A stretch of 64,000 bases of DNA from positions 1,302,001 to 1,366,000 of the forward strand of contig NC_042508.1 in NCBI RefSeq assembly GCF_003054445.1, in the 5' to 3' direction. The position numbers were made by a program, and so were the translations under genes. Under the pieces are notes generated by a model. The model ran no database searches, had not been told where the DNA came from, and worked only from the letters and a program-made list of their open reading frames with translations. This DNA is from Pichia kudriavzevii. Its lineage: Eukaryota > Ascomycota > Pichiomycetes > Pichiales > Pichiaceae. Below, piece after piece: positions 1 through 64,000 of this stretch. Position 1 is the first letter of the stretch. Every line of letters begins with the position of its first letter.

Positions 1-1020
1 ATAGATGACAGGCATTCCGCTACCAACTTCTTCCGACGATAGTTCATTAGGGTAAGTAACAAAATTCGGATTGGTCAACAAGGCACGACAAGCTAGACCC
101 GCTGATGATCCCAACCCCATTGGAATAATCCACCAACAAAGTCCACCCATGATGTAGCCCTGGAAAACACTTTTTGCATCGGAAGCAATTGCACGCTGAG
201 AATAACCAGGGTCTCCAAAGACAGAACTTAATCCTCCTAACATAACAGACCAGGTTAAATAAAACATTTCTGAATCATGAAAGGATAGATAACTATGCCC
301 TGAAGCACTGGGGAAAGCAACCTCTGCCTCCTTCAACAGCTCGTACATTCTTGACGGTGAACCAATATAGGACGACGTACAATAGCACGTGTACATGGTA
401 ATGATCAAAATGATGTAGATGATCACCGTGTGAATCCAGTCACTGATGAAAGTTGCCTTCAATCCTCCCAATGCAGTATATGCCATCACACCCAATGGCA
501 ACAAAAAGGAAGCTGCAACTACGTGCATTCCCGTAGTGGCAGCAAAGCCCTGTGCTCCGCCTAATAGCAATAATGAAGAAATGAGAACATTGGTGCAGAT
601 GCAATAGCACAAAAACAACCAATGGCCACTTTTGCCAAACCTAATATAAAAGCATTCAGAGACAGTATGTGCAGTTGGTGCTTTGAGTTTAATCTGCAGG
701 GCCAAAAACAGAAATAAGGTTATCTGAACCGTACCTCCAATACCGTAGAGAAACCCACCAGATATACCATGCGAATAACTCCAGGCACCAGATGTGAGTA
801 AGGTTGCCGGCCAAGTCCATGCAGAAACAGTGGACGATGCAATCAAACCGGAGTTCACGTTTCTCGATGCAGTAGAGAATCTCTCCGAATTTTGAGTTTG
901 ACCCATAAATCTAGAGAGGACTTTTGTGATTATAGCCATAAGCAACGCAAACAAGGCGCCTAGCCCAAGGGCAAACCCATACCCATAGCCTTGAGACAAA
1001 ATTGGTTGAACGCCAGCCAT
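1..1020 (-). CDS. DUR3-like urea/polyamine:solute symporter, N-terminal 340 residues (gene runs off the left edge)
   Basis: The reverse strand is open from an ATG at 1020 to the window edge, giving about 340 residues of a family that usually has about 700. The product is a multi-pass membrane protein of the sodium:solute symporter superfamily. It follows the S. cerevisiae urea/polyamine transporter Dur3 closely. Shared features are an N-terminal GYGYGFALGLGALFA helix, SGLIASSTVSAWTWPATLL, an APTAHTVSE segment, and a GGLKATFISDWIHT loop. It is expected to sit in the plasma membrane and import urea or related amides and polyamines. It is transcribed divergently from an amidase, and the shared promoter carries four GATAA boxes, which suggests nitrogen-catabolite control. 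Substrate choice within the family cannot be read from this fragment. The C-terminal half lies outside the window, so integrity cannot be judged. Confidence 0.85.
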   Translation of the reverse strand, partial: MAGVQPILSQGYGYGFALGLGALFALLMAIITKVLSRFMGQTQNSERFSTASRNVNSGLIASSTVSAWTWPATLLTSGAWSYSHGISGGFLYGIGGTVQITLFLFLALQIKLKAPTAHTVSECFYIRFGKSGHWLFLCYCICTNVLISSLLLLGGAQGFAATTGMHVVAASFLLPLGVMAYTALGGLKATFISDWIHTVIIYIILIITMYTCYCTSSYIGSPSRMYELLKEAEVAFPSASGHSYLSFHDSEMFYLTWSVMLGGLSSVFGDPGYSQRAIASDAKSVFQGYIMGGLCWWIIPMGLGSSAGLACRALLTNPNFVTYPNELSSEEVGSGMPVIY

Positions 1021-1271
1021 TACGTTTATTGTTTCTTCCTTGTTGAGGGAGGGGATAAAAATGGTTTAGGATGCATACAAACCAGTTTAAGTCATGGCCT
1101 AAATTTGTCTTATATACGTTTCACACCGAGACACTCATTCCAGTATGCCCAATCACCTTTAGCCCTTGTCCCTTGTACGTCGGGTGTAATAGTTCATGCT
1201 TATCGTAAAACCCAGCAAGAGGGTAGTTTTACTTATTTAGGCGAGTACAAATTCGGCGCTTGTAAACTTTT

Positions 1272-1291
1272 TTATCTTATCTTATCTTATC
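1272..1291 (-). promoter_or_regulatory. Four tandem GATAA boxes in the transporter/amidase divergent promoter
   Basis: TTATC is repeated four times head to tail, reading GATAA four times on the reverse strand. A further TTATC lies at 1200-1204. GATAA(G) is the established target of fungal GATA factors (Gln3/Gat1/AreA type) that activate nitrogen-scavenging genes when good nitrogen sources run out. The cluster is 170 bp upstream of the amidase ATG and 250 bp upstream of the transporter ATG, so it could serve both. Binding is inferred from sequence only. Confidence 0.65.
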
Positions 1292-1461
1292 GGTTTGTTA
1301 TTCGCATGCGGGTCCACTAAACAACCGTTGCGATTACAATAGTGAATCATGTTAATTGTAAGTGTGTCTATTTAAGGTCTCGAGTTGGTTGTCCCTTCAG
1401 GATCATATGTGCGGTGTGTTTATGGTAAACGTATAACAGATTTGGTCAGAAATCGAAATAC

Positions 1462-3078
1462 ATGGCATCTAGAACTTGGCAAGAGACTGTATCCCTGAAG
1501 CAAAGGGAACTCCGAGACTCCATTCCTCGAGAATGGATCGATGATAATCTAAAGGTGGATATGATATCCAAAGGGCTTGTCAATACGAGGGAATACCTTG
1601 ATGACATTTTGCCAGAGGAAGAGAAGAGTATAACGTCAAGGACAATCATGGAACTTTCTCAAGCTATTGGTAACGGTGAGCTCACTGCATTAGAAGTGAC
1701 AAAAGCGTTTACTCATAGAGCTATGCTTGCACACCAGATATTGAACTGCTGTTCCGAGATTTTCATTAACCAAGCGTTGGAAAGAGCCGAGGCCCTGGAC
1801 ACAATTTTCAAAGAAACAGGTAAAACGGTAGGCCCATTACATGGTATTCCAATCTCATTAAAGGACCAGGTTGATTTAAAAGGTATTGCATCTGCTCTTG
1901 GTTATGTTTCCCGATGCCATGATAAAAAAGACGAAAACTCACTATTAGCAGACAAATTGTTAGAAATGGGAGCTATATTTTATGTGAAGACATGTGTTCC
2001 GATGGCAATGATGGCCCCAGAAACCGGTACCAATCTTTTCCCTTATACATACAATGCATTAAACATCAATCTATCATCGGGTGGTTCATCAGGTGGAGAG
2101 GGTGCCCTAATTGCCGCCGGTGGTGCCCGAGTTGGGTTTGGTACTGATATCGGTGGAAGCATCCGTATTCCGGCATCGTACAATGGTATTTATGGTATCA
2201 AACCAAGTGTTGGCAGAGTTTCCTATCTAAGAGTTTCCAATTCCTATGCAAATCAAGAATGTATACCGTCAGTAATTGGTCCATTGGCGCAGACCTTAGA
2301 GGAGCTTGAGTTTACACTCAAGCTAGTAGTGGATAGCAAATGCTGGCTTCAAGATCCCAAGGTCTTACCTATTGGTTGGACTCAGTATACCATTCCTTCA
2401 GAAAAATTAAAAATTGGTATTTGGTTCGACAGTGGAGATGTTGAGCCAATGCCTGCAATCAAACGTACTTTAAAAGAAATTTACGGCTCCCTATCCAAGA
2501 GCGATAACTTTGAAGTCGTCAAGGTGGAGTGGCCAGAGCATCAAAGACTCATCAAGGCATTATTTGATGTTTATGGTGCAGACGCATCCAAAGAGATCAT
2601 GAATGAATGCGCCAAATCTGGAGAGCCCCTCCATAGATTGTTGGATTATCTAATGGATCCTGAAAACAAGACTTCTCCATTGACAATCAACCAATGGTGG
2701 GAGTTGTGCAACGAAGTCTATCTGATCAAGGCAAAATATCTCGAATTCTGGTGTGGAAATCAGTTAGATGCCATAATTGCCCCAGTTATGGCACAAACAC
2801 AGGTTAAGCCGTACAGTGTTAGCTCCTTGGACTATACAGGGGTATGCAACCTCTGTGACTGTTCAAGTGTGGTAATCCCTTTGAACAAAGTCGATCCCAT
2901 AAAGGACACATTAATTGTTCGGGGAACTAGGTCCGACCTTGAGAAAAGTATCCGTGACCAATACGACGTTCAGGCGGTGGACAAGATGCCTGTCTGCGTA
3001 CAAATTATTACAAGGAAACTCGAGGAGGAAAAGGGTTTGGCAATAGCCTCTCTAGTTCAAAAGGTTGTTAAAGGTTGA
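1462..3078 (+). CDS. Amidase-signature hydrolase (fungal AmdS/FAAH-like amidase), 538 aa
   Basis: This is a full-length amidase-signature enzyme that hydrolyses carboxamides to acid and ammonia. The Ser-cisSer-Lys triad is visible. Lys134 lies in HGIPISLKD, the cis-Ser is Ser209 in GGSSGGEGAL, and the nucleophile is Ser233 in TDIGGSIRIPA. The spacings K+75 to S and S+24 to S equal those of mammalian FAAH (K142, S217, S241). The GGSSGGEGAL block also has the FAAH/AmdS form. There is no signal peptide or clear membrane helix, so it is probably cytosolic. Its divergent partner is a DUR3-like transporter and the shared promoter has GATAA boxes. Uptake of an amide or urea-like compound and release of ammonium as nitrogen source is the simplest reading. 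The true substrate (acetamide, formamide, fatty amide or other) is not determined by the sequence. Confidence 0.9.
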   Translation: MASRTWQETVSLKQRELRDSIPREWIDDNLKVDMISKGLVNTREYLDDILPEEEKSITSRTIMELSQAIGNGELTALEVTKAFTHRAMLAHQILNCCSEIFINQALERAEALDTIFKETGKTVGPLHGIPISLKDQVDLKGIASALGYVSRCHDKKDENSLLADKLLEMGAIFYVKTCVPMAMMAPETGTNLFPYTYNALNINLSSGGSSGGEGALIAAGGARVGFGTDIGGSIRIPASYNGIYGIKPSVGRVSYLRVSNSYANQECIPSVIGPLAQTLEELEFTLKLVVDSKCWLQDPKVLPIGWTQYTIPSEKLKIGIWFDSGDVEPMPAIKRTLKEIYGSLSKSDNFEVVKVEWPEHQRLIKALFDVYGADASKEIMNECAKSGEPLHRLLDYLMDPENKTSPLTINQWWELCNEVYLIKAKYLEFWCGNQLDAIIAPVMAQTQVKPYSVSSLDYTGVCNLCDCSSVVIPLNKVDPIKDTLIVRGTRSDLEKSIRDQYDVQAVDKMPVCVQIITRKLEEEKGLAIASLVQKVVKG

Positions 3079-3424
3079 ATAAATACTATACATATATAAA
3101 TATATATGCTTCATCTTCAAAAAAAAAAAACATTTTTTTCTTTTTTGTTATAATATCCCAAAACAATAGAAACTGCATAATGACAAATTTGGAAAATGTA
3201 AAAGCTTCTCTCTCAGACGCGTAAGAACAAAATTTCGAATGTTCGAAGATTCGAAGATTCGAGTTTTCCTTTTTTTTCTGTCTGCCGGCAATTTCGTGCT
3301 TGAGGTTCATAAAACATCAATTTTATTAAGGTGGACTCTTATTTTGTCCCCCCCCCTCTATCCGTGTGCCTTTGTCTCTATTTAGCCCCTGTAACAGAGA
3401 GGAACGACGGTATCAAATATATAG
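3079..3424. promoter_or_regulatory. AVO2 promoter: ACGCGT box, poly-T tract, C9 run
   Basis: This 346-bp gap holds the amidase 3' end and the AVO2 promoter. An ACGCGT core lies at 3217-3222, 203 bp before the AVO2 ATG. It is followed by three GTTCGA/ATTCGA-type repeats (about 3238-3262), a T tract and a nine-C run at 3348-3356. The ACGCGT position matches that of the CGACGCGTCG palindromes in front of RPC10, RSC4, MRPL39 and ERV25. No gene is seen. Confidence 0.45.
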
Positions 3425-5041
3425 ATGTCTGATCCTAGTGTTCGTCTACGCACGGCCATTAAGGAGAACAATTACTTTATAGCCTCCAGACTATTGAAAC
3501 GATATCCCAATTTGTTGGATAATATTGACCCCGAAAATGGGTGGTCCAATCTCCATTATGCTGCGTATCATAATGATTATCAAATCACTGAGACTATCCT
3601 AAAGGCTATCTACACTCGGTTTATGTCTTCTGGTGGTGGAGAGATGGATCGAAACTCATCCCAACGTTTGAAAAAGCCAGACAGTTCGGTGTACACCCAA
3701 ATAACAGATGAAGATGAAATCAAATTAACCTTTCAGAAGGAGACAGTCCTACACGTTGCATGCCAGGGCAACTCTCCTGCAACGTTGCATCTACTTCTCA
3801 GTTACTTCAATGTTTGTTTGGACCAACGTGATATGAATGGATACACCCCCTCTCACATCTGCTGTATAAATGGTCATCCAGAGTGTTTAGCAATACTACT
3901 CAATCAAGGGGCGTATCCTAATATACAAGACAATGTCGGCGATACACCACTCCACAAGGCATTCCAATATTCGCACATGAAATGCATCAAGTTGCTAATC
4001 AAATATAATGCGGATGACCAGCTATTTAATAATTTAGGATGGAAACCAGTTGATGTTGCCTTTGATACTGACATAATAAAAAGGTATAACTCCTTGAAGG
4101 AAGATAAGTCATTTACAGTAGAACTGGATACGCAGAGTATAACAAAAATACCCGAATCAAAATACGGACCTCATAAAACTCCTCAAACTAGTAGCCACGG
4201 ATCGTTTGTTTCAACTTACAATTCTGGTGGAATGCTCAATGATCCACAGCCTAGATTCAACTTACCATCCATTCAGCCTAGGAAATTCTCCTTATCATCA
4301 ATGATCTCAGATGAATATGAAGATCTTGATAGTGTATATGATTTGAGATCTAGCGGGTCATCAAAAAACTCAAGAAACTCATCTCCTTCAATGTCATCTA
4401 CTAACGTGAATAATTCTTCATTGTTTGCTCTACGGAAACCGCCACCTCCAGTTTTGCCGGAGTTGAGACAATCGCCAACACAGCTATACTTCAGTCAACG
4501 CTCAAACTCAATGTCAAACACAACTTCCCCACGAAAGCCTTTGAACAATGGTGGGCATAGTATATCAGTGGACTCTACACCCGCATCCAAGAGGTCTTCC
4601 TTGTCAACAAGGACATTTCGGTCGAGTTCTCAGTTGTCTGATTTTTCTCCTGTGAAGTCTGAAATGTCTCAGATAGACGAACAAAATTCAGGTGCCTCTA
4701 GTATTGAGTCAAACGCACCAACTCCAAAGCATAGTAAGCAACCAAGTCACAAATCTTCAATAAATACCCCATACCCACTTTCTTTACAAGTTGAGGAAGC
4801 TTCTTCTAAACTTCAAGACTTCAAGTTGAAAAATAAGGATCGCTTAAAATTAGATACTAAGTTAGGTAACATCATCAACAACTCCTCCCAGGATAATTTG
4901 ATATCACCAACAAGCTTTCATTTCAACGGTGTGAGCTCTTCACTTTTCGACAATAATGATGTAAAAAATCAGTCTGTTGACAAACGAAGTAAAGTATTAA
5001 GTATACCCATATTAAGTTCGAGAGCTAAGCATAATCCCTAG
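3425..5041 (+). CDS. AVO2: Avo2-like ankyrin-repeat subunit of TOR complex 2, 538 aa
   Basis: The N-terminus (PSVRLRTAIKENN, then NLLDNIDPENGWSNLHYAAY) tracks S. cerevisiae Avo2 nearly residue for residue. Ankyrin repeats follow at about 38-62, 106-137, 138-170 and 171-204 (DTPLHKAF and GYTPSHICCINGH cores). The remaining 330 residues are Ser/Asn-rich and presumably disordered, with many possible phosphosites, and end in a basic KVLSIPILSSRAKHNP segment that resembles the Avo2 C-terminus. Avo2 is a non-essential TORC2 subunit at the plasma membrane that helps couple TORC2 to Rho and Slm signalling. This copy is about 110 residues longer than the S. cerevisiae protein. Most of the excess is an insert between the first and second repeats (about 63-105) and the linker. 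Confidence 0.85.
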   Translation: MSDPSVRLRTAIKENNYFIASRLLKRYPNLLDNIDPENGWSNLHYAAYHNDYQITETILKAIYTRFMSSGGGEMDRNSSQRLKKPDSSVYTQITDEDEIKLTFQKETVLHVACQGNSPATLHLLLSYFNVCLDQRDMNGYTPSHICCINGHPECLAILLNQGAYPNIQDNVGDTPLHKAFQYSHMKCIKLLIKYNADDQLFNNLGWKPVDVAFDTDIIKRYNSLKEDKSFTVELDTQSITKIPESKYGPHKTPQTSSHGSFVSTYNSGGMLNDPQPRFNLPSIQPRKFSLSSMISDEYEDLDSVYDLRSSGSSKNSRNSSPSMSSTNVNNSSLFALRKPPPPVLPELRQSPTQLYFSQRSNSMSNTTSPRKPLNNGGHSISVDSTPASKRSSLSTRTFRSSSQLSDFSPVKSEMSQIDEQNSGASSIESNAPTPKHSKQPSHKSSINTPYPLSLQVEEASSKLQDFKLKNKDRLKLDTKLGNIINNSSQDNLISPTSFHFNGVSSSLFDNNDVKNQSVDKRSKVLSIPILSSRAKHNP

Positions 5042-5145
5042 TTACTTGTATATTTATACGTATCTTTTCTCTGTCATTTACAAGCGACGTATGAATATTA
5101 AGGATTTTGTTATATAGTAAAGGATTACTTTAAATTATAGATGTT

Positions 5146-7125
5146 TTAAGCGTCACAATCTGTATTTCCCGTCTCATCTTCGTCATCGCTAGGACTTTGG
5201 CCCAACGTCAACTGAATCCAATCCTTAAAGGCTTCTCCGATTGATGGGTACGCCTCGAAATTATTAATGACAGTAATGAAGTTATTTACAAACTTAGTCT
5301 CACCGTTCTCGCTACTATCATCCTTGTCCCCATCTCCACCGTCATAATTATCGCTATCCTTAGTGATATCCCTGCTATTATTGAGATCATCATCATCATT
5401 TTCTTCTTCTTCAAAATTGTTTTTCTGTGGCGTCTCTTCAATTCGTTTGTCCAGAGCTTGGTTTTCAAAGGCAAAGTTTTGTTTCAATGCATCTGCAATA
5501 AATTGTTCAGCAACATACAACTTCTCATCTACACTGCCACCGCTTACCTCTACACCATGAGTTTCTTCATTGCCTTTTGTTAACTTCACCTGCATCGTAT
5601 TGTAGCTATGGCAGTGGTCACATTTATGTCCTAGGTAATGAAAGGGTACCCTACTCATACCATTACAATCAATACATTTGATATCCACAATCCAATTTCT
5701 AAGCTCATCAGGCATGATGCTATTCTTAATTTCAGAGTCTCTCATTCGAAATTGAAGTTCCATGTTTGAGATCGTTTTTGAACAGGTAGGACATTTATAG
5801 GAGTGCAACGTATGTTGTCTGTAACATTTTTCGTGAATTGGATGACCACACGTCATGAATACAACCTTTTCGTTTGAATTGAACATAAATTCATCACATA
5901 TTGGACAATTTGACTTTGTTGAGTTTTCAATACAAATATGATTCTTCTGCAACTCAATGGATATACAAACGTTGCAATTATCGCAGTGGAAATAATCTTG
6001 GTTAAGTCCCAAACCCAACCTGCAAATCCCACATTTGTCACAATGGTAGATGTTCTTCAGTGGATCGTTATCATACAGTTTACATTGGAAACAAAAATAT
6101 TTTCCTAGTTCTCGATCACACTCAACACAAAACTGTTCTGGATGTTGCGGCGTAAAACAATACATGCAGAGAACAAATTTGACCATTTTCCGTTCCAGTC
6201 TGTGGGATGTAATTTCTTCGTCATGACACAGATGACATGGATACCACCTATGACATTGGTGGCATTCGATTTTACAATTTCGACGATAATGCGGACACCC
6301 CAGAATACCATCTTCTATTGAAAAATATGTTGCTGTTTTATCTTTCTTGGTAAGGAAAACTTCATCGTCCTCTATATCATCTTCTTCGACTTCTACATCC
6401 TCTTCTCTTCCCCCATTTTCACCCTTTAGGAGATGATGGTGTTGTTTCTCTAGCTGAGCCTTGATATGGTTTTGCTTTTCAATGTAAGAGCATGACATCA
6501 ATTTTTGGATCAGTAGCCGTTGTAAAACAGGTGATATTTGAAGCGTTAGTATCTTTTTGATTCTATTCCTTAGAAACTTTTGATCTTGGAACTGCTCAAA
6601 AGTTAAAAACGTTAAATGTTTATACTTCTCCAGTGATTGATAAATTTCCTCCTCTTGTTTTTTGTCATTTTTTTTCACAGTTTCGTTATCTCTTGTAGCT
6701 GGTGAGTTTTCATCTGATTGGATTTCCGAAATGTACTCATCAATAGGATGGTCAATATTAGTATTCAAAACATCGGCCAAAGACTCACTAACGTCTGAAT
6801 ACAAATTTTTTAGCTCAGATGTACGTCTATTGATTAGATCGCCCAACATTTCAGCAATGTGGCTACTTGAAGAATGTTCCATGTTCACAGCATGCGCATA
6901 TTCATTGAACCGTCTTGAAACATTGCTCGGGCTTAGCATCTCCATATTAGGCATCATAAAAGATGGTATAGATACACCCACTCTCTCCAATGAAGGTGTT
7001 ATATTAAAATCCTCTTTAGCCATGTCATCTATGTGATTTAACTCAAGAGACTCTGTTTTACCTTTTTCGTTCATTTGTTTCACCTCTTCAAGCTGGATTT
7101 CCAGTCTCTCTAGCGCCTCTTCCAT
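5146..7125 (-). CDS. CHY/CTCHY/RING zinc-finger protein (RCHY1/Pirh2-like E3 ubiquitin ligase), 659 aa
   Basis: The domain order is that of the RCHY1/Pirh2 family. A CHY zinc finger lies at about 276-345 (GCPHYRRNCKIEC, then CHQCHRWYPCHLCHDE), followed by a CTCHY domain at 346-403 (CFQCKLYDND, CDKCGICRLG). A C3H2C3-type RING spans 407-448 (CPICDEFMF, MTCGHPIHEKCY, CPTC). A C-terminal zinc ribbon (CIDCNGMSRVPFHYLGHKCDHC) reads as CxxC plus HxxxHxCxxC. A long N-terminal extension and acidic stretches (about 241-256 and the last 130 residues) are not part of the conserved core. Family members are RING E3 ligases, and substrate and cell role here are unknown. It is divergent from TVP18. I know of no S. 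cerevisiae protein with this whole architecture, so no symbol is given. Confidence 0.85.
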   Translation of the reverse strand: MEEALERLEIQLEEVKQMNEKGKTESLELNHIDDMAKEDFNITPSLERVGVSIPSFMMPNMEMLSPSNVSRRFNEYAHAVNMEHSSSSHIAEMLGDLINRRTSELKNLYSDVSESLADVLNTNIDHPIDEYISEIQSDENSPATRDNETVKKNDKKQEEEIYQSLEKYKHLTFLTFEQFQDQKFLRNRIKKILTLQISPVLQRLLIQKLMSCSYIEKQNHIKAQLEKQHHHLLKGENGGREEDVEVEEDDIEDDEVFLTKKDKTATYFSIEDGILGCPHYRRNCKIECHQCHRWYPCHLCHDEEITSHRLERKMVKFVLCMYCFTPQHPEQFCVECDRELGKYFCFQCKLYDNDPLKNIYHCDKCGICRLGLGLNQDYFHCDNCNVCISIELQKNHICIENSTKSNCPICDEFMFNSNEKVVFMTCGHPIHEKCYRQHTLHSYKCPTCSKTISNMELQFRMRDSEIKNSIMPDELRNWIVDIKCIDCNGMSRVPFHYLGHKCDHCHSYNTMQVKLTKGNEETHGVEVSGGSVDEKLYVAEQFIADALKQNFAFENQALDKRIEETPQKNNFEEEENDDDDLNNSRDITKDSDNYDGGDGDKDDSSENGETKFVNNFITVINNFEAYPSIGEAFKDWIQLTLGQSPSDDEDETGNTDCDA

Positions 7126-7522
7126 TTTTTACTGTGTTTCCATACAGGGATAGCTTCCAAAGAGACTCACCGGAAAGAAGACTAACCGTTTTTCTCAGTA
7201 GTTGTTCAATCCCAACAAGTGAATCTCCGCACCAAAAAGTTCATGTCGGAGTTTTACTCGTATAACAGTGATGCGATCTTGTTTTCCCACCCCTCGCCCT
7301 GTAAGCTCAAGGTATACTAATTTGCATGTTTATAAAAATGATTGCATACAAACTGTTTTCCGCTATTAGTATTTTACTCTGAATCGCCCGCTCTTTTTTT
7401 TTATTCTCATGTTTTTAGTTACATTTAGAGACGTTGCCATCCTATCTGTGTGTACCTATTTCCTATTGCAGTTTATTGTACTACACAGTCAATTCTTAGT
7501 ACAGTGGAAACTATACAGTGTC
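7126..7522. other. Divergent promoter between the CHY/RING gene and TVP18
   Basis: This is a 397-bp AT-rich divergent intergenic region with T tracts around 7393. An ATG at 7409 opens a short frame that ends at 7651, runs across the TVP18 ATG in another frame and looks spurious. I see no recognisable binding-site cluster. Confidence 0.4.
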
Positions 7523-8102
7523 ATGGCAATTACAGACTATTTTAGAATCTCCGGCTTTGTGGCGGACATGAAGTCTAGGAACTTGAGGTATGTTTGCACT
7601 CTCAGTCAACCTGTCATTCTTTTCCTTCACACAAGAATACTAACAGGGTAACACCATAATTTGTTTTAGTTTATACGGTCAATGGATTGGTATAACTTCT
7701 ATTTTCTTATCCTTAGCATTGGGTATCTCCAACCTATTCCATGTCAACATTGTTTTTGTGTTTGGTATAATAGCAATTGTGCAAGCACCAATTCTAGCAC
7801 TTGTTGAAATCCCATTTCTGCTAAAGATATTCCGGATTCCAGACTCTATAATTACTTTTGTTCAATCGCTAGACACCAACTTCATGCGTGTGATTTTCTA
7901 TGCAATCATGGCCATCATCCAATGGTTAAGTTTAACTTGTAAAGCTACATCGTTAATCGCATTGGCAATTATGTTTACAATTGCAATGTTTGCCTACGCG
8001 GGCGCAATGCTGCTAGGCCAAGAATTTCATAAGAGTAACGTTGTTGCAACAGTCCAGGTTGGGGAAACTCCGGCAGAGGCACAAATAAGAAACGTTTTAT
8101 AG
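7523..8102 (+). CDS. TVP18: TVP18 Golgi membrane protein, two exons, 165 aa
   Basis: Exon 1 is 7523-7587 and exon 2 is 7670-8102. The 82-nt intron has a GTATGT donor at 7588, a TACTAAC branch point at 7638-7644 and a TTTTAG acceptor ending at 7669. Splicing rebuilds the codon in FVADMKSRNLSLYGQWIG, which aligns with the Tvp18 N-terminus (FLKDLKSFNLSVYGRWFG). The 165-residue length is close to the 167 of S. cerevisiae Tvp18. Four hydrophobic helices are visible, and family-typical segments include LGISNLFHV, EIPFLLKI and IIQWLSLTCKATSL. Tvp18 is a late-Golgi vesicle membrane protein of unclear biochemical role, linked to membrane traffic. The unspliced downstream frame alone would miss the N-terminus. 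Confidence 0.92.
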
Positions 8103-8461
8103 GCAATGCGTCTCAACTGTATTCATTTAAGAATTTTTTTTTTCTTCGTTCATTTGGACTCCATAATGTGTCTATTTTCATTCGAAATTGACCTTGTGTA
8201 TATTTTGTTGGAATGCAGTATTTTTTTACTTTTCTATTATTTCGAAAATTGTATAAAATTCTTATACAAAAATGATCACGGAATTACTAAATTGCATGGT
8301 GGATATCAAGATATTTTTTTAACTCATTATTTAGTGCAACTCACTGTTCATTTCAGCTATTTTATGCTTTTCTTTTCTTCAATAGATCCTAATCTCAATA
8401 TAGTAGCACAAAAAGTTTTTTTTTTCTATATGAAAAGAAGATTGATTAATAGAACCACCCT
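8103..8461. other. Convergent 3' region, TVP18 / C2H2 factor
   Basis: This is a 359-bp AT-rich convergent intergenic region full of T tracts. A 124-codon forward frame across it is Phe/Leu/Ile-rich low-complexity translation and is not supported as a gene. Confidence 0.4.
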
Positions 8462-10738
8462 CTATGGCTCTCTTTTATGAATGTTTCTTAAATGTTGATT
8501 GAGGTTGTCCTTTCTGTTAAAACGCTTAGAACAATTAGGCTCAGGACACTCAAAAGGTCTAGAAGAAGAATGCGAAATCATATGCCTCTTAACATGTTCG
8601 GGCCGTTGGAATGCCATTTTACACAATGGACATTCATGCACTTTCTTACCATCTTTACCCTTGTTTTTGGCTCTTGATTTAGATCTTGCAGATTGTTGGG
8701 GCAAATCAATGTGGACAAGTTCCATTAATTCTTGAGGCTCCAGCGTTTTCCGCCCTGATTTGGAACGGGTTGTAACTGTCGGTGTTTTCGTACTAGCGGT
8801 CAAGTTAGGTGAGGCATCATCTTGTTTTGAAGTAGAAGGCTCATTACCTACTGGACCAGGAGTAGGCTTATTTGATGCCCTTTGCAATCTGGAGTTTGCA
8901 CGAGTCCGTACTCTCGTTTGTGGCGTTTGGGCAACTTCTTCCAACGAAAACGATCCCAGGTTCGAACGGCTGGATAACCTAGATGCAGACTTCGGTGTTT
9001 GTGATTGGGAGTGGGGCTGTGAACCAGATTCAGAGTTAGACATTGAATTAGACTCGTAGATAGCTGATTCATGCCCACCTTCTATAGAGTTAATCGATGG
9101 GCTGCCCCTCAATCCAGAAGCATTCTTTCTCTCCTTATTCGTTGCGGCTTCTGCTAGATTCACTCTAACCTTGGATCTTTGTAGCATTGATCTAGGCGGC
9201 AGTGGAGGCAATGTTGGAGTTAAATGTTGCTGTTGCTGTTGCTGATGAGGCTGTTGATATTGTTGATGTTGATGGAAAGACGCGTTTTCATTATTCTCCA
9301 TATATGGAGAATGATGTCCTACACTAGAAAAGGCGGTCGACGGAGGTGGTGGAGGTGGTTCCAGAATATCATGCTGTTCCTGCTGATCATATCCCAAAGA
9401 TGCCGGAAATTCATAGTTGGCATTTCCTGCTGCATCAAATAAAGCATCACCTAATGATAATTGTTGGTTCTGATTCGATGATAATTGATTATCATTTGTG
9501 AAGAAGTTTCCAAAATAGAAGTTAGGAACATTTAAGATTTCACTATTGCCAGATCTATTTAGCTCAGATCCAATAAAATTACTGTGTGCATTGCTCAGTA
9601 AGTCGTTATCAAACGATAGATTAATGCCAACGTTGTTATCGTCTAAGTACCTGGTATCAAAATTATCTTGCAAAGTTGTATCTTCATATTGATTTCCCTC
9701 TGTGGTATTGACCTTATCAGCATAATCTTCATGTTCAGGAATATAATATCCATGATTTACCAAAGATTCCGGAGTGCGCAATGGCAAATCTGTTGGGGAT
9801 GCATGAAACGACTGAATGTTACTCGATTGTAACTGTAAATCTGTTTCCAAATGTGTCAACGCAGACGTACTTGAAATGGATATATTTTTACGGTGTGATT
9901 TCTTCTTAACTTTGGGTGATAAAAGTGAAGAGGTTTGATAGGAGAGTGGAGAATTCTCAAGCCCAACCTTTGATAACGATCTCCTATGGGTATAAGGGTT
10001 TATTGTACTTGATCTAATTGGATATGCATTTCTAACAGGTGATTGTAACGATGGTATATTGTTAGAGCTAGCGAAAGAAGTTAGATTCTGCAGTGGTTTT
10101 GAAGGTGTCTGGAATAAATTACTCGAAATCGAAGTAGTTGATTTAGACGAAGTGAAATGGCTGTCAATTGACGATGAGGTTTTCGATTCTGTCAGGGTGG
10201 GGTTTATGTGCTGGAGTGAAGTACTAGGATATTGTAGACCCGAGTTTGTGTTTAAAGAAACTGGTACTAATTCGGTGAGTTCCGCATCAGAATCTTCATC
10301 ACCTTTTTCGTTGGGCTGACAATCTGCCGGCTGATACTGATGGTTTAAATTTTGAGGTTGAATTTGAGTTTCCCCGAGGGTATTCTCATCAGAACTTCCC
10401 AATTGTGAGGAAGTGACTGTTGGTACGTCGTTAATCAGTTCCCTATCATTAGACTGATTCATTCCATTATCATTGAACGAACTATCTGAATAACTGCCAT
10501 GAGCATTATTGGTGGCGGTCGTATTGTAGTTACTAGAATTGTTGGGATCAATCCCATTACCTGCAGTTGTATAGTTCTTGCCTGCACTATCCGAATCAAT
10601 ATATGTATCTAGATTCTGCAATTGGAAATTCAAATCAGGGAAGGCCGGAGAGGACATTAGGTAGATATTGTCATCATTGCTTGAGCCTTGATTGTTTGCG
10701 AAATCTTGAGAATGATGTGGAGGAGAAGATGACATCAT
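8462..10738 (-). CDS. C2H2 zinc-finger transcription factor with two C-terminal fingers (Msn2/Com2-like layout), 758 aa
   Basis: Two C2H2 fingers close the protein at about residues 701-753. The first reads [21 protein letters not shown] and the second [24 protein letters not shown]. The layout, a long disordered N-terminus with two terminal fingers, and the EHVKRH/DNLNQH recognition helices resemble the Msn2/Msn4/Com2/Usv1 group. That group reads AGGGG/CCCCT-type sites. The N-terminus is rich in Ser, Asn and Gln, with a Gln/His tract, a six-proline run, and a [18 protein letters not shown] motif whose role I do not know. It should act in the nucleus, and its regulon cannot be read here. It is transcribed away from the ABC transporter across a 3.7-kb gene-free region. 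A long upstream region is typical of heavily regulated yeast factors. Orthology to a named factor is not certain. Confidence 0.82.
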
Positions 10739-13700
10739 TCTATCAGATGAATATCTTGTTTCTCTATAGGTTTCAGTTAAGTAAATGAGATACGTCTAAC
10801 AAGCAATGTTTGTACCTTATGCAAAAATAAAATTCTAAGAAAAAAAAAACAGTCAAATGTAACAGACGAAATGAAATATCTTATTTTGACCTGAAGGTAA
10901 TCTCAATGTGTTTAAAGTATGAAAAAGAAAAAGGGTTTCAGACTGCCGATGATATCGTTTGATGTACTTCCTTAGAAAAACGAATGAGCAGTAAGAATCA
11001 CGAAATACAGTTCACTCGAAGTTTATCTTTTTCTTTTTCTTTAAAGGTAAACAAAAAGTCAATTGTAATAAAGTCAATGTCAACCCAGAGCAAAAAAAAA
11101 AAAATCCAAGTTTGCGGTGCAAAACAGAGATAAAACCAACTAATGCAAGTACTTTTCAATAGATGTGGGAATTCAGGCTTTATTTTCCACCGTGTACCCT
11201 TGCCTTGGATAAAAGAAATAAGAGGGATTAGAAGTAATAAAAATGGATCAAGCCTCCCCCCCTAAATAAGTACGGTTGTAGGATTTGTGAACAAGTTGCA
11301 AAACTAGGCCCGTAATGAAATGATATAGACGATAGTACTTGAGATGTGATCAAGCAATCCTATGATAAAAAGTGGAGAAAATGGTGTTTCTTAATGACAA
11401 ACAGATGTAGATCACAGCAAGTAAAACCACCATGAAAGTGCTGGCAATACGTGAGAGAATGTCACCAGCTCGCTGGAGGTTTCGGATTGGGAATACATTG
11501 AGCCAAATTTTCAGCATTCTCGCCTGTTTCGGTGAACGGATCTCCTCTCTTCCCCCCCCCCCCCCCTAAGGACGTGAGCGGATGGACAAAACTTCCGACC
11601 GTTTCCCTCATTTTCTCAAATTTGCCCACGGGTCTCTACAGTTTTTACAGATTCTACAGTTTCCACGCTGGACGAAGGAGGCGTTTTCCCCATAACTGGT
11701 GGGACACTTTCGCCTACTATAGAAACGGCAACAGTACTATGAGTTTTGTTTCTAGTTCCTACGTGCTGCACCTCTCATGAATGAATGTGAGGGGGGGGAG
11801 GCAAGGTAGGAGTTCTCAACATACAGTAACCCATAAATGTACTCGATGGCGGCATGTCTTGGTTCCGCTTCCAAAACGAATATTTGCTTGCAGAAAGTAT
11901 ATGCAAGGTATTTTTGGAAACAAAAATTTCCCGACATACCAGATCTAACGGCTGGAACATCGACAGGGTTGTCTCTACATGCTTTAGCAGTTCATCTGCC
12001 ACTGTAGTTGTCTGAGTAAACGGACTCCTTTATAGTGATTGATTTCGGAACTTCTATTACAGTGAAGTTCACCCACTGGAAGCGTTTACATCAAAGAGTG
12101 GACATTGTATCTAGAAGTAGAGAAAAGAAATTGTATTATTAGTAATATGGGCGGGTCAATTTGGTTTCCCAATAAGGTAAATAATTTAGAATACAATAAG
12201 AAACCATAGAAGCTGGCGAAAACTACTTTAAAGATCACATGTTTTCATTGGTGGGCCAATTCAGAGAAGAAAAAAAAAAGACAAGTTCAATAAACTACGA
12301 CATTGATCCAATTTTCAACCATGCCCTTCTATTAAGCAATGACTAATGGTTACCCAAGGGGGTGGTATATGGTATATTCTCCAAACACTGTCCGGACTGT
12401 CTGTACTGATTCAAAACCAAACATTATTCTATCCCTCGTATTGATTGGCAAAGGGGAAAGACGCGTCGCGTGTTTGGATTGAGAAAACCTAATTTCAGTT
12501 TCTTCTCTATGACGACTCCTCACGCGTCAGCTCTCTAGCTTCCCAATACGGTATTTGTGGAAAGAATTACAGTTCTCTGACTTTGCACCCCCCCCCCCCC
12601 CTCCCAAGAGAGGGGGTGGTAGATATAACACTTGCATTGGGTTCAACAAAAGTCTATTTTCTCCTCTATGGATAACCCCGTGCAGTGGAAGGGTCCTCTC
12701 ATGGAGGGGGAGGGGAGAGGGTCGCACCGTGTCAAACAACTACAAATTCAACTTTTGTTGCCGCTGTCACGTGACCTACATCCAGCATTATTAGTCTGAT
12801 GTTGACATACCTCGTATTAGAACAAGTTTTGTTGTTCAATGGAGAATCCTTTCCCCCTGTGTGGGAAACATGTACTCTATCGGCTTTTATAGACAACTAG
12901 AGAGAAGAGAGTCACTCTCTTGTTCAGTTCTTGTGGCTGGCTACTGTAGTTACAGACATTGATTGGGGGTTCCCCAACCCACCCGTATATGGCCAAGTCT
13001 AGGTATTGACATATTGCCTCACGCCTGCCTATTTAGGAAGTTTCTGTGAATGTACAGTAATCGGCCACAGCAGTGACCATTAACGGAAGGAGAGATGGAG
13101 GCGTGGTCTGGTGTCTCCAAATATAGGCAAATGACTGCTTGTAGTGTTGAGTAGGTGCACGTAGTTGTTGGTCTTATCTCGACCGGTTGAATTATATTGG
13201 GCTCTCACCAGAGGGGGGGGGGGTTCAATTCATCCCTTCAGGTTGTCAATTGGTGGCCTACTCATAGAATTCGAATCAGTAAGTCCTTGTCGTTGCTCTG
13301 GGAACGTACTCTCTCTACAAATTTTTCGCAGTTTGGTCCACCGAACCGATAGGTGGAGTATATCCAGCATATGTATGCTTGGTGAATGTATAGACTAATT
13401 TCAAAACTTGTCCACTAGTCTCATGGTTTTCTTTTTCTCTTTCTTTTCAAGGAAAACCCCGGAGCGTTGGAAGGGACTCTGCGTCTGTGTCTTGGACCAC
13501 TATTAAGATGTGTGACATGCGTTGGGGTAAAATGCGATTCTGTTAGTAGGGGAAGGAATGGTATGATGTTATAATTCAAAGTAAAAATTTTTAATGGGAA
13601 CTACCTCCTATATTTTTTTTTTTATTCTAGTAAGAATGTTTGTAATCACACCTGGAAGAAATACACTCAATGAACTATTTTGACACGGCCGTTGTGCAAT

Positions 13701-14441
13701 TCCAAGGCAACCGGAAGATAAATATATCTCAAACTATACAAGCCATCTACCTCCAAGTACTCCGATACAAACCCATCTACATTGTTAGACACTAGCAAAA
13801 AAGGTGTATGTTGTTGGAAAAGAATCCGCTTAAAGAGGGTCTGAATTTTCAAAGATTTCAGCGCGGCTTTTTATCGCAGCGCGGTGCACACTCCGAGAAT
13901 TCGGTCTGTCGGAGTCGGTAATAGTCACTTTTTTTTCATTTAGACCGACTACTCCTGAGAGGTGCCATTAGGGCAAATTACAGAGTCTCTTTTCGCAAAA
14001 TTCAACGATATACTAGACCAGAGAAGTCCCTTCTATAGTTCAGTATGTGCCACCATCTCAGAGTGTTGAAAGTCAGTTATTTGGAAAGAAAAATAGGAAT
14101 CAAGTTCTATTAGTACAAATGTAAAAACCTAACATCGGACATAACTTTTTTTTTAAAGCCTCACCGGCGTAAAAAAACAATCCATTCTTCTACGTTCGGC
14201 ACATTAGCTTTTTTACACCTGTACCGAGGCCTAGATTGTTCCGCTTCATTAAGCCCGGTTACCATGCTGATATTTTGCTTTCTACCGATTGCAGTAATTG
14301 TAAACAAACAAACTATACGAGATATGATTTAAATACAGGTTGTAGCCCACTATCATCACTGTTGGAATCAGTTGTTATTTTCTTGATTGTATATTTTTCT
14401 TTTTTTCTATTTTTTTTGATAGTCAGTCACAATTTTCCATA
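10739..14441. other. 3.7-kb gene-free regulatory region between the C2H2 factor and the ABC transporter
   Basis: No credible coding frame is present; the open frames are all under 85 codons and of low complexity. The region is marked by homopolymer runs: C15 at 11552-11566, C14 at 12588-12601, G8 at 11791-11798 and G11 at 13213-13223. There are CACGCGTCAG and GACGCGTCG motifs at 12521 and 12460, and a perfect GTCACGTGAC E-box at 12766. A CCG-N6-CGG everted pair lies at 13893-13904, with a further GGAGTCGG just after it. Everted CCG/CGG pairs are typical of Zn2Cys6 factors of the kind that control PDR transporters. It most likely serves as a long shared control region, perhaps with non-coding transcripts. 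No decayed gene could be recognised. Confidence 0.5.
12766..12775. promoter_or_regulatory. Palindromic TCACGTGA E-box (Cbf1/Pho4-type)
   Basis: GTCACGTGAC is a ten-base perfect palindrome containing the TCACGTGA form preferred by Cbf1 in yeasts. It lies in the middle of the 3.7-kb gene-free region, about 1.7 kb from the ABC transporter start. A functional link is inference only. Confidence 0.35.
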
Positions 14442-17400
14442 ATGAGTAACTCTGTTCATTCAAATAGTGATTCAGATTCAATTGATTCTACTCATAACGT
14501 GGAAAAATTCACCCCATTGAATGATGTTGAAGATCAATCAAATCGTGACAACTTATCTCAACAATTGAGCAGAATCTTGTCCACCCAAGATGGTGTAGAG
14601 CGTGTTGCCTCATTGGCAAGAGTTCTATCAACCAAAACTAAAAAAGATATGGACCATTTTGAAATTAACAAGGAAAACTTTGATTTAGAATTGCTTCTAA
14701 GGTACTTGCGTGATAGATCTGCCGAACAAGGTATTGAATCAGCAAATGCTGGTGTTGCTTTTTCAGGTGTTACTTGTTGGGGTATTGATGCGTCTGCTGC
14801 ACATGGTCCTTCTGTTACCGAGATGGTATTAAGTTATCTGAAATTCTGGAAGTTCTTTGAGAAAGACCACAGAAAACAAAGAAAAATTATTGAAAACTTT
14901 GTTGGTGTTTTAGAACCAGGAGAAATGGTTCTATGTCTTGGTAAGCCTGGTGCAGGTTGTTCCTCATTGTTGAAAACAGTTGCAGGTGAAATCCATAATT
15001 TCACCAAAGTTGAAGGTACATTTTCTTACGATGGTTTAGACCAAGAAGAAATGATGCAAAAATATAAAGGCTATGTTATCTACAACCCTGAATTGGATTT
15101 CCATTTCCCTTATATCACTGTCAAGGAAACCATTGAACTTGCATTAAGATGTAAAACTCCTGAGAAAAGAATTGATAACATGTCGAGAGAAGAATATGTT
15201 GATAACATGTTAAAGGTACGTACAACTTTTTTTTTCTTTTTTTCTTACACTGTTTCAAATTACTAACATCACAACATCTTTCTTTTTATTTTAGCTATGG
15301 TGTACCGTTTTTGGTTTAACTCATACATACGCTACCAGAGTTGGTAACGATTTCGTTAGAGGTGTTTCTGGTGGTGAAAGAAAGAGAGTTTCCATTGTCG
15401 AGGCGTTAGCTCTTAGTGCGTCTGTTTACTGTTTTGATAATGCTACCAGAGGTTTAGATGCTTCTACTGCTCTTGAATTTACTCAATGTTTAAGAACCGC
15501 AACCAATATGTTAGGATGTTCTGCGTTTGTTGCTATCTATCAAGCGGGTCAGAATATTTATGAATTGTTTGACAAAGTTTGTGTTCTTTACAAAGGTCGA
15601 CAAATTTTCTGGGGTCCTGCTGAAGAAGGTGTTGCATACTTTGAAAGAATGGGTTACATGAAACCACCAAGAATGACTGCACCTGAATTCTTAACCGCTG
15701 TTACTTCTCCTTCTTCAAGACAAATCCGTCCTGGCTTTGAAGGTAAGGTGCCAGATTCATCTGAGGAATTTGCAGATTACTGGACTAACTCTCCTGAGTA
15801 CTCCAGATTGGTTGATGAATTAAATGAGTTTAATTCCACACATAATGGTGAAGAAACAAGACAAAGATTGGATTACGCTAACCAACAAAGAAAACAAAGG
15901 GGTAATAGACAAAAGTCTCAGTTTACCATTTCTTATTGGTCTCAAGTTTACTATTTAATGTTGAGAGGTTTCCAAAGAACTAAGGGTAATATTACTTATA
16001 CTATTGTCTACCTTTCGTCTTTTGTTACTAAGGGTTTTGTTGTTGGTTCCATGTATTACCATATTCCTAAGTCTACTGTTGGTGCCTATTCACGTGGTGG
16101 TATTTTGTTCTATGTTCTTCTTTTCTGTTCTGTGACATCTTTGGCTGAAATTGCAAACTCCTTTGCAACAAGAAATATCTTGACTAAGCATAAATCATAC
16201 TCTATGTATCACTTATCTGCTGAAGCTCTTCAAGAAATTATCACTGAATTCCCAACTAAGTTTGTTGCAGTTGTCATTCTTGCCCTCACTACTTATTGGA
16301 TGCCAAACTTGAAACATACTGCCGGTGCGTTCTTCATGTACTTGTTATTCTTACTTACTATCCAACAATGTATGTCATTCACTTTCAAATGTATCGCTTC
16401 AGTTTGTAAGGATGGTACTACCGCCCATGCAATTGGTGGTTTATGGGTTTTGATGATGTGCGTTTATACAGGTTTTGTGTTACCATTGAACCAAATGCAT
16501 CATTGGATTAAATGGATTCATTATTTAAATCCAATGTTTTATGCCTTCTACTCATTAATGGGATCGGAATTCCACAGAAAACATATGCCATGTTATCATT
16601 TTATTCCTTCTGGTCCTGGTTATGAAAATGTTTCTCTTGCAAACCAAATTTGTGCGTTGAGTGGTGCTGTTGCTGGTCAAGATTGGGTTGATGGTGACGC
16701 TTATCTATACCGTGCATTTGATTTCAGATGGCACAATGTTTGGAAATACTGGGGTATCAATGTTTGTTGGACTGCAGGTTTTATTGGATTAAATGCTTTT
16801 ATGGCAGAATTTGTTAAAAATGTTGAAGGAGGTGGTGATATGCTTTTATTCAAGAGAGGATGTCTTCCAGATACTTCCAACGGCGAAGATTGGGATGGTA
16901 AGGTTGCTAGTAGAGAAGAGATGATGCTTGCATTAAACGGTCCTGATGCAGACTTAGACAAGATCATTGCTGAAGCAGACATTTTCTCTTGGAAAAACTT
17001 AGACTATGTCATTCCTTATGATGGTGCAACCAGACAATTACTATGCCAGATTCAAGGTTACGTCAAACCAGGTACTATGACAGCATTAATGGGAGAATCC
17101 GGTGCAGGTAAGACTACTTTGTTAAATACACTTGCACAGAGAATCAATTTTGGTACAATCACTGGTGACATGTTAGTTAATGGTAGACCACTAGATGGTT
17201 CCTTTGCAAGAAGAACTGGTTATGTGCAACAACAAGATTTGCACATGGCAGAATATACCGTTAGAGAATCCTTAAGATTTGCAGCTGACTTAAGACAAGG
17301 TGATAATGTTCCACAGGAAGAGAAATATGACTATGTCGAGAAGATTATTGATTGTTTGGGTATGAGTAAATATGCAGAAGCAATGGTTGGTAAGATTGGT

Positions 17401-19002
17401 AGAGGTTTGAATGTTGAACAAAGAAAGAAGTTATCCATTGCTACCGAACTAGTTGCAAAGCCATCATTGTTGTTGTTCTTGGATGAGCCTACTTCTGGTT
17501 TAGATTCCGAATCTTCCTGGTCTATTGTTCAATTCTTGAGAGCATTGGCTGATTCCGGACAAGCTATTTTATGTACCATCCATCAACCTTCTGCAACTTT
17601 GTTTGAGGTTTTTGATAGATTATTGCTATTGAAGAAGGGTGGTAAGACTGTTTACTTTGGTGATATTGGTCCAAACTCCTCTACTATGCTAAGCTACTTT
17701 GAAAGAAACTCTGGTGTCAAATGTGGTGTTTCAGAAAATCCTGCTGAATATATTTTGAATTGTATTGGTGCCGGTGCAACCGCTTCCACTAACCATGATT
17801 GGGCTGAGCTATGGAATAATTCTCCTGAATGTGCTGCAGAAAGCGCAACTATTGATCAACTACATCGTGACTTACCAAGTAGACCTGTCAATAATAACAA
17901 TGGTGATTTAGATGCTGTTTTTGCTGCTTCTTACAGAACCCAATTGTGGGTTGTTTTGAAGAGAACATACACACAATTCTGGAGGTCACCTGTTTATATT
18001 AGGGCAAAGTTCCTTGAATGTGTTTCCTGTGCGTTGTTCGTCGGTTTGTCTTATGTTGGTTTTGACCATACTGTTGGTAGTGCGCAAGCTGCGTTCTCAT
18101 CTGTCTTCATGTTGCTTCTTATTTCTGTTGCTATTATCAACCAATCACATGTTTTTGCTTACGATACCAGAGAATTATACGAAGTTAGAGAAAAGTTGTC
18201 AAATACTTTCCACTGGTCATGTTTACTTTTATGTCATACCCTTGTCGAAATTGGATGGAGTACTATCTGTCAATTTTTGATTTTCATTTGTTATTACTGG
18301 CCTATCAGATTCTCTGGCACTGCTGAGAATGCCGGTTTCTTTTTCTTCATCAACGTTTTGATTTTCCCAATGTACTACGTTACCTATGGTTTAGCTGTTC
18401 TCTACTTCTCACCAGATGTGCCATCAGCCTCAATGATTAACTCCAATTTATTTGCAATGATGTTGTTATTCTGTGGTATTTTGAACCCAAAGAAATGGTC
18501 TCCAAAGTTCTGGTCGTTCTTGTACGTTGCTTCTCCATTTACATACTTTGTTCAAGCTTTCGTTGGTCCAATTCTCCACAACAGAAAATTAGAGTGTGCA
18601 TACTCTGAATTGTTTATTGTTGATCCACCAGAAGGAACACAATGTGGTGCATACTTCTCCAATTATATCAAAACAAATGGTGGTTATCTAGTTAACCCAG
18701 AATCAGAGTCAAATTGTCATTATTGTCCTTACGTTATGCAGTCTGATGTCGTTTTACAGTTCGGTATCAAATGGAAAGACCATTGGAGAGATTTTGGTAT
18801 TGCATGGATCTACATTTTTGCTAATGTCGGTTTCATGTTAACTGGTTATTGGTACTTCAGAGTTTATGGTGGTAATCCAATGAGTGCAATCAAGAAGCTA
18901 TTCTCTGCAAAGACTTACAAACCAGCAAAGAGACACGAAAAAGATAACACCATTTTCCAACCTCAACCTAATGATAGCAAAATTGGTACTGTTAAGAAAT
19001 AA
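14442..19002 (+). CDS. PDR/CDR-family full-size ABC multidrug transporter (ABCG), two exons, 1,493 aa
   Basis: Exon 1 is 14442-15215 (258 codons) and exon 2 is 15295-19002. The 79-nt intron has a GTACGT donor, TACTAAC at 15261-15267 and a TTTTAG acceptor, and the join is in frame at NMLK/LWCTVFGLTHTYA. The layout is NBD-TMD-NBD-TMD as in Pdr5 and Cdr1. NBD1 shows the fungal degenerate Walker A GKPGAGCSS (about 167), the signature VSGGERKRVSI and Walker B YCFDNATRGLD. NBD2 has canonical Walker A GESGAGKTT (about 857), Walker B LLLFLDEPTSGLD and the degenerate signature LNVEQRKKLSI. This asymmetric pair is diagnostic of fungal PDR pumps. It should export azoles and other hydrophobic compounds across the plasma membrane. 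Codon use is more biased than its neighbours, suggesting strong expression. Candida krusei Abc1/Abc11 are likely relatives, but which paralogue this is I cannot tell. Confidence 0.93.
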
Positions 19003-19305
19003 TAGTCCAGTATGTTATCTCTGTTTCTTGAAAACAATTATTCCCAAATTACTACTTTTCTTAGTAAATTTTTTATATTACATTACAATTATTTGATTTT
19101 TTTTTTTGTTTCTATATACACACCCAGATAAGCATAATTTTATAATTTTTGAAAAAAAAAACAAAATAAAATAAATTGGAACAAAAGATTCTGCTTTGGT
19201 GCAAATGATAGCGAGTTCATTATTTTTTCTCATTAGAGAAGGTGGCCTAATTTGTAAATATTTATATACAGAGGTTAAACAGTGATTGAAAGTTTCTATG
19301 AAATT
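19003..19305. other. Convergent AT-rich 3' region
   Basis: About 300 bp of AT-rich sequence lies between the converging ABC transporter and mitochondrial-protein genes. It holds T and A tracts and TATATA-type polyadenylation-like signals. No gene is seen. Confidence 0.4.
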
Positions 19306-21765
19306 CTATTTATTGGCAAGTTTGCATGCCACCCACTCTTTGAAATTTTTGTCCACAACAGCATCTAACCAGTCATTAGGCATAACGGATGACAACGATT
19401 TAGCACACTCTATAGATTTATACTGTATTTGGCCTTCACTATGAACAGCGCTTAATACAGTTATTTTATTACCATGTTTCAAAATATTAGTTTCATCATC
19501 GTGTATGAGAGAATCGATTTTTGCTAGTTTATTTAACTTCAATTCTGAGTCAATCGTGTTACTAATGAGGTGTTTCCCTGGTAGAGCCGACGGGTGCGTT
19601 AGCCATTTAAGATCTCCATGTTTGTAGCTCTTCTCGATGTATCCTAAATGATACTGTGATAAAATATCATCTGTATTTATGTTTCTAAAATCCCAAAAGC
19701 TGCTATATTCGTTGTATTCATTTTGTACTTTTTGCTTTGAATCCAACACCCTTAGTTTAGACATTTCCTTAAATAACTTGCATTCAAAACCTGTTAATGT
19801 CGACAAATTGGGTGAAATTAAGTCTGGAATGATATGATCTGCAAAGCTTTTGGCATCAAAGTCTGGCACTTGCGGAATTTTTGAATGGGAGTTTATTCCG
19901 TTCGTGTCAAAAATAGAAGTAAGTAGGAGCTCCTTTTTGTCTGAATTTAGAAGTTCAGCCCTCGCTGAACATCGCCTATGATTCCACTCATCCATGTTGG
20001 TGGATGCAAACGAAGAACCAAGTAGGTTATCAACTTTGGATTGTAAGTTGTTTAATAATATATCCTGTCTTTTAAATGGCCCAAGATCAGAATTCAAAGA
20101 GTCATGGATTAAATATTTGGTTAATATCAAAAACGCTTGGGGATTTAGATGGGACCTTTTCAAATCTGTGCTTAACAAATGGTTTAATGCAATGCTGTAT
20201 ACTTTATATGGAATAATATGACCACACTCGTTATGTAGCGAGTTAATATCATTTAATGCTCGTATGAAAAGCTGCCAATTGCAAGTATCGAGTAAGGGTT
20301 CTAATAATTTTCTCCCCATTGCGTGATTCAATGACTTAATTAGCGAGTTCGGATTGCAAGAGAACAATGTACCATATTTCGTATACCTCAATGCTTTGAC
20401 CATTTTATACTTTTGTTTACTCTTACTAGAAGGCAACTTATATGGATTTTCTTTTAAATATTTCATAGTTGACATCATCGTATCCCAGATAAATTTCCAT
20501 TTTGAATGAGTGATATGAATGGAGAATAAATACGACAAGATCAACGGATTTACATACTTGGTATGTAAATATAATGCATTATATGAATCCAATGTTAGAT
20601 TGTTTTCGTTAATTCCAAGCTGTTCGATCGACTTATGTACAGGTAATAATCTCATGGATTTGAGTGAATCTTCGTGCAAGCTCTTTAAAATAGTTGCGCT
20701 TTTCTTGTTCTCGTTTATTAATTTGTCAATTTTGAACAGGGTCTTATAAATTAGTGAGGTAAAGGTTGTGTTATGGCGCATGCCATTCTCTGAAATATAT
20801 GTTTCGAGTGTTTGAACAAACTTTGTTAAATCAAAGTTCTGCTGTCGGTATGTATCCCGCATTTTGTATTTCAGAAGTAGATTTGCATCTTGTGCAAACG
20901 AATAAATTAAGTAAACTGTTGTTTTGTTGATGTTGCTACCTGTTTCTTGAAACTTAGAAAGAATATGATCAATTAGCATCATTTTCTTCTCTAGGGATAA
21001 GTCGTAATGCAATACATTGGAGAGGAGAATGTTGAGAGAAGAAGTGTCCCATTCATACATTGATATTAATTCTTCAAAGGTTTTGAAGTTCAAATAGCTG
21101 AAATTTCTAGTGAAGAAGTCCAACAATGAATAAAATACCAACTTTCGTTCTTTTCCTCTCAAATGTGAATCAACCTCTTTATTCTTAAGAACTCTGGTCA
21201 CGATAAACTTGGTGATTAATTCTTTGGAATTGATGTATCTGTATTTGGTTATTCTATTTAGAAACTTGACAAACTCAGGTATCTCAACAATCGAATTTTT
21301 CGGATTTATCAACGGATACTTATAAACAAAGTACTCACCATTTTCAAGAATTACATTTTCTTGGTTGTGATTTGAAGTACGAGTTATAAGAGATGCATTT
21401 TTCAAAGTATGGAAATCTATTTCACCCAATGCTTTCACCACAGGTTTAGAATTAATCAATTTTAAATCACGGTTAACTTGATTTCGTTTGTCAACGACCG
21501 AGTTGCTCAGTTTATTTATTATTGAATCTCCCAATGAATGGAGTATGAAACTTCTGTTGTCAGTTTTTTGACTGTGAACATTTATGGTTTCTTTCTTTAA
21601 GATATCATCTTTCACCTCTACCGTAGTTTGTTTATCAATGCGCTCACTTTGATGGTCAACGAAAAATCGGCTTCGACTATAGTAATGTCGTCTGTAAGGG
21701 TGCATCATCAAACTGGTGACGCTTGAGTAAGAAGTTATTCGACAAGGGAGTAGCATTGTCTTCAA
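19306..21765 (-). CDS. Predicted mitochondrial protein of unknown function, 819 aa
   Basis: I do not recognise the family. The first 35 residues are rich in Arg, Ser and Tyr and lack acidic residues (MKTMLLPCRITSYSS, then HPYRRHYYSRSRFF). That is typical of a mitochondrial targeting presequence. The body is largely helical, Leu/Lys/Asn-rich and soluble, with no catalytic motif. It resembles in style the fast-evolving fungal mitochondrial RNA-processing and translation-activator proteins, some of which are PPR or helical-repeat proteins. I could not identify clear 35-residue repeats by eye. It shares a 560-bp divergent promoter with RPC10. A role in mitochondrial gene expression is inference from composition alone. 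Confidence 0.7.
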   Translation of the reverse strand: MKTMLLPCRITSYSSVTSLMMHPYRRHYYSRSRFFVDHQSERIDKQTTVEVKDDILKKETINVHSQKTDNRSFILHSLGDSIINKLSNSVVDKRNQVNRDLKLINSKPVVKALGEIDFHTLKNASLITRTSNHNQENVILENGEYFVYKYPLINPKNSIVEIPEFVKFLNRITKYRYINSKELITKFIVTRVLKNKEVDSHLRGKERKLVFYSLLDFFTRNFSYLNFKTFEELISMYEWDTSSLNILLSNVLHYDLSLEKKMMLIDHILSKFQETGSNINKTTVYLIYSFAQDANLLLKYKMRDTYRQQNFDLTKFVQTLETYISENGMRHNTTFTSLIYKTLFKIDKLINENKKSATILKSLHEDSLKSMRLLPVHKSIEQLGINENNLTLDSYNALYLHTKYVNPLILSYLFSIHITHSKWKFIWDTMMSTMKYLKENPYKLPSSKSKQKYKMVKALRYTKYGTLFSCNPNSLIKSLNHAMGRKLLEPLLDTCNWQLFIRALNDINSLHNECGHIIPYKVYSIALNHLLSTDLKRSHLNPQAFLILTKYLIHDSLNSDLGPFKRQDILLNNLQSKVDNLLGSSFASTNMDEWNHRRCSARAELLNSDKKELLLTSIFDTNGINSHSKIPQVPDFDAKSFADHIIPDLISPNLSTLTGFECKLFKEMSKLRVLDSKQKVQNEYNEYSSFWDFRNINTDDILSQYHLGYIEKSYKHGDLKWLTHPSALPGKHLISNTIDSELKLNKLAKIDSLIHDDETNILKHGNKITVLSAVHSEGQIQYKSIECAKSLSSVMPNDWLDAVVDKNFKEWVACKLANK

Positions 21766-22326
21766 CAGTTTTTATGTAGTTGTGTGTATGTATCTATGTT
21801 CGTGTGTGCCTATTGTATTCATGAATTCATAAAGAAGTGTCAAGTTGAGTTTGGAAAATTTCAGTAACCTTTAAAATGTGTGAATTCAACACCTATGGTT
21901 TTGATAGCTCACTTCCTGGACTTTAAAACAGAGGTGGAGGATACCCGGATAATTTTAAAATTAGCTGGGTGGTTGCTGATAACGTAGCTTCCCTTGTTTA
22001 TGCAGTATACCAATATCTTCTTTAGAAATTAATGAACTGGATATCGAACTTGAAGCTCAATTTGACCAGTCTATGTTAGCCAGCGTTAATAACTGCAACA
22101 GAGTAGAAAACTTTTCGACGCGTCGAGAAAGAGCATCTAAGATGGAGAAGGTTTGCTTTATAAGAATAAATACGAAAAAAAGACAAAATACGTTTTTTTT
22201 TTTCTTTCTCGATTTGAAAAATTTGCGAGAAACGCATGAATATTTGCCGTTATAATATATCCATTTCCTAAGGGATTATCGTTATTGCCAAGTAAGAGAG
22301 TATCAGTTCATCACACCACATACAGG
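21766..22326. other. Divergent promoter region, mitochondrial-protein gene / RPC10
   Basis: This 560-bp region contains a perfect 12-base palindrome at 22115-22126, then a T tract at about 22192-22208. The tract and a TATAATATAT stretch at 22250 lead into RPC10. A 60-codon forward frame at 22073 is not convincing. A CCCGGATAA sequence near 21943 is unassigned. Confidence 0.4.
22115..22126. promoter_or_regulatory. TCGACGCGTCGA palindrome, 200 bp before RPC10
   Basis: This perfect 12-base palindrome contains the MluI/MCB core ACGCGT. It sits 200 bp upstream of the RPC10 ATG and is followed by a long T tract. The same extended core recurs before RSC4, MRPL39 and HSL1, and a variant occurs before ERV25. 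A general regulatory factor or MBF-type site is inferred. Confidence 0.5.
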
Positions 22327-22545
22327 ATGTCTAGAGAAGGTTTTGTTCCACCATCTGCTTCAAATTTGGGTAACGCAGCAAGTGGTATCCAATCCATCAA
22401 AAACTACGGTGTGAAGTATGTTTGTGCACAATGTGCAGTCAATTTCACACTTTCGCCAAAAGAGCCTGTCAGATGTAAGGAATGTGGTCATAGAGTCCTT
22501 TATAAGGCTAGAACCAAAAGGATGGTTCAATTTGAGGCTCGTTAA
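22327..22545 (+). CDS. RPC10: RNA polymerase I/II/III shared subunit ABC10-alpha (Rpb12/Rpc10), 72 aa
   Basis: The product is the small zinc-binding subunit common to all three nuclear RNA polymerases. The start MSREGF is identical to S. cerevisiae Rpc10. The single zinc ribbon CAQC-N13-CKEC lies at about 43-63, and the terminal block [11 protein letters not shown] is nearly invariant in fungi. The length (72 aa) matches the family (70 aa in S. cerevisiae). An in-frame ATG 42 nt upstream (22285) would add 14 residues unlike any relative, so the 22327 start is chosen. A CGACGCGTCG palindrome 200 bp upstream and the T tract after it form the likely core promoter. Confidence 0.95.
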
Positions 22546-22839
22546 TGTTGGAAAGGTACCGTTGTTTGACCTTGTTGTTTGAGCTGGATTACCTTAAGCC
22601 TGATTATTCTTGTCAGGGGTGAATAAAAGAAAACAAAAAAAATTCATGACATACCGAAAATTCTCAAATCTTGAAAAGTGATCTTTTTTTGTTTTGAAAA
22701 AAAAAAAAGAAGTATCTTCTTTGTTGTATATTAGGATATTATAGTAATTGTTTTTATTCATATATAGAAATAAATAACCCGAATAAGACAGGAAAAAAAT
22801 AGAACGAGATAGATATATCAAAAATATTAAAGACCACTG

Positions 22840-23889
22840 ATGAGCACTCCATCCCGAATATTACAAAGCATCACTAAACTAGAAAAACCTCGTTTGTTTT
22901 CATATGATAATCATGTCAACCAAGAATTAGGTAGACTCCAAGATTGCATACACATAACAGAAACAACAGACTCAAAATTCCGCCCCTTGGTGTATCAGCT
23001 TATAAATTCACATCGAATTTCACGTGTATATCACCTAGAGAAACTACGTATTCTACCGCTATTGGCCCATCAAGATTCTAAACAGCTCCCTGAACCACCG
23101 CAAAGAAACGATGAAATAGTCAATTACGTTTTCCAATTGGGTAAGCTGAACGATTTTGAATTAACACAATCTAATCAGAATAAGAAAAAAGAAATTCTTG
23201 AATCTTTTTACGAGAATATAACATTATTGAGAGGCATTGATAACCCCAATAAGGATATAGTCAAGTCTATGATACTTCATAAGGTTGTCGGTTTTAGTCC
23301 TGGATATAATGAACTAATCGAGAGTGTTGGTTTTGATAGTGATATGGTTTACCTGGTGGCTTTGAGATATTTTCTGAATCCAGATAAGTTGGGGAAGATT
23401 GGAAGGGTGAACCAGCTTGTGAGTTATTTAATTAAACACTCTAAAGTTATCAGTGAGCAGGATTGGACCTTTCTCAATAAATTGACCAAGCAGAATGTTT
23501 TATCCCTGACAATTGAAAATGTACATCTTTCTCCCTACTTGCAGAAACTAGTTGATATTGTAGAAAATGTTGATGCTTGCTACTATAAATTCGATCTCGT
23601 TGGAATGTTGCAACATTTAAACAAAGCTCAAAATGGCTATGAGTTGGAAAGTTCGGGTGGTAGAAATGTATTTGTGAAGTACTTTGTTGGATATTATAGA
23701 TACTGCATCATTGAACGTGCCTTGATGGAATGGAATATCAATAGCGTTACCACCAGTACGTGGAACAAATACCGCTTGGGTGCTCAATGGAAATTGGTAT
23801 GGGATACCTATTACAACAGTGGAAACATTGAACCACCTGGAGGAGCAAGTATCAAGAAGAAGGTTCAAAATATTATCAGTGTTTCATAG
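22840..23889 (+). CDS. Unrecognised 349-aa protein
   Basis: This is a well-formed 349-codon gene whose family I do not recognise. It lacks a signal peptide, membrane helices or a known catalytic motif. The N-terminus (MSTPSRILQSITKLEKPRLFS) is basic, free of acidic residues for its first 14 positions and amphipathic, so mitochondrial import is possible. The middle alternates Leu-rich helices. The C-terminal 60 residues, including YYRYCIIERALMEWNI and WKLVWDTYYNSG, are aromatic-rich and look like the most conserved part. The codon-like base composition and a clear AT-rich promoter support a real gene. It lies tandem to RPC10 and converges on the complex I subunit. It may be a fast-evolving respiratory-growth factor; that is conjecture. 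Confidence 0.7.
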   Translation: MSTPSRILQSITKLEKPRLFSYDNHVNQELGRLQDCIHITETTDSKFRPLVYQLINSHRISRVYHLEKLRILPLLAHQDSKQLPEPPQRNDEIVNYVFQLGKLNDFELTQSNQNKKKEILESFYENITLLRGIDNPNKDIVKSMILHKVVGFSPGYNELIESVGFDSDMVYLVALRYFLNPDKLGKIGRVNQLVSYLIKHSKVISEQDWTFLNKLTKQNVLSLTIENVHLSPYLQKLVDIVENVDACYYKFDLVGMLQHLNKAQNGYELESSGGRNVFVKYFVGYYRYCIIERALMEWNINSVTTSTWNKYRLGAQWKLVWDTYYNSGNIEPPGGASIKKKVQNIISVS

Positions 23890-24111
23890 ATATGCTTATA
23901 TTTTTTATGTAACAAAAAAATATAAAGGATGAATTATATAAATATTTAAAAGTTAATAAATAATTTTGTTAGAGTTGAATTTACGGAAATAGATATCTTT
24001 ATAACATGACAGGATAAGATAAAGGACAAGATACGTGATGATAGAATATGTGGATTTTATGGTGGATGGTGGGATGCCGGGCAGTTAGAAAAGCAAGATA
24101 AGTTCCCACAA

Positions 24112-24666
24112 CTAGTTTGGTAATCCCTTGATCTGATCGAGAGGAACTAAATCAAAATTCCAATTTTCTTCACCTTCTCTCACTTCGTAGTATTTCTTCA
24201 AATCAACACCATGGTAAGGATGCTGGACAAAATTGAACCAAGGCAAGATACCAATCAAGAACTGGGAATTTCTGGAATATCTTGCAGATAGATCCTGTAA
24301 GTAAGGAGAGAGGGTAGATTCGTCACTGCCGTAAGGGTTTTTACCTAGCGCCAATAAGGCTTTAGTTTCGTATCTATCCTTTTGAACTTCTCTGGCGTTC
24401 TCAGAAACACCCCAGAATCTCTTTGTAGACTGGTTATAAGCAATGAAGAAGCCGGCAGTGAATCCAATCAAGCCACCGGCACGTAGAAACATTGGTTTAG
24501 GCATTTTGAATTGACGTCCTGAAGCAGGTTCGAATTTCTCAAGCAAGATTAATGACAATGGACCTGCAACTGTTGCACCTGCCCATGTGAGGTAATCCGA
24601 GCCACGGAAGTATCTGACAACTTTGGAGAAAAGAGGATCTTGGTCAATGACTTCGTATTTCGCCAT
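24112..24666 (-). CDS. NADH:ubiquinone oxidoreductase (complex I) 21-kDa-type accessory subunit, 184 aa
   Basis: The protein matches the fungal complex I 20.9/21-kDa subunit family. It starts MAKYEVIDQDPLFSKVVRYF, followed by a YLTWAGATVAGPLSL membrane segment. A second hydrophobic stretch (GGLIGFTAGFFIAYNQSTKRFWG) comes next, then the conserved C-terminal PWFNFVQHPYHGVDLKKYYE. Family members are accessory membrane-arm subunits in the mitochondrial inner membrane. An upstream in-frame ATG at 24759 would add 31 acidic residues not seen in relatives and unsuited to import, so 24666 is chosen. Its presence shows that this yeast retains rotenone-type complex I, unlike Saccharomyces. A Rap1-like motif lies about 150 bp upstream. 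Confidence 0.85.
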   Translation of the reverse strand: MAKYEVIDQDPLFSKVVRYFRGSDYLTWAGATVAGPLSLILLEKFEPASGRQFKMPKPMFLRAGGLIGFTAGFFIAYNQSTKRFWGVSENAREVQKDRYETKALLALGKNPYGSDESTLSPYLQDLSARYSRNSQFLIGILPWFNFVQHPYHGVDLKKYYEVREGEENWNFDLVPLDQIKGLPN

Positions 24667-24816
24667 TTTCTGTGGTGTTGTGTGTATATATTTGGTGGAA
24701 CTCACACTTTCAAAATGAAACTCATCCTCTTCAAGGACCATTTCAACCAAGGAAAACATTATTTGGCCCTATAGTAATCTCTAATTCCACCACAGGTACC
24801 CATACCCTTTCTATGG

Positions 24817-24827
24817 TGTACGGGTGT
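24817..24827 (-). promoter_or_regulatory. Rap1-like site upstream of the complex I subunit
   Basis: On the reverse strand the sequence reads ACACCCGTACA, which fits the yeast Rap1 consensus ACACCCRYACA. It lies about 150 bp upstream of the complex I subunit start, a usual distance for a Rap1 upstream activating site. Whether the host Rap1 keeps this specificity is assumed, not shown. Confidence 0.4.
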
Positions 24828-25160
24828 TGTGACTTTTCTTTCTAAAATTTTATGTACGCTACACAAGTATTATAAGGTTAGCCCTTCCCCCAACAGTGGA
24901 GTTTGACAAACTACGACAACGGCATCTGAATATTGAAAAAAGAAAAAAAAAACTGCTACATGAGTCTTAATAACAAAAATACACAGCAAGGGGCCTACTT
25001 CTAAGTCAGCGTACTTACCTGGTTGTAGGTATATATGTGTGTAGTGGTATGCGATGCGCAACCAACCGTAGAAGGAAAAATGGTTTCCCTGTTTTACCCC
25101 TTGCTTTTCCATGAGGCTCGCTGTAGTTGATTAATGATTTTTTAGTTTTCCACACGAAAT

Positions 25161-25170
25161 CGACGCGTCG
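25161..25170. promoter_or_regulatory. CGACGCGTCG palindrome plus T18-type tract in the RSC4 promoter
   Basis: The ten-base palindrome lies 207 bp before the RSC4 ATG and is followed within 20 bp by a long T tract (about 25189-25210). This pairing of a GC-rich palindrome and poly-T recurs in other promoters of the window. Confidence 0.5.
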
Positions 25171-25376
25171 GTAATGGCATTAATTGCTTTTTTTTTTTTT
25201 TTCCTTTTTCAGAGAGACAAACTTAATTGTAGCGAGGAAAACAGGGGAAAAATAAGAAAAAGTGAAAGACGCTATAGATACGTTTTGAGAAGTTAACAAA
25301 CAGAGCTCGAGAGTGTAGCGAGTGGGGCCCCCTTTTCATCAGTGCAAGGCAGGAATCTCCAATAAAGAACAACACA

Positions 25377-27701
25377 ATGGTTGCCAAGAGAAAAGGTGCA
25401 TCTGGCAGTAGTAGTAGCAGTGGCGGTGGCGGTGGTGCTAGCGGTAATGCCAGAAAGAAGCAGAAACATGAGCAAACATCTGCAGACGAGGAAAACAAGA
25501 GTACTCAAGCAGGTGTCGAGACGAGCAATCAATCTTTGGAGAACTTTACTGAAAAATACTCAACCTTACATGATTTTTACGTTGATGTTATCAACAATGC
25601 ATCGAATCTATCTGACCCTGAAACCGGAGACATTATCTCAGGCCCATTTTTGAGGTTACCCCCAAAGAAAATCTTCCCCGACTACTACCAGTTGATCAGC
25701 AATCCTGTATCCATTTATGAGATCAGGTCTGCCTCGATTGTCAAGAAGAGGGGTATCCCCGTGAGGGATCACGTTGATGGTAACGGTTTATCGCTTGAAG
25801 GGTTCAGAGAACTGTGGATCACTTTAGCAAATAATGCGGCAACATACAATGATCCAGAGAGTTTAATTGTTAAGGATGCAAACACAATTTTAAACTATGT
25901 GACCAAAAGGATCGATGATTTTAAGGCTTACTTGGAGTTTATGGGAAGTGATTTCCCGCCTAGTGCGATTGGGTTGGGCTTATCTTCCACGACTACCGCC
26001 TCCAAGACAACGTCTACCGCCAATGAGACTACTATTGCCTCCAGTGTTGGCACAACCAATGGTTCCACATCAGCCAATAATACAAACGACGACAAGGGGA
26101 AGTCAACAAAAACAAAATCAAGGGGAAAGATTGAAAGAAATGAAGATCAAGTAAAGAAGGAGAACCGTTCAAACCAAACAGAGGATCAGACAAGTTCCAA
26201 TATCATCCCAAATTTGGCGAGTGCTGACGGTTCAAGTGAAGATTACACTGCTGATTTAACTAAAGTTTACAGACACTTGTTGTCATTCAAAGTATCGCAC
26301 CATAAGAACTCTATTCCTTTATCTAAGGTATTCATTGACTTGCCTCCTAGAGATGACCCTGAAACCGAAGATTATTACGAACTTATCACTGAGCCTATGT
26401 GTTTCAACATGATTGGAGAGAAGATGGAAAACGGCGCCTATTCAAAGGGCCTGCAAGGTTATAAGGATTTTGTTGATGATGTTAATCTGATCTTTTCTAA
26501 TGCACTGCATGTTTATACAGACGGTCCGTACTTTAAGGCAGCTAACGGTCTAAAAAAGGCATTCCAGAGAAGACTAGAGAAATTCGATGCTCAAGTCATT
26601 GAAAAAAAGAGGAATTCTACATCCAGCACTAAACCCAAATCCAAATCTAGAACCAGCAAATCGATCAGAGAGCCCAGTACAGATTACTACGAAGGGGGTG
26701 AAGGGGCAGAAGAAGACGGGGATGGGGGAGAAGAAGACGTAGAAGATTATGAAAATGAAAATGAAAATGAAAATGAAGTTAATGGGAAGCAAAATGCAGA
26801 ACAGCCTGGAGAGTTTGCGGGAAATGAAGAGCGAATGGACGCCAATGATCACAATGACAACAATAACAATGGTGAGGTTGCGCAAGATCTACCCACGATC
26901 ATACGTAAGCATGATGTTGAAAAGGCAGAATTGAATGAAGAAATAGATGATATTACCGCATTTATCAAAAAATTCACCATTTGTACGTCGACTAACCTGA
27001 ACAATTATATCAATACGTTGAAAAATTTGAGTTTGAATCAAAGTAATATGATAATGTCTTCAAGTAACCCACTACCTAGCCAAAAGGTACCACATATTCC
27101 TGCACTCTTTGAGACCTCAATTCTCGAACCGGCTGGTAACAGTACAGTTGGTGGTTCCACGTACATCATGCAGTTGCCGGGCTCGTCGATTGTCGGACAC
27201 GAGATCTCATGTGTTGTACATCTACAGAACAAAATAGTTGATGAAAAGTATGTTCCTGAACTGAAGATAAATGGTGAGTCGGTTAATGGAATTCCAATTT
27301 CGGTTGTATATGATGAAACGGCTGGTCAGGACGGCATGTTTTGCGCAAGCAAATACAATGTGAAGTTAGGATTTGGATTGAATTACTTTGAATTCAAGCT
27401 ACGAGTTCCATTTCCGCTGAGAGGAAAAGAAGCCAAGGAGGAGCACAAGGATCCGGAAGCAATAAACGGGTCGAGAAATGGGGATGAGACCACTGGCACT
27501 AGCAATGACAATAGCGATGATACTGTAGAGAAGAGCGGCGGAAACAGCGGCAACAGCAGCAACAGTGAAAACAGTGGAGATACTGAAAATAACGAGAAGA
27601 GTGAGAACGGCAATACGGACGATAAGGGTGCACGTCTAGAGAGAGGCAAATCCCCCGAGTTTGTGGAAAGTGTGAAGGTGTGGCTGAATGTCACCCGCTA
27701 G
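25377..27701 (+). CDS. RSC4: Rsc4-like tandem-bromodomain subunit of the RSC chromatin remodeller, 774 aa
   Basis: Two bromodomains are visible, at about 70-185 (GPFLRLPPKKIFPDYYQLIS, NNAATYNDPESLIVKDA) and about 305-405 (PPRDDPETEDYYELITEPM, FSNALHVYTDGPYFKAANG). This tandem arrangement and a C-terminal Rsc4-type domain (FELKLRVPFPL-like and VKVWLNVTR at the end) match Rsc4. Rsc4 binds acetylated H3 tails and anchors the RSC complex to nucleosomes. The linker between bromodomains is Ser/Thr/Asn-rich. An acidic tract with GAAAAT DNA repeats (26750-26777, encoding Asn-Glu repeats) follows the second bromodomain. The N-terminus has a Ser-Gly run after MVAKRKG. At 774 residues it is longer than the 625 of S. 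cerevisiae Rsc4 because of these low-complexity linkers. Confidence 0.78.
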   Translation: MVAKRKGASGSSSSSGGGGGASGNARKKQKHEQTSADEENKSTQAGVETSNQSLENFTEKYSTLHDFYVDVINNASNLSDPETGDIISGPFLRLPPKKIFPDYYQLISNPVSIYEIRSASIVKKRGIPVRDHVDGNGLSLEGFRELWITLANNAATYNDPESLIVKDANTILNYVTKRIDDFKAYLEFMGSDFPPSAIGLGLSSTTTASKTTSTANETTIASSVGTTNGSTSANNTNDDKGKSTKTKSRGKIERNEDQVKKENRSNQTEDQTSSNIIPNLASADGSSEDYTADLTKVYRHLLSFKVSHHKNSIPLSKVFIDLPPRDDPETEDYYELITEPMCFNMIGEKMENGAYSKGLQGYKDFVDDVNLIFSNALHVYTDGPYFKAANGLKKAFQRRLEKFDAQVIEKKRNSTSSTKPKSKSRTSKSIREPSTDYYEGGEGAEEDGDGGEEDVEDYENENENENEVNGKQNAEQPGEFAGNEERMDANDHNDNNNNGEVAQDLPTIIRKHDVEKAELNEEIDDITAFIKKFTICTSTNLNNYINTLKNLSLNQSNMIMSSSNPLPSQKVPHIPALFETSILEPAGNSTVGGSTYIMQLPGSSIVGHEISCVVHLQNKIVDEKYVPELKINGESVNGIPISVVYDETAGQDGMFCASKYNVKLGFGLNYFEFKLRVPFPLRGKEAKEEHKDPEAINGSRNGDETTGTSNDNSDDTVEKSGGNSGNSSNSENSGDTENNEKSENGNTDDKGARLERGKSPEFVESVKVWLNVTR

Positions 27702-28512
27702 CAGGATAGTGTGTATACTGTGTAGATAACCTGGACACGCAAGGCATTGCTGTTGCTGTATGTATAGTGTATAAGTTTGAATGTGAATAATACGAAAAAA
27801 AAAATTATTACGAGAGGACGATACAGGATACGTGTAAACACATACTTTAAGTGACCTTCTTGAGGCCGATAAGAAAGACCAAATTTGGAAACCAAATAAT
27901 CAGCCTTTCTTTATTTTTCTCCTTGGAAACAATCCCCATGTAAGCTTAGCAATGACACGCCATTGTTGCTAGAGATAGAGGGCCGTCACGTTTATGGGAT
28001 GACTTGCTATGGTGCGTATATAAGAGGTCAACTTAAGGGCGGCTCTAAAGTAATTAAATCCGCACTTAGAAGCCTCGCTGGAATTTGCATGGAACAGCAG
28101 GGAAAGAAAAAGCCTGAACTGCGGCATTCCAAGGCCATGCGAATGGCATTGCCGTCTTTTACAAGGCATTAAAGAACAAGAAGTCTTCTTTATCGGGACA
28201 GATACTGCTCCATTGGCAGTATCATTTCACATCAGGACACAATTTCTTTCCCCACAGGCAGTTTATGCTATTTATCTTTTGCTATGCTCTACCTTCTAGT
28301 TGCTATATTTGCATGCCCGCTTTATCTGTGTCTATTGCGGGTCAATGGACCATCATTTTTTTTCGGTCTTGTCAACAGTAATCCTGGATTGCTCGTAGTC
28401 TCTGCATATATATATATATATATTCCAACATTGTCCCTCCTTTGTTCCATTGTATTGTTTGATTACTAGCTTTTTTTTTTAGTTGATCAATTAACTCATC
28501 GCAAAGCATAAA
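27702..28512. other. Upstream region of the Dip5-like permease with scattered GATA motifs
   Basis: This 811-bp region precedes the amino-acid permease. GATAAG at 27868 and several TTATC/TATC sequences between 28190 and 28325 are candidate GATA-factor sites, fitting nitrogen control of a permease. A TATATATATATA run at about 28406-28422 may be the TATA region. Open frames of 66 and 69 codons on opposite strands at about 27963-28172 mirror each other and look spurious. Confidence 0.4.
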
Positions 28513-30129
28513 ATGTTTGAGGATATCAAGAAGAATTTCAAAGTCGGTACTCAGGAAGAGATTGTGGATGTGGATTTGGCTCCAGTTGATTCGAACAGAT
28601 CTATTCAAATTGATCAACATGGCCAAGTAAGTGAGGATCAAGTCCTACAGAGAGATTTCAAAAGCAGGCATGTCTCAATGATGGCAATTGCAAGTGCAAT
28701 TGGTACCGGTTTGATTATTGGTTCTGGTACCGCCTACCAAAGGGGTGGGCCGGCTTCCTTATTCTTAGGTTATATTTTCACGGGTTCGATTCTAATTGTT
28801 ACATTGTTCTGTCTTGGTGAGATGGCAGCAATGTGTCCAATGGATAAGGCATTCTCGGGTTACTGTACAAGGTTTTGTGATAAGTCTTTAGGGTTTGCGG
28901 CCGGTTGGAATTACTTCTTCAACTATGCTCTTACTCTAGCTTCAGAACTTTCTGGTGTTGGTTTAGTTATTCAATACTGGAGACCAGATTTGAATCCCGG
29001 TATCTTCATTGCTGTTTTTTGGGTGGTTTGTTTAGCTGCAAATTGGTTTAACGTTAAAGTCTACGGCGAGGCAGAATTTTGGACTGCTTGTGTTAAGCTT
29101 ATCACTCTTGCGATCTGTTTCATCACTTGTATTGTCATCTCCGCTGGTGGTGGGCCAAACCATAAAACCGTTGGTTTCCAATATTGGAGGGAAGAAGCCT
29201 TTTTAGAATATTTACGTCCTGGCTCAACTGGTAGATTTCTCGGTTGGTGGGCTTGTGTGGTCCAATCTGTCTTTGCATATGCAGGTTGTGAATGTATTGG
29301 TGTCATTTTCGGTGAAGCCCCAGATCCAAAGAAAACAGTCCCTAAGGCAACCAGACAAGTTTTCCTAAGAATTTGCGGTGTCTATGTTCTTGGTGTTTTT
29401 CTTTTGGGTATTGCAGTTTCTCCTGTGTCTCCTCTACTTGCCGCAGGTGGTCATAATGCATCCGGTTCACCATTTGTTATTGCTATGAAAACTGCAAGTA
29501 TTAAGGTGTTACCTTCCTTTGTTAACGCTTGTCTTTTGTTTTTTGTGGGTGGTGCAGCAAATTCAGATATCTATTTAGGCTCAAGAACTCTTTATGGTTT
29601 AGCTAGAGATGGCATGGCGCCAAAATTCTATCTCCAATTGAACAACAATGGTGTCCCATACTGGGGTTGTGTAACCACAGCTGCCTTTGGTTTATTGGCC
29701 TTCATGAGTTGTACCTCGGGTGCTGCTACCATTTTCGGTTACTTAACCTCAGCTGTCTCTGTCTTCTCACTATTGACATGGCTAAACATTTTACTTTCAT
29801 ATCTTACATTTTACAATGCAACAATTTACCAAAATATTCCAAAAGAAGATATTCCATTCAGAGTTTGGTGGCAACCATACCCAGCATACTACGGTATCTT
29901 TTTCGTCGTGATCATCACTTTTTTCAACGGTTATAATGCCTTCATTCCAACATTCAGTTACAAACAGTTTTTGGTTTCTTACATCGGTGTCTTTGTTTAT
30001 CTTGCAATGATCTTCGGTTACAAATTATTCTACAGGACTGAAAGGGTTACTAGAAAAACCGCACGGTTATACAACTACGTTGAAAATGTTGTGAGTATAG
30101 ACTCTGCTTTGGAGAAAGCAACGGTGTAG
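28513..30129 (+). CDS. Dip5-like amino-acid permease (YAT/APC family), 538 aa
   Basis: The protein is a 12-helix permease of the yeast amino-acid transporter family in the plasma membrane. Family marks include RHVSMMAIASAIGTGLIIGSG at helix 1 and the FGEAPDPKKTVPKATRQVF loop. NSDIYLGSRTLYGLARDGMAPK and WLNILLSYLTFY are further matches. The extracellular GGGPNHKTVGFQYWRE stretch is close to Dip5 (GGGPNHDRLGFRYWRD). That favours a dicarboxylic-amino-acid or broad-range permease over Gap1 or Can1. The N-terminal tail contains lysines (KKNFK) usable by Rsp5-type ubiquitination. SSH4, an Rsp5 adaptor, lies 9 kb away. The exact substrate range is unknown. Confidence 0.88.
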   Translation: MFEDIKKNFKVGTQEEIVDVDLAPVDSNRSIQIDQHGQVSEDQVLQRDFKSRHVSMMAIASAIGTGLIIGSGTAYQRGGPASLFLGYIFTGSILIVTLFCLGEMAAMCPMDKAFSGYCTRFCDKSLGFAAGWNYFFNYALTLASELSGVGLVIQYWRPDLNPGIFIAVFWVVCLAANWFNVKVYGEAEFWTACVKLITLAICFITCIVISAGGGPNHKTVGFQYWREEAFLEYLRPGSTGRFLGWWACVVQSVFAYAGCECIGVIFGEAPDPKKTVPKATRQVFLRICGVYVLGVFLLGIAVSPVSPLLAAGGHNASGSPFVIAMKTASIKVLPSFVNACLLFFVGGAANSDIYLGSRTLYGLARDGMAPKFYLQLNNNGVPYWGCVTTAAFGLLAFMSCTSGAATIFGYLTSAVSVFSLLTWLNILLSYLTFYNATIYQNIPKEDIPFRVWWQPYPAYYGIFFVVIITFFNGYNAFIPTFSYKQFLVSYIGVFVYLAMIFGYKLFYRTERVTRKTARLYNYVENVVSIDSALEKATV

Positions 30130-30217
30130 TTATATGTTATTGTATGTATACTAACTAGTATTGTATAAACCATAGTTTATTAACAACGTGTTGTTTCGGG
30201 GTTTGTAGTTATTACCA

Positions 30218-30649
30218 TCACACAAAGTCGATTGTGTAATTTGCATCAGGAGAATTAGGATCATTTATCTTCAAATATTTCCTGACTGTATTTTCCCCGT
30301 ATTTGGCACTGTAATTCTGCATCTGTTTTTCTATTTCTTGCTTTATGGTGCTACTTGGAATTGGTATCACTTTAAAAACATCATTGTCATCATGTTGTAA
30401 AGTTGAATTCATGTCGTCAGTTTCATTATCATGGTGCGAATTACTTCCATAATTAGACATCATTTTCATTGCACTTATGTCTATGAGATGGTCATTTGTA
30501 CTGTTTAGAATTGCATTTAATTGTCTGTTACGAAGTTCATTTAATAATTCCTCTTCGACTATCTTGGCCTTATCATCTGATAACATTGATGCTTGTTCAT
30601 CTTCCTCTGTAGATTGATTACTCCCTAGACAAGATAAGCAAAGACCCAT
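30218..30649 (-). CDS. MEH1: Meh1/Ego1-like vacuolar anchor of the EGO (Ragulator) complex, 143 aa
   Basis: The N-terminus MGLCLSCLG carries a Gly2 myristoylation site and two palmitoylatable cysteines (Cys4, Cys7), as in Meh1 (MGAVLSCC) and mammalian LAMTOR1. The conserved block LNAILNSTNDHLIDISAM matches Meh1 (LRDIVANTNDKLIDISMI). The rest is acidic and short. Meh1 tethers the EGO complex and thereby the Gtr1/Gtr2 GTPases to the vacuole, where they activate TORC1 in response to amino acids. It is divergent from PUP1 across 336 bp. The C-terminal half is poorly conserved, as usual for this family, so the assignment rests on the N-terminal 60 residues. Confidence 0.78.
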   Translation of the reverse strand: MGLCLSCLGSNQSTEEDEQASMLSDDKAKIVEEELLNELRNRQLNAILNSTNDHLIDISAMKMMSNYGSNSHHDNETDDMNSTLQHDDNDVFKVIPIPSSTIKQEIEKQMQNYSAKYGENTVRKYLKINDPNSPDANYTIDFV

Positions 30650-30922
30650 TGTGTTTATGTGTGTGTTCTATTTTTTTGTGTGTGTGTATATGTATCAAAG
30701 TCTTTAGTCAACAGGCACTGTGAGAGCACGCAGAGTTTTCTTATATATAGAAACAAAAGAAAAACGAAGAGAGACCCATATCTATAATACTGTAATCAAT
30801 AAAATTCATGCTTACAAGAATCAGCGCAAATGGGAAATATTGAGAGCGAGAAAGGAATAGTAAAACGAGAAATATTTGATAATTTCAAGGGCACCAAACT
30901 CAAGGAACATCCTTCTGGCTAT

Positions 30923-30931
30923 AGTGGCAAA
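30923..30931 (+). promoter_or_regulatory. PACE-like Rpn4 site in the PUP1 promoter
   Basis: AGTGGCAAA differs by one base from the proteasome-associated control element GGTGGCAAA bound by Rpn4. It lies 55 bp before the PUP1 ATG and keeps the TGGCAAA core. Position and gene context support it. Confidence 0.6.
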
Positions 30932-30985
30932 ACTACTCTTTGCCTTTTATTTTGTACCCTCTAGATAACCTATCACTCAAACAAA

Positions 30986-31771
30986 ATGGCGGCAGGATTA
31001 AAGTTTGACAATTATCAAAGAAACCAGTATCTAATCAACGAAGCGGGTTACAAGGCACCAAAGGCAACATCCACCGGTACTACAATTGTCGGGTGTAAAT
31101 TCAAAGGCGGTGTTGTTATTGCAGCAGATACACGTGCTACTGCAGGCCCTATTGTTGCAGATAAGAATTGTGAGAAATTACATCGTTTAGCCCCAAAGAT
31201 ATGGTGTGCCGGTGCAGGTACAGCAGCTGACACGGAAATGGTTACCCAATTGATTGCTTCAAACTTAGAATTACATTCCATGAATACAGGTAGAGAACCA
31301 AGAGTTGTTAGTGCAATGCAAATGCTCAAACAACACTTGTTCAAATACCAAGGATATATTGGCGCTTACTTGATTGTTGCTGGTGTTGATCCGTCGGGTA
31401 TTGGTTTGTTCAGTATCCATGCACATGGTTCTACAGACGTTGGATTCTACATGTCGCTTGGCAGTGGTTCATTGGCTGCAATGGCAGTTTTAGAAAAGGA
31501 CTGGAAGGAAGACTTGACAAGAGAGGAAGCGATGAGATTAGCAAGTGATGCCATTCAGGCAGGTATTTGGAATGATTTGGGATCGGGTTCAAATGTTGAT
31601 CTGTGCGTTATGGAACTTGGTAAAGATGCACAATTGTATAGAAACTACCTGACGCCAAACGTTAGAGAGAAGAAACAAAACAACTATAAGTTCCCTAGAG
31701 GAACGACTGCCATCCTAAAGGAAACCATCTACAACTTGGTTGACGTTCAGGAAATGGAAGTTGATGCATAG
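30986..31771 (+). CDS. PUP1: 20S proteasome beta-2 subunit (Pup1, trypsin-like activity), 261 aa
   Basis: The protein is colinear with S. cerevisiae Pup1. A 31-residue propeptide ends at Gly31, and the catalytic Thr32 begins the mature chain (TTIVGCKF). The GVVIAADTRATAGPIVADKN block holds the conserved Asp and the ADKN lysine region. GSGS and NDLGSGSNVDLCVM are also present. The extended C-terminal arm (NYLTPNVREKKQ, KFPRGTTAILKE) that wraps beta-3 is intact. It gives trypsin-like activity within the core particle. A PACE-like element 55 bp upstream suggests Rpn4 control. Codon 222 is CTG at a position that is Leu in Pup1 homologues, evidence that CTG is read as leucine here. Confidence 0.96.
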   Translation: MAAGLKFDNYQRNQYLINEAGYKAPKATSTGTTIVGCKFKGGVVIAADTRATAGPIVADKNCEKLHRLAPKIWCAGAGTAADTEMVTQLIASNLELHSMNTGREPRVVSAMQMLKQHLFKYQGYIGAYLIVAGVDPSGIGLFSIHAHGSTDVGFYMSLGSGSLAAMAVLEKDWKEDLTREEAMRLASDAIQAGIWNDLGSGSNVDLCVMELGKDAQLYRNYLTPNVREKKQNNYKFPRGTTAILKETIYNLVDVQEMEVDA

Positions 31772-31906
31772 GCGGGGTGCATGTATAATTAAATATGTAA
31801 GGATTTACAGAGAAAAGAAAAATATAGGAAATAGTCAAAGTCTACGAGCAAGACTGTAAATGTAATCAGTACTTAAGAGGTGTACATTTAAGTATAAAGG
31901 AAGTAT

Positions 31907-32788
31907 TTATTGCAATGCATATTTTGCGAAATTTGGCAAGACAAAGGCAGCAGAGTGGATGTCTTTTGAGTAGTATTTGTATAATTTTTCCTCTTCGGTT
32001 TCAGAGACAGATCTAAGTGGTTTCTTCAAATCGACCTTGGAGTTCTTGGAACAAACCATAAACCCAATTTGGCCTGTTGGATATGTCGGGATTGTTGTGT
32101 ACGCATATTCGACATTTGTGAAAACATCTTTACAAGCGGACTTTAATTCCTTGATAATATCTAAATGGATCCACATTGATTCTGCCTGTGTGGTAATAAC
32201 TCCATCTTCAGTCAACGCATCGTGCAACAACTGGAAGTATGGTTTTTGAAATAGAGAAGCTGCTGGTCCTTCAGGATCGGAGGAATCAGTGATGATGACA
32301 TCGAAGGTGTTTTTAAATTCATCCAAGAATTTAAAACCATCACCAATATGCACCTTAACCTTTGGATGACTAAACGATTTGGACATTTCGGGTAGGTACT
32401 TCTTGGCATTAGCAATTACTCCCTCGTCAATGTCGCACAAGACTGCCTCTTCGACAGAGTCATGCTTAACAACTTCTCTCAAAACACCTCCATCACCACC
32501 GCCAATGACTAACACCTTCCTTGGATTAGGATGCGAGTTCATGGCCAAGTGGGTAATCATTTCCTGGTAGGCAAATTCGTCTCTCTCCGTTGCCTGGATG
32601 GCACCATCCAAAACCAAAACGTTACCATAGTCTGTCGACTTGAACACAAGTAGATCCTGATACTTGGTCTTTTCGGCATTTAGGATCCGATCAACACGTA
32701 ACGACATTGCTTGGCCTGGCCACATGGTATCTGAGACTTCGGCAAACCAACCGTCCTTGATCATAGGGTGGGAGAACTCTTTGGACAT
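31907..32788 (-). CDS. SPE3: Spermidine synthase (putrescine aminopropyltransferase), 293 aa
   Basis: The enzyme transfers an aminopropyl group from decarboxylated S-adenosylmethionine to putrescine. The conserved [20 protein letters not shown] block, the [17 protein letters not shown] and [20 protein letters not shown] stretches, and the [14 protein letters not shown] catalytic loop are all present. The last of these contains the catalytic Asp. Length (293 aa) equals that of S. cerevisiae Spe3. It is cytosolic. It lies convergent to PUP1. The nearby DUR3-like transporter could import polyamines, but it is 30 kb away and no operon-like link is implied. Confidence 0.96.
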
Positions 32789-33585
32789 TGTTGAATGTAG
32801 TATTTTCTTCTTATTTACCTCTACTTAGCTAGTCGTTTCAAACAATAGAACGACTTTGAACAGGATGAGAGTTAAAATGAACAGCTGGCAGTAGGAACCG
32901 CCAATACAACAGGGAAAACTACTGGCTTTACTAGAAACATTTGACTTTTTCTACTCTTTTGACAATGTGGACTCCAATTACAAGTGCTCTCCTGTCGGCG
33001 CTCTCATTGGCCCACTCACACAATGGCATTCAGCACGTGCTGGTCCGTAAACGGCAAGCGAAGCGCCTCTGTACAACTGTTGCACCCGCTGGATACACTG
33101 CTGTGTAAATATAAGAAAATACGCACAACGGTTAGAACAACCTACCGTTGGGAGCAGGCCGCTATAGAATGTAGCACTTCCACTACATGTTGCAACATCC
33201 TTCTCTCTTCCCCCCATTTGGGAAATGTTGAAGTAGACCAACTTTGGAAACAGTGGCATTCATGACAACACACACTTTAGGCTGAGCCTTCCTACCAATT
33301 AAGAAGAATGCAGAGAAAATAACCGCGGTGCCAAACCGAAATACGGGTTTTTTTTTCCTTTTTTTTTTCCTTTTTTTTCCTTTTCTTTTTCCTTTTTTTT
33401 TTCCTATTTTTTTCCTATTTTTTTTCCTATTTTTTTTTTTTTTGATTAGACGCTGCGCAAAAATGCAGACGCGACGGTACACGGAATGTTTACGTAAAAT
33501 GGAACGCTTGGATTTACGGATTACTTGTACACACTCTCCTACAGATTGTTCAAGAGCTTCTTCAAGGGCTTCTTCAAGGGCTTTT
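32789..33585. other. SPE3 promoter region, and ADE8 3' end with repeats
   Basis: This 797-bp region has no supported gene. The part at 32960-33260 is open on both strands in overlapping frames that mirror each other, a sign of chance. A pyrimidine-only tract and a 12-base tandem repeat lie toward the ADE8 end. The SPE3 core promoter should fall in the first 200 bp. Confidence 0.4.
33350..33443 (+). repeat. T-rich pyrimidine tract with regular CC interruptions
   Basis: About 95 bases consist of T runs broken by CC or CCTA, with no G. The strand bias is complete. It lies between SPE3 and ADE8, about 140 bp downstream of the ADE8 stop. Such homopyrimidine tracts exclude nucleosomes and are prone to replication slippage. 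Confidence 0.8.
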
Positions 33586-33590
33586 TCAAC
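33550..33590 (+). repeat. Twelve-base tandem repeat across the ADE8 stop codon
   Basis: A GGGCTTCTTCAA-type unit occurs about three times with small changes, reaching into the ADE8 termination codon at 33586-33588. Slippage here could alter the very end of the ADE8 reading frame, which is relevant to its unusual terminal motif. Confidence 0.7.
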
Positions 33591-34410
33591 AGACAACACA
33601 AAAAGACTTCTTCTTGTCTCTCTTCTTGTCCTTCTTCGCAATTGGACTCTTTTTAGCCGTCTCTGCCTTCTTGGAGTCGGCTAAAGCCTTGGCTTTGGCC
33701 TCTTTGGCCTTTTGCGCCTTCTCGGCCTCTTCCTTCTCCTTTGCTGCCTGGGAAGCTTTGGCCTCCGCTTCCTCTCTGGACTTCTCCAGTGCCAACTGTG
33801 CACCTTCGACAATCGCAACGTGTTCAAGGTCGTGGATCTTCTTCTCCCACGCATCAACACTCTCTCCCTGTGTAACTTCGAGCTCCTTCACCACAAGCGG
33901 CTCACCCATATCCACTGCCTCAATGACATAGTGCACCATGCATCCTCCCTTTGTAATCTCTCCCTTTCGACCTGCTTCCCAAGACCTCTCAATAGCATGG
34001 GTTCCCTCAAACGTCCCTGGCAACGCCGGATGTAAGTTGATGATCGGAATACCCACTTGGGACAACGGCTCGAGGAACGCCATCGAAAGTATCAACATCC
34101 AGCCCGCACAGACAACTAAATCAGGCTCCTCCGCAATCACCACCTGTGCCAAATCGGAATCAAACTGGTCCCGGGCAACTTTACGCTCCTCCTTACTATC
34201 TTTTGGTATGCCCTTATAGTACTCCTTCAATTGGTGCACTTGAATGGGAATCTTCGCATGCGCTGCTCTTGCTAGCCCATATGCATCTGGTGATGACGAA
34301 ATAACCTTCACAATATCTGCATCCAACTTCTTAGGTTCCTTAGTGGATGCATCAATAAGGGCCTGTAAATTCGACCCACTTCCTGATATTAAAACAACAA
34401 TCTTTGCCAT
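33586..34410 (-). CDS. ADE8: Phosphoribosylglycinamide (GAR) formyltransferase with a polybasic CaaX-like tail, 274 aa
   Basis: The enzyme transfers a formyl group from 10-formyltetrahydrofolate to GAR, step 3 of purine synthesis. The first 208 residues align with S. cerevisiae Ade8 (214 aa). Shared blocks are AKIVVLISGSGSNLQALID, DLVVCAGWMLIL, INLHPALPG (catalytic Asn and His) and GGCMVHYVIEAVDMGEPLVV (catalytic Asp). The last 66 residues are extra: a Glu/Lys/Ala-rich, probably helical segment, then KKDKKRDKKKSFCVVC. The four terminal residues fit a CaaX prenylation box (Cys-Val-Val-Cys), preceded by a polybasic stretch as in K-Ras4B or Rho1. Membrane anchoring is inference. The ATG at 34410 matches the family start; an upstream in-frame ATG at 34500 adds 30 residues without homology. 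Confidence 0.93.
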   Translation of the reverse strand: MAKIVVLISGSGSNLQALIDASTKEPKKLDADIVKVISSSPDAYGLARAAHAKIPIQVHQLKEYYKGIPKDSKEERKVARDQFDSDLAQVVIAEEPDLVVCAGWMLILSMAFLEPLSQVGIPIINLHPALPGTFEGTHAIERSWEAGRKGEITKGGCMVHYVIEAVDMGEPLVVKELEVTQGESVDAWEKKIHDLEHVAIVEGAQLALEKSREEAEAKASQAAKEKEEAEKAQKAKEAKAKALADSKKAETAKKSPIAKKDKKRDKKKSFCVVC

Positions 34411-34639
34411 GGTGTATGGTGTTTGCTCTATCCGAGTCACTTGATATTGTTGAGACCTGCTAGATGGTGAATAGCTAACATCAAAACAACCATTTACCAT
34501 GAGGAAGAAGTCACAATTTCATGGAGCAATTTTCTATTTTTCAAACACCCCTCATTAACCCTCGAATTCCGCAATTTCACACATTGTAATGGCCGGCCAA
34601 GGTTCAATACGGGGTAGAGGTGCCTGCTTTAATCCATAG

Positions 34640-35191
34640 TTAGTTGTTGACCTGCTTCATCCATTTCTTGCCTTCCTCATAGGAATGTGTAGATATCTTG
34701 AAGAGCTTCTTCTCAAACGAATCCAATGTTTGTATAAACTCCAAGTTTTCTCGTGAATGCATTTCTGATGCATTGAATGACAAATCATTGATTCGTCCGG
34801 CCCTGGTGATTAACATTTCATAGACTATTTCTACTAATTCTGGCTGCTCGATGAACTCACACCATTTCTCTACGATTTTGTAGAAATGTTCTATAATCGA
34901 GAGGTCGGCATTTAGTGGTGACGCTTTGTAGAAATTGGTTGCTAGCTTACTCAAATACTCCGGCCTCTCAACAGTAAATAAGCTTCTGCTATTGTCACCC
35001 TCTTCCTCGGAAATGAAGATGTGGGATAATGCATTGACCAAATAAAACGGTAACTCAAGCTTTTCACTTGGAGTGATTTTCGAAGATTCGTGAGAATTCA
35101 TTAAAAATCCAACATTCTCCACCTCTATCTGGAACGTACCTGTGAATTTCTGTGACTCTGCTAGAATCTCATCCAGATCATCATATATCAT
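34640..35191 (-). CDS. PSF3: GINS complex subunit Psf3, 183 aa
   Basis: The start MIYDDLDEILAESQKFTGTF follows the Psf3 pattern (GYYDIDDVLADGTEFPCKF), and the C-terminus SHESYEEGKKWM-like segment (STHSYEEGKKWMKQV) matches as well. The PSEKLELPFYLVNAL stretch corresponds to the central A-domain. Psf3 is one of four GINS subunits of the CMG replicative helicase in the nucleus. An in-frame ATG at 35287 would add 32 residues absent from relatives, so 35191 is used. An ACGCGT MCB box lies 98 bp upstream, as expected for a G1/S-regulated replication gene. Confidence 0.88.
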   Translation of the reverse strand: MIYDDLDEILAESQKFTGTFQIEVENVGFLMNSHESSKITPSEKLELPFYLVNALSHIFISEEEGDNSRSLFTVERPEYLSKLATNFYKASPLNADLSIIEHFYKIVEKWCEFIEQPELVEIVYEMLITRAGRINDLSFNASEMHSRENLEFIQTLDSFEKKLFKISTHSYEEGKKWMKQVNN

Positions 35192-35288
35192 TGTAATTAT
35201 ATTTATGGTTGGGTGCCAAAGCTTCTTCATGAAAAGTAGATAGTCAACTCGTTCAGAAGATCCTCTATTTAGAAGACAAAAATACAAA

Positions 35289-35294
35289 ACGCGT
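35289..35294. promoter_or_regulatory. MCB (ACGCGT) element in the PSF3 promoter
   Basis: ACGCGT is the MluI cell-cycle box bound by MBF. It lies 98 bp upstream of the chosen PSF3 start codon, and replication genes are classic MBF targets. Confidence 0.55.
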
Positions 35295-36543
35295 TAACCA
35301 AGGTCAAGGAGAAAAACAGAGCAACAAACTCCAAACATTTGAAGATGCGCTTTTCCAATTTTAAAGTTTCAGAGACGGCCGCCAAACGATTATAATATGA
35401 CTCTCTTCTTGCACTCACTGTGATATTTGATGGTTGGATATATAAATGAGGCTATATATTTGCTTTCTGTCTGTGGTAACTAGCGATAGATTACTTGAAA
35501 GAAGTATCAATCCTATAAATGAATATACGAACTTATAATTTATTCCAACTGAGTAACTACAAATTAAATCTTCCAACACAACAAAGACCTCAACAGTCAA
35601 ATCAGAGGTTTAAACTTATATCCCTAATAGACACTTGTTTTGCTTGTTCTTTACCGGTACCAATGTGTTTTTGAAGTGCAATATTATAAGTACGGAACTA
35701 AGCTATTGTTCACAATTAGTTTTTCCTTGTCTTTACAAGTCTCCAATTTACTTTGCTTCTCTGAATCTTACAATAATCAATCCAACAACGATCATAGTTT
35801 TATAAGTAGAATAAGCAAGCGCTGACAAGTGCAATATAAGACGCTCTTCCTGTCTCTTTTTGGATATATAGACTATACGTGGGATAATATTTATTGGAGC
35901 ATTGATACTGGCACTATTGGGTTTTTCTTTTCTGAAACAACTGAAACCTTTGGCTGAATTTTAGATGTCAAACTTCTGGGAAATTCTGAGAATTTACGAT
36001 AGAATAAGGTATACAAAAATATAGTATATGGTCAAGAAAATCTTTTTATTAAGATATATGTGTTCAGGTTACAGCCCGAAATATCTTCATTGTAAACACT
36101 GTTTTGTTCGGTACTGATATTACATTTAAGGCCAGATTCAGTTTGAAAAGTATTTTTTATCAAGGAGCTTGTGCATTGAAAATGATTTCTTACTTAGTAC
36201 CCCTAGACCCTAGTATTAAATATACAATAGTGTATTTGAGATTTGTTTTTGGATACTGCTGTCAAAATAAGGAAGTTGATCAGGCTCCAAATATAAGGCT
36301 TTACAATTCTGTATATCTTAGTTTCAAAGTTCAGTAAACTATCTAAAACTCAATTATAGAAGTTTTCAGCATGAATATATATATATATATAGAGAGAGAG
36401 ATATTGGTATTACTCAGACGTTGATGTTGGCAACTGTGTAAAATAGTGATATTCATTTACATAGCAAAAATTTAATGACAGAGGAAAAGAGTACATAGCC
36501 TTTAATAAAATCAAGAGATCTTCTGTCAGGTATTACACAAAAA
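35295..36543. other. 1.25-kb gene-free AT-rich interval
   Basis: Open frames here are at most 77 codons and of no recognisable family. A TATATATATATATATA run followed by GAGAGAGAG (36376-36401) is a short microsatellite. The PSF3 upstream region occupies the left part and the REI1 terminator the right. I see no tRNA, LTR or decayed gene. A replication origin is possible in such AT-rich sequence but no consensus was identified. Confidence 0.4.
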
Positions 36544-37740
36544 CTATTGCAAAAGTTGATCTCTGTAATGTGGCTGCCAATTAATGAACTTTTGTGCACG
36601 TCTATCGTTCCTATCCCTTGCTTTCGACTCATTGTTCCATACACGCTTTTGTAGCTCAACGACTTTGTGATCAACAGTTGTAACAAATTTCCTAGTTTCA
36701 GCAGCAAGAACTGTACCCTGACCTTCAGACAACTCCTTCTCGGGTTTAATATTTTGCCTGTAATACTTGGCCAACGAACGATGGCCAAGAACAACTCCGT
36801 TCGGTAAATGTAAGCCATATGAGCTGGCATAGAGCTCTTCATTCACATCTTCATCATTTTCAAGTTCTTCTTCATCGACATCTTCCCACTCCCCATTTCC
36901 ATCAGCTTCAGTAACTTGAACTTCATACGTCTTAGTAAAGTCATAAAATTCACTAATCTCTAACTTTTCGTCTTCAGTCTCATAGGGAATTCTAATATGG
37001 TTCTTACTCAACATATGTTGGATTATACTCTGGAAATTCTTACCCTGAAAATTACATGACAAACAAACATTACCATAACCAATCTTTTCATATAAGTACT
37101 TCAACAAACCTTCCGGATTCACAAGGTACTTCTTTTCAGGAACATACAGGCCATGATGTTTGAATAAATGTTGAAAAGTGCCAGTAATATCATCAAACTC
37201 CGGCTCCTTACAAAAAATACATTTTGTAATTGGGACATCAACTCTATTTTTGAGTTTTTCCTCTATCAAAGCTTCCTCGTCAATATTTCCTTCCTCGTTT
37301 TCCTTACGGATGGCCTCTTGGACCTCTTGTTTTAATTGCTTCTCTTCTGTGGTCAATTCCTTCTTCTCTACAACCACTTTTCCGTCTTCATCTAATTTGA
37401 CACGTCCACCATTACTAACCAACCTATTCTTGGCTAATTCTAAAAGTTTTCTCTTTTTCTCAAGTAATTCTTCCCGTTGTTTCTTACGCTGCTGCTTTGC
37501 ACTTAGTTGAACGTTGTTTATTCCGTATGTCAACTCTTCCATTTCTTCCTCCTTCTTCTTCTTCTCAATATTAGCAACTTTGGAGTTGAATGTTTCTTCA
37601 GAAATTGGTGGTAATTGTGCAACTCTTCTCTTTAAATTGTATCGGTGCCATTCACCTTTCATATGATCCCTCTGGTCCTCAGATTTGGTAAATTGAATGT
37701 GGCAGGCATTACATGTAAAGTTAACTGTTCTTGTCTCCAT
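36544..37740 (-). CDS. REI1: Rei1-like cytoplasmic 60S maturation factor, 398 aa
   Basis: The N-terminal C2H2 finger (FTCNACHIQFTKSEDQRDHMKGEWHRYNLKRR, residues about 8-40) opens the Rei1/ZNF622 family. The middle pair CIFCKEPEFDDI and VCLSCNFQGKNF, with HMLSKNHIR, is also typical. The C-terminal NGVVLGHRSLAKYYRQN and VDHKVVELQ segments complete the match. Rei1 releases the Arx1-Alb1 export factors from late 60S subunits in the cytoplasm and probes the exit tunnel with its C-terminus. S. cerevisiae has a paralogue, Reh1; only one copy is seen here, so this could be the pre-duplication gene. A basic KKQREELLEKKRKLLELAK helix and acidic stretches lie between the fingers. Confidence 0.88.
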   Translation of the reverse strand: METRTVNFTCNACHIQFTKSEDQRDHMKGEWHRYNLKRRVAQLPPISEETFNSKVANIEKKKKEEEMEELTYGINNVQLSAKQQRKKQREELLEKKRKLLELAKNRLVSNGGRVKLDEDGKVVVEKKELTTEEKQLKQEVQEAIRKENEEGNIDEEALIEEKLKNRVDVPITKCIFCKEPEFDDITGTFQHLFKHHGLYVPEKKYLVNPEGLLKYLYEKIGYGNVCLSCNFQGKNFQSIIQHMLSKNHIRIPYETEDEKLEISEFYDFTKTYEVQVTEADGNGEWEDVDEEELENDEDVNEELYASSYGLHLPNGVVLGHRSLAKYYRQNIKPEKELSEGQGTVLAAETRKFVTTVDHKVVELQKRVWNNESKARDRNDRRAQKFINWQPHYRDQLLQ

Positions 37741-38152
37741 ATTGCAATCAAATTGAAGTCTTTAATTAGGCAAAATATACTCTTGGGGGTAGAGGAACAA
37801 GATTCAGTACAAGAGATGAAAATTGTTCAAAAAAAATTTTATTTGTCATCCTAGAAAGGAAATTAAAAAATTCTCAACTACTTTTTGCTACTTTCATAAA
37901 TCTATGTATATATATTTAGATTATAAAACTTTCTGACACATTTATTTAAAACGTAACCAAGAACATATAACCGAGGGTATGTCTTTTGTAATTTAAAATA
38001 GTATCCACAATCATAAATGTATAATAACTTAGACATCAATGCATGGCAATGCAAAAACATACACAAATAGTTTCTCATGCACACTAGGTCATCTGATTCT
38101 ATCTCAAATTAGGCTGTGTGAGAATATGTGTGCGTGTAACCAACTTACGATT
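37741..38152. other. REI1 promoter and KIN28 3' region
   Basis: This is a 412-bp AT-rich stretch between two genes on the same strand. It contains no supported gene or recognised site. Confidence 0.35.
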
Positions 38153-39046
38153 TTAAGGAATCGGTTCCTCTGTGAAATAATTGGAAAGAAGTGCTTGTTC
38201 ACATGTCCACCTTTTAACGGGGTTCATAATCATCATTCCTTCCAGAAGTATCAAAGCATTTTCGCTTGCAGCAGCAAACCTCCGACGAAGTTCCGCCCTA
38301 CTTGGGGCAGGGTAAATAGTTAAATTGTTGTACAAAGGTAGATGTGTGACCCCTGGCCATGTCTCCTCAGTTGGTGTGCCGAGTGCCTGTAGAGTGATTA
38401 CCAACTGATTAGCATCATCTGATCCTGGTAAGTATGGATTTCTCAACATCATTTCTGCGAAAATTGTCCCAACTGCCCAAACATCAACAGCTCCAGTATA
38501 GTGCCTTGCGCCAAAGAGTAGTTCTGGCGCCCTGTACCACCTTGTGACCACATTGGATGTTAGTCTTTCCGTAGGTTGATCTAAACTTCGAGCCAAACCG
38601 AAATCGGCAATCTTGATATTCCCATCAGGATCCATTAACAAGTTATTTGGTTTTAAATCACGATGTAATATTCCATTTCTATGGCAGTGATATACACCTC
38701 GCAGTATCATCAACAGCCAACGTTTGACATCAACGGGGCTAATAATTATACTTTTGTCACGTAAAACTTTCTCCAAATCCCCAGGCAAAACTTCTAGAAC
38801 TAAATTCAGGTTTTGCTTCTCATCACTAAACACATCAACTAGCTCAATAATATTTGGATGCTTCAGCTCTTGTAAATATTTGACTTCCCGGATTGCAGAC
38901 ATATCTAGGCCGTCTTTGAAGCCTTCTGTTTTGATTTCTTTAACAGCCACTTCTCGGCCCGTAGTTTTTTGTTTTCCTAAATATACGACGGCATAGGTAC
39001 CTTCACCCAACTTCTTAAACTTTGTATAATTGTCTATTCTGCTCAT
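38153..39046 (-). CDS. KIN28: Kin28 (CDK7-type) kinase of TFIIH, 297 aa
   Basis: This is a complete CDK-type kinase. The Gly loop is GEGTYAVVYLG, the catalytic Lys lies in EVAVKEIK, and the cyclin-binding helix DMSAIREVKYLQEL corresponds to PSTAIRE. HRDLKPNNLL and DFGLAR hold the catalytic and metal residues, and the T-loop SNVVTRWYRAPELLFG matches CDK7. RWTCEQALLSNYF is the Kin28 C-terminal region. Kin28 phosphorylates Ser5/Ser7 of the Pol II C-terminal domain as part of TFIIK with Ccl1 and Tfb3 in the nucleus. It shares a 283-bp divergent promoter with SSH4. SPT5, another factor of the transcription cycle, lies 16 kb away; this is not evidence of co-regulation. Confidence 0.94.
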   Translation of the reverse strand: MSRIDNYTKFKKLGEGTYAVVYLGKQKTTGREVAVKEIKTEGFKDGLDMSAIREVKYLQELKHPNIIELVDVFSDEKQNLNLVLEVLPGDLEKVLRDKSIIISPVDVKRWLLMILRGVYHCHRNGILHRDLKPNNLLMDPDGNIKIADFGLARSLDQPTERLTSNVVTRWYRAPELLFGARHYTGAVDVWAVGTIFAEMMLRNPYLPGSDDANQLVITLQALGTPTEETWPGVTHLPLYNNLTIYPAPSRAELRRRFAAASENALILLEGMMIMNPVKRWTCEQALLSNYFTEEPIP

Positions 39047-39202
39047 TTTGTAAACTTAGGGCGCTTGATTCTTCATTCTATCTGAAAATTGGGATTTCAG
39101 TTGTAGCACCAGTGATATAAAAAAAAAACATATTCAGTTTTCTTTACATTACTTTAATTTCTCAACTTTAATACAAAAAAAAGGCGACCAATATTCAAAA
39201 CG

Positions 39203-39289
39203 ATGACTACCTCTTCTCCTTCTTCCTCTTCTTCTTCTTCTGTCTACTTTAGATGTGCATCATTAAAGGAGTATAATCCCGGACCTTAA
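39203..39289 (+). other. 28-codon upstream ORF before SSH4
   Basis: An ATG at 39203 opens a 28-codon frame that stops at 39287-39289, 40 nt before the SSH4 ATG. The peptide starts MTTSSP and then has seven further serines in a row, from a TCT/TCC run. If the mRNA starts upstream, this could act as a translation-regulatory uORF. Alternatively the pyrimidine run is simply a promoter element and lies before the transcript start. Transcript ends are unknown. Confidence 0.35.
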
Positions 39290-39329
39290 TCATTACTAAA
39301 AGTATATCATAGATAGTTAGAGATAGGAT

Positions 39330-40586
39330 ATGCCATATATAATACAGGGGCAATCGAATATCCTGGAATTAAACAGAGAGGGAATACATAAAAGCGATGA
39401 CGTTGATTACAATGATGACATATGGATACCTGTTCCCCTGGTCTTCTTCTCATTTTTCATTACTGCATTTATTTTATTAATTATTCTGATGGTACAAAAT
39501 TGCATAAGTGGGACGTCCTTCTATGATGACAATGACTATGATTATTCCAATCTACTTTATGATGAAGAGGTGGAATCCGAGCAAGATGCGGAAGCATTAC
39601 GAACATTGACACCTGATGAACAAGAAATATATTTCCAAGCAAAAGAATTCATCAAGCTGAATCACTTTGCCCAATTAGAACTTGCAAACTGGGAGTTCGA
39701 CTTGATTAGAGAAAAGGGGGTAAATGCTTGGGAATTTTTGTCTCCTACTGATGATCATAATAGTGTAACTATAGAAAATAAATCAGAAATTACATTCCAC
39801 AATATCAATACCCCTATATCAGTTCAATCGAATCTACCACTTCCAAATACTAAAGACATACATTACGTAGAATACAAAATTTTTGATATCCCTGAGAATA
39901 TGAAAGACAACACAATGATTTCCTTAGGATTATGTACATATCCATATCCTTCTTTTGCACTTCCAGGAAGGTACTTACACAGTGTTTCATATGACTCGAA
40001 TGGAGACAGGCGCCACAATAATCCATTTCCTTTGGAGAGCTTGAAAGATGGACTGCATGCCTTTCCTCCGCTTGAGAAAGGAGATGTTGTGGGTGTCGGG
40101 TTCAGAAGAGTTTCAAGAAACATTTTTTTTACCAGAAATGGTAAGAAAGTAGCTGAGAGCAAAATAGGAGGGCATGTTAAGTTGCCTAAAAACTTAAAAC
40201 TATTCCCAACTGTCGGAAGTATAAATCCATGTAGAGTGGATGTCAACTTTGGCCAAATGGGGTTTGTCTATATTGAAGCGAACGTTAAAAAATGGGGGTT
40301 GGCGCCGCTGAGAGGATCAGAAGCACCGCCTCCATTATACACAAAGTTTAATCATGACGTATTGTTAGATACCAGTGATGTCGAAGAATTAGATTTGCCG
40401 GAATTCCAAGAAATTGCTGAGAGTGGTATAAACAAGCCGGCAGAATTTACTGATGATGAAAGAGGGGATGACCAGTTTACTTTAGATACGATTGAACAGC
40501 CACCTTATTACAAAAATTTAATTGAAGATGAAATTCGAGAGGCAATGAATGGTTCAGTTGATCAAGGGACATCTGCAGATCCTTAA
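39330..40586 (+). CDS. SSH4: Ssh4/Ear1-like SPRY-domain Rsp5 adaptor, 418 aa
   Basis: One membrane helix lies at about 34-58 (IPVPLVFFSFFITAFILLII). A SPRY domain follows at about 150-310, with GLCTYPYPSFALPGRYLHSVSY, GDVVGVGFRRVSRNIFFTRNG and LFPTVGSINPCRVDVNFG as landmarks. Two PY motifs that bind Rsp5 WW domains are present near the C-terminus: PPPLY (about 335) and PPYY (about 391). Ssh4 and Ear1 are endosome/vacuole adaptors that direct Rsp5 to ubiquitinate transporters for degradation. The window carries at least four possible client permeases, but no direct link is shown. A short uORF precedes the start. Confidence 0.85.
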   Translation: MPYIIQGQSNILELNREGIHKSDDVDYNDDIWIPVPLVFFSFFITAFILLIILMVQNCISGTSFYDDNDYDYSNLLYDEEVESEQDAEALRTLTPDEQEIYFQAKEFIKLNHFAQLELANWEFDLIREKGVNAWEFLSPTDDHNSVTIENKSEITFHNINTPISVQSNLPLPNTKDIHYVEYKIFDIPENMKDNTMISLGLCTYPYPSFALPGRYLHSVSYDSNGDRRHNNPFPLESLKDGLHAFPPLEKGDVVGVGFRRVSRNIFFTRNGKKVAESKIGGHVKLPKNLKLFPTVGSINPCRVDVNFGQMGFVYIEANVKKWGLAPLRGSEAPPPLYTKFNHDVLLDTSDVEELDLPEFQEIAESGINKPAEFTDDERGDDQFTLDTIEQPPYYKNLIEDEIREAMNGSVDQGTSADP

Positions 40587-40838
40587 GCGTAAGCATACTT
40601 TTACCTGCATTTTTTAGCTTTTATAATACTAACATGTAATATATCTGTTCCAGAAACTCTACTGCCTTTACTAACTGGGCAGTTTATATGGACCTTTTGA
40701 TAATATTACTTACTAAGTGATTTTTTGTTGATCTATTATAATTAAAAATATTGTTATACAAATTACTTAAGGTAGTATGAATTAGGCGATATTCGTGTAC
40801 CTTTTGCCCCGTATACTTATTAGCTTTCAGTTCCCATA

Positions 40839-43094
40839 CTAGTTTGGTCTGGCTTCCCACTCAGCAATGACTTTCCATCTTTTCATATTAACATCAAGAA
40901 TCCCTAGTCTCCAATTACCCGGTACATTTACATTGACATTTCCAATATAAGAATTATTATCTGTTATATCTAATTCAATGATCTGTTTATTTGGTGGAAA
41001 CAGACCAACTTTGAATGAGCCCGCAAAAAATCTTTTCACTTGATTGAAATATTCAGTTTTGCTGTTTACTACAATATTAAATGTTTGCTCCTTCAATTCC
41101 AAATCTTTGATTTTTGGTTCTTTGATGTAAACATCAACACCATTTAACCCTGGTACTGTTTTAACCCAATTCAATGCAGCCCATTTACCAACATGGAAGC
41201 ACGGCACACTCATAAGAATATTCCATTCTTTGGTAAATTCATGTTTACCTGTGACGCTTATAAATCCAGCAGGACAATTTTTTGACATAATGCCTTGAAA
41301 TCGTGCAATTCTTCTACCATTGTAGTGATATATCTGAACTAAGGAATCACAACACTCAAAAGATTGATCATAAGGCTTGAATTCACCTTTGACTAAATAT
41401 TCTTCTGGTATTTCAAGCTCAAACTCATATAATTCATGATCTCTCAAATGGAGTAAACCATAACTAAATTTGTGGAGCTTTACTCCAGCTATTATTGCAT
41501 GAGGATAGAGTGGTGGTAAAGATAATTGGGAAACTAAATCAATTGGGGGGACAATATATTGCTGTTCAATATAACGAGGGCTATGAGTGTAAACCAAATG
41601 GAAGGGTCTCGTGAGGTGATAAAAATTACTTGTTGAAATCGGGTCCCAAATATCTGGATACTTTGTTGCAAACTCGTTTGTTGGATTGCCAAGTGCAACA
41701 TCAACGAATCTATACTCACCTTCAATCTGAATGCTAATCCACGAATGGTTGATGATCAGCCTTTTTTTTGAATCTGTCACAGTCTCATTCAAAACAAATG
41801 GAAATTTTAGATAGCCAAGAATCATTTCCACATCAAGGCCAGCTGTTTCTGCCATAATATAATACATCCAGGTAAGCTGATGTGGTGTGCATATTGTAGA
41901 ATGCATAATCTCTGATATTTTTTCAGATTCAAACATCTTTTTGGTACTTACTTTTTCATTCTTTTTGTTAACTAATTTGAAGTTGTTAATAAGATATACA
42001 TAAATTGCCCGTGATATTTCGACTTCGCTTTCAAAATGTTTCAAAATAACACTCTTTGTAAATTTTTGAATGGTTTCATATGGATCATACTCTACGTGAT
42101 GTACAAATTTATCCACTCGACTAAAATCAATAGAATCGATATTGTAGTTGCGCACAAAAGTGGGATCTCTAGCTTCGTAGTTCACATTAGTTATGCTCTT
42201 TTGTGGCTTTAAAATCAGTTCTGGCTGTTCTTTTAAAATTCTTTTGTACCTTTGGCCTCTAGAGTGGCCACTTAATGTTCTAGTTCTTTCTAGTTGGGTG
42301 TTATGAGTAGGGTTCAATTTTTCAGATGTTTGCAGCGGTATAAAGTCTTCCTTGAAAGATATTTGACTCATTTTTTCAACTGTTGATAAATATAGCTTAT
42401 CATCAAAACTCGGGCCATCATCGCCTTTATTGCCGAAAAACTTTCCCAACAGCTTGGGCTGTTTCTTCTTCTCATGTTTTTCGATTATCTCATTTAGAGC
42501 TTTCCTGGTCTGGTCATTATAGTTACTGTTTGAGTTCATCATACTTTGGAGCTTATGATCGTATTCATCTCTTCTGCTATGTCCCATATATGACCCAGCA
42601 GATGTAGCGCTGAAATCAGAATGACCAAACACTGATGAGGAGTTAGTATCTGTGCTTATCGTGGAAGCATCTAATAACTGCTGAACGTAAGAAGACGAAA
42701 ATTTCTTTGATTGTCTTGCTTCAGGAATAGCTAGCGCCTGTTCTTTGTTTCTAAGAGCAGGAAGCTCAGATGTTAACGTTGAGGAGAAAGATTTATCATT
42801 CTTCTTCAGTGTAAACAGAGAATTAGAACTTGTGTTTTTAGAACTAGACGGAGAAATTGACCCCTCATATGTAGGGGTTGATGATCTAGATCGGTCAGGA
42901 GATAAGTCACACTCTACATATTTGGATGGAAAAAAACCTTTCATTTTAGTCCTGTGGGATTCTCCATAATATATATCCTTGTTTATTACTTGAAGAACTT
43001 CAATGACATCTCCTTCCATAAATCCGAGCTCTTTCTTCTTTGTGTTACCTCCCCAGCTATAAGTCGCCCTTGTTTTTATGGATGTTTGTGTCAT
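40839..43094 (-). CDS. CYK3: Cyk3-like cytokinesis protein (SH3 plus transglutaminase-like domain), 751 aa
   Basis: An N-terminal SH3 domain lies at about 8-62 (TRATYSWGGNTKKKELGFMEGDVIEV, then GFFPSKYVE). A long Ser-rich linker follows. A transglutaminase-like core comes at about 355-480, with TPHQLTWMYYIMAETAGLDVEMILGY and NHSWISIQIEGEYRFVDVALG. The C-terminal region contains a predicted beta-rich segment (NVNVPGNWRLGILDVNM). Cyk3 acts at the bud neck in primary septum formation alongside Hof1 and Inn1. In this family the usual catalytic Cys of transglutaminases is replaced, so it is thought to be non-enzymatic. Here too the expected Cys position reads PHQLTW. It is the only Cyk3-type gene in the window. 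Confidence 0.88.
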   Translation of the reverse strand: MTQTSIKTRATYSWGGNTKKKELGFMEGDVIEVLQVINKDIYYGESHRTKMKGFFPSKYVECDLSPDRSRSSTPTYEGSISPSSSKNTSSNSLFTLKKNDKSFSSTLTSELPALRNKEQALAIPEARQSKKFSSSYVQQLLDASTISTDTNSSSVFGHSDFSATSAGSYMGHSRRDEYDHKLQSMMNSNSNYNDQTRKALNEIIEKHEKKKQPKLLGKFFGNKGDDGPSFDDKLYLSTVEKMSQISFKEDFIPLQTSEKLNPTHNTQLERTRTLSGHSRGQRYKRILKEQPELILKPQKSITNVNYEARDPTFVRNYNIDSIDFSRVDKFVHHVEYDPYETIQKFTKSVILKHFESEVEISRAIYVYLINNFKLVNKKNEKVSTKKMFESEKISEIMHSTICTPHQLTWMYYIMAETAGLDVEMILGYLKFPFVLNETVTDSKKRLIINHSWISIQIEGEYRFVDVALGNPTNEFATKYPDIWDPISTSNFYHLTRPFHLVYTHSPRYIEQQYIVPPIDLVSQLSLPPLYPHAIIAGVKLHKFSYGLLHLRDHELYEFELEIPEEYLVKGEFKPYDQSFECCDSLVQIYHYNGRRIARFQGIMSKNCPAGFISVTGKHEFTKEWNILMSVPCFHVGKWAALNWVKTVPGLNGVDVYIKEPKIKDLELKEQTFNIVVNSKTEYFNQVKRFFAGSFKVGLFPPNKQIIELDITDNNSYIGNVNVNVPGNWRLGILDVNMKRWKVIAEWEARPN

Positions 43095-43514
43095 ATTAGA
43101 AAGCTGCCTCTCTGAATGAATGGATAATAGTTAAAAAGTGGACAAGCTAAAAATAATTCAATTGACAAAGTTACCTATTAAAGCAATTGGAGGTGAGCTA
43201 TGTATACATTCCTAGAAAAGAAAGGTATCTCTAAAGTAAGACAGGATCCAGAAAGCGATAATTTAGGTACATGGCCAGAGAACTTTTAATAGATCAGTAG
43301 TTGTGCGTTGCTGGCCCCTGGAATTGCTCGATTGGGTTAATTGAAAATATCGAAAGGCTAAATTTCATGCGGACTCAATCGTATGCTGCAAGTTTTTGAA
43401 TCTTTTATAGTATCTATTTCGGGATTACGCATGCCAAAAACAATACACTAGGAATTATTATTCATTAAAAATCTATAAAACTCAGACTAGGAGAGGAAGT
43501 AGAAGAAAACACAC
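43095..43514. other. CYK3 promoter and MFS-gene 3' region
   Basis: This is a 420-bp stretch between two genes on the same strand. It contains no supported gene or recognised regulatory cluster. Confidence 0.35.
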
Positions 43515-45059
43515 CTAATACATGTATTTAAAATCAGGGTTCAAATCACCCCTCATAATTTTCTCCCTTGGATCTAGTTGTTCCCATGCCTCTCGGTACG
43601 TAAGAGATTGCTTTTGTCTATTTCTGTAGACCAATAAACCAAAGTAGGAAAAAATACACACTAAGGCAAAAGTTGAAAATGCCAATCCTACACTCAACCC
43701 TTTGATAAATTTTGGAGCATCATTACTTGGAAAAAGGAAGGCTGCAACAATACCACCAATATTACCAAACCCAATAACAAATGCAGTACCAACACTCTTT
43801 CTCGTATGCCCTGAAAAATTTAAGGATACCCAACAGATTAATATTGGCATTGCAGTATACAAACCAGCAGCAAGTAAGAAGCAACCACCATATTTTACCA
43901 ACGGTTGATCAACACATCCAACTGTGACCGCAAAGCCAATTATAGAGACAATTGTTGCTAGTATTAAAAATGGCAATCTGATTCGCACGTAATCTGAAAC
44001 AAATGCAATTAATATACTGAAACCCATAGAAGCAAGCCATGGATAGATTGAATGACGCTGAGCTTCCATCGCAGTATATCCTAGTTGCTTAATGATTGTT
44101 GGCGCAAAGAAGGCATAAGAGTAGGCAGGGATGATAAAGCAGAAATAAGTAATAGCACAAATGTAGATAACTGGATCTTTAAAGACTTTACCCACATCTT
44201 TCCATGTTTGCTTAATTTCGTAACCGGAGTTACCTTGAAATATTTCTAGCTTTTTCTTCAAGAAGTCTCTTTCATTAGCATCCAAAAATCTTGACTCTTC
44301 TGGGAAATCAGGAACAATAAAGTACAGTAAAATTGCCAAGCCTGCTGTAAATGCACCTTCAATGACATAGATCCATTGCCAAGAAAGTAGTCCATGAACA
44401 CCATTTAAATCATGTATTCTATATGCTAGTGCACCAGCACAACCTCCAGCTAAACAGGTACAACTGAAGAAAATAGAGAATCTTCGTTGAGATTCAGCAG
44501 AAGTGTAAAAGTTTGCCATTATGTAGAAGATAGATGGGAAGGAACCGGCTTCAAAAATTCCTAAAAACAATCTGCAAACTATCAAGCCACCGTAATTTCT
44601 GGACCATGCCATACAAATGGTAACAACTCCAAATAAAAATATCATCGCAGCCAACCATAAGTGAGGTTTGACAAGCTTTAACATAAAATTTGATAAAATT
44701 TCAAAGACAATGTACGGAACAAAAAAAACAGTTAAAGCAGCAGAAAACTGGTTATTGCTCAAGCCTAGTTCCTTAGACATTCCGTAAACGTTTGCATTTG
44801 AAATATTAACTCTGTCTAGAAACGCAAGGAAATATAACAAACAAAAAGGTGGGACAACACACAAATCAATTTTCCACATTAACTTCTTATGGTTAATATT
44901 GTATGCTTGGGCAAGCTCTTGTACTTTTGCATTCTTTTCGCTCGAGGACAGCGTTAAATCATTTTCACTTTGGGAGGATTGGACATCAAGCAATTCAGTA
45001 TCTGATGGTATTTTTTTCTCCTCAAAAGAATTTTGTTCTATGCTGGCTTTGGCACTCAT
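43515..45059 (-). CDS. MFS anion:cation symporter of the Dal5/Tna1 (allantoate permease) family, 514 aa
   Basis: The protein has 12 membrane helices in two blocks and the ACS-family sequence style. Marks include the start of helix 1 (PPFCLLYFLAFLDRVNISNANV), the RLFLGIFEAGSFPSIFYIMA motif and SWQWIYVIEGAF. The conserved DFPEESRFLDANERDFL loop and the C-terminal LTYREAWEQLDPREK-type stretch also fit. Family members import allantoate, nicotinate, pantothenate, biotin precursors and other organic anions at the plasma membrane. Substrate cannot be assigned by eye. The N-terminal 65 residues are cytosolic, Ser-rich and contain Lys residues suitable for ubiquitination. Confidence 0.88.
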   Translation of the reverse strand: MSAKASIEQNSFEEKKIPSDTELLDVQSSQSENDLTLSSSEKNAKVQELAQAYNINHKKLMWKIDLCVVPPFCLLYFLAFLDRVNISNANVYGMSKELGLSNNQFSAALTVFFVPYIVFEILSNFMLKLVKPHLWLAAMIFLFGVVTICMAWSRNYGGLIVCRLFLGIFEAGSFPSIFYIMANFYTSAESQRRFSIFFSCTCLAGGCAGALAYRIHDLNGVHGLLSWQWIYVIEGAFTAGLAILLYFIVPDFPEESRFLDANERDFLKKKLEIFQGNSGYEIKQTWKDVGKVFKDPVIYICAITYFCFIIPAYSYAFFAPTIIKQLGYTAMEAQRHSIYPWLASMGFSILIAFVSDYVRIRLPFLILATIVSIIGFAVTVGCVDQPLVKYGGCFLLAAGLYTAMPILICWVSLNFSGHTRKSVGTAFVIGFGNIGGIVAAFLFPSNDAPKFIKGLSVGLAFSTFALVCIFSYFGLLVYRNRQKQSLTYREAWEQLDPREKIMRGDLNPDFKYMY

Positions 45060-46183
45060 GTTGTTTCTTTACTGACTCTGTATGTTAAAATCAAGGAACT
45101 GTTTGCAATTGGGGGTAAGATTTGCTAAAAAAGTGAAAATGCGGGGAAAGGTCCCTTTAAATACGGGATTAACGACAGTTAAGGGCCCACCTAATTGATT
45201 GTCTTGAAAAACTTTTAGAAGAGTCATTTCATTTGAGAAAAATTCACCATTCGGTTATATTTTGTGTATTTACCCTGATTTTCAAACCTTATTCATCGGA
45301 TTTTTACCTTCTTTCAAAGCTAGAAACCACTATTCACAAATAACTTTACTCTGTGCCACTCAACATCATCTTATTTGCGGATAGAGTGACCATACTCCAA
45401 CATAAACACCATGTCTTTTGTCAAGAAGTCGCTCAGGCTTTGGGCGATACCGGGGACTTGTTCCAAATAAGGAAATCCGGCCTCTGCATTAGGAAAAAAG
45501 CGGCACAAAAAAATGCGTCGAAAAAAATCAAACCGGGTGAATGGAGTATAACTGAGAAGAGTGGGGAGTGAATGCTCAAAAATGCTGTTAAAGAGAAATA
45601 TATGATACCCAAACAACATAATAAATCAAATTAAGAAGGATGTACATGATGCTTTAAATAAGAGCAAGGCGCTTATTTATAAGTAATGCAATGTAGAGAA
45701 ACAAAGATGTTTTTAAAACACGGTTATCTTCGGCATGAAACACCATCGAAGGTTGATCGAACCCAAAGTTTTCCGTTAGTAGCCGTCTTTTTTTTCTGCG
45801 GATTCCGCACACTTTTTCTAGTTCTTTACACTTGTCGTCCAAGTTGAGTGTGTGATAGCAATATTTATGTACTTTACATCTGAATAGCACCTATATGTTC
45901 CATTAGTCTCTTCTATAAAAGAAGAGAGAATAGCGTAAATAAGTACGAGCCTAATTTTTTGTGTTTATGCTTATTGCTTGAAGTGCAGTCTATAAAAGTT
46001 AATGTGAATAAATATAAGAATACATGCATGAAAAACTGAAAAACTTAAAAAGTGGATAAAGAATGGATAGTAATTCAAATGTATTCTGTGAAAACGTAAA
46101 TTTAATGAGAGGTTTAATGAGAGGTTGAGAGGTCTAGTAATACATTTGAAAAATAAGACATAATAATGTATCTAGTATTGCTA
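45060..46183. other. 1.1-kb gene-free interval upstream of the MFS gene
   Basis: Open frames of 72-82 codons at 45353-45890 overlap on both strands and have no recognisable features. A 12-base unit (TTTAATGAGAGG) is repeated twice at 46101-46124. The MFS promoter occupies the left end. No RNA gene was recognised. Confidence 0.35.
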
Positions 46184-47065
46184 TCACATTATAGTGCAGC
46201 ATCTAGAGACAGCGTCTGGACTCAATGTTTTGCTTCTGCAATTTTGCTTTGCTGACCTCCTTGTTGGCTTTTTAGAAACAACGCTTGAAGTCTTGACAAT
46301 CAGGTTTGATTGTAAATCATCCTTGTGAATGTCGACTTCCACTACTGGATCTACCTCCTGAATATTTTTAGACAGTTTAGTTTTTCTGATGTATGTAGGT
46401 TCCAGGTTGCCTGATATCGTTGTGCATGTGGAATGTTTCCTATCAGACCCTCTACCTTGGCTCTCTTCTTCGGCAGCATAAATATTAGTTAGATCAATAT
46501 CGTTTTGCTGATGTTTCAAACCACATTCTGTAGCAAATTTGAATAACTCATCAACATTAATGTTAGAAGCAGCACTACATTCGAAAAACCCCTGTAATTT
46601 TAAATCTTTTGCTATTCTTTGACCAGTGTGATGGTCTATCTGTTTTGTGCTCACTAAATCTGACTTTAATCCTGCGAGTATAATTGGTGGGAATCGTCTT
46701 ATTCTGCTGTCTTTGTAAACCAGTTTATTCTCTCCAACTTCTTCATTGATTGGTAGGTTTGAGTATCTAACAAATATATTATCCAAGCTTGTGGCATCAT
46801 CAACGGCATAAGTTAAAATAATAGCATCACAGTCTTGATACATGGAGATTTTATCATGTTCACTACGAAACTCGTTATCAACTGTATCAAGGATCTCAAG
46901 ATTGTATAGCTTATCATCAAAGGTGACTTGCTTACAATAAGTATCTTCCAGTTCTGGATCAAACTCCTCGGAATAAAGTGATCTAATGAAAAAGTTAATT
47001 AGTGAAGATTTCCCCGTCCCTAAATCACCAGCAACAACAATCTTGATACGTGGTATCGTTTCCAT
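46184..47065 (-). CDS. Degenerate Ras-like small GTPase with a C-terminal CaaX box, 293 aa
   Basis: A Ras fold is evident over residues 1-185, but all G motifs are altered. The P loop is GDLGTGKS (13-20), with Leu15 at the Ras Gly12 position. Switch I EFDPELEDTYCKQV has Glu38 where Ras has Thr35. Switch II reads DTVDNE (60-65) instead of DTAGQE. The NKxD motif is LKSD (133-136), and the SAK motif is CSAA (163-166). A basic Ser/Arg tail ends in Cys-Cys-Thr-Ile-Met, a CaaX box with a preceding palmitoylatable Cys, so membrane anchoring is likely. It may correspond to the divergent Ras2-type proteins of Candida; that is uncertain. With these substitutions GTP hydrolysis, and perhaps nucleotide binding, should be impaired. 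A strong heat-shock element lies about 500 bp upstream. Confidence 0.82.
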   Translation of the reverse strand: METIPRIKIVVAGDLGTGKSSLINFFIRSLYSEEFDPELEDTYCKQVTFDDKLYNLEILDTVDNEFRSEHDKISMYQDCDAIILTYAVDDATSLDNIFVRYSNLPINEEVGENKLVYKDSRIRRFPPIILAGLKSDLVSTKQIDHHTGQRIAKDLKLQGFFECSAASNINVDELFKFATECGLKHQQNDIDLTNIYAAEEESQGRGSDRKHSTCTTISGNLEPTYIRKTKLSKNIQEVDPVVEVDIHKDDLQSNLIVKTSSVVSKKPTRRSAKQNCRSKTLSPDAVSRCCTIM

Positions 47066-48333
47066 GTTTTGAAATTTTAAATTGTGTGAAATGTACCCAG
47101 CTGTTCGATTGAAAAGAAAAAAAGTAAAATTTGGTAAAATTCAGTTGCTTTGATGTTGCTGTAACTGTGGGTGGATATCAATGAATAAGACAGATAAGCA
47201 CAAAGCTTTACAAGGGGAAAAGGGTTTGATGGGTTCACTCCTTCACTGAATGAATGGCAAGTACAACTGACGATAGCAAGATGAAGAAAGCGGGTGTGTG
47301 ATAGGACTACGTTTAAGACCAGAAAGAGAAGAAGAAAAACTTGGTGGGGGGGGGGGTTGAAAGAGGAAAAAACGGATGCTTCGATATCGTTCCTGACTAA
47401 CGTACATATCAGAGAAAAAGAAATTTTTTTTAGTTTACCTCCGGTAACAGATTTTTTTGGTGCGTATTCCTAAGAAAGGGAACAGTTTTAGAGCGAATTG
47501 GGAAAGTGCCCAACGGTTACTTTCGGAAGTTTAGAGCCGCACGTTACTTTTTTAAGGCATTTGAACCTTCTGGAACACGTATAGAACGTTCCTTCCACAA
47601 TCTTTGGGCGATCATTTGAGTTATGTTTTGCCTCACAAACATGTAGTTACAAACATCCTTTTCCCAACCATCTAAGTCCTTTTTGGGCTAAAACTCTACA
47701 AGGTAAACAAGATTGGGGATCCTTCGACACCAATACAAGCAAACCAAGTTGGTAAGGAAACAAAACAAGGTGTCAGGGAAAAACGGGGCACCCATATTTT
47801 GGCAGATTATATAAAATGGAGGCTTAATAGTTGTGCTCGACTTCCGGGTATTTTCCTTAACAAGAAATGCAAAATGCGCAAAATCACGTGTTAGTTTGTG
47901 TATTATTGCTCTCGGGTGAATCCTGTACTGCACACGGGGGCATTTTGTTTTTTTTTTTCGGGAAACAGGTGATATCCATCTTTTTAATGGGACACCGGCA
48001 TTTGTTTGCTTTTTCCGTCTATGCAAAAGTAACATATTTCTGGAATGCATTGGTTAAGCTTGTGGAAGTGGTAAGCACGCAAAATAATTCACTTGTATAG
48101 TAATGACGGTCACTTGGAAATATTGTAACCTTATAATAAGCTATAAATAAATTTTTTGACAGCTCAAACCTTATTGCTATGAAAGGGGGGATACACTATG
48201 CATATGCGCTTGAAAAAAAAAATAATTCCCCCGGGGGGGTACTAAAGAGTCGTTCAATACCATTGAGTTTAGGGATAATGCCGTACTTATTCTATACATT
48301 TAGAGTGTAAAATTTTATATACATTGCTGCCGA
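47066..48333. other. 1.27-kb gene-free interval with poly-G runs
   Basis: This interval lies between the Ras-like gene start and the end of HSL1. It contains G11 at 47346-47356, the heat-shock element at 47562-47592, and a CCCCCGGGGGGG stretch at about 48228-48239. A 120-codon reverse frame at 47688-48050 overlaps a forward 77-codon frame; neither has recognisable features. No gene is called. Confidence 0.35.
47562..47592. promoter_or_regulatory. Heat-shock element (five GAA/TTC units)
   Basis: Contiguous alternating units GAA-cc-TTC-tg-GAA occupy 47563-47575. After eight bases a further GAA-cg-TTC lies at 47584-47591, with CTTCC following. Three contiguous inverted nGAAn units form a perfect Hsf1 site. 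The nearest downstream gene in a promoter orientation is the Ras-like gene, whose start is about 500 bp away. Confidence 0.6.
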
Positions 48334-50118
48334 TCAGTCAGAGGGGACTTCACTCTCAAGTTCTTTGATCAAGATCTTGAATATCTCACACCAGTAATTG
48401 AAGGATTTCTCAGCCATTTCTAATTTAACCAATTTGACAAAACAACCTCCAAAACCATATTCCGATCCAATTTTTTCAATGACATTTACGCCAAGTTTAG
48501 TTTTCAAATTAGGGATATCATAAACGTACTCAAAGCCACCACCATTTTCAACCATATCTGTCAGTTTGAGTATCTTTGTTCTTGGGTCTTCCCTGATACA
48601 TTTCAATAATTCGTTCTTTGTAACAGTATCGCTCTCAATCATATATTCAGAGCCAACCCCTCTACTCCTAGGGGTATATTTGGGTTTCCTGAAATTTAAA
48701 GAAAATTTCCTTTTCTTACCTCCGGTTTCTCTAGCTTTTGAAGTGAATAATGATTGGAATTTGAAGTTACTTGTGCTCGAATTTGTAGTACTAGAAGTTG
48801 GCGATTTGCTGCTGAAAGCAGATGTTATTCTTTGAAACCAGTTTTTCTTCTTCGTACGAGAACTCTCAGTTGTCTTTATTTGTTTCCCATGTGATTTCGG
48901 AACTGATTTCTTAGTGGGTCTTTTGGTAGGCTCTTCGATAACTTTTTCGACAGCTTCCTCTGTAGTTTTTTGGGAGATTGGTGGGACATCATTCGTATGA
49001 TTCGAATTGCATACACCCTCTTCTTTAATAGGTGTTTTATCAAAGATATCGTTAGCTAGGTGCTTGTTTTCTGGTTGTTCCTCTAAGGTGGTATATAAAG
49101 ACTCACATACTCCACTTTCAAGGGTATCGTTACTATTATTATTATTAGAGTTAGAGTTAGAGTTCGAATCAAAGTTGGAATTAGACTTTAGGCTGGAATT
49201 AGAATTGGAATTGGAATTAGGTGGTGGAACTAGTGGTTCTAATTCCGGTGCATCTTGAAACCTCGAAACCAGTACGTTTGTGATCCTATCTCTCGAATCT
49301 TCAGATGTTGTTGTGATCATTGAGTTTCTAATTGATTTTCTATGGTAGTCAACATTGGGTAAGATGTTCAACTTTATTCTATTTGTTGAAGTTTTGATTA
49401 TACTATCATCACTTATGAGATTTGATTCATCCGCATCCTCAAAGACTTTACCGTCATTCAATTTTCTAATTTCAGACTCTGTGGGGGTAATCATCCGAAC
49501 TTCAATTGCAGAATGTATGCTATATGCTAAGTCACTAGTACCTTGTGAAAACTTCGAGTCCATTGATTTTTGAGCCGTATGACCGACACAAGAAACATCA
49601 AGCTTTCTCTCTTTTTTATTTAAGTCTTTTAATTTGATATCCTTATATTCATCGCTTAAGAAAGTGTTCAACCTTCTGGTCGATGAAGAACCAACTGATC
49701 TCAAACCAGAAAAGTTACGAATCATTAGACTATTATTCGACCTGTTGGAAATCCCCAGGTCTTTCTTCAGTTGTTCCAATTTGCTGATGGAATCATCAGA
49801 CCTAGGTGGATCAATTGTGACACTCTTTGAATCAATGGACGTATTAATAGTCTTATTAGTTGCTTCTTCAGAAAAGCTGGAATTTGCAATGTCCAATATA
49901 TCAATATCATCTTCTGCTTTTGGTTGTAATGCTTGTCGCTGTTGTGATGATGATGATGATGATAAAACTGGGTTTTTGAGTTCATTTTGTTGTTTGTAAT
50001 TGGATGGTTCTCCATCAAACAATTGCATCAAATATCTATATTCCTTTAAATCGGGTAACTCTGGTAAGTCCTTTGGGTTAACAGTAAATGATTTTGAATT
50101 TGATATTTCTTCTGTACT
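48334..50118 (-). CDS. HSL1: HSL1, 3' part (C-terminal region with KA1-like domain), out of frame with the kinase part
   Basis: This reading frame carries the C-terminal half of the Hsl1/Gin4-family kinase. It is open from just upstream of 50118, where it begins STEEISNSKSFTV and continues LPELPDLKEYRYLMQLFDGE; the first in-frame ATG is at 50031. It has Ser/Asn-rich linkers and Lys/Ser-rich segments. The C-terminal about 110 residues (SEYMIESDTVTKNELLKCI to the end) resemble the membrane-binding KA1-like domain of the family. Taken with the adjacent frame, the whole would be about 1,190 residues, a normal size for the family. It has no promoter of its own: the kinase frame overlaps it, so it is not an independent gene. 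Confidence 0.8.
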   Translation of the reverse strand, partial: STEEISNSKSFTVNPKDLPELPDLKEYRYLMQLFDGEPSNYKQQNELKNPVLSSSSSSQQRQALQPKAEDDIDILDIANSSFSEEATNKTINTSIDSKSVTIDPPRSDDSISKLEQLKKDLGISNRSNNSLMIRNFSGLRSVGSSSTRRLNTFLSDEYKDIKLKDLNKKERKLDVSCVGHTAQKSMDSKFSQGTSDLAYSIHSAIEVRMITPTESEIRKLNDGKVFEDADESNLISDDSIIKTSTNRIKLNILPNVDYHRKSIRNSMITTTSEDSRDRITNVLVSRFQDAPELEPLVPPPNSNSNSNSSLKSNSNFDSNSNSNSNNNNSNDTLESGVCESLYTTLEEQPENKHLANDIFDKTPIKEEGVCNSNHTNDVPPISQKTTEEAVEKVIEEPTKRPTKKSVPKSHGKQIKTTESSRTKKKNWFQRITSAFSSKSPTSSTTNSSTSNFKFQSLFTSKARETGGKKRKFSLNFRKPKYTPRSRGVGSEYMIESDTVTKNELLKCIREDPRTKILKLTDMVENGGGFEYVYDIPNLKTKLGVNVIEKIGSEYGFGGCFVKLVKLEMAEKSFNYWCEIFKILIKELESEVPSD

Positions 50119-51902
50119 CCCCCTTTGGGGTGATTTTCATCATGTTCTCCTTCGATGGGAGAATTTTGCAATCTAACAGCCAAATTTTTGATGCTAGCAT
50201 CATTTTTAATGCCCAAGTTCCTATTCATATTAATAATGGATAATGTTGAATCTCTCTTCATTCTAAAAGAAATTGACTTATTATAGGAAGTAGATGCAAC
50301 GATTTTAGATTGAGAGGTTTTCTTTTTGAGCTTCCCCTTTAAATCCTTTGACGAAGAATTTTTCATCGGTTTTATTTCTTGGACCTCTGACTTCAATACT
50401 TTTCCGTCTTCATCTTGGATTGTAGTAATAACTGTACTTGTTGATCTTGGGATTGTATTCTTTGGTTTCAGCGGAATTGCAGTTTGGGATATAGAATGAG
50501 TTAGGCTTGGAGGCTGAGAATCCAAATCATCCATATGAGTCAATTTGTAATTCTCCAATAGATAGTAGAACATCTTTTCTGGGTTATTTTCATCGTTCTG
50601 TAATGAATGAATAAGATGATCTTCGGGCAAGCCATGCCAGAGAGTCTGTAAATTACTCAGGATATCTTCATCGATATCTTTTATAGGTTTCGAAATATCT
50701 AAATGATTCAATTGATTCTCAATTTGGTTGCTATCATTGTATTCGACGTCTAGTGGGTAATATTTCAACATCAAAGGATGATTAAATATGTCCTGGATTT
50801 GGATTCTTTGATTTGGATCTACTCGAAGCATCGACCAAATCAAGTCCTTTGCCTCATTCGATAGGGATGAAGGCATGTGAAATTTACCTGTTTGTACTTT
50901 TAGTAATAGATTTCTAATATTGGGGTCATCGAATGGTAAATGACCAGTTAACAAGGCAAATAAGATGACACCGCAAGACCAAACATCACTTGGAGAACCA
51001 TGATAGTTTTTACCCGCAACAATTTCAGGTGAAGCATAATGGGGTGAGCCGCAAGAAGTTTCTAATAGTTTCTGTTTAGTCTCCAGAGCAGCCATACCAA
51101 AATCTGCAATTTTGATTCTACCGTATCTGTCAAGTAAGATATTTTCTGGTTTTAGATCTCGATGGCAGATGTTGAACTTATGACAATAAGATACACCACT
51201 GATGATCATCCTAAAGTAGGAGATTGCATCCCTTTCACTCAATCTACCGTTGTTGATCAAGAAATCAAACAATTCACCACCTTCAACATATTCTAACACT
51301 AGGTATAGTTCATCCTTATTTTCCCAGACATCATATAACGCCATTATATTTGGGTGTGATATCAATTTCATTATGATGATCTCACGTTCGATACCATAGG
51401 GGAGGCCATTTTCGTCAAACTTTTGTTTCTTCTTCTGTTTCCCCCTGTTATTGACACTGTCATTACCAATAGAATCATCAATGAACGTTTTTGGGATGAT
51501 TTTGATTGCTGCCAATTTGCCTGTTTGGATATGTTTTGCCAACCTGACACGCCCAGTGGAGCCTTTACCCAAGGTTCTGCCCAATCGCCAAGGACCAACT
51601 CTATTTTCCGTTTTCTTCTTTGAAGATGAAGATTGGGCCGACTGTTGGGACAATCTCTTGGTTGCATTGGCTACGGATTCCACCACTTTATCAATATGGT
51701 TAGGCTGGATCCGGCTCATATTCAAACGGTTCTGAAACTGGGATCGTTGTTTGTTGTCCATATTGTTGCTGTTGTGGTTGTTGTAATAGTTGTTGCTGTT
51801 GGTTCCTGCTCGATTCAAGAGGGCCTTTTTCGCAGCTTTCTTAGCAAACGACGGCGTGTTGTATGGATATATGTTTTCCTTGTTGGAAACGTATGTAGAC
51901 AT
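50046..51902 (-). CDS. HSL1: HSL1, 5' part (Nim1-type morphogenesis-checkpoint kinase domain), 618 aa as read
   Basis: The kinase domain lies at about residues 103-388. The Gly loop is GKGSTGRVRLA and the catalytic Lys is in AAIKIIPK. YGIEREIIIMKLISHPNIM, HRDLKPENILLD, DFGMAALE and SCGSPHYASPEI follow. These are closer to S. cerevisiae Hsl1 than to Gin4 or Kcc4. Hsl1 sits on septins at the bud neck and, with Hsl7, promotes Swe1 degradation. The frame ends about 23 residues after a GGGGG tract (reverse strand; plus positions 50119-50123). The continuation is found in another frame. A one-base homopolymer change at that tract would explain it, either a true mutation or a sequencing error. An ACGCGT box lies 368 bp upstream, suiting a cell-cycle gene. 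Confidence 0.9.
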   Translation of the reverse strand: MSTYVSNKENIYPYNTPSFAKKAAKKALLNRAGTNSNNYYNNHNSNNMDNKQRSQFQNRLNMSRIQPNHIDKVVESVANATKRLSQQSAQSSSSKKKTENRVGPWRLGRTLGKGSTGRVRLAKHIQTGKLAAIKIIPKTFIDDSIGNDSVNNRGKQKKKQKFDENGLPYGIEREIIIMKLISHPNIMALYDVWENKDELYLVLEYVEGGELFDFLINNGRLSERDAISYFRMIISGVSYCHKFNICHRDLKPENILLDRYGRIKIADFGMAALETKQKLLETSCGSPHYASPEIVAGKNYHGSPSDVWSCGVILFALLTGHLPFDDPNIRNLLLKVQTGKFHMPSSLSNEAKDLIWSMLRVDPNQRIQIQDIFNHPLMLKYYPLDVEYNDSNQIENQLNHLDISKPIKDIDEDILSNLQTLWHGLPEDHLIHSLQNDENNPEKMFYYLLENYKLTHMDDLDSQPPSLTHSISQTAIPLKPKNTIPRSTSTVITTIQDEDGKVLKSEVQEIKPMKNSSSKDLKGKLKKKTSQSKIVASTSYNKSISFRMKRDSTLSIINMNRNLGIKNDASIKNLAVRLQNSPIEGEHDENHPKGGVQKKYQIQNHLLLTQRTYQSYPI

Positions 51903-52527
51903 TGTCCGGTTAACCCAAGCACGTTATTCTATAAAGGGATGGATGAGAGGAGGGGGTTTGTTTGAGGTGACTAGTGTTGGGTCAAGAAAATAGCTATTAA
52001 ATGGGACAAATCACCAGATCAATAAATGGAAAGAAGAGCAGTATGTTCAAATTGAAGTGTGTATCGGCTAGTTGCGTCAATGTGTCGATGTTTGGTTCTG
52101 TGTAGCAGTCTGTGAGCCAGGGTGTGGTGGTTGGTGAGGTTAGAGTTAAAGTTATCAGGTCAATGAGATCAAAGAAGGAATTCTAGAGAAGTGTAAACAA
52201 AGCGAAAAAAATAGGCTTGAAGAATCGAGCAGGGGGATAAATCAGTGATCGACCACTACGCAATACCAAGACGCGTCGAAAGCGCCAGTGGAGGTAATTT
52301 TTAGGGCTGGCAAGCCCGGATAGTAAGGAGAAGATGGGGGGGGAGAGGTTGTTCTTTATAGCGTGAAATGGCGTATAGTATACAGGGAACATTATATAGT
52401 GTATAGTGTATAAGGTATGGTGTATAGTGTATAAGGTATAATGAAAATGAAAAGTACACTGACGAACCAGTGCAGAAAAGAAAGAAAGAAACAAGAGGAG
52501 GTGAAGAGGGAAGAGGGTATAGTATCT
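51903..52527. other. HSL1 upstream region with short tandem repeats
   Basis: This 625-bp gap contains a TATAGTGTATAAGGTAT-type imperfect repeat at about 52395-52442, a G9 run near 52337 and the GACGCGTCG motif at 52270. Frames of up to 103 codons run through the repeat and are not convincing genes. Confidence 0.4.
52270..52278. promoter_or_regulatory. GACGCGTCG motif upstream of HSL1
   Basis: The motif contains the MCB core ACGCGT and lies 368 bp before the HSL1 ATG. Hsl1 homologues are G1/S-regulated, so an MBF/SBF role is plausible. It is also a member of the recurrent palindrome family in this window. Confidence 0.5.
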
Positions 52528-53406
52528 TCACTTGTTGAATTGAGTTTGGGTATGTAGAGGCTGAGGAGAGGTGAATGTGACTTTACACTCTGGATCTGCA
52601 GATGTGCCTGTTTTCAAGGCAGCATTAGAAGAGCTAGAATCTGCGGTTGAAACCAAAATTGGTTTCTGTGACAAGGTAGAGGAGGATGGTGTAGATAAAT
52701 CAGCCGCCACTTGGTTGGAGTCTTTATTAAAGTCTTTGTATTTTGCCTGAAACTTCAGCCTCAAGTTTAGCAACAATTTAAGTAAATTTTCCAGCTTGTG
52801 AAACTTGTCCATTTCATGGTTAATGAGTTTGTACCCGGTTTGCTCGTCATTTTCCGTTATTTGGGGCTTGCTGAACCACTTCTGGACAATCTTGTTGATC
52901 TTCACATAACACTTGAGGTATTTATACTGTAGCAACGATATGTCAGTGTTCAACTGCAAGTACTTGAGAGCAAGCCACTTGCCGTCCTGCGACTCCACCT
53001 TGGGCGGGATGCCCAACTTGGACAAGGGCGCATCGGCAGCGTCATTGTCAAGCTTTGAATAGTCGCCTGTTTCCGGGTGGAAAGATTGTAACTGGAAATC
53101 AAGGTCGGTGTCAGATGCTGGTTTGTGGTTGTGGTTATGGTTATGGTTATGTAAATGATTACGCTTGTGCTTGTGTTTGTTGCTATGGGTGTGCCCCTGC
53201 ACGTCGTCCGAGTCCGACGACACTTCCGAGCGGCTACTGGAGACGCACCAAGAGGGGACGTGTTCCATGCCGTTCAATTGCTCGAGCTTCTCGCATTTGT
53301 TCAAGTTTGCAAGGTAGTCGGCCTTCTTTGAGAGAAGGGTCTCCTCCGAGGGGCAGTTTTCACAGTTTGTGATTTCCAAGTTTGGCTGGACAATATAGAC
53401 GTTCAT
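52528..53406 (-). CDS. Unrecognised protein with His/Asn tract, 292 aa
   Basis: I do not recognise this protein. The chosen start (53406, MNVYIVQPNLEITNCENCPS) removes an N-terminal extension of 129 residues present in the longest open frame. That extension is hydrophobic, low-complexity translation of AT-rich DNA and looks like promoter. The protein has an early coil (ETLLSKKADYLANLNKCEKLEQL), a Ser/Asp-rich stretch and a His/Asn/Lys tract (HNHNHNHNHK). A Lys/Leu-rich helical region follows (WLALKYLQLNTDISLLQYKYL, HKLENLLKLLLNLRLKFQ), then a Ser/Thr-rich tail. The helical part could be a binding domain. A later ATG (MEHVPSWC) is an alternative start. No function is proposed. Confidence 0.6.
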   Translation of the reverse strand: MNVYIVQPNLEITNCENCPSEETLLSKKADYLANLNKCEKLEQLNGMEHVPSWCVSSSRSEVSSDSDDVQGHTHSNKHKHKRNHLHNHNHNHNHKPASDTDLDFQLQSFHPETGDYSKLDNDAADAPLSKLGIPPKVESQDGKWLALKYLQLNTDISLLQYKYLKCYVKINKIVQKWFSKPQITENDEQTGYKLINHEMDKFHKLENLLKLLLNLRLKFQAKYKDFNKDSNQVAADLSTPSSSTLSQKPILVSTADSSSSNAALKTGTSADPECKVTFTSPQPLHTQTQFNK

Positions 53407-54065
53407 AAGGATTAGCAAAGACCAGTAGATGAAAACGTTTGTTGAAGAAGATAAGAAAGAAAGAAAAAAAAAGTACACTAAAAATTTGTAGTTTTCAACC
53501 AAGATGCAAGAAAATGGGAGAATTGGGCACTGGATGTAAAAGTGTGGGGGCGAGGAGGACAATAGATATATAACACCGAAACAATTGAACACAAGGATAG
53601 GAAGGGAGTAGTTTCTGCAGACTGGGTGCAGAGGAGCAGAACAAATACCGGAGACAGCCGTCCTAGCCATTCTAGCCGTCCTAGCCCGGATGGATAGGAC
53701 GGAGTATGTAAGTAGGAGTAAGAAAATGGTGGTGTGATCAAAGGACGTGTAAATAGACAAGTATACAATGCACAACGTGCAAACTGACAACATGCAATTT
53801 ACAAAAAAAAAAAAAAAAAAAACAGTATACGCTGTTCATCGAATGCTTAAAAATGTTAAAATTTTATGTGGACCCTTATGGAAACGACTCGATTGTTGCA
53901 CAAATTGGGAATCTGTCGATAATGACATGGTGCAGCATACTATTAGTAAACACTCTTCCTCAAAGTCTAGTTCTACATTATGACCTCACCCTTTAAAGCC
54001 ACTATCGCGCATTTCCCACACTTGGGCTTCCATTATCTTCCATTTGGTCCCCCTTGGCGGCACTC

Positions 54066-54131
54066 CTGCTTCCATGCCGCTTCCATACTGCTTCCATACT
54101 GCTTCCATACTGCTTCCATACTGCTTCCATG
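54066..54131 (+). repeat. 11-base minisatellite, six copies
   Basis: The unit CTGCTTCCATA occurs six times head to tail with variants (CCGCTTCCATA, CTGCTTCCATG). The period is not a multiple of three, so it is not coding-type. It abuts an unusually GC-rich stretch. Confidence 0.9.
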
Positions 54132-54345
54132 CCGCTCTCCGGCCAGCCCAGACCGTTCCCCGCACCGCCCCCATTTTTCGCCGCTCTCCCCACACGCGCC
54201 AAATGTCCGCGCGTCGCGTTTCTTTTTTCGCCGCAAACTGTAATGCATTTAGGAACCTCTGGACCAAACTGAATCTCTTGTGGAGTTAAGGAGAAACAAG
54301 AAAACCACTCTTGTATTCTCTCGATCGACGTAACGCGGCGCGAAG

Positions 54346-54355
54346 CGACGCGTCG
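54346..54355. promoter_or_regulatory. CGACGCGTCG palindrome upstream of MRPL39
   Basis: The ten-base palindrome lies 204 bp before the MRPL39 ATG, within a CG-rich patch (GGCGCGAAGCGACGCGTCGG). It is the same element and spacing as before RPC10 and RSC4. Confidence 0.5.
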
Positions 54356-54558
54356 GTCAAACTTGAATTTTCATGTTTCCTCATGGGAGAAGAGGGGTAA
54401 ACTTTACTGGAATTCTGGCAGAGCGTATCAGGAGGGAATAGCACACTGAATTCACAGACATCCTCACTAGACCTTGCACTTGTATACACTACTAGAACCA
54501 GTGGCACGTAAATTTACATACACACACATTCACACACACACACTCACACACATTCACA

Positions 54559-54786
54559 ATGGCAAAGGCAAAGGCAAGAACAACCATAGTTCAACTGGTG
54601 TCTACGGCAAAAACGGGTTATCGTAGAACCCTTCTTGTACCAAGAACCGCCAGAGAAATCACTCAGGTTAGATACGATCCTGTGGTGAAAAGACACGTCC
54701 TCTTTACAGAATCTAAAAAGAGGAAAGGTGAACAACCTAAACCTCTAGACTTCTCTAGAGGCGCCTTTCTCTGGAAAAAGAAATAA
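54559..54786 (+). CDS. MRPL39: Mitochondrial ribosomal protein bL33m (Mrpl39), 75 aa
   Basis: The protein matches S. cerevisiae Mrpl39 (70 aa), with TIVQLVSTAKTGYRR and TQVRYDPVVKRHVLFTESKKRK almost identical, then KPLDFSRGA. It is the mitochondrial homologue of bacterial L33 in the large subunit. The short basic N-terminus serves as the import signal. The zinc-binding cysteines of some L33 proteins are absent, as in the yeast mitochondrial form. A CA-rich leader runs up to the start codon. Confidence 0.93.
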   Translation: MAKAKARTTIVQLVSTAKTGYRRTLLVPRTAREITQVRYDPVVKRHVLFTESKKRKGEQPKPLDFSRGAFLWKKK

Positions 54787-55044
54787 TCAATGTATCTACA
54801 ACTATTGTATCTACAACTAATTCCTCTATAACTGCTATTCCTCTCTTGTCTATACTGGTCTATACTAACTATTTTCTCTCTATTCGTTTCCCCCCCCCTC
54901 TCCCCTTTTTTTTTCCCATCTCTTAGGTACACCTCTGTTCTGGTGTACTGGTTTGTCCGATTTATTTTTTTTTTTTTTCTCTTCTCATCTATTACAGTGT
55001 ATAATTTCCATAATGGGAAACCCAAAGGAGGGAGAACCCCCGAG

Positions 55045-55051
55045 TTACCCG
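55045..55051 (+). promoter_or_regulatory. Reb1-type site (TTACCCG)
   Basis: TTACCCGG fits the yeast Reb1 consensus and lies about 480 bp before the SPT5 start, in the gap after MRPL39. Reb1 sites mark nucleosome-free regions or terminate upstream transcription. Assignment is by sequence only. Confidence 0.4.
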
Positions 55052-55194
55052 GCCCAGAGTGTGGGGAACTAAAATTTTAAACTATATAGGTCAATTTCCC
55101 TCGTTATTCTCCTTGTTGGGGGGAGTGAGTCTCTTATTCTCGGTCTAGTTTGACCCATCTTTATATGGGTTATATTTCTCACTCACGGAGACTC

Positions 55195-55242
55195 TCGATT
55201 CACTCCCTCAACGATTCTCTCAACGACTCCCTCAACGATTCC
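55195..55242 (+). repeat. 12-base tandem repeat (CTCAACGATTCC), about four copies
   Basis: Units at 55207, 55219 and 55231 differ by one or two bases, and a weaker copy precedes them. The array lies about 290 bp before SPT5 and ends in a T tract. Confidence 0.75.
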
Positions 55243-55373
55243 CTTTTTTTTTTTTCAAAAGTGAGTGTCTTGTTTCTTATATACGGTGGCAACACTTGTT
55301 ACACAAGTCCAAACCACATGCGTTTCCCTTGATCTTTCCTTTTGTAATCTGTAGTTTGTAAACTGTCTCTCAA

Positions 55374-55412
55374 CTATACTGGACTGGACTATACTGGACT
55401 ATACTGGACTAG
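55374..55412 (+). repeat. CTATACTGGA tandem repeat in the SPT5 leader region
   Basis: A ten-base unit CTATACTGGA is repeated about three times. AGATTAGATTTAGATTAGA-like repeats run on after it to about 55445. The array sits about 120-155 bp before the SPT5 start and probably lies in or near the 5' leader. Confidence 0.75.
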
Positions 55413-55529
55413 ATTAGATTTAGATTAGACTTAAGTTAGATTTAGGTTGGGCTCGACTAGATATTGCATCTCACTCACGTCCTATCATAATTTCCTATAG
55501 TATCTAACCGCATACATAGTCAAGCAGCA

Positions 55530-58500
55530 ATGTCGGTTCCCGCCTCCACAGACAGTAATGGCAATATTAATTCAGATACACAATCCACCTCTACAATGAA
55601 GGATCAAGCTGTAACCAACCCAACTAATTCAAACGAAATCAACAGTGACGTCTCCGATGCTGAATTTGAAGACGTTGACCTGGAAGAACCTCTTAGCGGT
55701 GCCTCTGGGTCGCATCGTGTGGAAAAGGAGGGATTGGACGATGGCATTGTTGATGAAGATGCCGATGATGATAATGATGATGATGATGATGGAAAAGGTG
55801 GAAAAGTTCTGGTGAAACATGAAGACCCTGAATTGGGGCTCAAAAGAGAAGACGATTTGGATGGTGATGACATTGGCCTAAACGGCCTAAAGAAGGAGGA
55901 AGATGTTAATGAGCAAGAACAGCTTGAAGATCAAGAAGACGATCAAGGAGAGGAAGACGAGGAAGACGGAGAAGAAGACGAAGATGATGATGATGAAGAT
56001 GACGACGAAGACGAAGTTTCACGTAAGAGAAAAAAGAGAAGATCTGGTGGAAACCAGTTTTTAGATGTTGAAGCAGAAGTTGATGATGAAGATGAGGAAG
56101 AAGAAGATGAGGAGGATGAACTATTGCGTCAAGAGTTTCTTGCAGATGACCAACATCTAGAATCGGTGGAAAATGAAGCATCAAGATCTCATAGGAAATT
56201 GGATAGATCAAGAGAAAAACTGGCTGAACAAGACGCTCAGGCTTTGGCTGATCAATTCAAGGCAAGGTACGGTCGTTCGGCCTCGTCAAGGTATATGGGA
56301 TCAACTCAGAACATTTCACAGCGTTTATTATTACCTTCTGTTGATGATCCTTTGATTTGGGGTGTAAGGGTCAGAAACGGTAAGGAGAAGGAACTTGTCA
56401 GACAAGTATATGCGAGAATGTTAAATTTGAAAGGTACTGAAGGTGTTTATTCGGTTTTCCAAAGAGACAATTTCCAAGGTTATATCTATATTGAAGCTGT
56501 TAGAATGGATGCTGTTAATCATATTCTATCCGGCTTACCGGGCATTTACAATAATGTTGGTAAGGTCTTGGTTCCAATTGAAGAATATCCAGATTTATTA
56601 AGACCAGGTAGATCCCAAGAGAGTAGGCTAAAGCCAGGATCTTATGTTAGAATCAAAACTGGTAAATATAAGGGTGATTTGGGTATTGTAGATAATTTAG
56701 CTGAAAATGATTTGGAGGCTAGAATCAAATTAATTCCGAGATTGGATTATGGTAGATCAAACACGTCAATTATTGATCCAACAACAGGTAAAAAGAAAAT
56801 TCTAAATTTCAATTCTAAATTCAGGCCTCCTCAAAGGTTATTCTCCGATATTGAAGCAGCCCAATATGATAGGGAACACTTGACTACTGCGAAAAGAGAT
56901 AGAAACTATTATATTTACAGAAATGAAGAATATATCAATGGTTTCCTTTATAAGGATATCAAATTAAGTCAATTGGAAACCCAAAATATTAAACCAACAT
57001 TACATGAATTAACTCTATTCAATTCAATGAAGGATTCAGATGGTATTGATTTGCAAACGGTTGCATCCACTTTGAAAAATGCCGATTTAAATGCAATCAC
57101 TTTTCAACCAAATGACAGAGTTGAAATCACTAGTGGTGAGCAGTCTAAAATGAAGGGTAGAGTTTTATCAATTGCGGAAGCCAAAATCGCAAGGGTTCTA
57201 TTGGAAGGTAATGAAGAATATAATGATGTTAACAATACAATAGTTGAAGTTCCCACAACCTCTTTAAGGAAAATCTTTTTGCCTGGTGATCATGTTACCA
57301 TTATTCATGGTGCTCATAAGGATGAAAGTGGTTTAATTGTCAATATCAAAGATAACCAAGTCACTTTAGTTTCAGATCAAACTAAAAAGGATATCAGGGT
57401 TTTCCCTAATTATTTAGTTACCTCAACGGATTCTTCCAATTTATCATCGAAGGTTGGTAGATTCGAACTACATCAAATGGTCAACTTATCTGCTAATAGG
57501 GTCGGAATTATCATCAAGGCAGAAAAGGAAATTTTCAAGATCTTATGTACCGATGGACGTGTCTTGGACCTTCCACCAAAGAATATCGTTTCAGCATTGG
57601 AGATTAACAGATTGACTGAAAAAACTACTGATAGAAACGGCTTAGAAATCAAGGTGGGAGACGTTGTCAAGGAAGTTGGTGGTGAAAAGAGACAAGGTAA
57701 TATTATGCATATTTACAAATCCTATTTATTCTTACATTCAAAGTCAGTCTATGAAAATACAGGTATATTTGTTACAGATTCAAACTCTGTTCAGACAATT
57801 GCTAGTAAGGGTTCTATTTCCTCTTCATTCAAAGGGCCAGACTTGACCAAGATGAATCCAAATCGAATGATGGCACCCCCACCAACAGCAGTTATCAATC
57901 AATCGAGATTTGGTGGTCGTGATATGACCCTTAATCAACATGTCTCTGTTAGGAAAGGGCCTTACAAAGGTAAGAAGGGTATTATAAAGGATGCAAGTGG
58001 CGATGTTGCCCGTGTTGAGATGCATAATCCTGCTAAAATTATTCCAATTAATAAATCAGACTTATTATTTGAATTGAGGCCTGGTCAGTATGTGCCATAT
58101 GAACAATTTCTTGAAAATTACAGAGGCAGAAACGGTGGTGGATCGTTCAGGCAATCTAACTTCCATGCTTCCCATGGCAGACCATCACCTCATGGATCAT
58201 ACAATAATGCCGGTTATTCGGGGGGTTATAATAATGGTATGAATCCAAGAATGGTTAGTAATGGCCCAACAGTTGGTGGTGGTAAGACGCCAAGTTGGTC
58301 AAGTGGTGCAGGCGGTAAAACTCCTGCATGGGAATCACAACAAGGGGGCAAGACACCAAGTTGGTCTAGCAATTCTGGTGGTAAGACCCCTGCTTGGGGT
58401 TCATCGACTTTCGGTGGGAAAACTCCGGCATGGAGTTCCTCTACTTCTGGTGGTAAAACACCGGCGTGGGGATCGTCTACTTCTGGTGGTAAAACACCGG

Positions 58501-58802
58501 CGTGGGGATCGTCTACTTCTGGTGGTAAAACGCCAAGCTGGTCAAGCGGTGCAGGCGGTAAAACACCAAGTTGGACGTCCAACGGTAGTAAAACTCCAGC
58601 TTGGGGCAATGGAGGAAACAAAAGTGTTTGGGGTGGTGCCGATGATTCCAATGGTGGAAATACTGAATACGGTAACCTGGGTGATCGTAGTGTTTGGGGT
58701 GGTCAATCTCGTTCAAAGAATATGGATTGGGGGGCTGCTTCAAACCTTGGAGACTGGGATGCACCGAACACCTCTTCTACAATCAAAAAGGAAGAAGATT
58801 GA
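55530..58802 (+). CDS. SPT5: Transcription elongation factor Spt5 (DSIF), 1,090 aa
   Basis: The order is that of eukaryotic Spt5. A very acidic N-terminus (about 40-210) leads into a NusG-like NGN domain from about 272 (DPLIWGVRVRNGKEKELVRQ). Several KOW domains follow, such as PGSYVRIKTGKYKGDLGIV, FQPNDRVEITSGEQSKMKG, FLPGDHVTIIHGAHKDESG and HVSVRKGPYKGKKGIIKD. The C-terminal repeat region (about 917-1023) has about ten GGKTP-(A/S)-W units, the likely target of a Bur1/CDK9-type kinase at Thr-Pro. Spt5 with Spt4 clamps RNA polymerase II during elongation. Two repeat units are identical at DNA level, indicating recent expansion. The 1,090 residues compare with 1,063 in S. cerevisiae. Confidence 0.97.
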   Translation: MSVPASTDSNGNINSDTQSTSTMKDQAVTNPTNSNEINSDVSDAEFEDVDLEEPLSGASGSHRVEKEGLDDGIVDEDADDDNDDDDDGKGGKVLVKHEDPELGLKREDDLDGDDIGLNGLKKEEDVNEQEQLEDQEDDQGEEDEEDGEEDEDDDDEDDDEDEVSRKRKKRRSGGNQFLDVEAEVDDEDEEEEDEEDELLRQEFLADDQHLESVENEASRSHRKLDRSREKLAEQDAQALADQFKARYGRSASSRYMGSTQNISQRLLLPSVDDPLIWGVRVRNGKEKELVRQVYARMLNLKGTEGVYSVFQRDNFQGYIYIEAVRMDAVNHILSGLPGIYNNVGKVLVPIEEYPDLLRPGRSQESRLKPGSYVRIKTGKYKGDLGIVDNLAENDLEARIKLIPRLDYGRSNTSIIDPTTGKKKILNFNSKFRPPQRLFSDIEAAQYDREHLTTAKRDRNYYIYRNEEYINGFLYKDIKLSQLETQNIKPTLHELTLFNSMKDSDGIDLQTVASTLKNADLNAITFQPNDRVEITSGEQSKMKGRVLSIAEAKIARVLLEGNEEYNDVNNTIVEVPTTSLRKIFLPGDHVTIIHGAHKDESGLIVNIKDNQVTLVSDQTKKDIRVFPNYLVTSTDSSNLSSKVGRFELHQMVNLSANRVGIIIKAEKEIFKILCTDGRVLDLPPKNIVSALEINRLTEKTTDRNGLEIKVGDVVKEVGGEKRQGNIMHIYKSYLFLHSKSVYENTGIFVTDSNSVQTIASKGSISSSFKGPDLTKMNPNRMMAPPPTAVINQSRFGGRDMTLNQHVSVRKGPYKGKKGIIKDASGDVARVEMHNPAKIIPINKSDLLFELRPGQYVPYEQFLENYRGRNGGGSFRQSNFHASHGRPSPHGSYNNAGYSGGYNNGMNPRMVSNGPTVGGGKTPSWSSGAGGKTPAWESQQGGKTPSWSSNSGGKTPAWGSSTFGGKTPAWSSSTSGGKTPAWGSSTSGGKTPAWGSSTSGGKTPSWSSGAGGKTPSWTSNGSKTPAWGNGGNKSVWGGADDSNGGNTEYGNLGDRSVWGGQSRSKNMDWGAASNLGDWDAPNTSSTIKKEED

Positions 58803-58841
58803 GATTAAGAGGGAGCAAGAAGTGAACGAGACACCAAACAT

Positions 58842-58872
58842 GAAATAGAAAAAGAAAAAGAAAAAGAAAAAA
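58842..58872 (+). repeat. AAAAAG hexanucleotide repeat after SPT5
   Basis: An A5G unit is repeated about five times in the 3' flank of SPT5. It is a simple microsatellite with no evident function. Confidence 0.8.
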
Positions 58873-59046
58873 GCATTTATAGTGTTGCCTATGTATTATA
58901 TTATTGTATAAAATTGCAGTTTGTTTAAAATCCAGCAGACTAGCTGTATCTACGAACTGCAGTATGGACATTGCACCAAATTGAGGTGTGTGATTTATAT
59001 AATTGTAATTTCATGTTGCTATTTTTTCCTGCTTGTTATTGTTGAC

Positions 59047-59056
59047 GGCGCGTCGG
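59047..59056. promoter_or_regulatory. GGCGCGTCGG variant of the palindrome, before ERV25
   Basis: This variant of the CGACGCGTCG element lies 195 bp before the ERV25 ATG. A T17-type tract follows at about 59067-59083. A second GGCGCATCAG half-match lies at about 59088. Confidence 0.4.
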
Positions 59057-59250
59057 TTTTCCCTTGTTTTTTTTTTTTTTTTGCCTTGGCGCATCAGTTT
59101 CTTCTGCCTTGATTTCCCCGTAGGAAATTGACATTTTGCAAGTGAACTCAAGATATTCGTGATGGTGAATGTTATTCTCATGTGTACAACGTGTCAGTTT
59201 CCCCTTGTTTCCAATTCCTTTCCGCCCCAAATAAAGTACAGGATCTCCAA

Positions 59251-59907
59251 ATGAAGGGTTTTACATTATCCTCATTATTTTTCACTCTAGTTGCGTTTTT
59301 ACATGCTGTGAATGCCCTCCGTTTTGAATTGCCGGCCCAAGCAAACAATCCAGACCCCCAATGTGTTCGTGAATTTGTATCTGATGGCCAATTGGTGGTT
59401 GTTACTGTGAATACCAATGGACACCCTAATGACGGCCAAGTCTTGTCCTTACGGATTACCAATGCAGATGGTGATGAGTACCGTCGTAAAGACGACATTT
59501 CGGGCAATGTCAAGGTTGCATTTAGTGCTGACGAAACTTCAAGTTTCGACATTTGTTTCACTAATAAAGTACAACCGGGTTACCGTAGTAATGGGCGTCA
59601 ACTATCCAGAGAAATTGAATTAGAAGTTGAATCTGGGGCAAATGCAAGAGACTGGAATGCTATTCAGAGTGCTGAAAAATTAAAACCTTCTGAAGTTCAA
59701 CTTAGGAAGGTTAATGAGATGTTAGATGAAATTCTTAATGAATTAGAATACTTGATTAAAAGAGAGCATCGTTTAAGAGATACCAATGAAAGTACCAACC
59801 GTAGAGTTAGAAATTTCTTTGTTGTGGGGTTATTAACTCTTATTGGTATTGGCTTTTACCAAATCCACTACCTAAGAAATTACTTCAGATCTAAGCATAT
59901 TTTATAA
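59251..59907 (+). CDS. ERV25: p24-family cargo receptor Erv25, 218 aa
   Basis: A signal peptide (MKGFTLSSLFFTLVAFLHAVNA) precedes a GOLD domain. Its CVREFVSDGQLVVV and FDICFTN segments hold the conserved disulfide cysteines. A coiled-coil region follows (SAEKLKPSEVQLRKVNEMLDEIL, REHRLRDTNESTNRRVRNF), nearly identical to Erv25. One C-terminal helix and a short cytosolic tail (NYFRSKHIL) complete it. Erv25 forms a p24 complex with Emp24, Erp1 and Erp2 and cycles between ER and Golgi in COPII/COPI vesicles. The start at 59251 gives a proper signal peptide; an in-frame ATG at 59182 would put extra polar residues before it. Confidence 0.94.
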   Translation: MKGFTLSSLFFTLVAFLHAVNALRFELPAQANNPDPQCVREFVSDGQLVVVTVNTNGHPNDGQVLSLRITNADGDEYRRKDDISGNVKVAFSADETSSFDICFTNKVQPGYRSNGRQLSREIELEVESGANARDWNAIQSAEKLKPSEVQLRKVNEMLDEILNELEYLIKREHRLRDTNESTNRRVRNFFVVGLLTLIGIGFYQIHYLRNYFRSKHIL

Positions 59908-60019
59908 GGAATTGTGTATGTATTCTACAAGATAAATAACCTAAACAAACTTACCGAAGAAGAGACCACATCAGAGAGTGATCATGAGTATGTATAAACG
60001 TTGGAAAGACAGTGACCCC

Positions 60020-60574
60020 TTAGCTGAAGGCTCCTATCCTCCCCAAAAGCTTAAAAAAATCAATGAAATCTACGTACACTTTGCCACCTCCTCCTGTCTG
60101 TAACATACCTATACTATTTGCATCGATTTTTCCCACGCTTATCAACTTATTGATGTGTGTAAGGTACAGCCTTTTCGACCGCAAATCCCCCTTTTCAATA
60201 ATCTTTGGATCTAATGTGATCCATAAATCTTCCCAAATCATATCAACCTCATCGATATGTTCCCTAAGTAACAAATAAAAATACCCCTTGTAGAGCCACT
60301 TCTCAAAATCCAAAATATCCGTTCCCGGTATTAACCATGATGTTAACTCGTCCCCCTTAGGTACCAAGTTTTCAGGTATTCCAATCTCATCCACAAGTAA
60401 CTTCGTTATATCTGACAAGTGTATGTCGGGCTTTTCTTCCGTGTATCGAGTGTATATATCTAAGAGAATCGCCTCGTACTCTTCAGGGATATTGTACGCG
60501 TTAGAGCCAATTGGTGATGTGTAAAACGGCGGCGTAAGTGCTGTTACCTCTAACCCGGATTTCCTTTTGCCCAT
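60020..60574 (-). CDS. RAD33: Rad33-like centrin-related nucleotide-excision-repair protein, 184 aa
   Basis: The protein resembles S. cerevisiae Rad33 in layout and in short motifs. IPGTDILDFEKWLY corresponds to IEGTDVIDFTKLVR, MIWEDLWITL to VIDDLWSMLI, and VDFIDFFKLLGRIGAFS to MTYLDFGCVLGKLGYLK. Rad33 is a degenerate EF-hand protein related to centrin that binds Rad4 and supports nucleotide excision repair in the nucleus. No canonical calcium loop is seen here either. Length is close to the 176 aa of S. cerevisiae. Similarity is low and spread out, so the symbol is a probable rather than certain orthology. It lies convergent to ERV25. Confidence 0.68.
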   Translation of the reverse strand: MGKRKSGLEVTALTPPFYTSPIGSNAYNIPEEYEAILLDIYTRYTEEKPDIHLSDITKLLVDEIGIPENLVPKGDELTSWLIPGTDILDFEKWLYKGYFYLLLREHIDEVDMIWEDLWITLDPKIIEKGDLRSKRLYLTHINKLISVGKIDANSIGMLQTGGGGKVYVDFIDFFKLLGRIGAFS

Positions 60575-60802
60575 CGTTGAGTTTTAAGAAGACCAAGAGT
60601 TAGTGCTTCGCATGATTTAGAGAAATAAATAAGTTATTATAATGTGTCTATTAATCGGCCTGAAAAAATACATGACCACACATACACGATCAAGATAATT
60701 TTATATGAAAATACGAACTATATTCACTAGAACACAAAAGTTGGTCTTCACTACATATTCAACTACATAGGAGTCTATGTAATACATGTTATAGTGATGA
60801 AT

Positions 60803-61483
60803 TTACCAACCACTCATGAAGTTAGAGTCCATTTGATTAAAATTGGAGTTTTGAGTATTTGAGGACACCTGGCTCATAAATTGCTGTGACGTGTGTTGTG
60901 GGTTATTATATGCATTCTTTATCTGCTGTTGTCCCATTTGTCCAGTTTGCTGCACCCTCGACAATATTTGCTCTGGACTCAGTATTGGATTCAAACCTTG
61001 GCTCTGATGCATCTGCTGATTAGGTGTGGTCGAGTGATTAGAAGCCATGCCTTGTTGAAGGATAGCTTGTGGTGTCATTTGTGGAGTCATAGAATGTGAC
61101 GTATTATTGGATGATCTCCTTTGTGGTTGTTCCATAGTGAAATTTCGTTGCTGCTGTTGCTGTTGTTCCTTTTGGAAAGTAAAATCGTTTCTATTCCCAT
61201 TTACATGATTAAAATTTGAGGTAATATTGAAAGGTTGTGATACTATTGGCTCTTGAAATCCAGCAGACGGTTTTCTTTGTCCCCACTCGGTACTCATGTT
61301 GCTGGCCACGTTGCTAGTAGATATGACATTATTTGGTGATTGTACCTGTTGGGATACATGCTGCGTTTGTAAAACATTATTTTGCTGTGTGTATGGCTTC
61401 TTCACTCCATTACCTTGCATATATGGGTTTATTCCCAAATTGAATTGTGGAAAACCATTAGTGGTACCTTGCTGTTGCCGCTC

Positions 61484-61514
<31 letters not shown>

Positions 61515-61939
61515 CTGGCAAGTGAAATCTTCTTTTGATAAAATGGAATTGCCTCTGGGTAGAGTTGGTTTAGAGTTTTATAATGATCGTATAATTCGGG
61601 GCATTCCTGAGGTGGGTATACTATTTGTGGTAAAACATAATTTCTTTTAGATGATGGATTACTAGAATAAATGTCATTAATTGATGCGAGACAAGATAAA
61701 TTGTAATGTATTCTCTTCAAATAATTATTGTATAATTCTTTGCGTGCTGGATAATCAGGTAAACTGGTATTTTGTTGGTTCAATATAAACTGCTGCAAGC
61801 CAATACACTTATATAAAAGTATGGTGTTTATTTGCAATAACACTTCAATCCGTCTTTTATCGACATTTTGATCCATTTGCGGGGTTTGGGAAAGATATGC
61901 TTGGAGCAAAGAATTGAACGACTGTTGTGCCGCATTCAT
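60803..61939 (-). CDS. SNF11: Snf11-like SWI/SNF subunit with Gln-rich C-terminus, 378 aa
   Basis: The N-terminal 110 residues match the short Snf11 core. RRIEVLLQINTILLYKCIGLQQF corresponds to KVQLLLHINSILLARVIQMNN, and NNYLKRIHYNLSCLASINDIY to SQFLKRVHANLQCISQINQ. This core, related to SSXT/SS18, binds the Snf2 HSA region. The remainder is Gln/Asn-rich with a ten-Gln run, so the protein is about twice the size of S. cerevisiae Snf11 (169 aa). The start at 61939 (MNAAQQSFNSLLQAYL) gives a normal N-terminus. Upstream ATGs would read through a sequence that looks like a small intron and reaches to 17 bp from a tRNA gene. Confidence 0.72.
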
Positions 61940-61982
61940 GATTAACGCCTTAGAGATAAGGATCATAGAAAGAATGATGTAT

Positions 61983-62036
61983 CTGCAACAGTTAGTATTG
62001 CAAATAATGCTAAACTGTTGTAAGAAAAAATCATAC
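61983..62036 (-). other. Possible 54-nt intron just upstream of SNF11
   Basis: On the reverse strand a GTATGA donor at 62036, a TACTAAC branch point at 61991-61997 and a TTGCAG acceptor ending at 61983 form a complete but very short yeast-type intron. It ends 44 nt before the preferred SNF11 ATG, so it may be a leader intron. Because 54 is a multiple of three, a longer frame stays open with or without splicing. The branch point lies only five bases from the acceptor, which is tight. Confidence 0.4.
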
Positions 62037-62078
62037 ACGACATGGGATGCAACTTCTCTCAAAAAAAATTGAAAAATT

Positions 62079-62151
62079 GATCGAACCCAGGATCGAACTG
62101 GGGACGTTATGCGTGTTAAGCATATGCCATAACCAACTAGACCATCCGACC
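62079..62151 (-). tRNA. tRNA-Val(AAC)
   Basis: The 73-nt sequence folds into a complete cloverleaf. The acceptor arm is GGTCGGA with TTCGATC, allowing G-U pairs. The anticodon stem TATGC/GCATA encloses loop TTAACAC with anticodon AAC, and the T arm is CCCAG-TTCGATC-CTGGG. There is no intron. The B box GGTTCGATCC-like core is in the T arm. Reverse-strand T runs of five and eight directly after the gene give Pol III termination. SNF11 starts just downstream on the same strand. Confidence 0.96.
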
Positions 62152-63821
62152 AATTATAAAATTTGTAAGAGATCAGACAAAGGACTATCTCTCTATTTCC
62201 TCATCGGGTAATCATATAGAAGGTTGAAGAAGATTGTAGAAGGTTAAACAGAAGTTCTAGAAGATAATTAAATCCCTCAAAATGCTATTTTTAAATTAAA
62301 GAATTACTATTTAAACAGAGGACATTCCATATATGTCCTCAGAGAATTAACGTATAAAAATATATAAGATATAAAGAAGCAATAATCAGATTCTAAAGTA
62401 CGCACCACCAGCAACACTTTCAAAATTTCTATAGGAGTTGGAGTAAGGTCTCAAACTAATTTTGAAAAATAAGATATTTTGACAATTAAATTTTTTGAAG
62501 AATAATCATAATTTTTAACAACAGCTATGATATTGTACAAAACCATGACATTATGAAAGATGTATTAGCAACACCTCAATATGTATATAACTGCACATAT
62601 AAGCTGTGGGCACAGTGAAAGTTAATTGTTCAGTAATTTTATCACTCTGTTTTTTTTCCTTCGATTAGAAACTACCTAAGTTATATTGTTTTCTTCTACT
62701 CAACAAAATAGTGTATTCCTTTTATACTTCAAACCGCCAAATTGAAACTAATCTTCGTTGCTTCTCACTACGGAAACATGTCATTTTTCAGCTCTTCTAT
62801 TTCAAAATTAAAGGTAAGCAATGGAATGCTATTTTCTTTTTGATATAATGTTTTGTTAGTATAACAATCATCCCAAGGAGATGTTTGTAACTTTCCTAAT
62901 TTTTGAAAGAGATTTAAAAAATATAATGTCAACGGTAACTAATGATTTACCAACCAGACCGAAAATCAATAGTACCCATGAAGCCAAACAACCCAATCGA
63001 ACAAACTTCCATTTTACAAAAGTTATTATTTTTTTCTTCATATAATTAATGTTTACATCTCGTATCTTCCAAAGGTGGGCCTATCAATGTGTATATATCC
63101 CGGCACACGCCTACTATTCTAGCAAATATCAGCTTATTTCCTGCTTCTTAATTCGCTCTTACAGGCTATCTCATATAAGACTTCAAAGTACAGTTCATCC
63201 TTCAACTTTAAATGTGAAGGAGAATAAAATTAGTAAGTGTCAGCAATATCAAAATTCCGTTCTGTTACTAATTCACCAATTTGATAAACAGTTTTTATTC
63301 TTAGAAAATAATCCAAAGGGGAACTGAGACTGTTGATGTCTTTCTGATTTTTTCAAGAATTTTTGCCAGTGATCTTTTAAACTAATAATTATGTTTGGTG
63401 CTCGGAAATACCTTTGTTTTTTTTTCTATTGAGTTAAGGGTGAAAAGCGTGTTTACTTTCCAGTCTATTGCACACTTTATTTGAGAAGATTTAAAAATCT
63501 AAGAGCTAATCTCCCTACTTTTGAAGCTGAAACTTTAAAGATCATACATTGTCGAGATCCAAATTGAAGAAATTCCAAGACTGAGAAGGGAGTTTTTTTA
63601 AGTAATTCTTCTACATACTTTGCGAAAAGTTTTAGAGTTTAAACTATCCATAGCTCTCAGGCCCTAACTTTCTTAAACAAAACATAAAGTTTAGCTGTTG
63701 TGCCGAAAATAATTGCGATTTGGGTATAACCGGATACCATAATAAATTATTATAGTTCTTTTTGCTAGTACTTCCAAGATGAATTAAGTAATAAAAAAAG
63801 AGTCAAAAAAGAAAATCAATT
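62152..63821. other. 1.67-kb gene-poor interval between two tRNA-Val genes
   Basis: No gene is supported. A perfect eight-base stem (GAGGACAT/ATGTCCTC, loop of seven) lies at 62318-62340. A Reb1-like CGGGTAA lies at 62205. A short frame from an ATG at 62778 (MSFFSSSISKLK) is followed by GTAAGC and sits behind a promoter-like leader. I could not find a matching branch point and second exon. A 92-codon frame at 63049 is unconvincing. No LTR ends or target duplications were recognised. Confidence 0.4.
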
Positions 63822-63894
63822 GATCGAACCCAGGATCGAACTGGGGACGTTATGCGTGTTAAGCATATGCCATAACCAACTAGACCATCCGACC
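63822..63894 (-). tRNA. tRNA-Val(AAC), second identical copy
   Basis: This copy is identical over all 73 nt to the gene at 62079-62151 and on the same strand. Only a few flanking bases agree (CCAATTA before the 5' end and CAAT near the 3' end), so a long recent duplication is not indicated. T runs of four and six follow on the reverse strand as terminator. Confidence 0.96.
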
Positions 63895-64000
63895 AATTAC
63901 TTTTTCTTGAGTGAATACAGATGTTTTTACAGGTTGGGGTTGTCTCTCTAAAGGCTGAATAAATTATCGAAAACACATGGTTCTTTTAAACAAAAAATCG

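Follow-up and report, generated by a model that had tools for sequence, protein, structure and literature searches.

We analysed a 64,000-nucleotide stretch of the Pichia kudriavzevii genome (NC_042508.1, positions 1,302,001 to 1,366,000, which we refer to as the window), in which ADE8, the gene for phosphoribosylglycinamide formyltransferase (GAR transformylase), is encoded on the minus strand, with a spermidine synthase gene (31907-32788) on one side and a PSF3/GINS-type gene (34640-35230) on the other. The frame, which was read directly, opens with an ATG at 34408-34410 and closes with a TGA at 33586-33588, and the product is likely the 274-residue protein that begins at this ATG. A further in-frame ATG upstream, at 34500, gives an open frame of 304 aa; the added 30 residues are probably 5' leader, because no counterpart was seen in the Pichia-clade rows examined and because a TGACTC, which we take to be a Gcn4/Bas1-type site, lies inside them. 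Between the spermidine synthase gene and ADE8 stands a T-rich tract of 96 bases (33348-33443) with a period of 11-12 bases (T9CC or T9CCT). A scan of viral contigs gave no result.

Table 1. Features at the ADE8 locus (positions are those of the window)
Feature	Position	Strand	Basis
ADE8 CDS (phosphoribosylglycinamide formyltransferase), 274 aa + stop	33586..34410	minus	ORF; PF00551
In-frame 30-aa upstream extension of ADE8	34411..34500	minus	holds TGACTC at 34434-34439
Catalytic core of Ade8, 208 residues	33787..34410	minus	N125, H127, D167 invariant, 44-row alignment
Predicted continuous 69-residue helix, residues 185-253	33652..33858	minus	AlphaFold2
Basic C-terminal segment, residues 255-274 (SPIAKKDKKRDKKKSFCVVC)	33589..33648	minus	no regular structure predicted; pLDDT <50 at 265-274
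C-V-V-C, candidate CaaX prenylation box	33589..33600	minus	sequence
12-base tandem array, 2.6 copies, coding for the polybasic DKK(K/R) repeat	33607..33637	minus	repeat analysis
12-base tandem array with the ADE8 stop, running on downstream, 3.4 copies	33549..33589	minus	repeat analysis

Judged by its residues, the ADE8 product is an active-looking GAR transformylase: the PF00551 (Formyl_trans_N) match covers residues 3-202 with 160.6 bits (cut-off 26.1, 4.5e-47), human GART and bacterial PurN structures match the core by sequence, and N125, H127 and D167, which we take to be the catalytic Asn/His/Asp of E. coli PurN, are unchanged in all 44 aligned rows. The complete PF00551 core, the invariant catalytic residues and the match to human GART structures are what it has in common with the cytosolic GAR transformylases (Ade8, PurN and the GART domain), whereas the P. 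kudriavzevii protein adds to them a tail of 66 residues with a candidate lipid anchor.

This tail ends KKDKKRDKKKSFCVVC-stop. In the AlphaFold2 model (44 rows; confident core) a single helix leads out of the core and on into the Lys/Ala/Glu tail, with pLDDT block means of 91-97 over residues 221-250, in a type of Lys/Ala/Glu-rich tail for which AlphaFold may overstate helices. The last 21 residues hold nine basic and two acidic residues, a polybasic stretch beside the box. Codon usage came to -0.02 in the core, -0.05 in the tail and 0.18 and -0.00 in the two shifted frames, values that do not set the tail apart. Within the species the comparison is between the window and one protein of another assembly (P0001; sources lgn and ena), which matches all 274 residues (100% identity), the one difference being a single residue in the extension upstream of the core.

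The first-pass annotation had described the frame, the 208-residue core, the 66-residue tail with its final CVVC, and the stop as we find them in the sequence and its translation, and had remarked that the stop codon lies at a 12-base repeat, which it does, falling inside the downstream array. It had also named a frame-shifting correction before the stop as grounds for refutation; a frame or sequencing error special to the window was rejected, since P0001 carries the identical tail and a window-specific frame error is therefore unlikely. The three array units that follow the stop likewise give TGA when read in the frame of ADE8, and because the 12-base period divides by three, CVVC is spared if whole units are gained or lost beyond the stop. 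The polybasic run, being itself a 12-base repeat, could be a slippage product. Past the stop (33431-33588, minus strand) the other two frames read KKPLKKPLKKLLNNL and EKALEEALEEALEQSV..., with the array open in both; an older, longer tail may once have been cut by a frameshift.

Ade8 ends in Pichia kluyveri and other relatives

The homologue set comprised 178 different rows from three protein searches (the best 120 of ~8000 scored candidates each, with clusters at 90% identity shown by one representative each), and the names P. membranifaciens and P. fermentans appear on none of the 178 homologues listed. A Cys at position -4 was found in four of these 178 (P0001, P0011, P0012 and P0013) and in none outside two species: P. 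kudriavzevii, where V-V-C follows the Cys, and P. kluyveri, where T-I-M follows it. P0012 is P. kluyveri by name, and P0011 and P0013 share 96-97% identity with it.

The tail of P. kluyveri Ade8 (residues 211-399 of P0012, roughly 190 residues) is unrelated to that of P. kudriavzevii: Glu, Val, Thr and Pro abound in it and its net charge is -40, and in the predicted structure the helix stops at residue 220, with the next 179 residues unstructured at low confidence. All three P. kluyveri-type sequences end ...SRTCGICTIM, that is, in a CTIM box with an extra Cys upstream; by its letters CTIM reads as a textbook CaaX box, and in passages of PMC11304957 a yeast Rho GTPase carries it. Between the three sequences the repeat region differs by 5-10 residues, with the last 40 residues identical and the box kept in 3/3. 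The Ade8 observation is more than a one-sequence curiosity, because the P. kluyveri enzyme is also boxed.

In the core tree the Pichia clade holds 18 rows, or 16 lineages with P. kluyveri counted once, and a CaaX box was seen in two of the 16; the other 14 lack a box, and their sequences run on past the EHxAIVxG motif for either 10-15 or 27-41 residues. The best core tree keeps P. kudriavzevii and P. kluyveri apart, in which case two changes are needed for the box; a constraint joining the two species, which amounts to a single origin of the box, was not rejected (p-AU 0.35).

A different feature was seen at the other end of P. californica Ade8 (P0008), where residues 1-34 form an N-terminal extension, MFSCFSRRVKKSIKK..., with a Cys followed by a basic stretch; the nearest rows to it (P0017 and P0019) are without such an extension. 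Going by its composition, this extension could be a different lipid anchor.

The CVVC box and the prenylation machinery

According to passages of PMC10320760, what mainly limits yeast farnesyltransferase (FTase) is a D, E, K or R at a2 and a K, P or R at X, and the decision tree for the yeast enzyme in the same paper allows CVVC, which has V at a2 and C at X. As a prenylation signal CVVC is not an optimal box. GGTase-I prefers L/F/I/M/V at X in passages of PMC11304957, Cys not being among them, and since passages of PMC1175975 describe FTase as tolerating many X residues and GGTase-I as favouring Leu and Met, FTase is the likelier enzyme. CVVC was absent from the main text of two yeast CXXX screens and of the machine-learning paper. 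Passages of PMC1175975 also describe the prenylation linker as some 11 residues, flexible and hydrophilic, ahead of the Cys, with small or flexible hydrophilic residues favoured at -1. Before the CVVC region of Ade8 stands KKDKKRDKKKS, for which no regular structure is predicted, and the end of the protein is predicted to be disordered, as expected of such a linker; at -1 there is a bulky Phe, and the residue before the P. kluyveri box is Ile, against the small or hydrophilic residue favoured there.

A Cys at -4 occurs in two of the 29 ATG-started frames of at least 150 aa in the window, Ade8 and a Ras-family GTPase, set beside a database rate of 1.7% published in PMC1175975 (as given in passages of that paper); in Ade8 we read this Cys as probably more than chance. 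The Ras-family GTPase of the window (PF00071; 46184-47065, minus strand) ends SRCCTIM.

The prenyltransferase genes expected of such a reading are found in the P. kudriavzevii genome, where the best beta-subunit matches are L002 for FTase, L003 for GGTase-II and L004 for GGTase-I, and PPTA alpha-type repeat genes stand at two places. Ras-family matches number 27 (two in one gene), nine of them in frames ending C-a-a-X. One of these nine, a RhoA/Rho1-type GTPase (L019; G000 C2:860248-860754), ends GCCTIC, a CaaX box that is unusual in having Cys at X; X = Cys therefore occurs in P. kudriavzevii on a protein of a prenylated class. Geranylgeranylation of Ade8 by the Rab enzyme was rejected: the Rab ends listed in passages of PMC1175975 are without CVVC, and that paper describes the enzyme as acting, so far as known, on Rabs alone.

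Nine other purine and one-carbon proteins were assigned by family (Ade4, Ade5,7, Ade6, Ade2, Ade1, Ade13, Ade16/17 and two FTHFS-type, that is C1-THF synthase-like, proteins; enzymes after IMP lie outside the set), and a Cys at -4 was found in none of the nine. A general anchoring of purine enzymes was rejected on this count; a multi-enzyme complex built through shared lipid anchors is therefore unsupported, and Ade8 alone would be anchored. The first-pass annotation had proposed that a prenylated Ade8 might organise the purine enzymes or couple them to a transporter or TORC signalling: the 0/9 result speaks against the former, and we obtained no support for the latter. Its prenylation reading is itself strengthened by the CTIM of P. 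kluyveri Ade8, by a CaaC end on a Rho-type GTPase and by the prenyltransferase genes, and the absence of the box in close relatives, which it had named as a refutation, went both ways, 14 of the 16 Pichia-clade lineages being without a box and P. kluyveri having one.

Readings of the Ade8 C-terminus

From the sequence evidence, prenylation of Ade8 is likely, and were Ade8 prenylated, membrane anchoring would follow. We put at about 60% the probability that in two species of Pichia this GAR transformylase is prenylated and membrane-tethered, by a different tail in each. We infer the modification, processing, membrane and purpose of the tail as follows. The C-terminus would be a lipid-anchor module, in which about 45 residues of helix past the core would serve as a stalk of ~65-70 angstrom (at 1.5 angstrom per residue), followed by a flexible, lysine-rich segment ending CVVC, the Cys of which would be prenylated by the cytosolic farnesyltransferase (GGTase-I being less likely). 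CaaX processing after prenylation consists of Rce1/Ste24 cleavage and then Ste14 methylation, and with valine at a2 both would probably come next. Polybasic stretches and extra cysteines are known from Ras work as second signals for the membrane; here lipid and polybasic charge together would hold Ade8 at the cytosolic face of a membrane, as happens with K-Ras4B, the plasma membrane being the likeliest one. The P. kluyveri enzyme would reach the same end state through a long acidic chain, predicted to be disordered, that closes with CGICTIM, with the upstream Cys, if palmitoylated as in H-Ras and yeast Ras2, as the second signal in place of the polybasic stretch. That prenyl anchoring of GAR transformylase arose twice independently in Pichia, on two unrelated tethers, is on the same evidence doubtful, and the P. 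californica MFSCFSRRVKKSIKK extension might represent a third solution by another anchor.

Several features of the locus would also suit a neutral, low-complexity tail, grown by slippage and closed by a chance stop after CVVC, with its Cys unmodified or incidentally modified: relatives have Ade8 tails of very different length and make-up, the end of ADE8 holds two 12-base arrays, there is no box in 14 of the 16 Pichia-clade lineages seen, and codon usage fails to set the tail apart from the other two frames. We nevertheless regard a neutral tail as improbable, since in P. kluyveri an unrelated tail carries a box that is better still, kept in all three sequences while the repeats vary. At the PrePS false-positive rate for FTase of 0.11% published in PMC1175975 (as given in passages of that paper), the chance of at least one predicted box among the 15 other Pichia-clade lineages is ~1.6%, with the first box taken as given and kinship among rows ignored, and this too counts against neutrality, as do the mostly hydrophilic linkers before both boxes. 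Composition could instead point to the basic end (KKDKKRDKKK) as a nuclear or nucleolar signal, or as a tail that binds nucleic acid or an acidic partner, with a fortuitous CVVC: to the eye the lysine-rich stretch looks like a monopartite NLS, and basic residues outnumber acidic ones by nine to two in the last 21. This reading fits poorly with P. kluyveri, whose tail is acidic and shares with that of P. kudriavzevii the CaaX end only; we also know of no nuclear role for GAR transformylase, and consider the reading distinctly unlikely.

A further alternative accepts the prenyl group on Ade8 and assigns it to protein-protein assembly rather than to membrane anchoring. It draws on phosphorylase b kinase, an enzyme of a different pathway and a different fold from Ade8. 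In passages of PMC5014548 its alpha (CAMQ) and beta (CVLS) subunits are CaaX proteins, making it, like Ade8, a metabolic enzyme with a CaaX box, and both reportedly keep their CaaX motifs after prenylation; its modification is reported there from biophysical work, whereas that of Ade8 is predicted. We think assembly very unlikely as the purpose, because Val at a2 with a polybasic stretch, or the extra Cys of P. kluyveri, corresponds to the usual second signals for membranes. Ade8 also resembles the polybasic CaaX GTPases of the K-Ras4B and Rho type, in which a Cys-aliphatic-aliphatic-X box likewise follows a lysine-rich segment, and of which P. kudriavzevii has its own, ending KKSKKSKKCTIL (L011) and KKKKCTIL (L013). 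Ade8 differs from these in being a housekeeping purine enzyme without a GTPase domain, in having Cys at X and Phe before the box Cys, and in the long predicted helix between core and anchor.

The de novo synthesis of purines is regarded as a cytosolic pathway, and the spatial organisation of its enzymes is debated. Among the matches listed from titles and abstracts of the open-licence literature we found no description of a prenylated GAR transformylase, and in the open-licence literature we found none of CVVC with prenylation or of P. kudriavzevii with prenylation. If Ade8 is indeed prenylated and membrane-tethered, one step of purine synthesis would be placed on a membrane and tied to isoprenoid supply, a housekeeping biosynthetic enzyme would join the prenylated metabolic enzymes, and a lipid-anchored Ade8 in two yeasts would offer a one-Cys genetic handle on location versus flux. 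The Ade8 tails also bear on the gain and loss of CaaX boxes on fast-evolving tails.

A hydrophobic end motif in other yeast Ade8 tails

The first-pass annotation had held that Ade8 homologues normally end at the core, which does not agree with the alignment: 40 of 168 rows extend past core+9 by 12 residues or more. A different motif, hydrophobic-x-x-hydrophobic-x-hydrophobic, is present within the final 22 residues in 22 of these 40 long-tailed rows (P0003, P0004, P0005, P0007, P0010, P0021, P0024, P0027, P0132, P0142 and others), with MENLHL, MDKLSL, LESLAI and LDKLKV as examples. Shuffles (n = 500) gave a mean of 4.9 such rows (s.d. 2.0, highest 13), a comparison in which significance is overstated because the Ade8 rows are related. 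The motif was seen in Lipomyces, Pichia and Spathaspora, and is absent in P. kudriavzevii and P. kluyveri. The hydrophobic end is possibly an undescribed docking motif, and a tempting reading is that Ade8 tails often close with such a motif and that P. kudriavzevii and P. kluyveri may have swapped it for a lipid.
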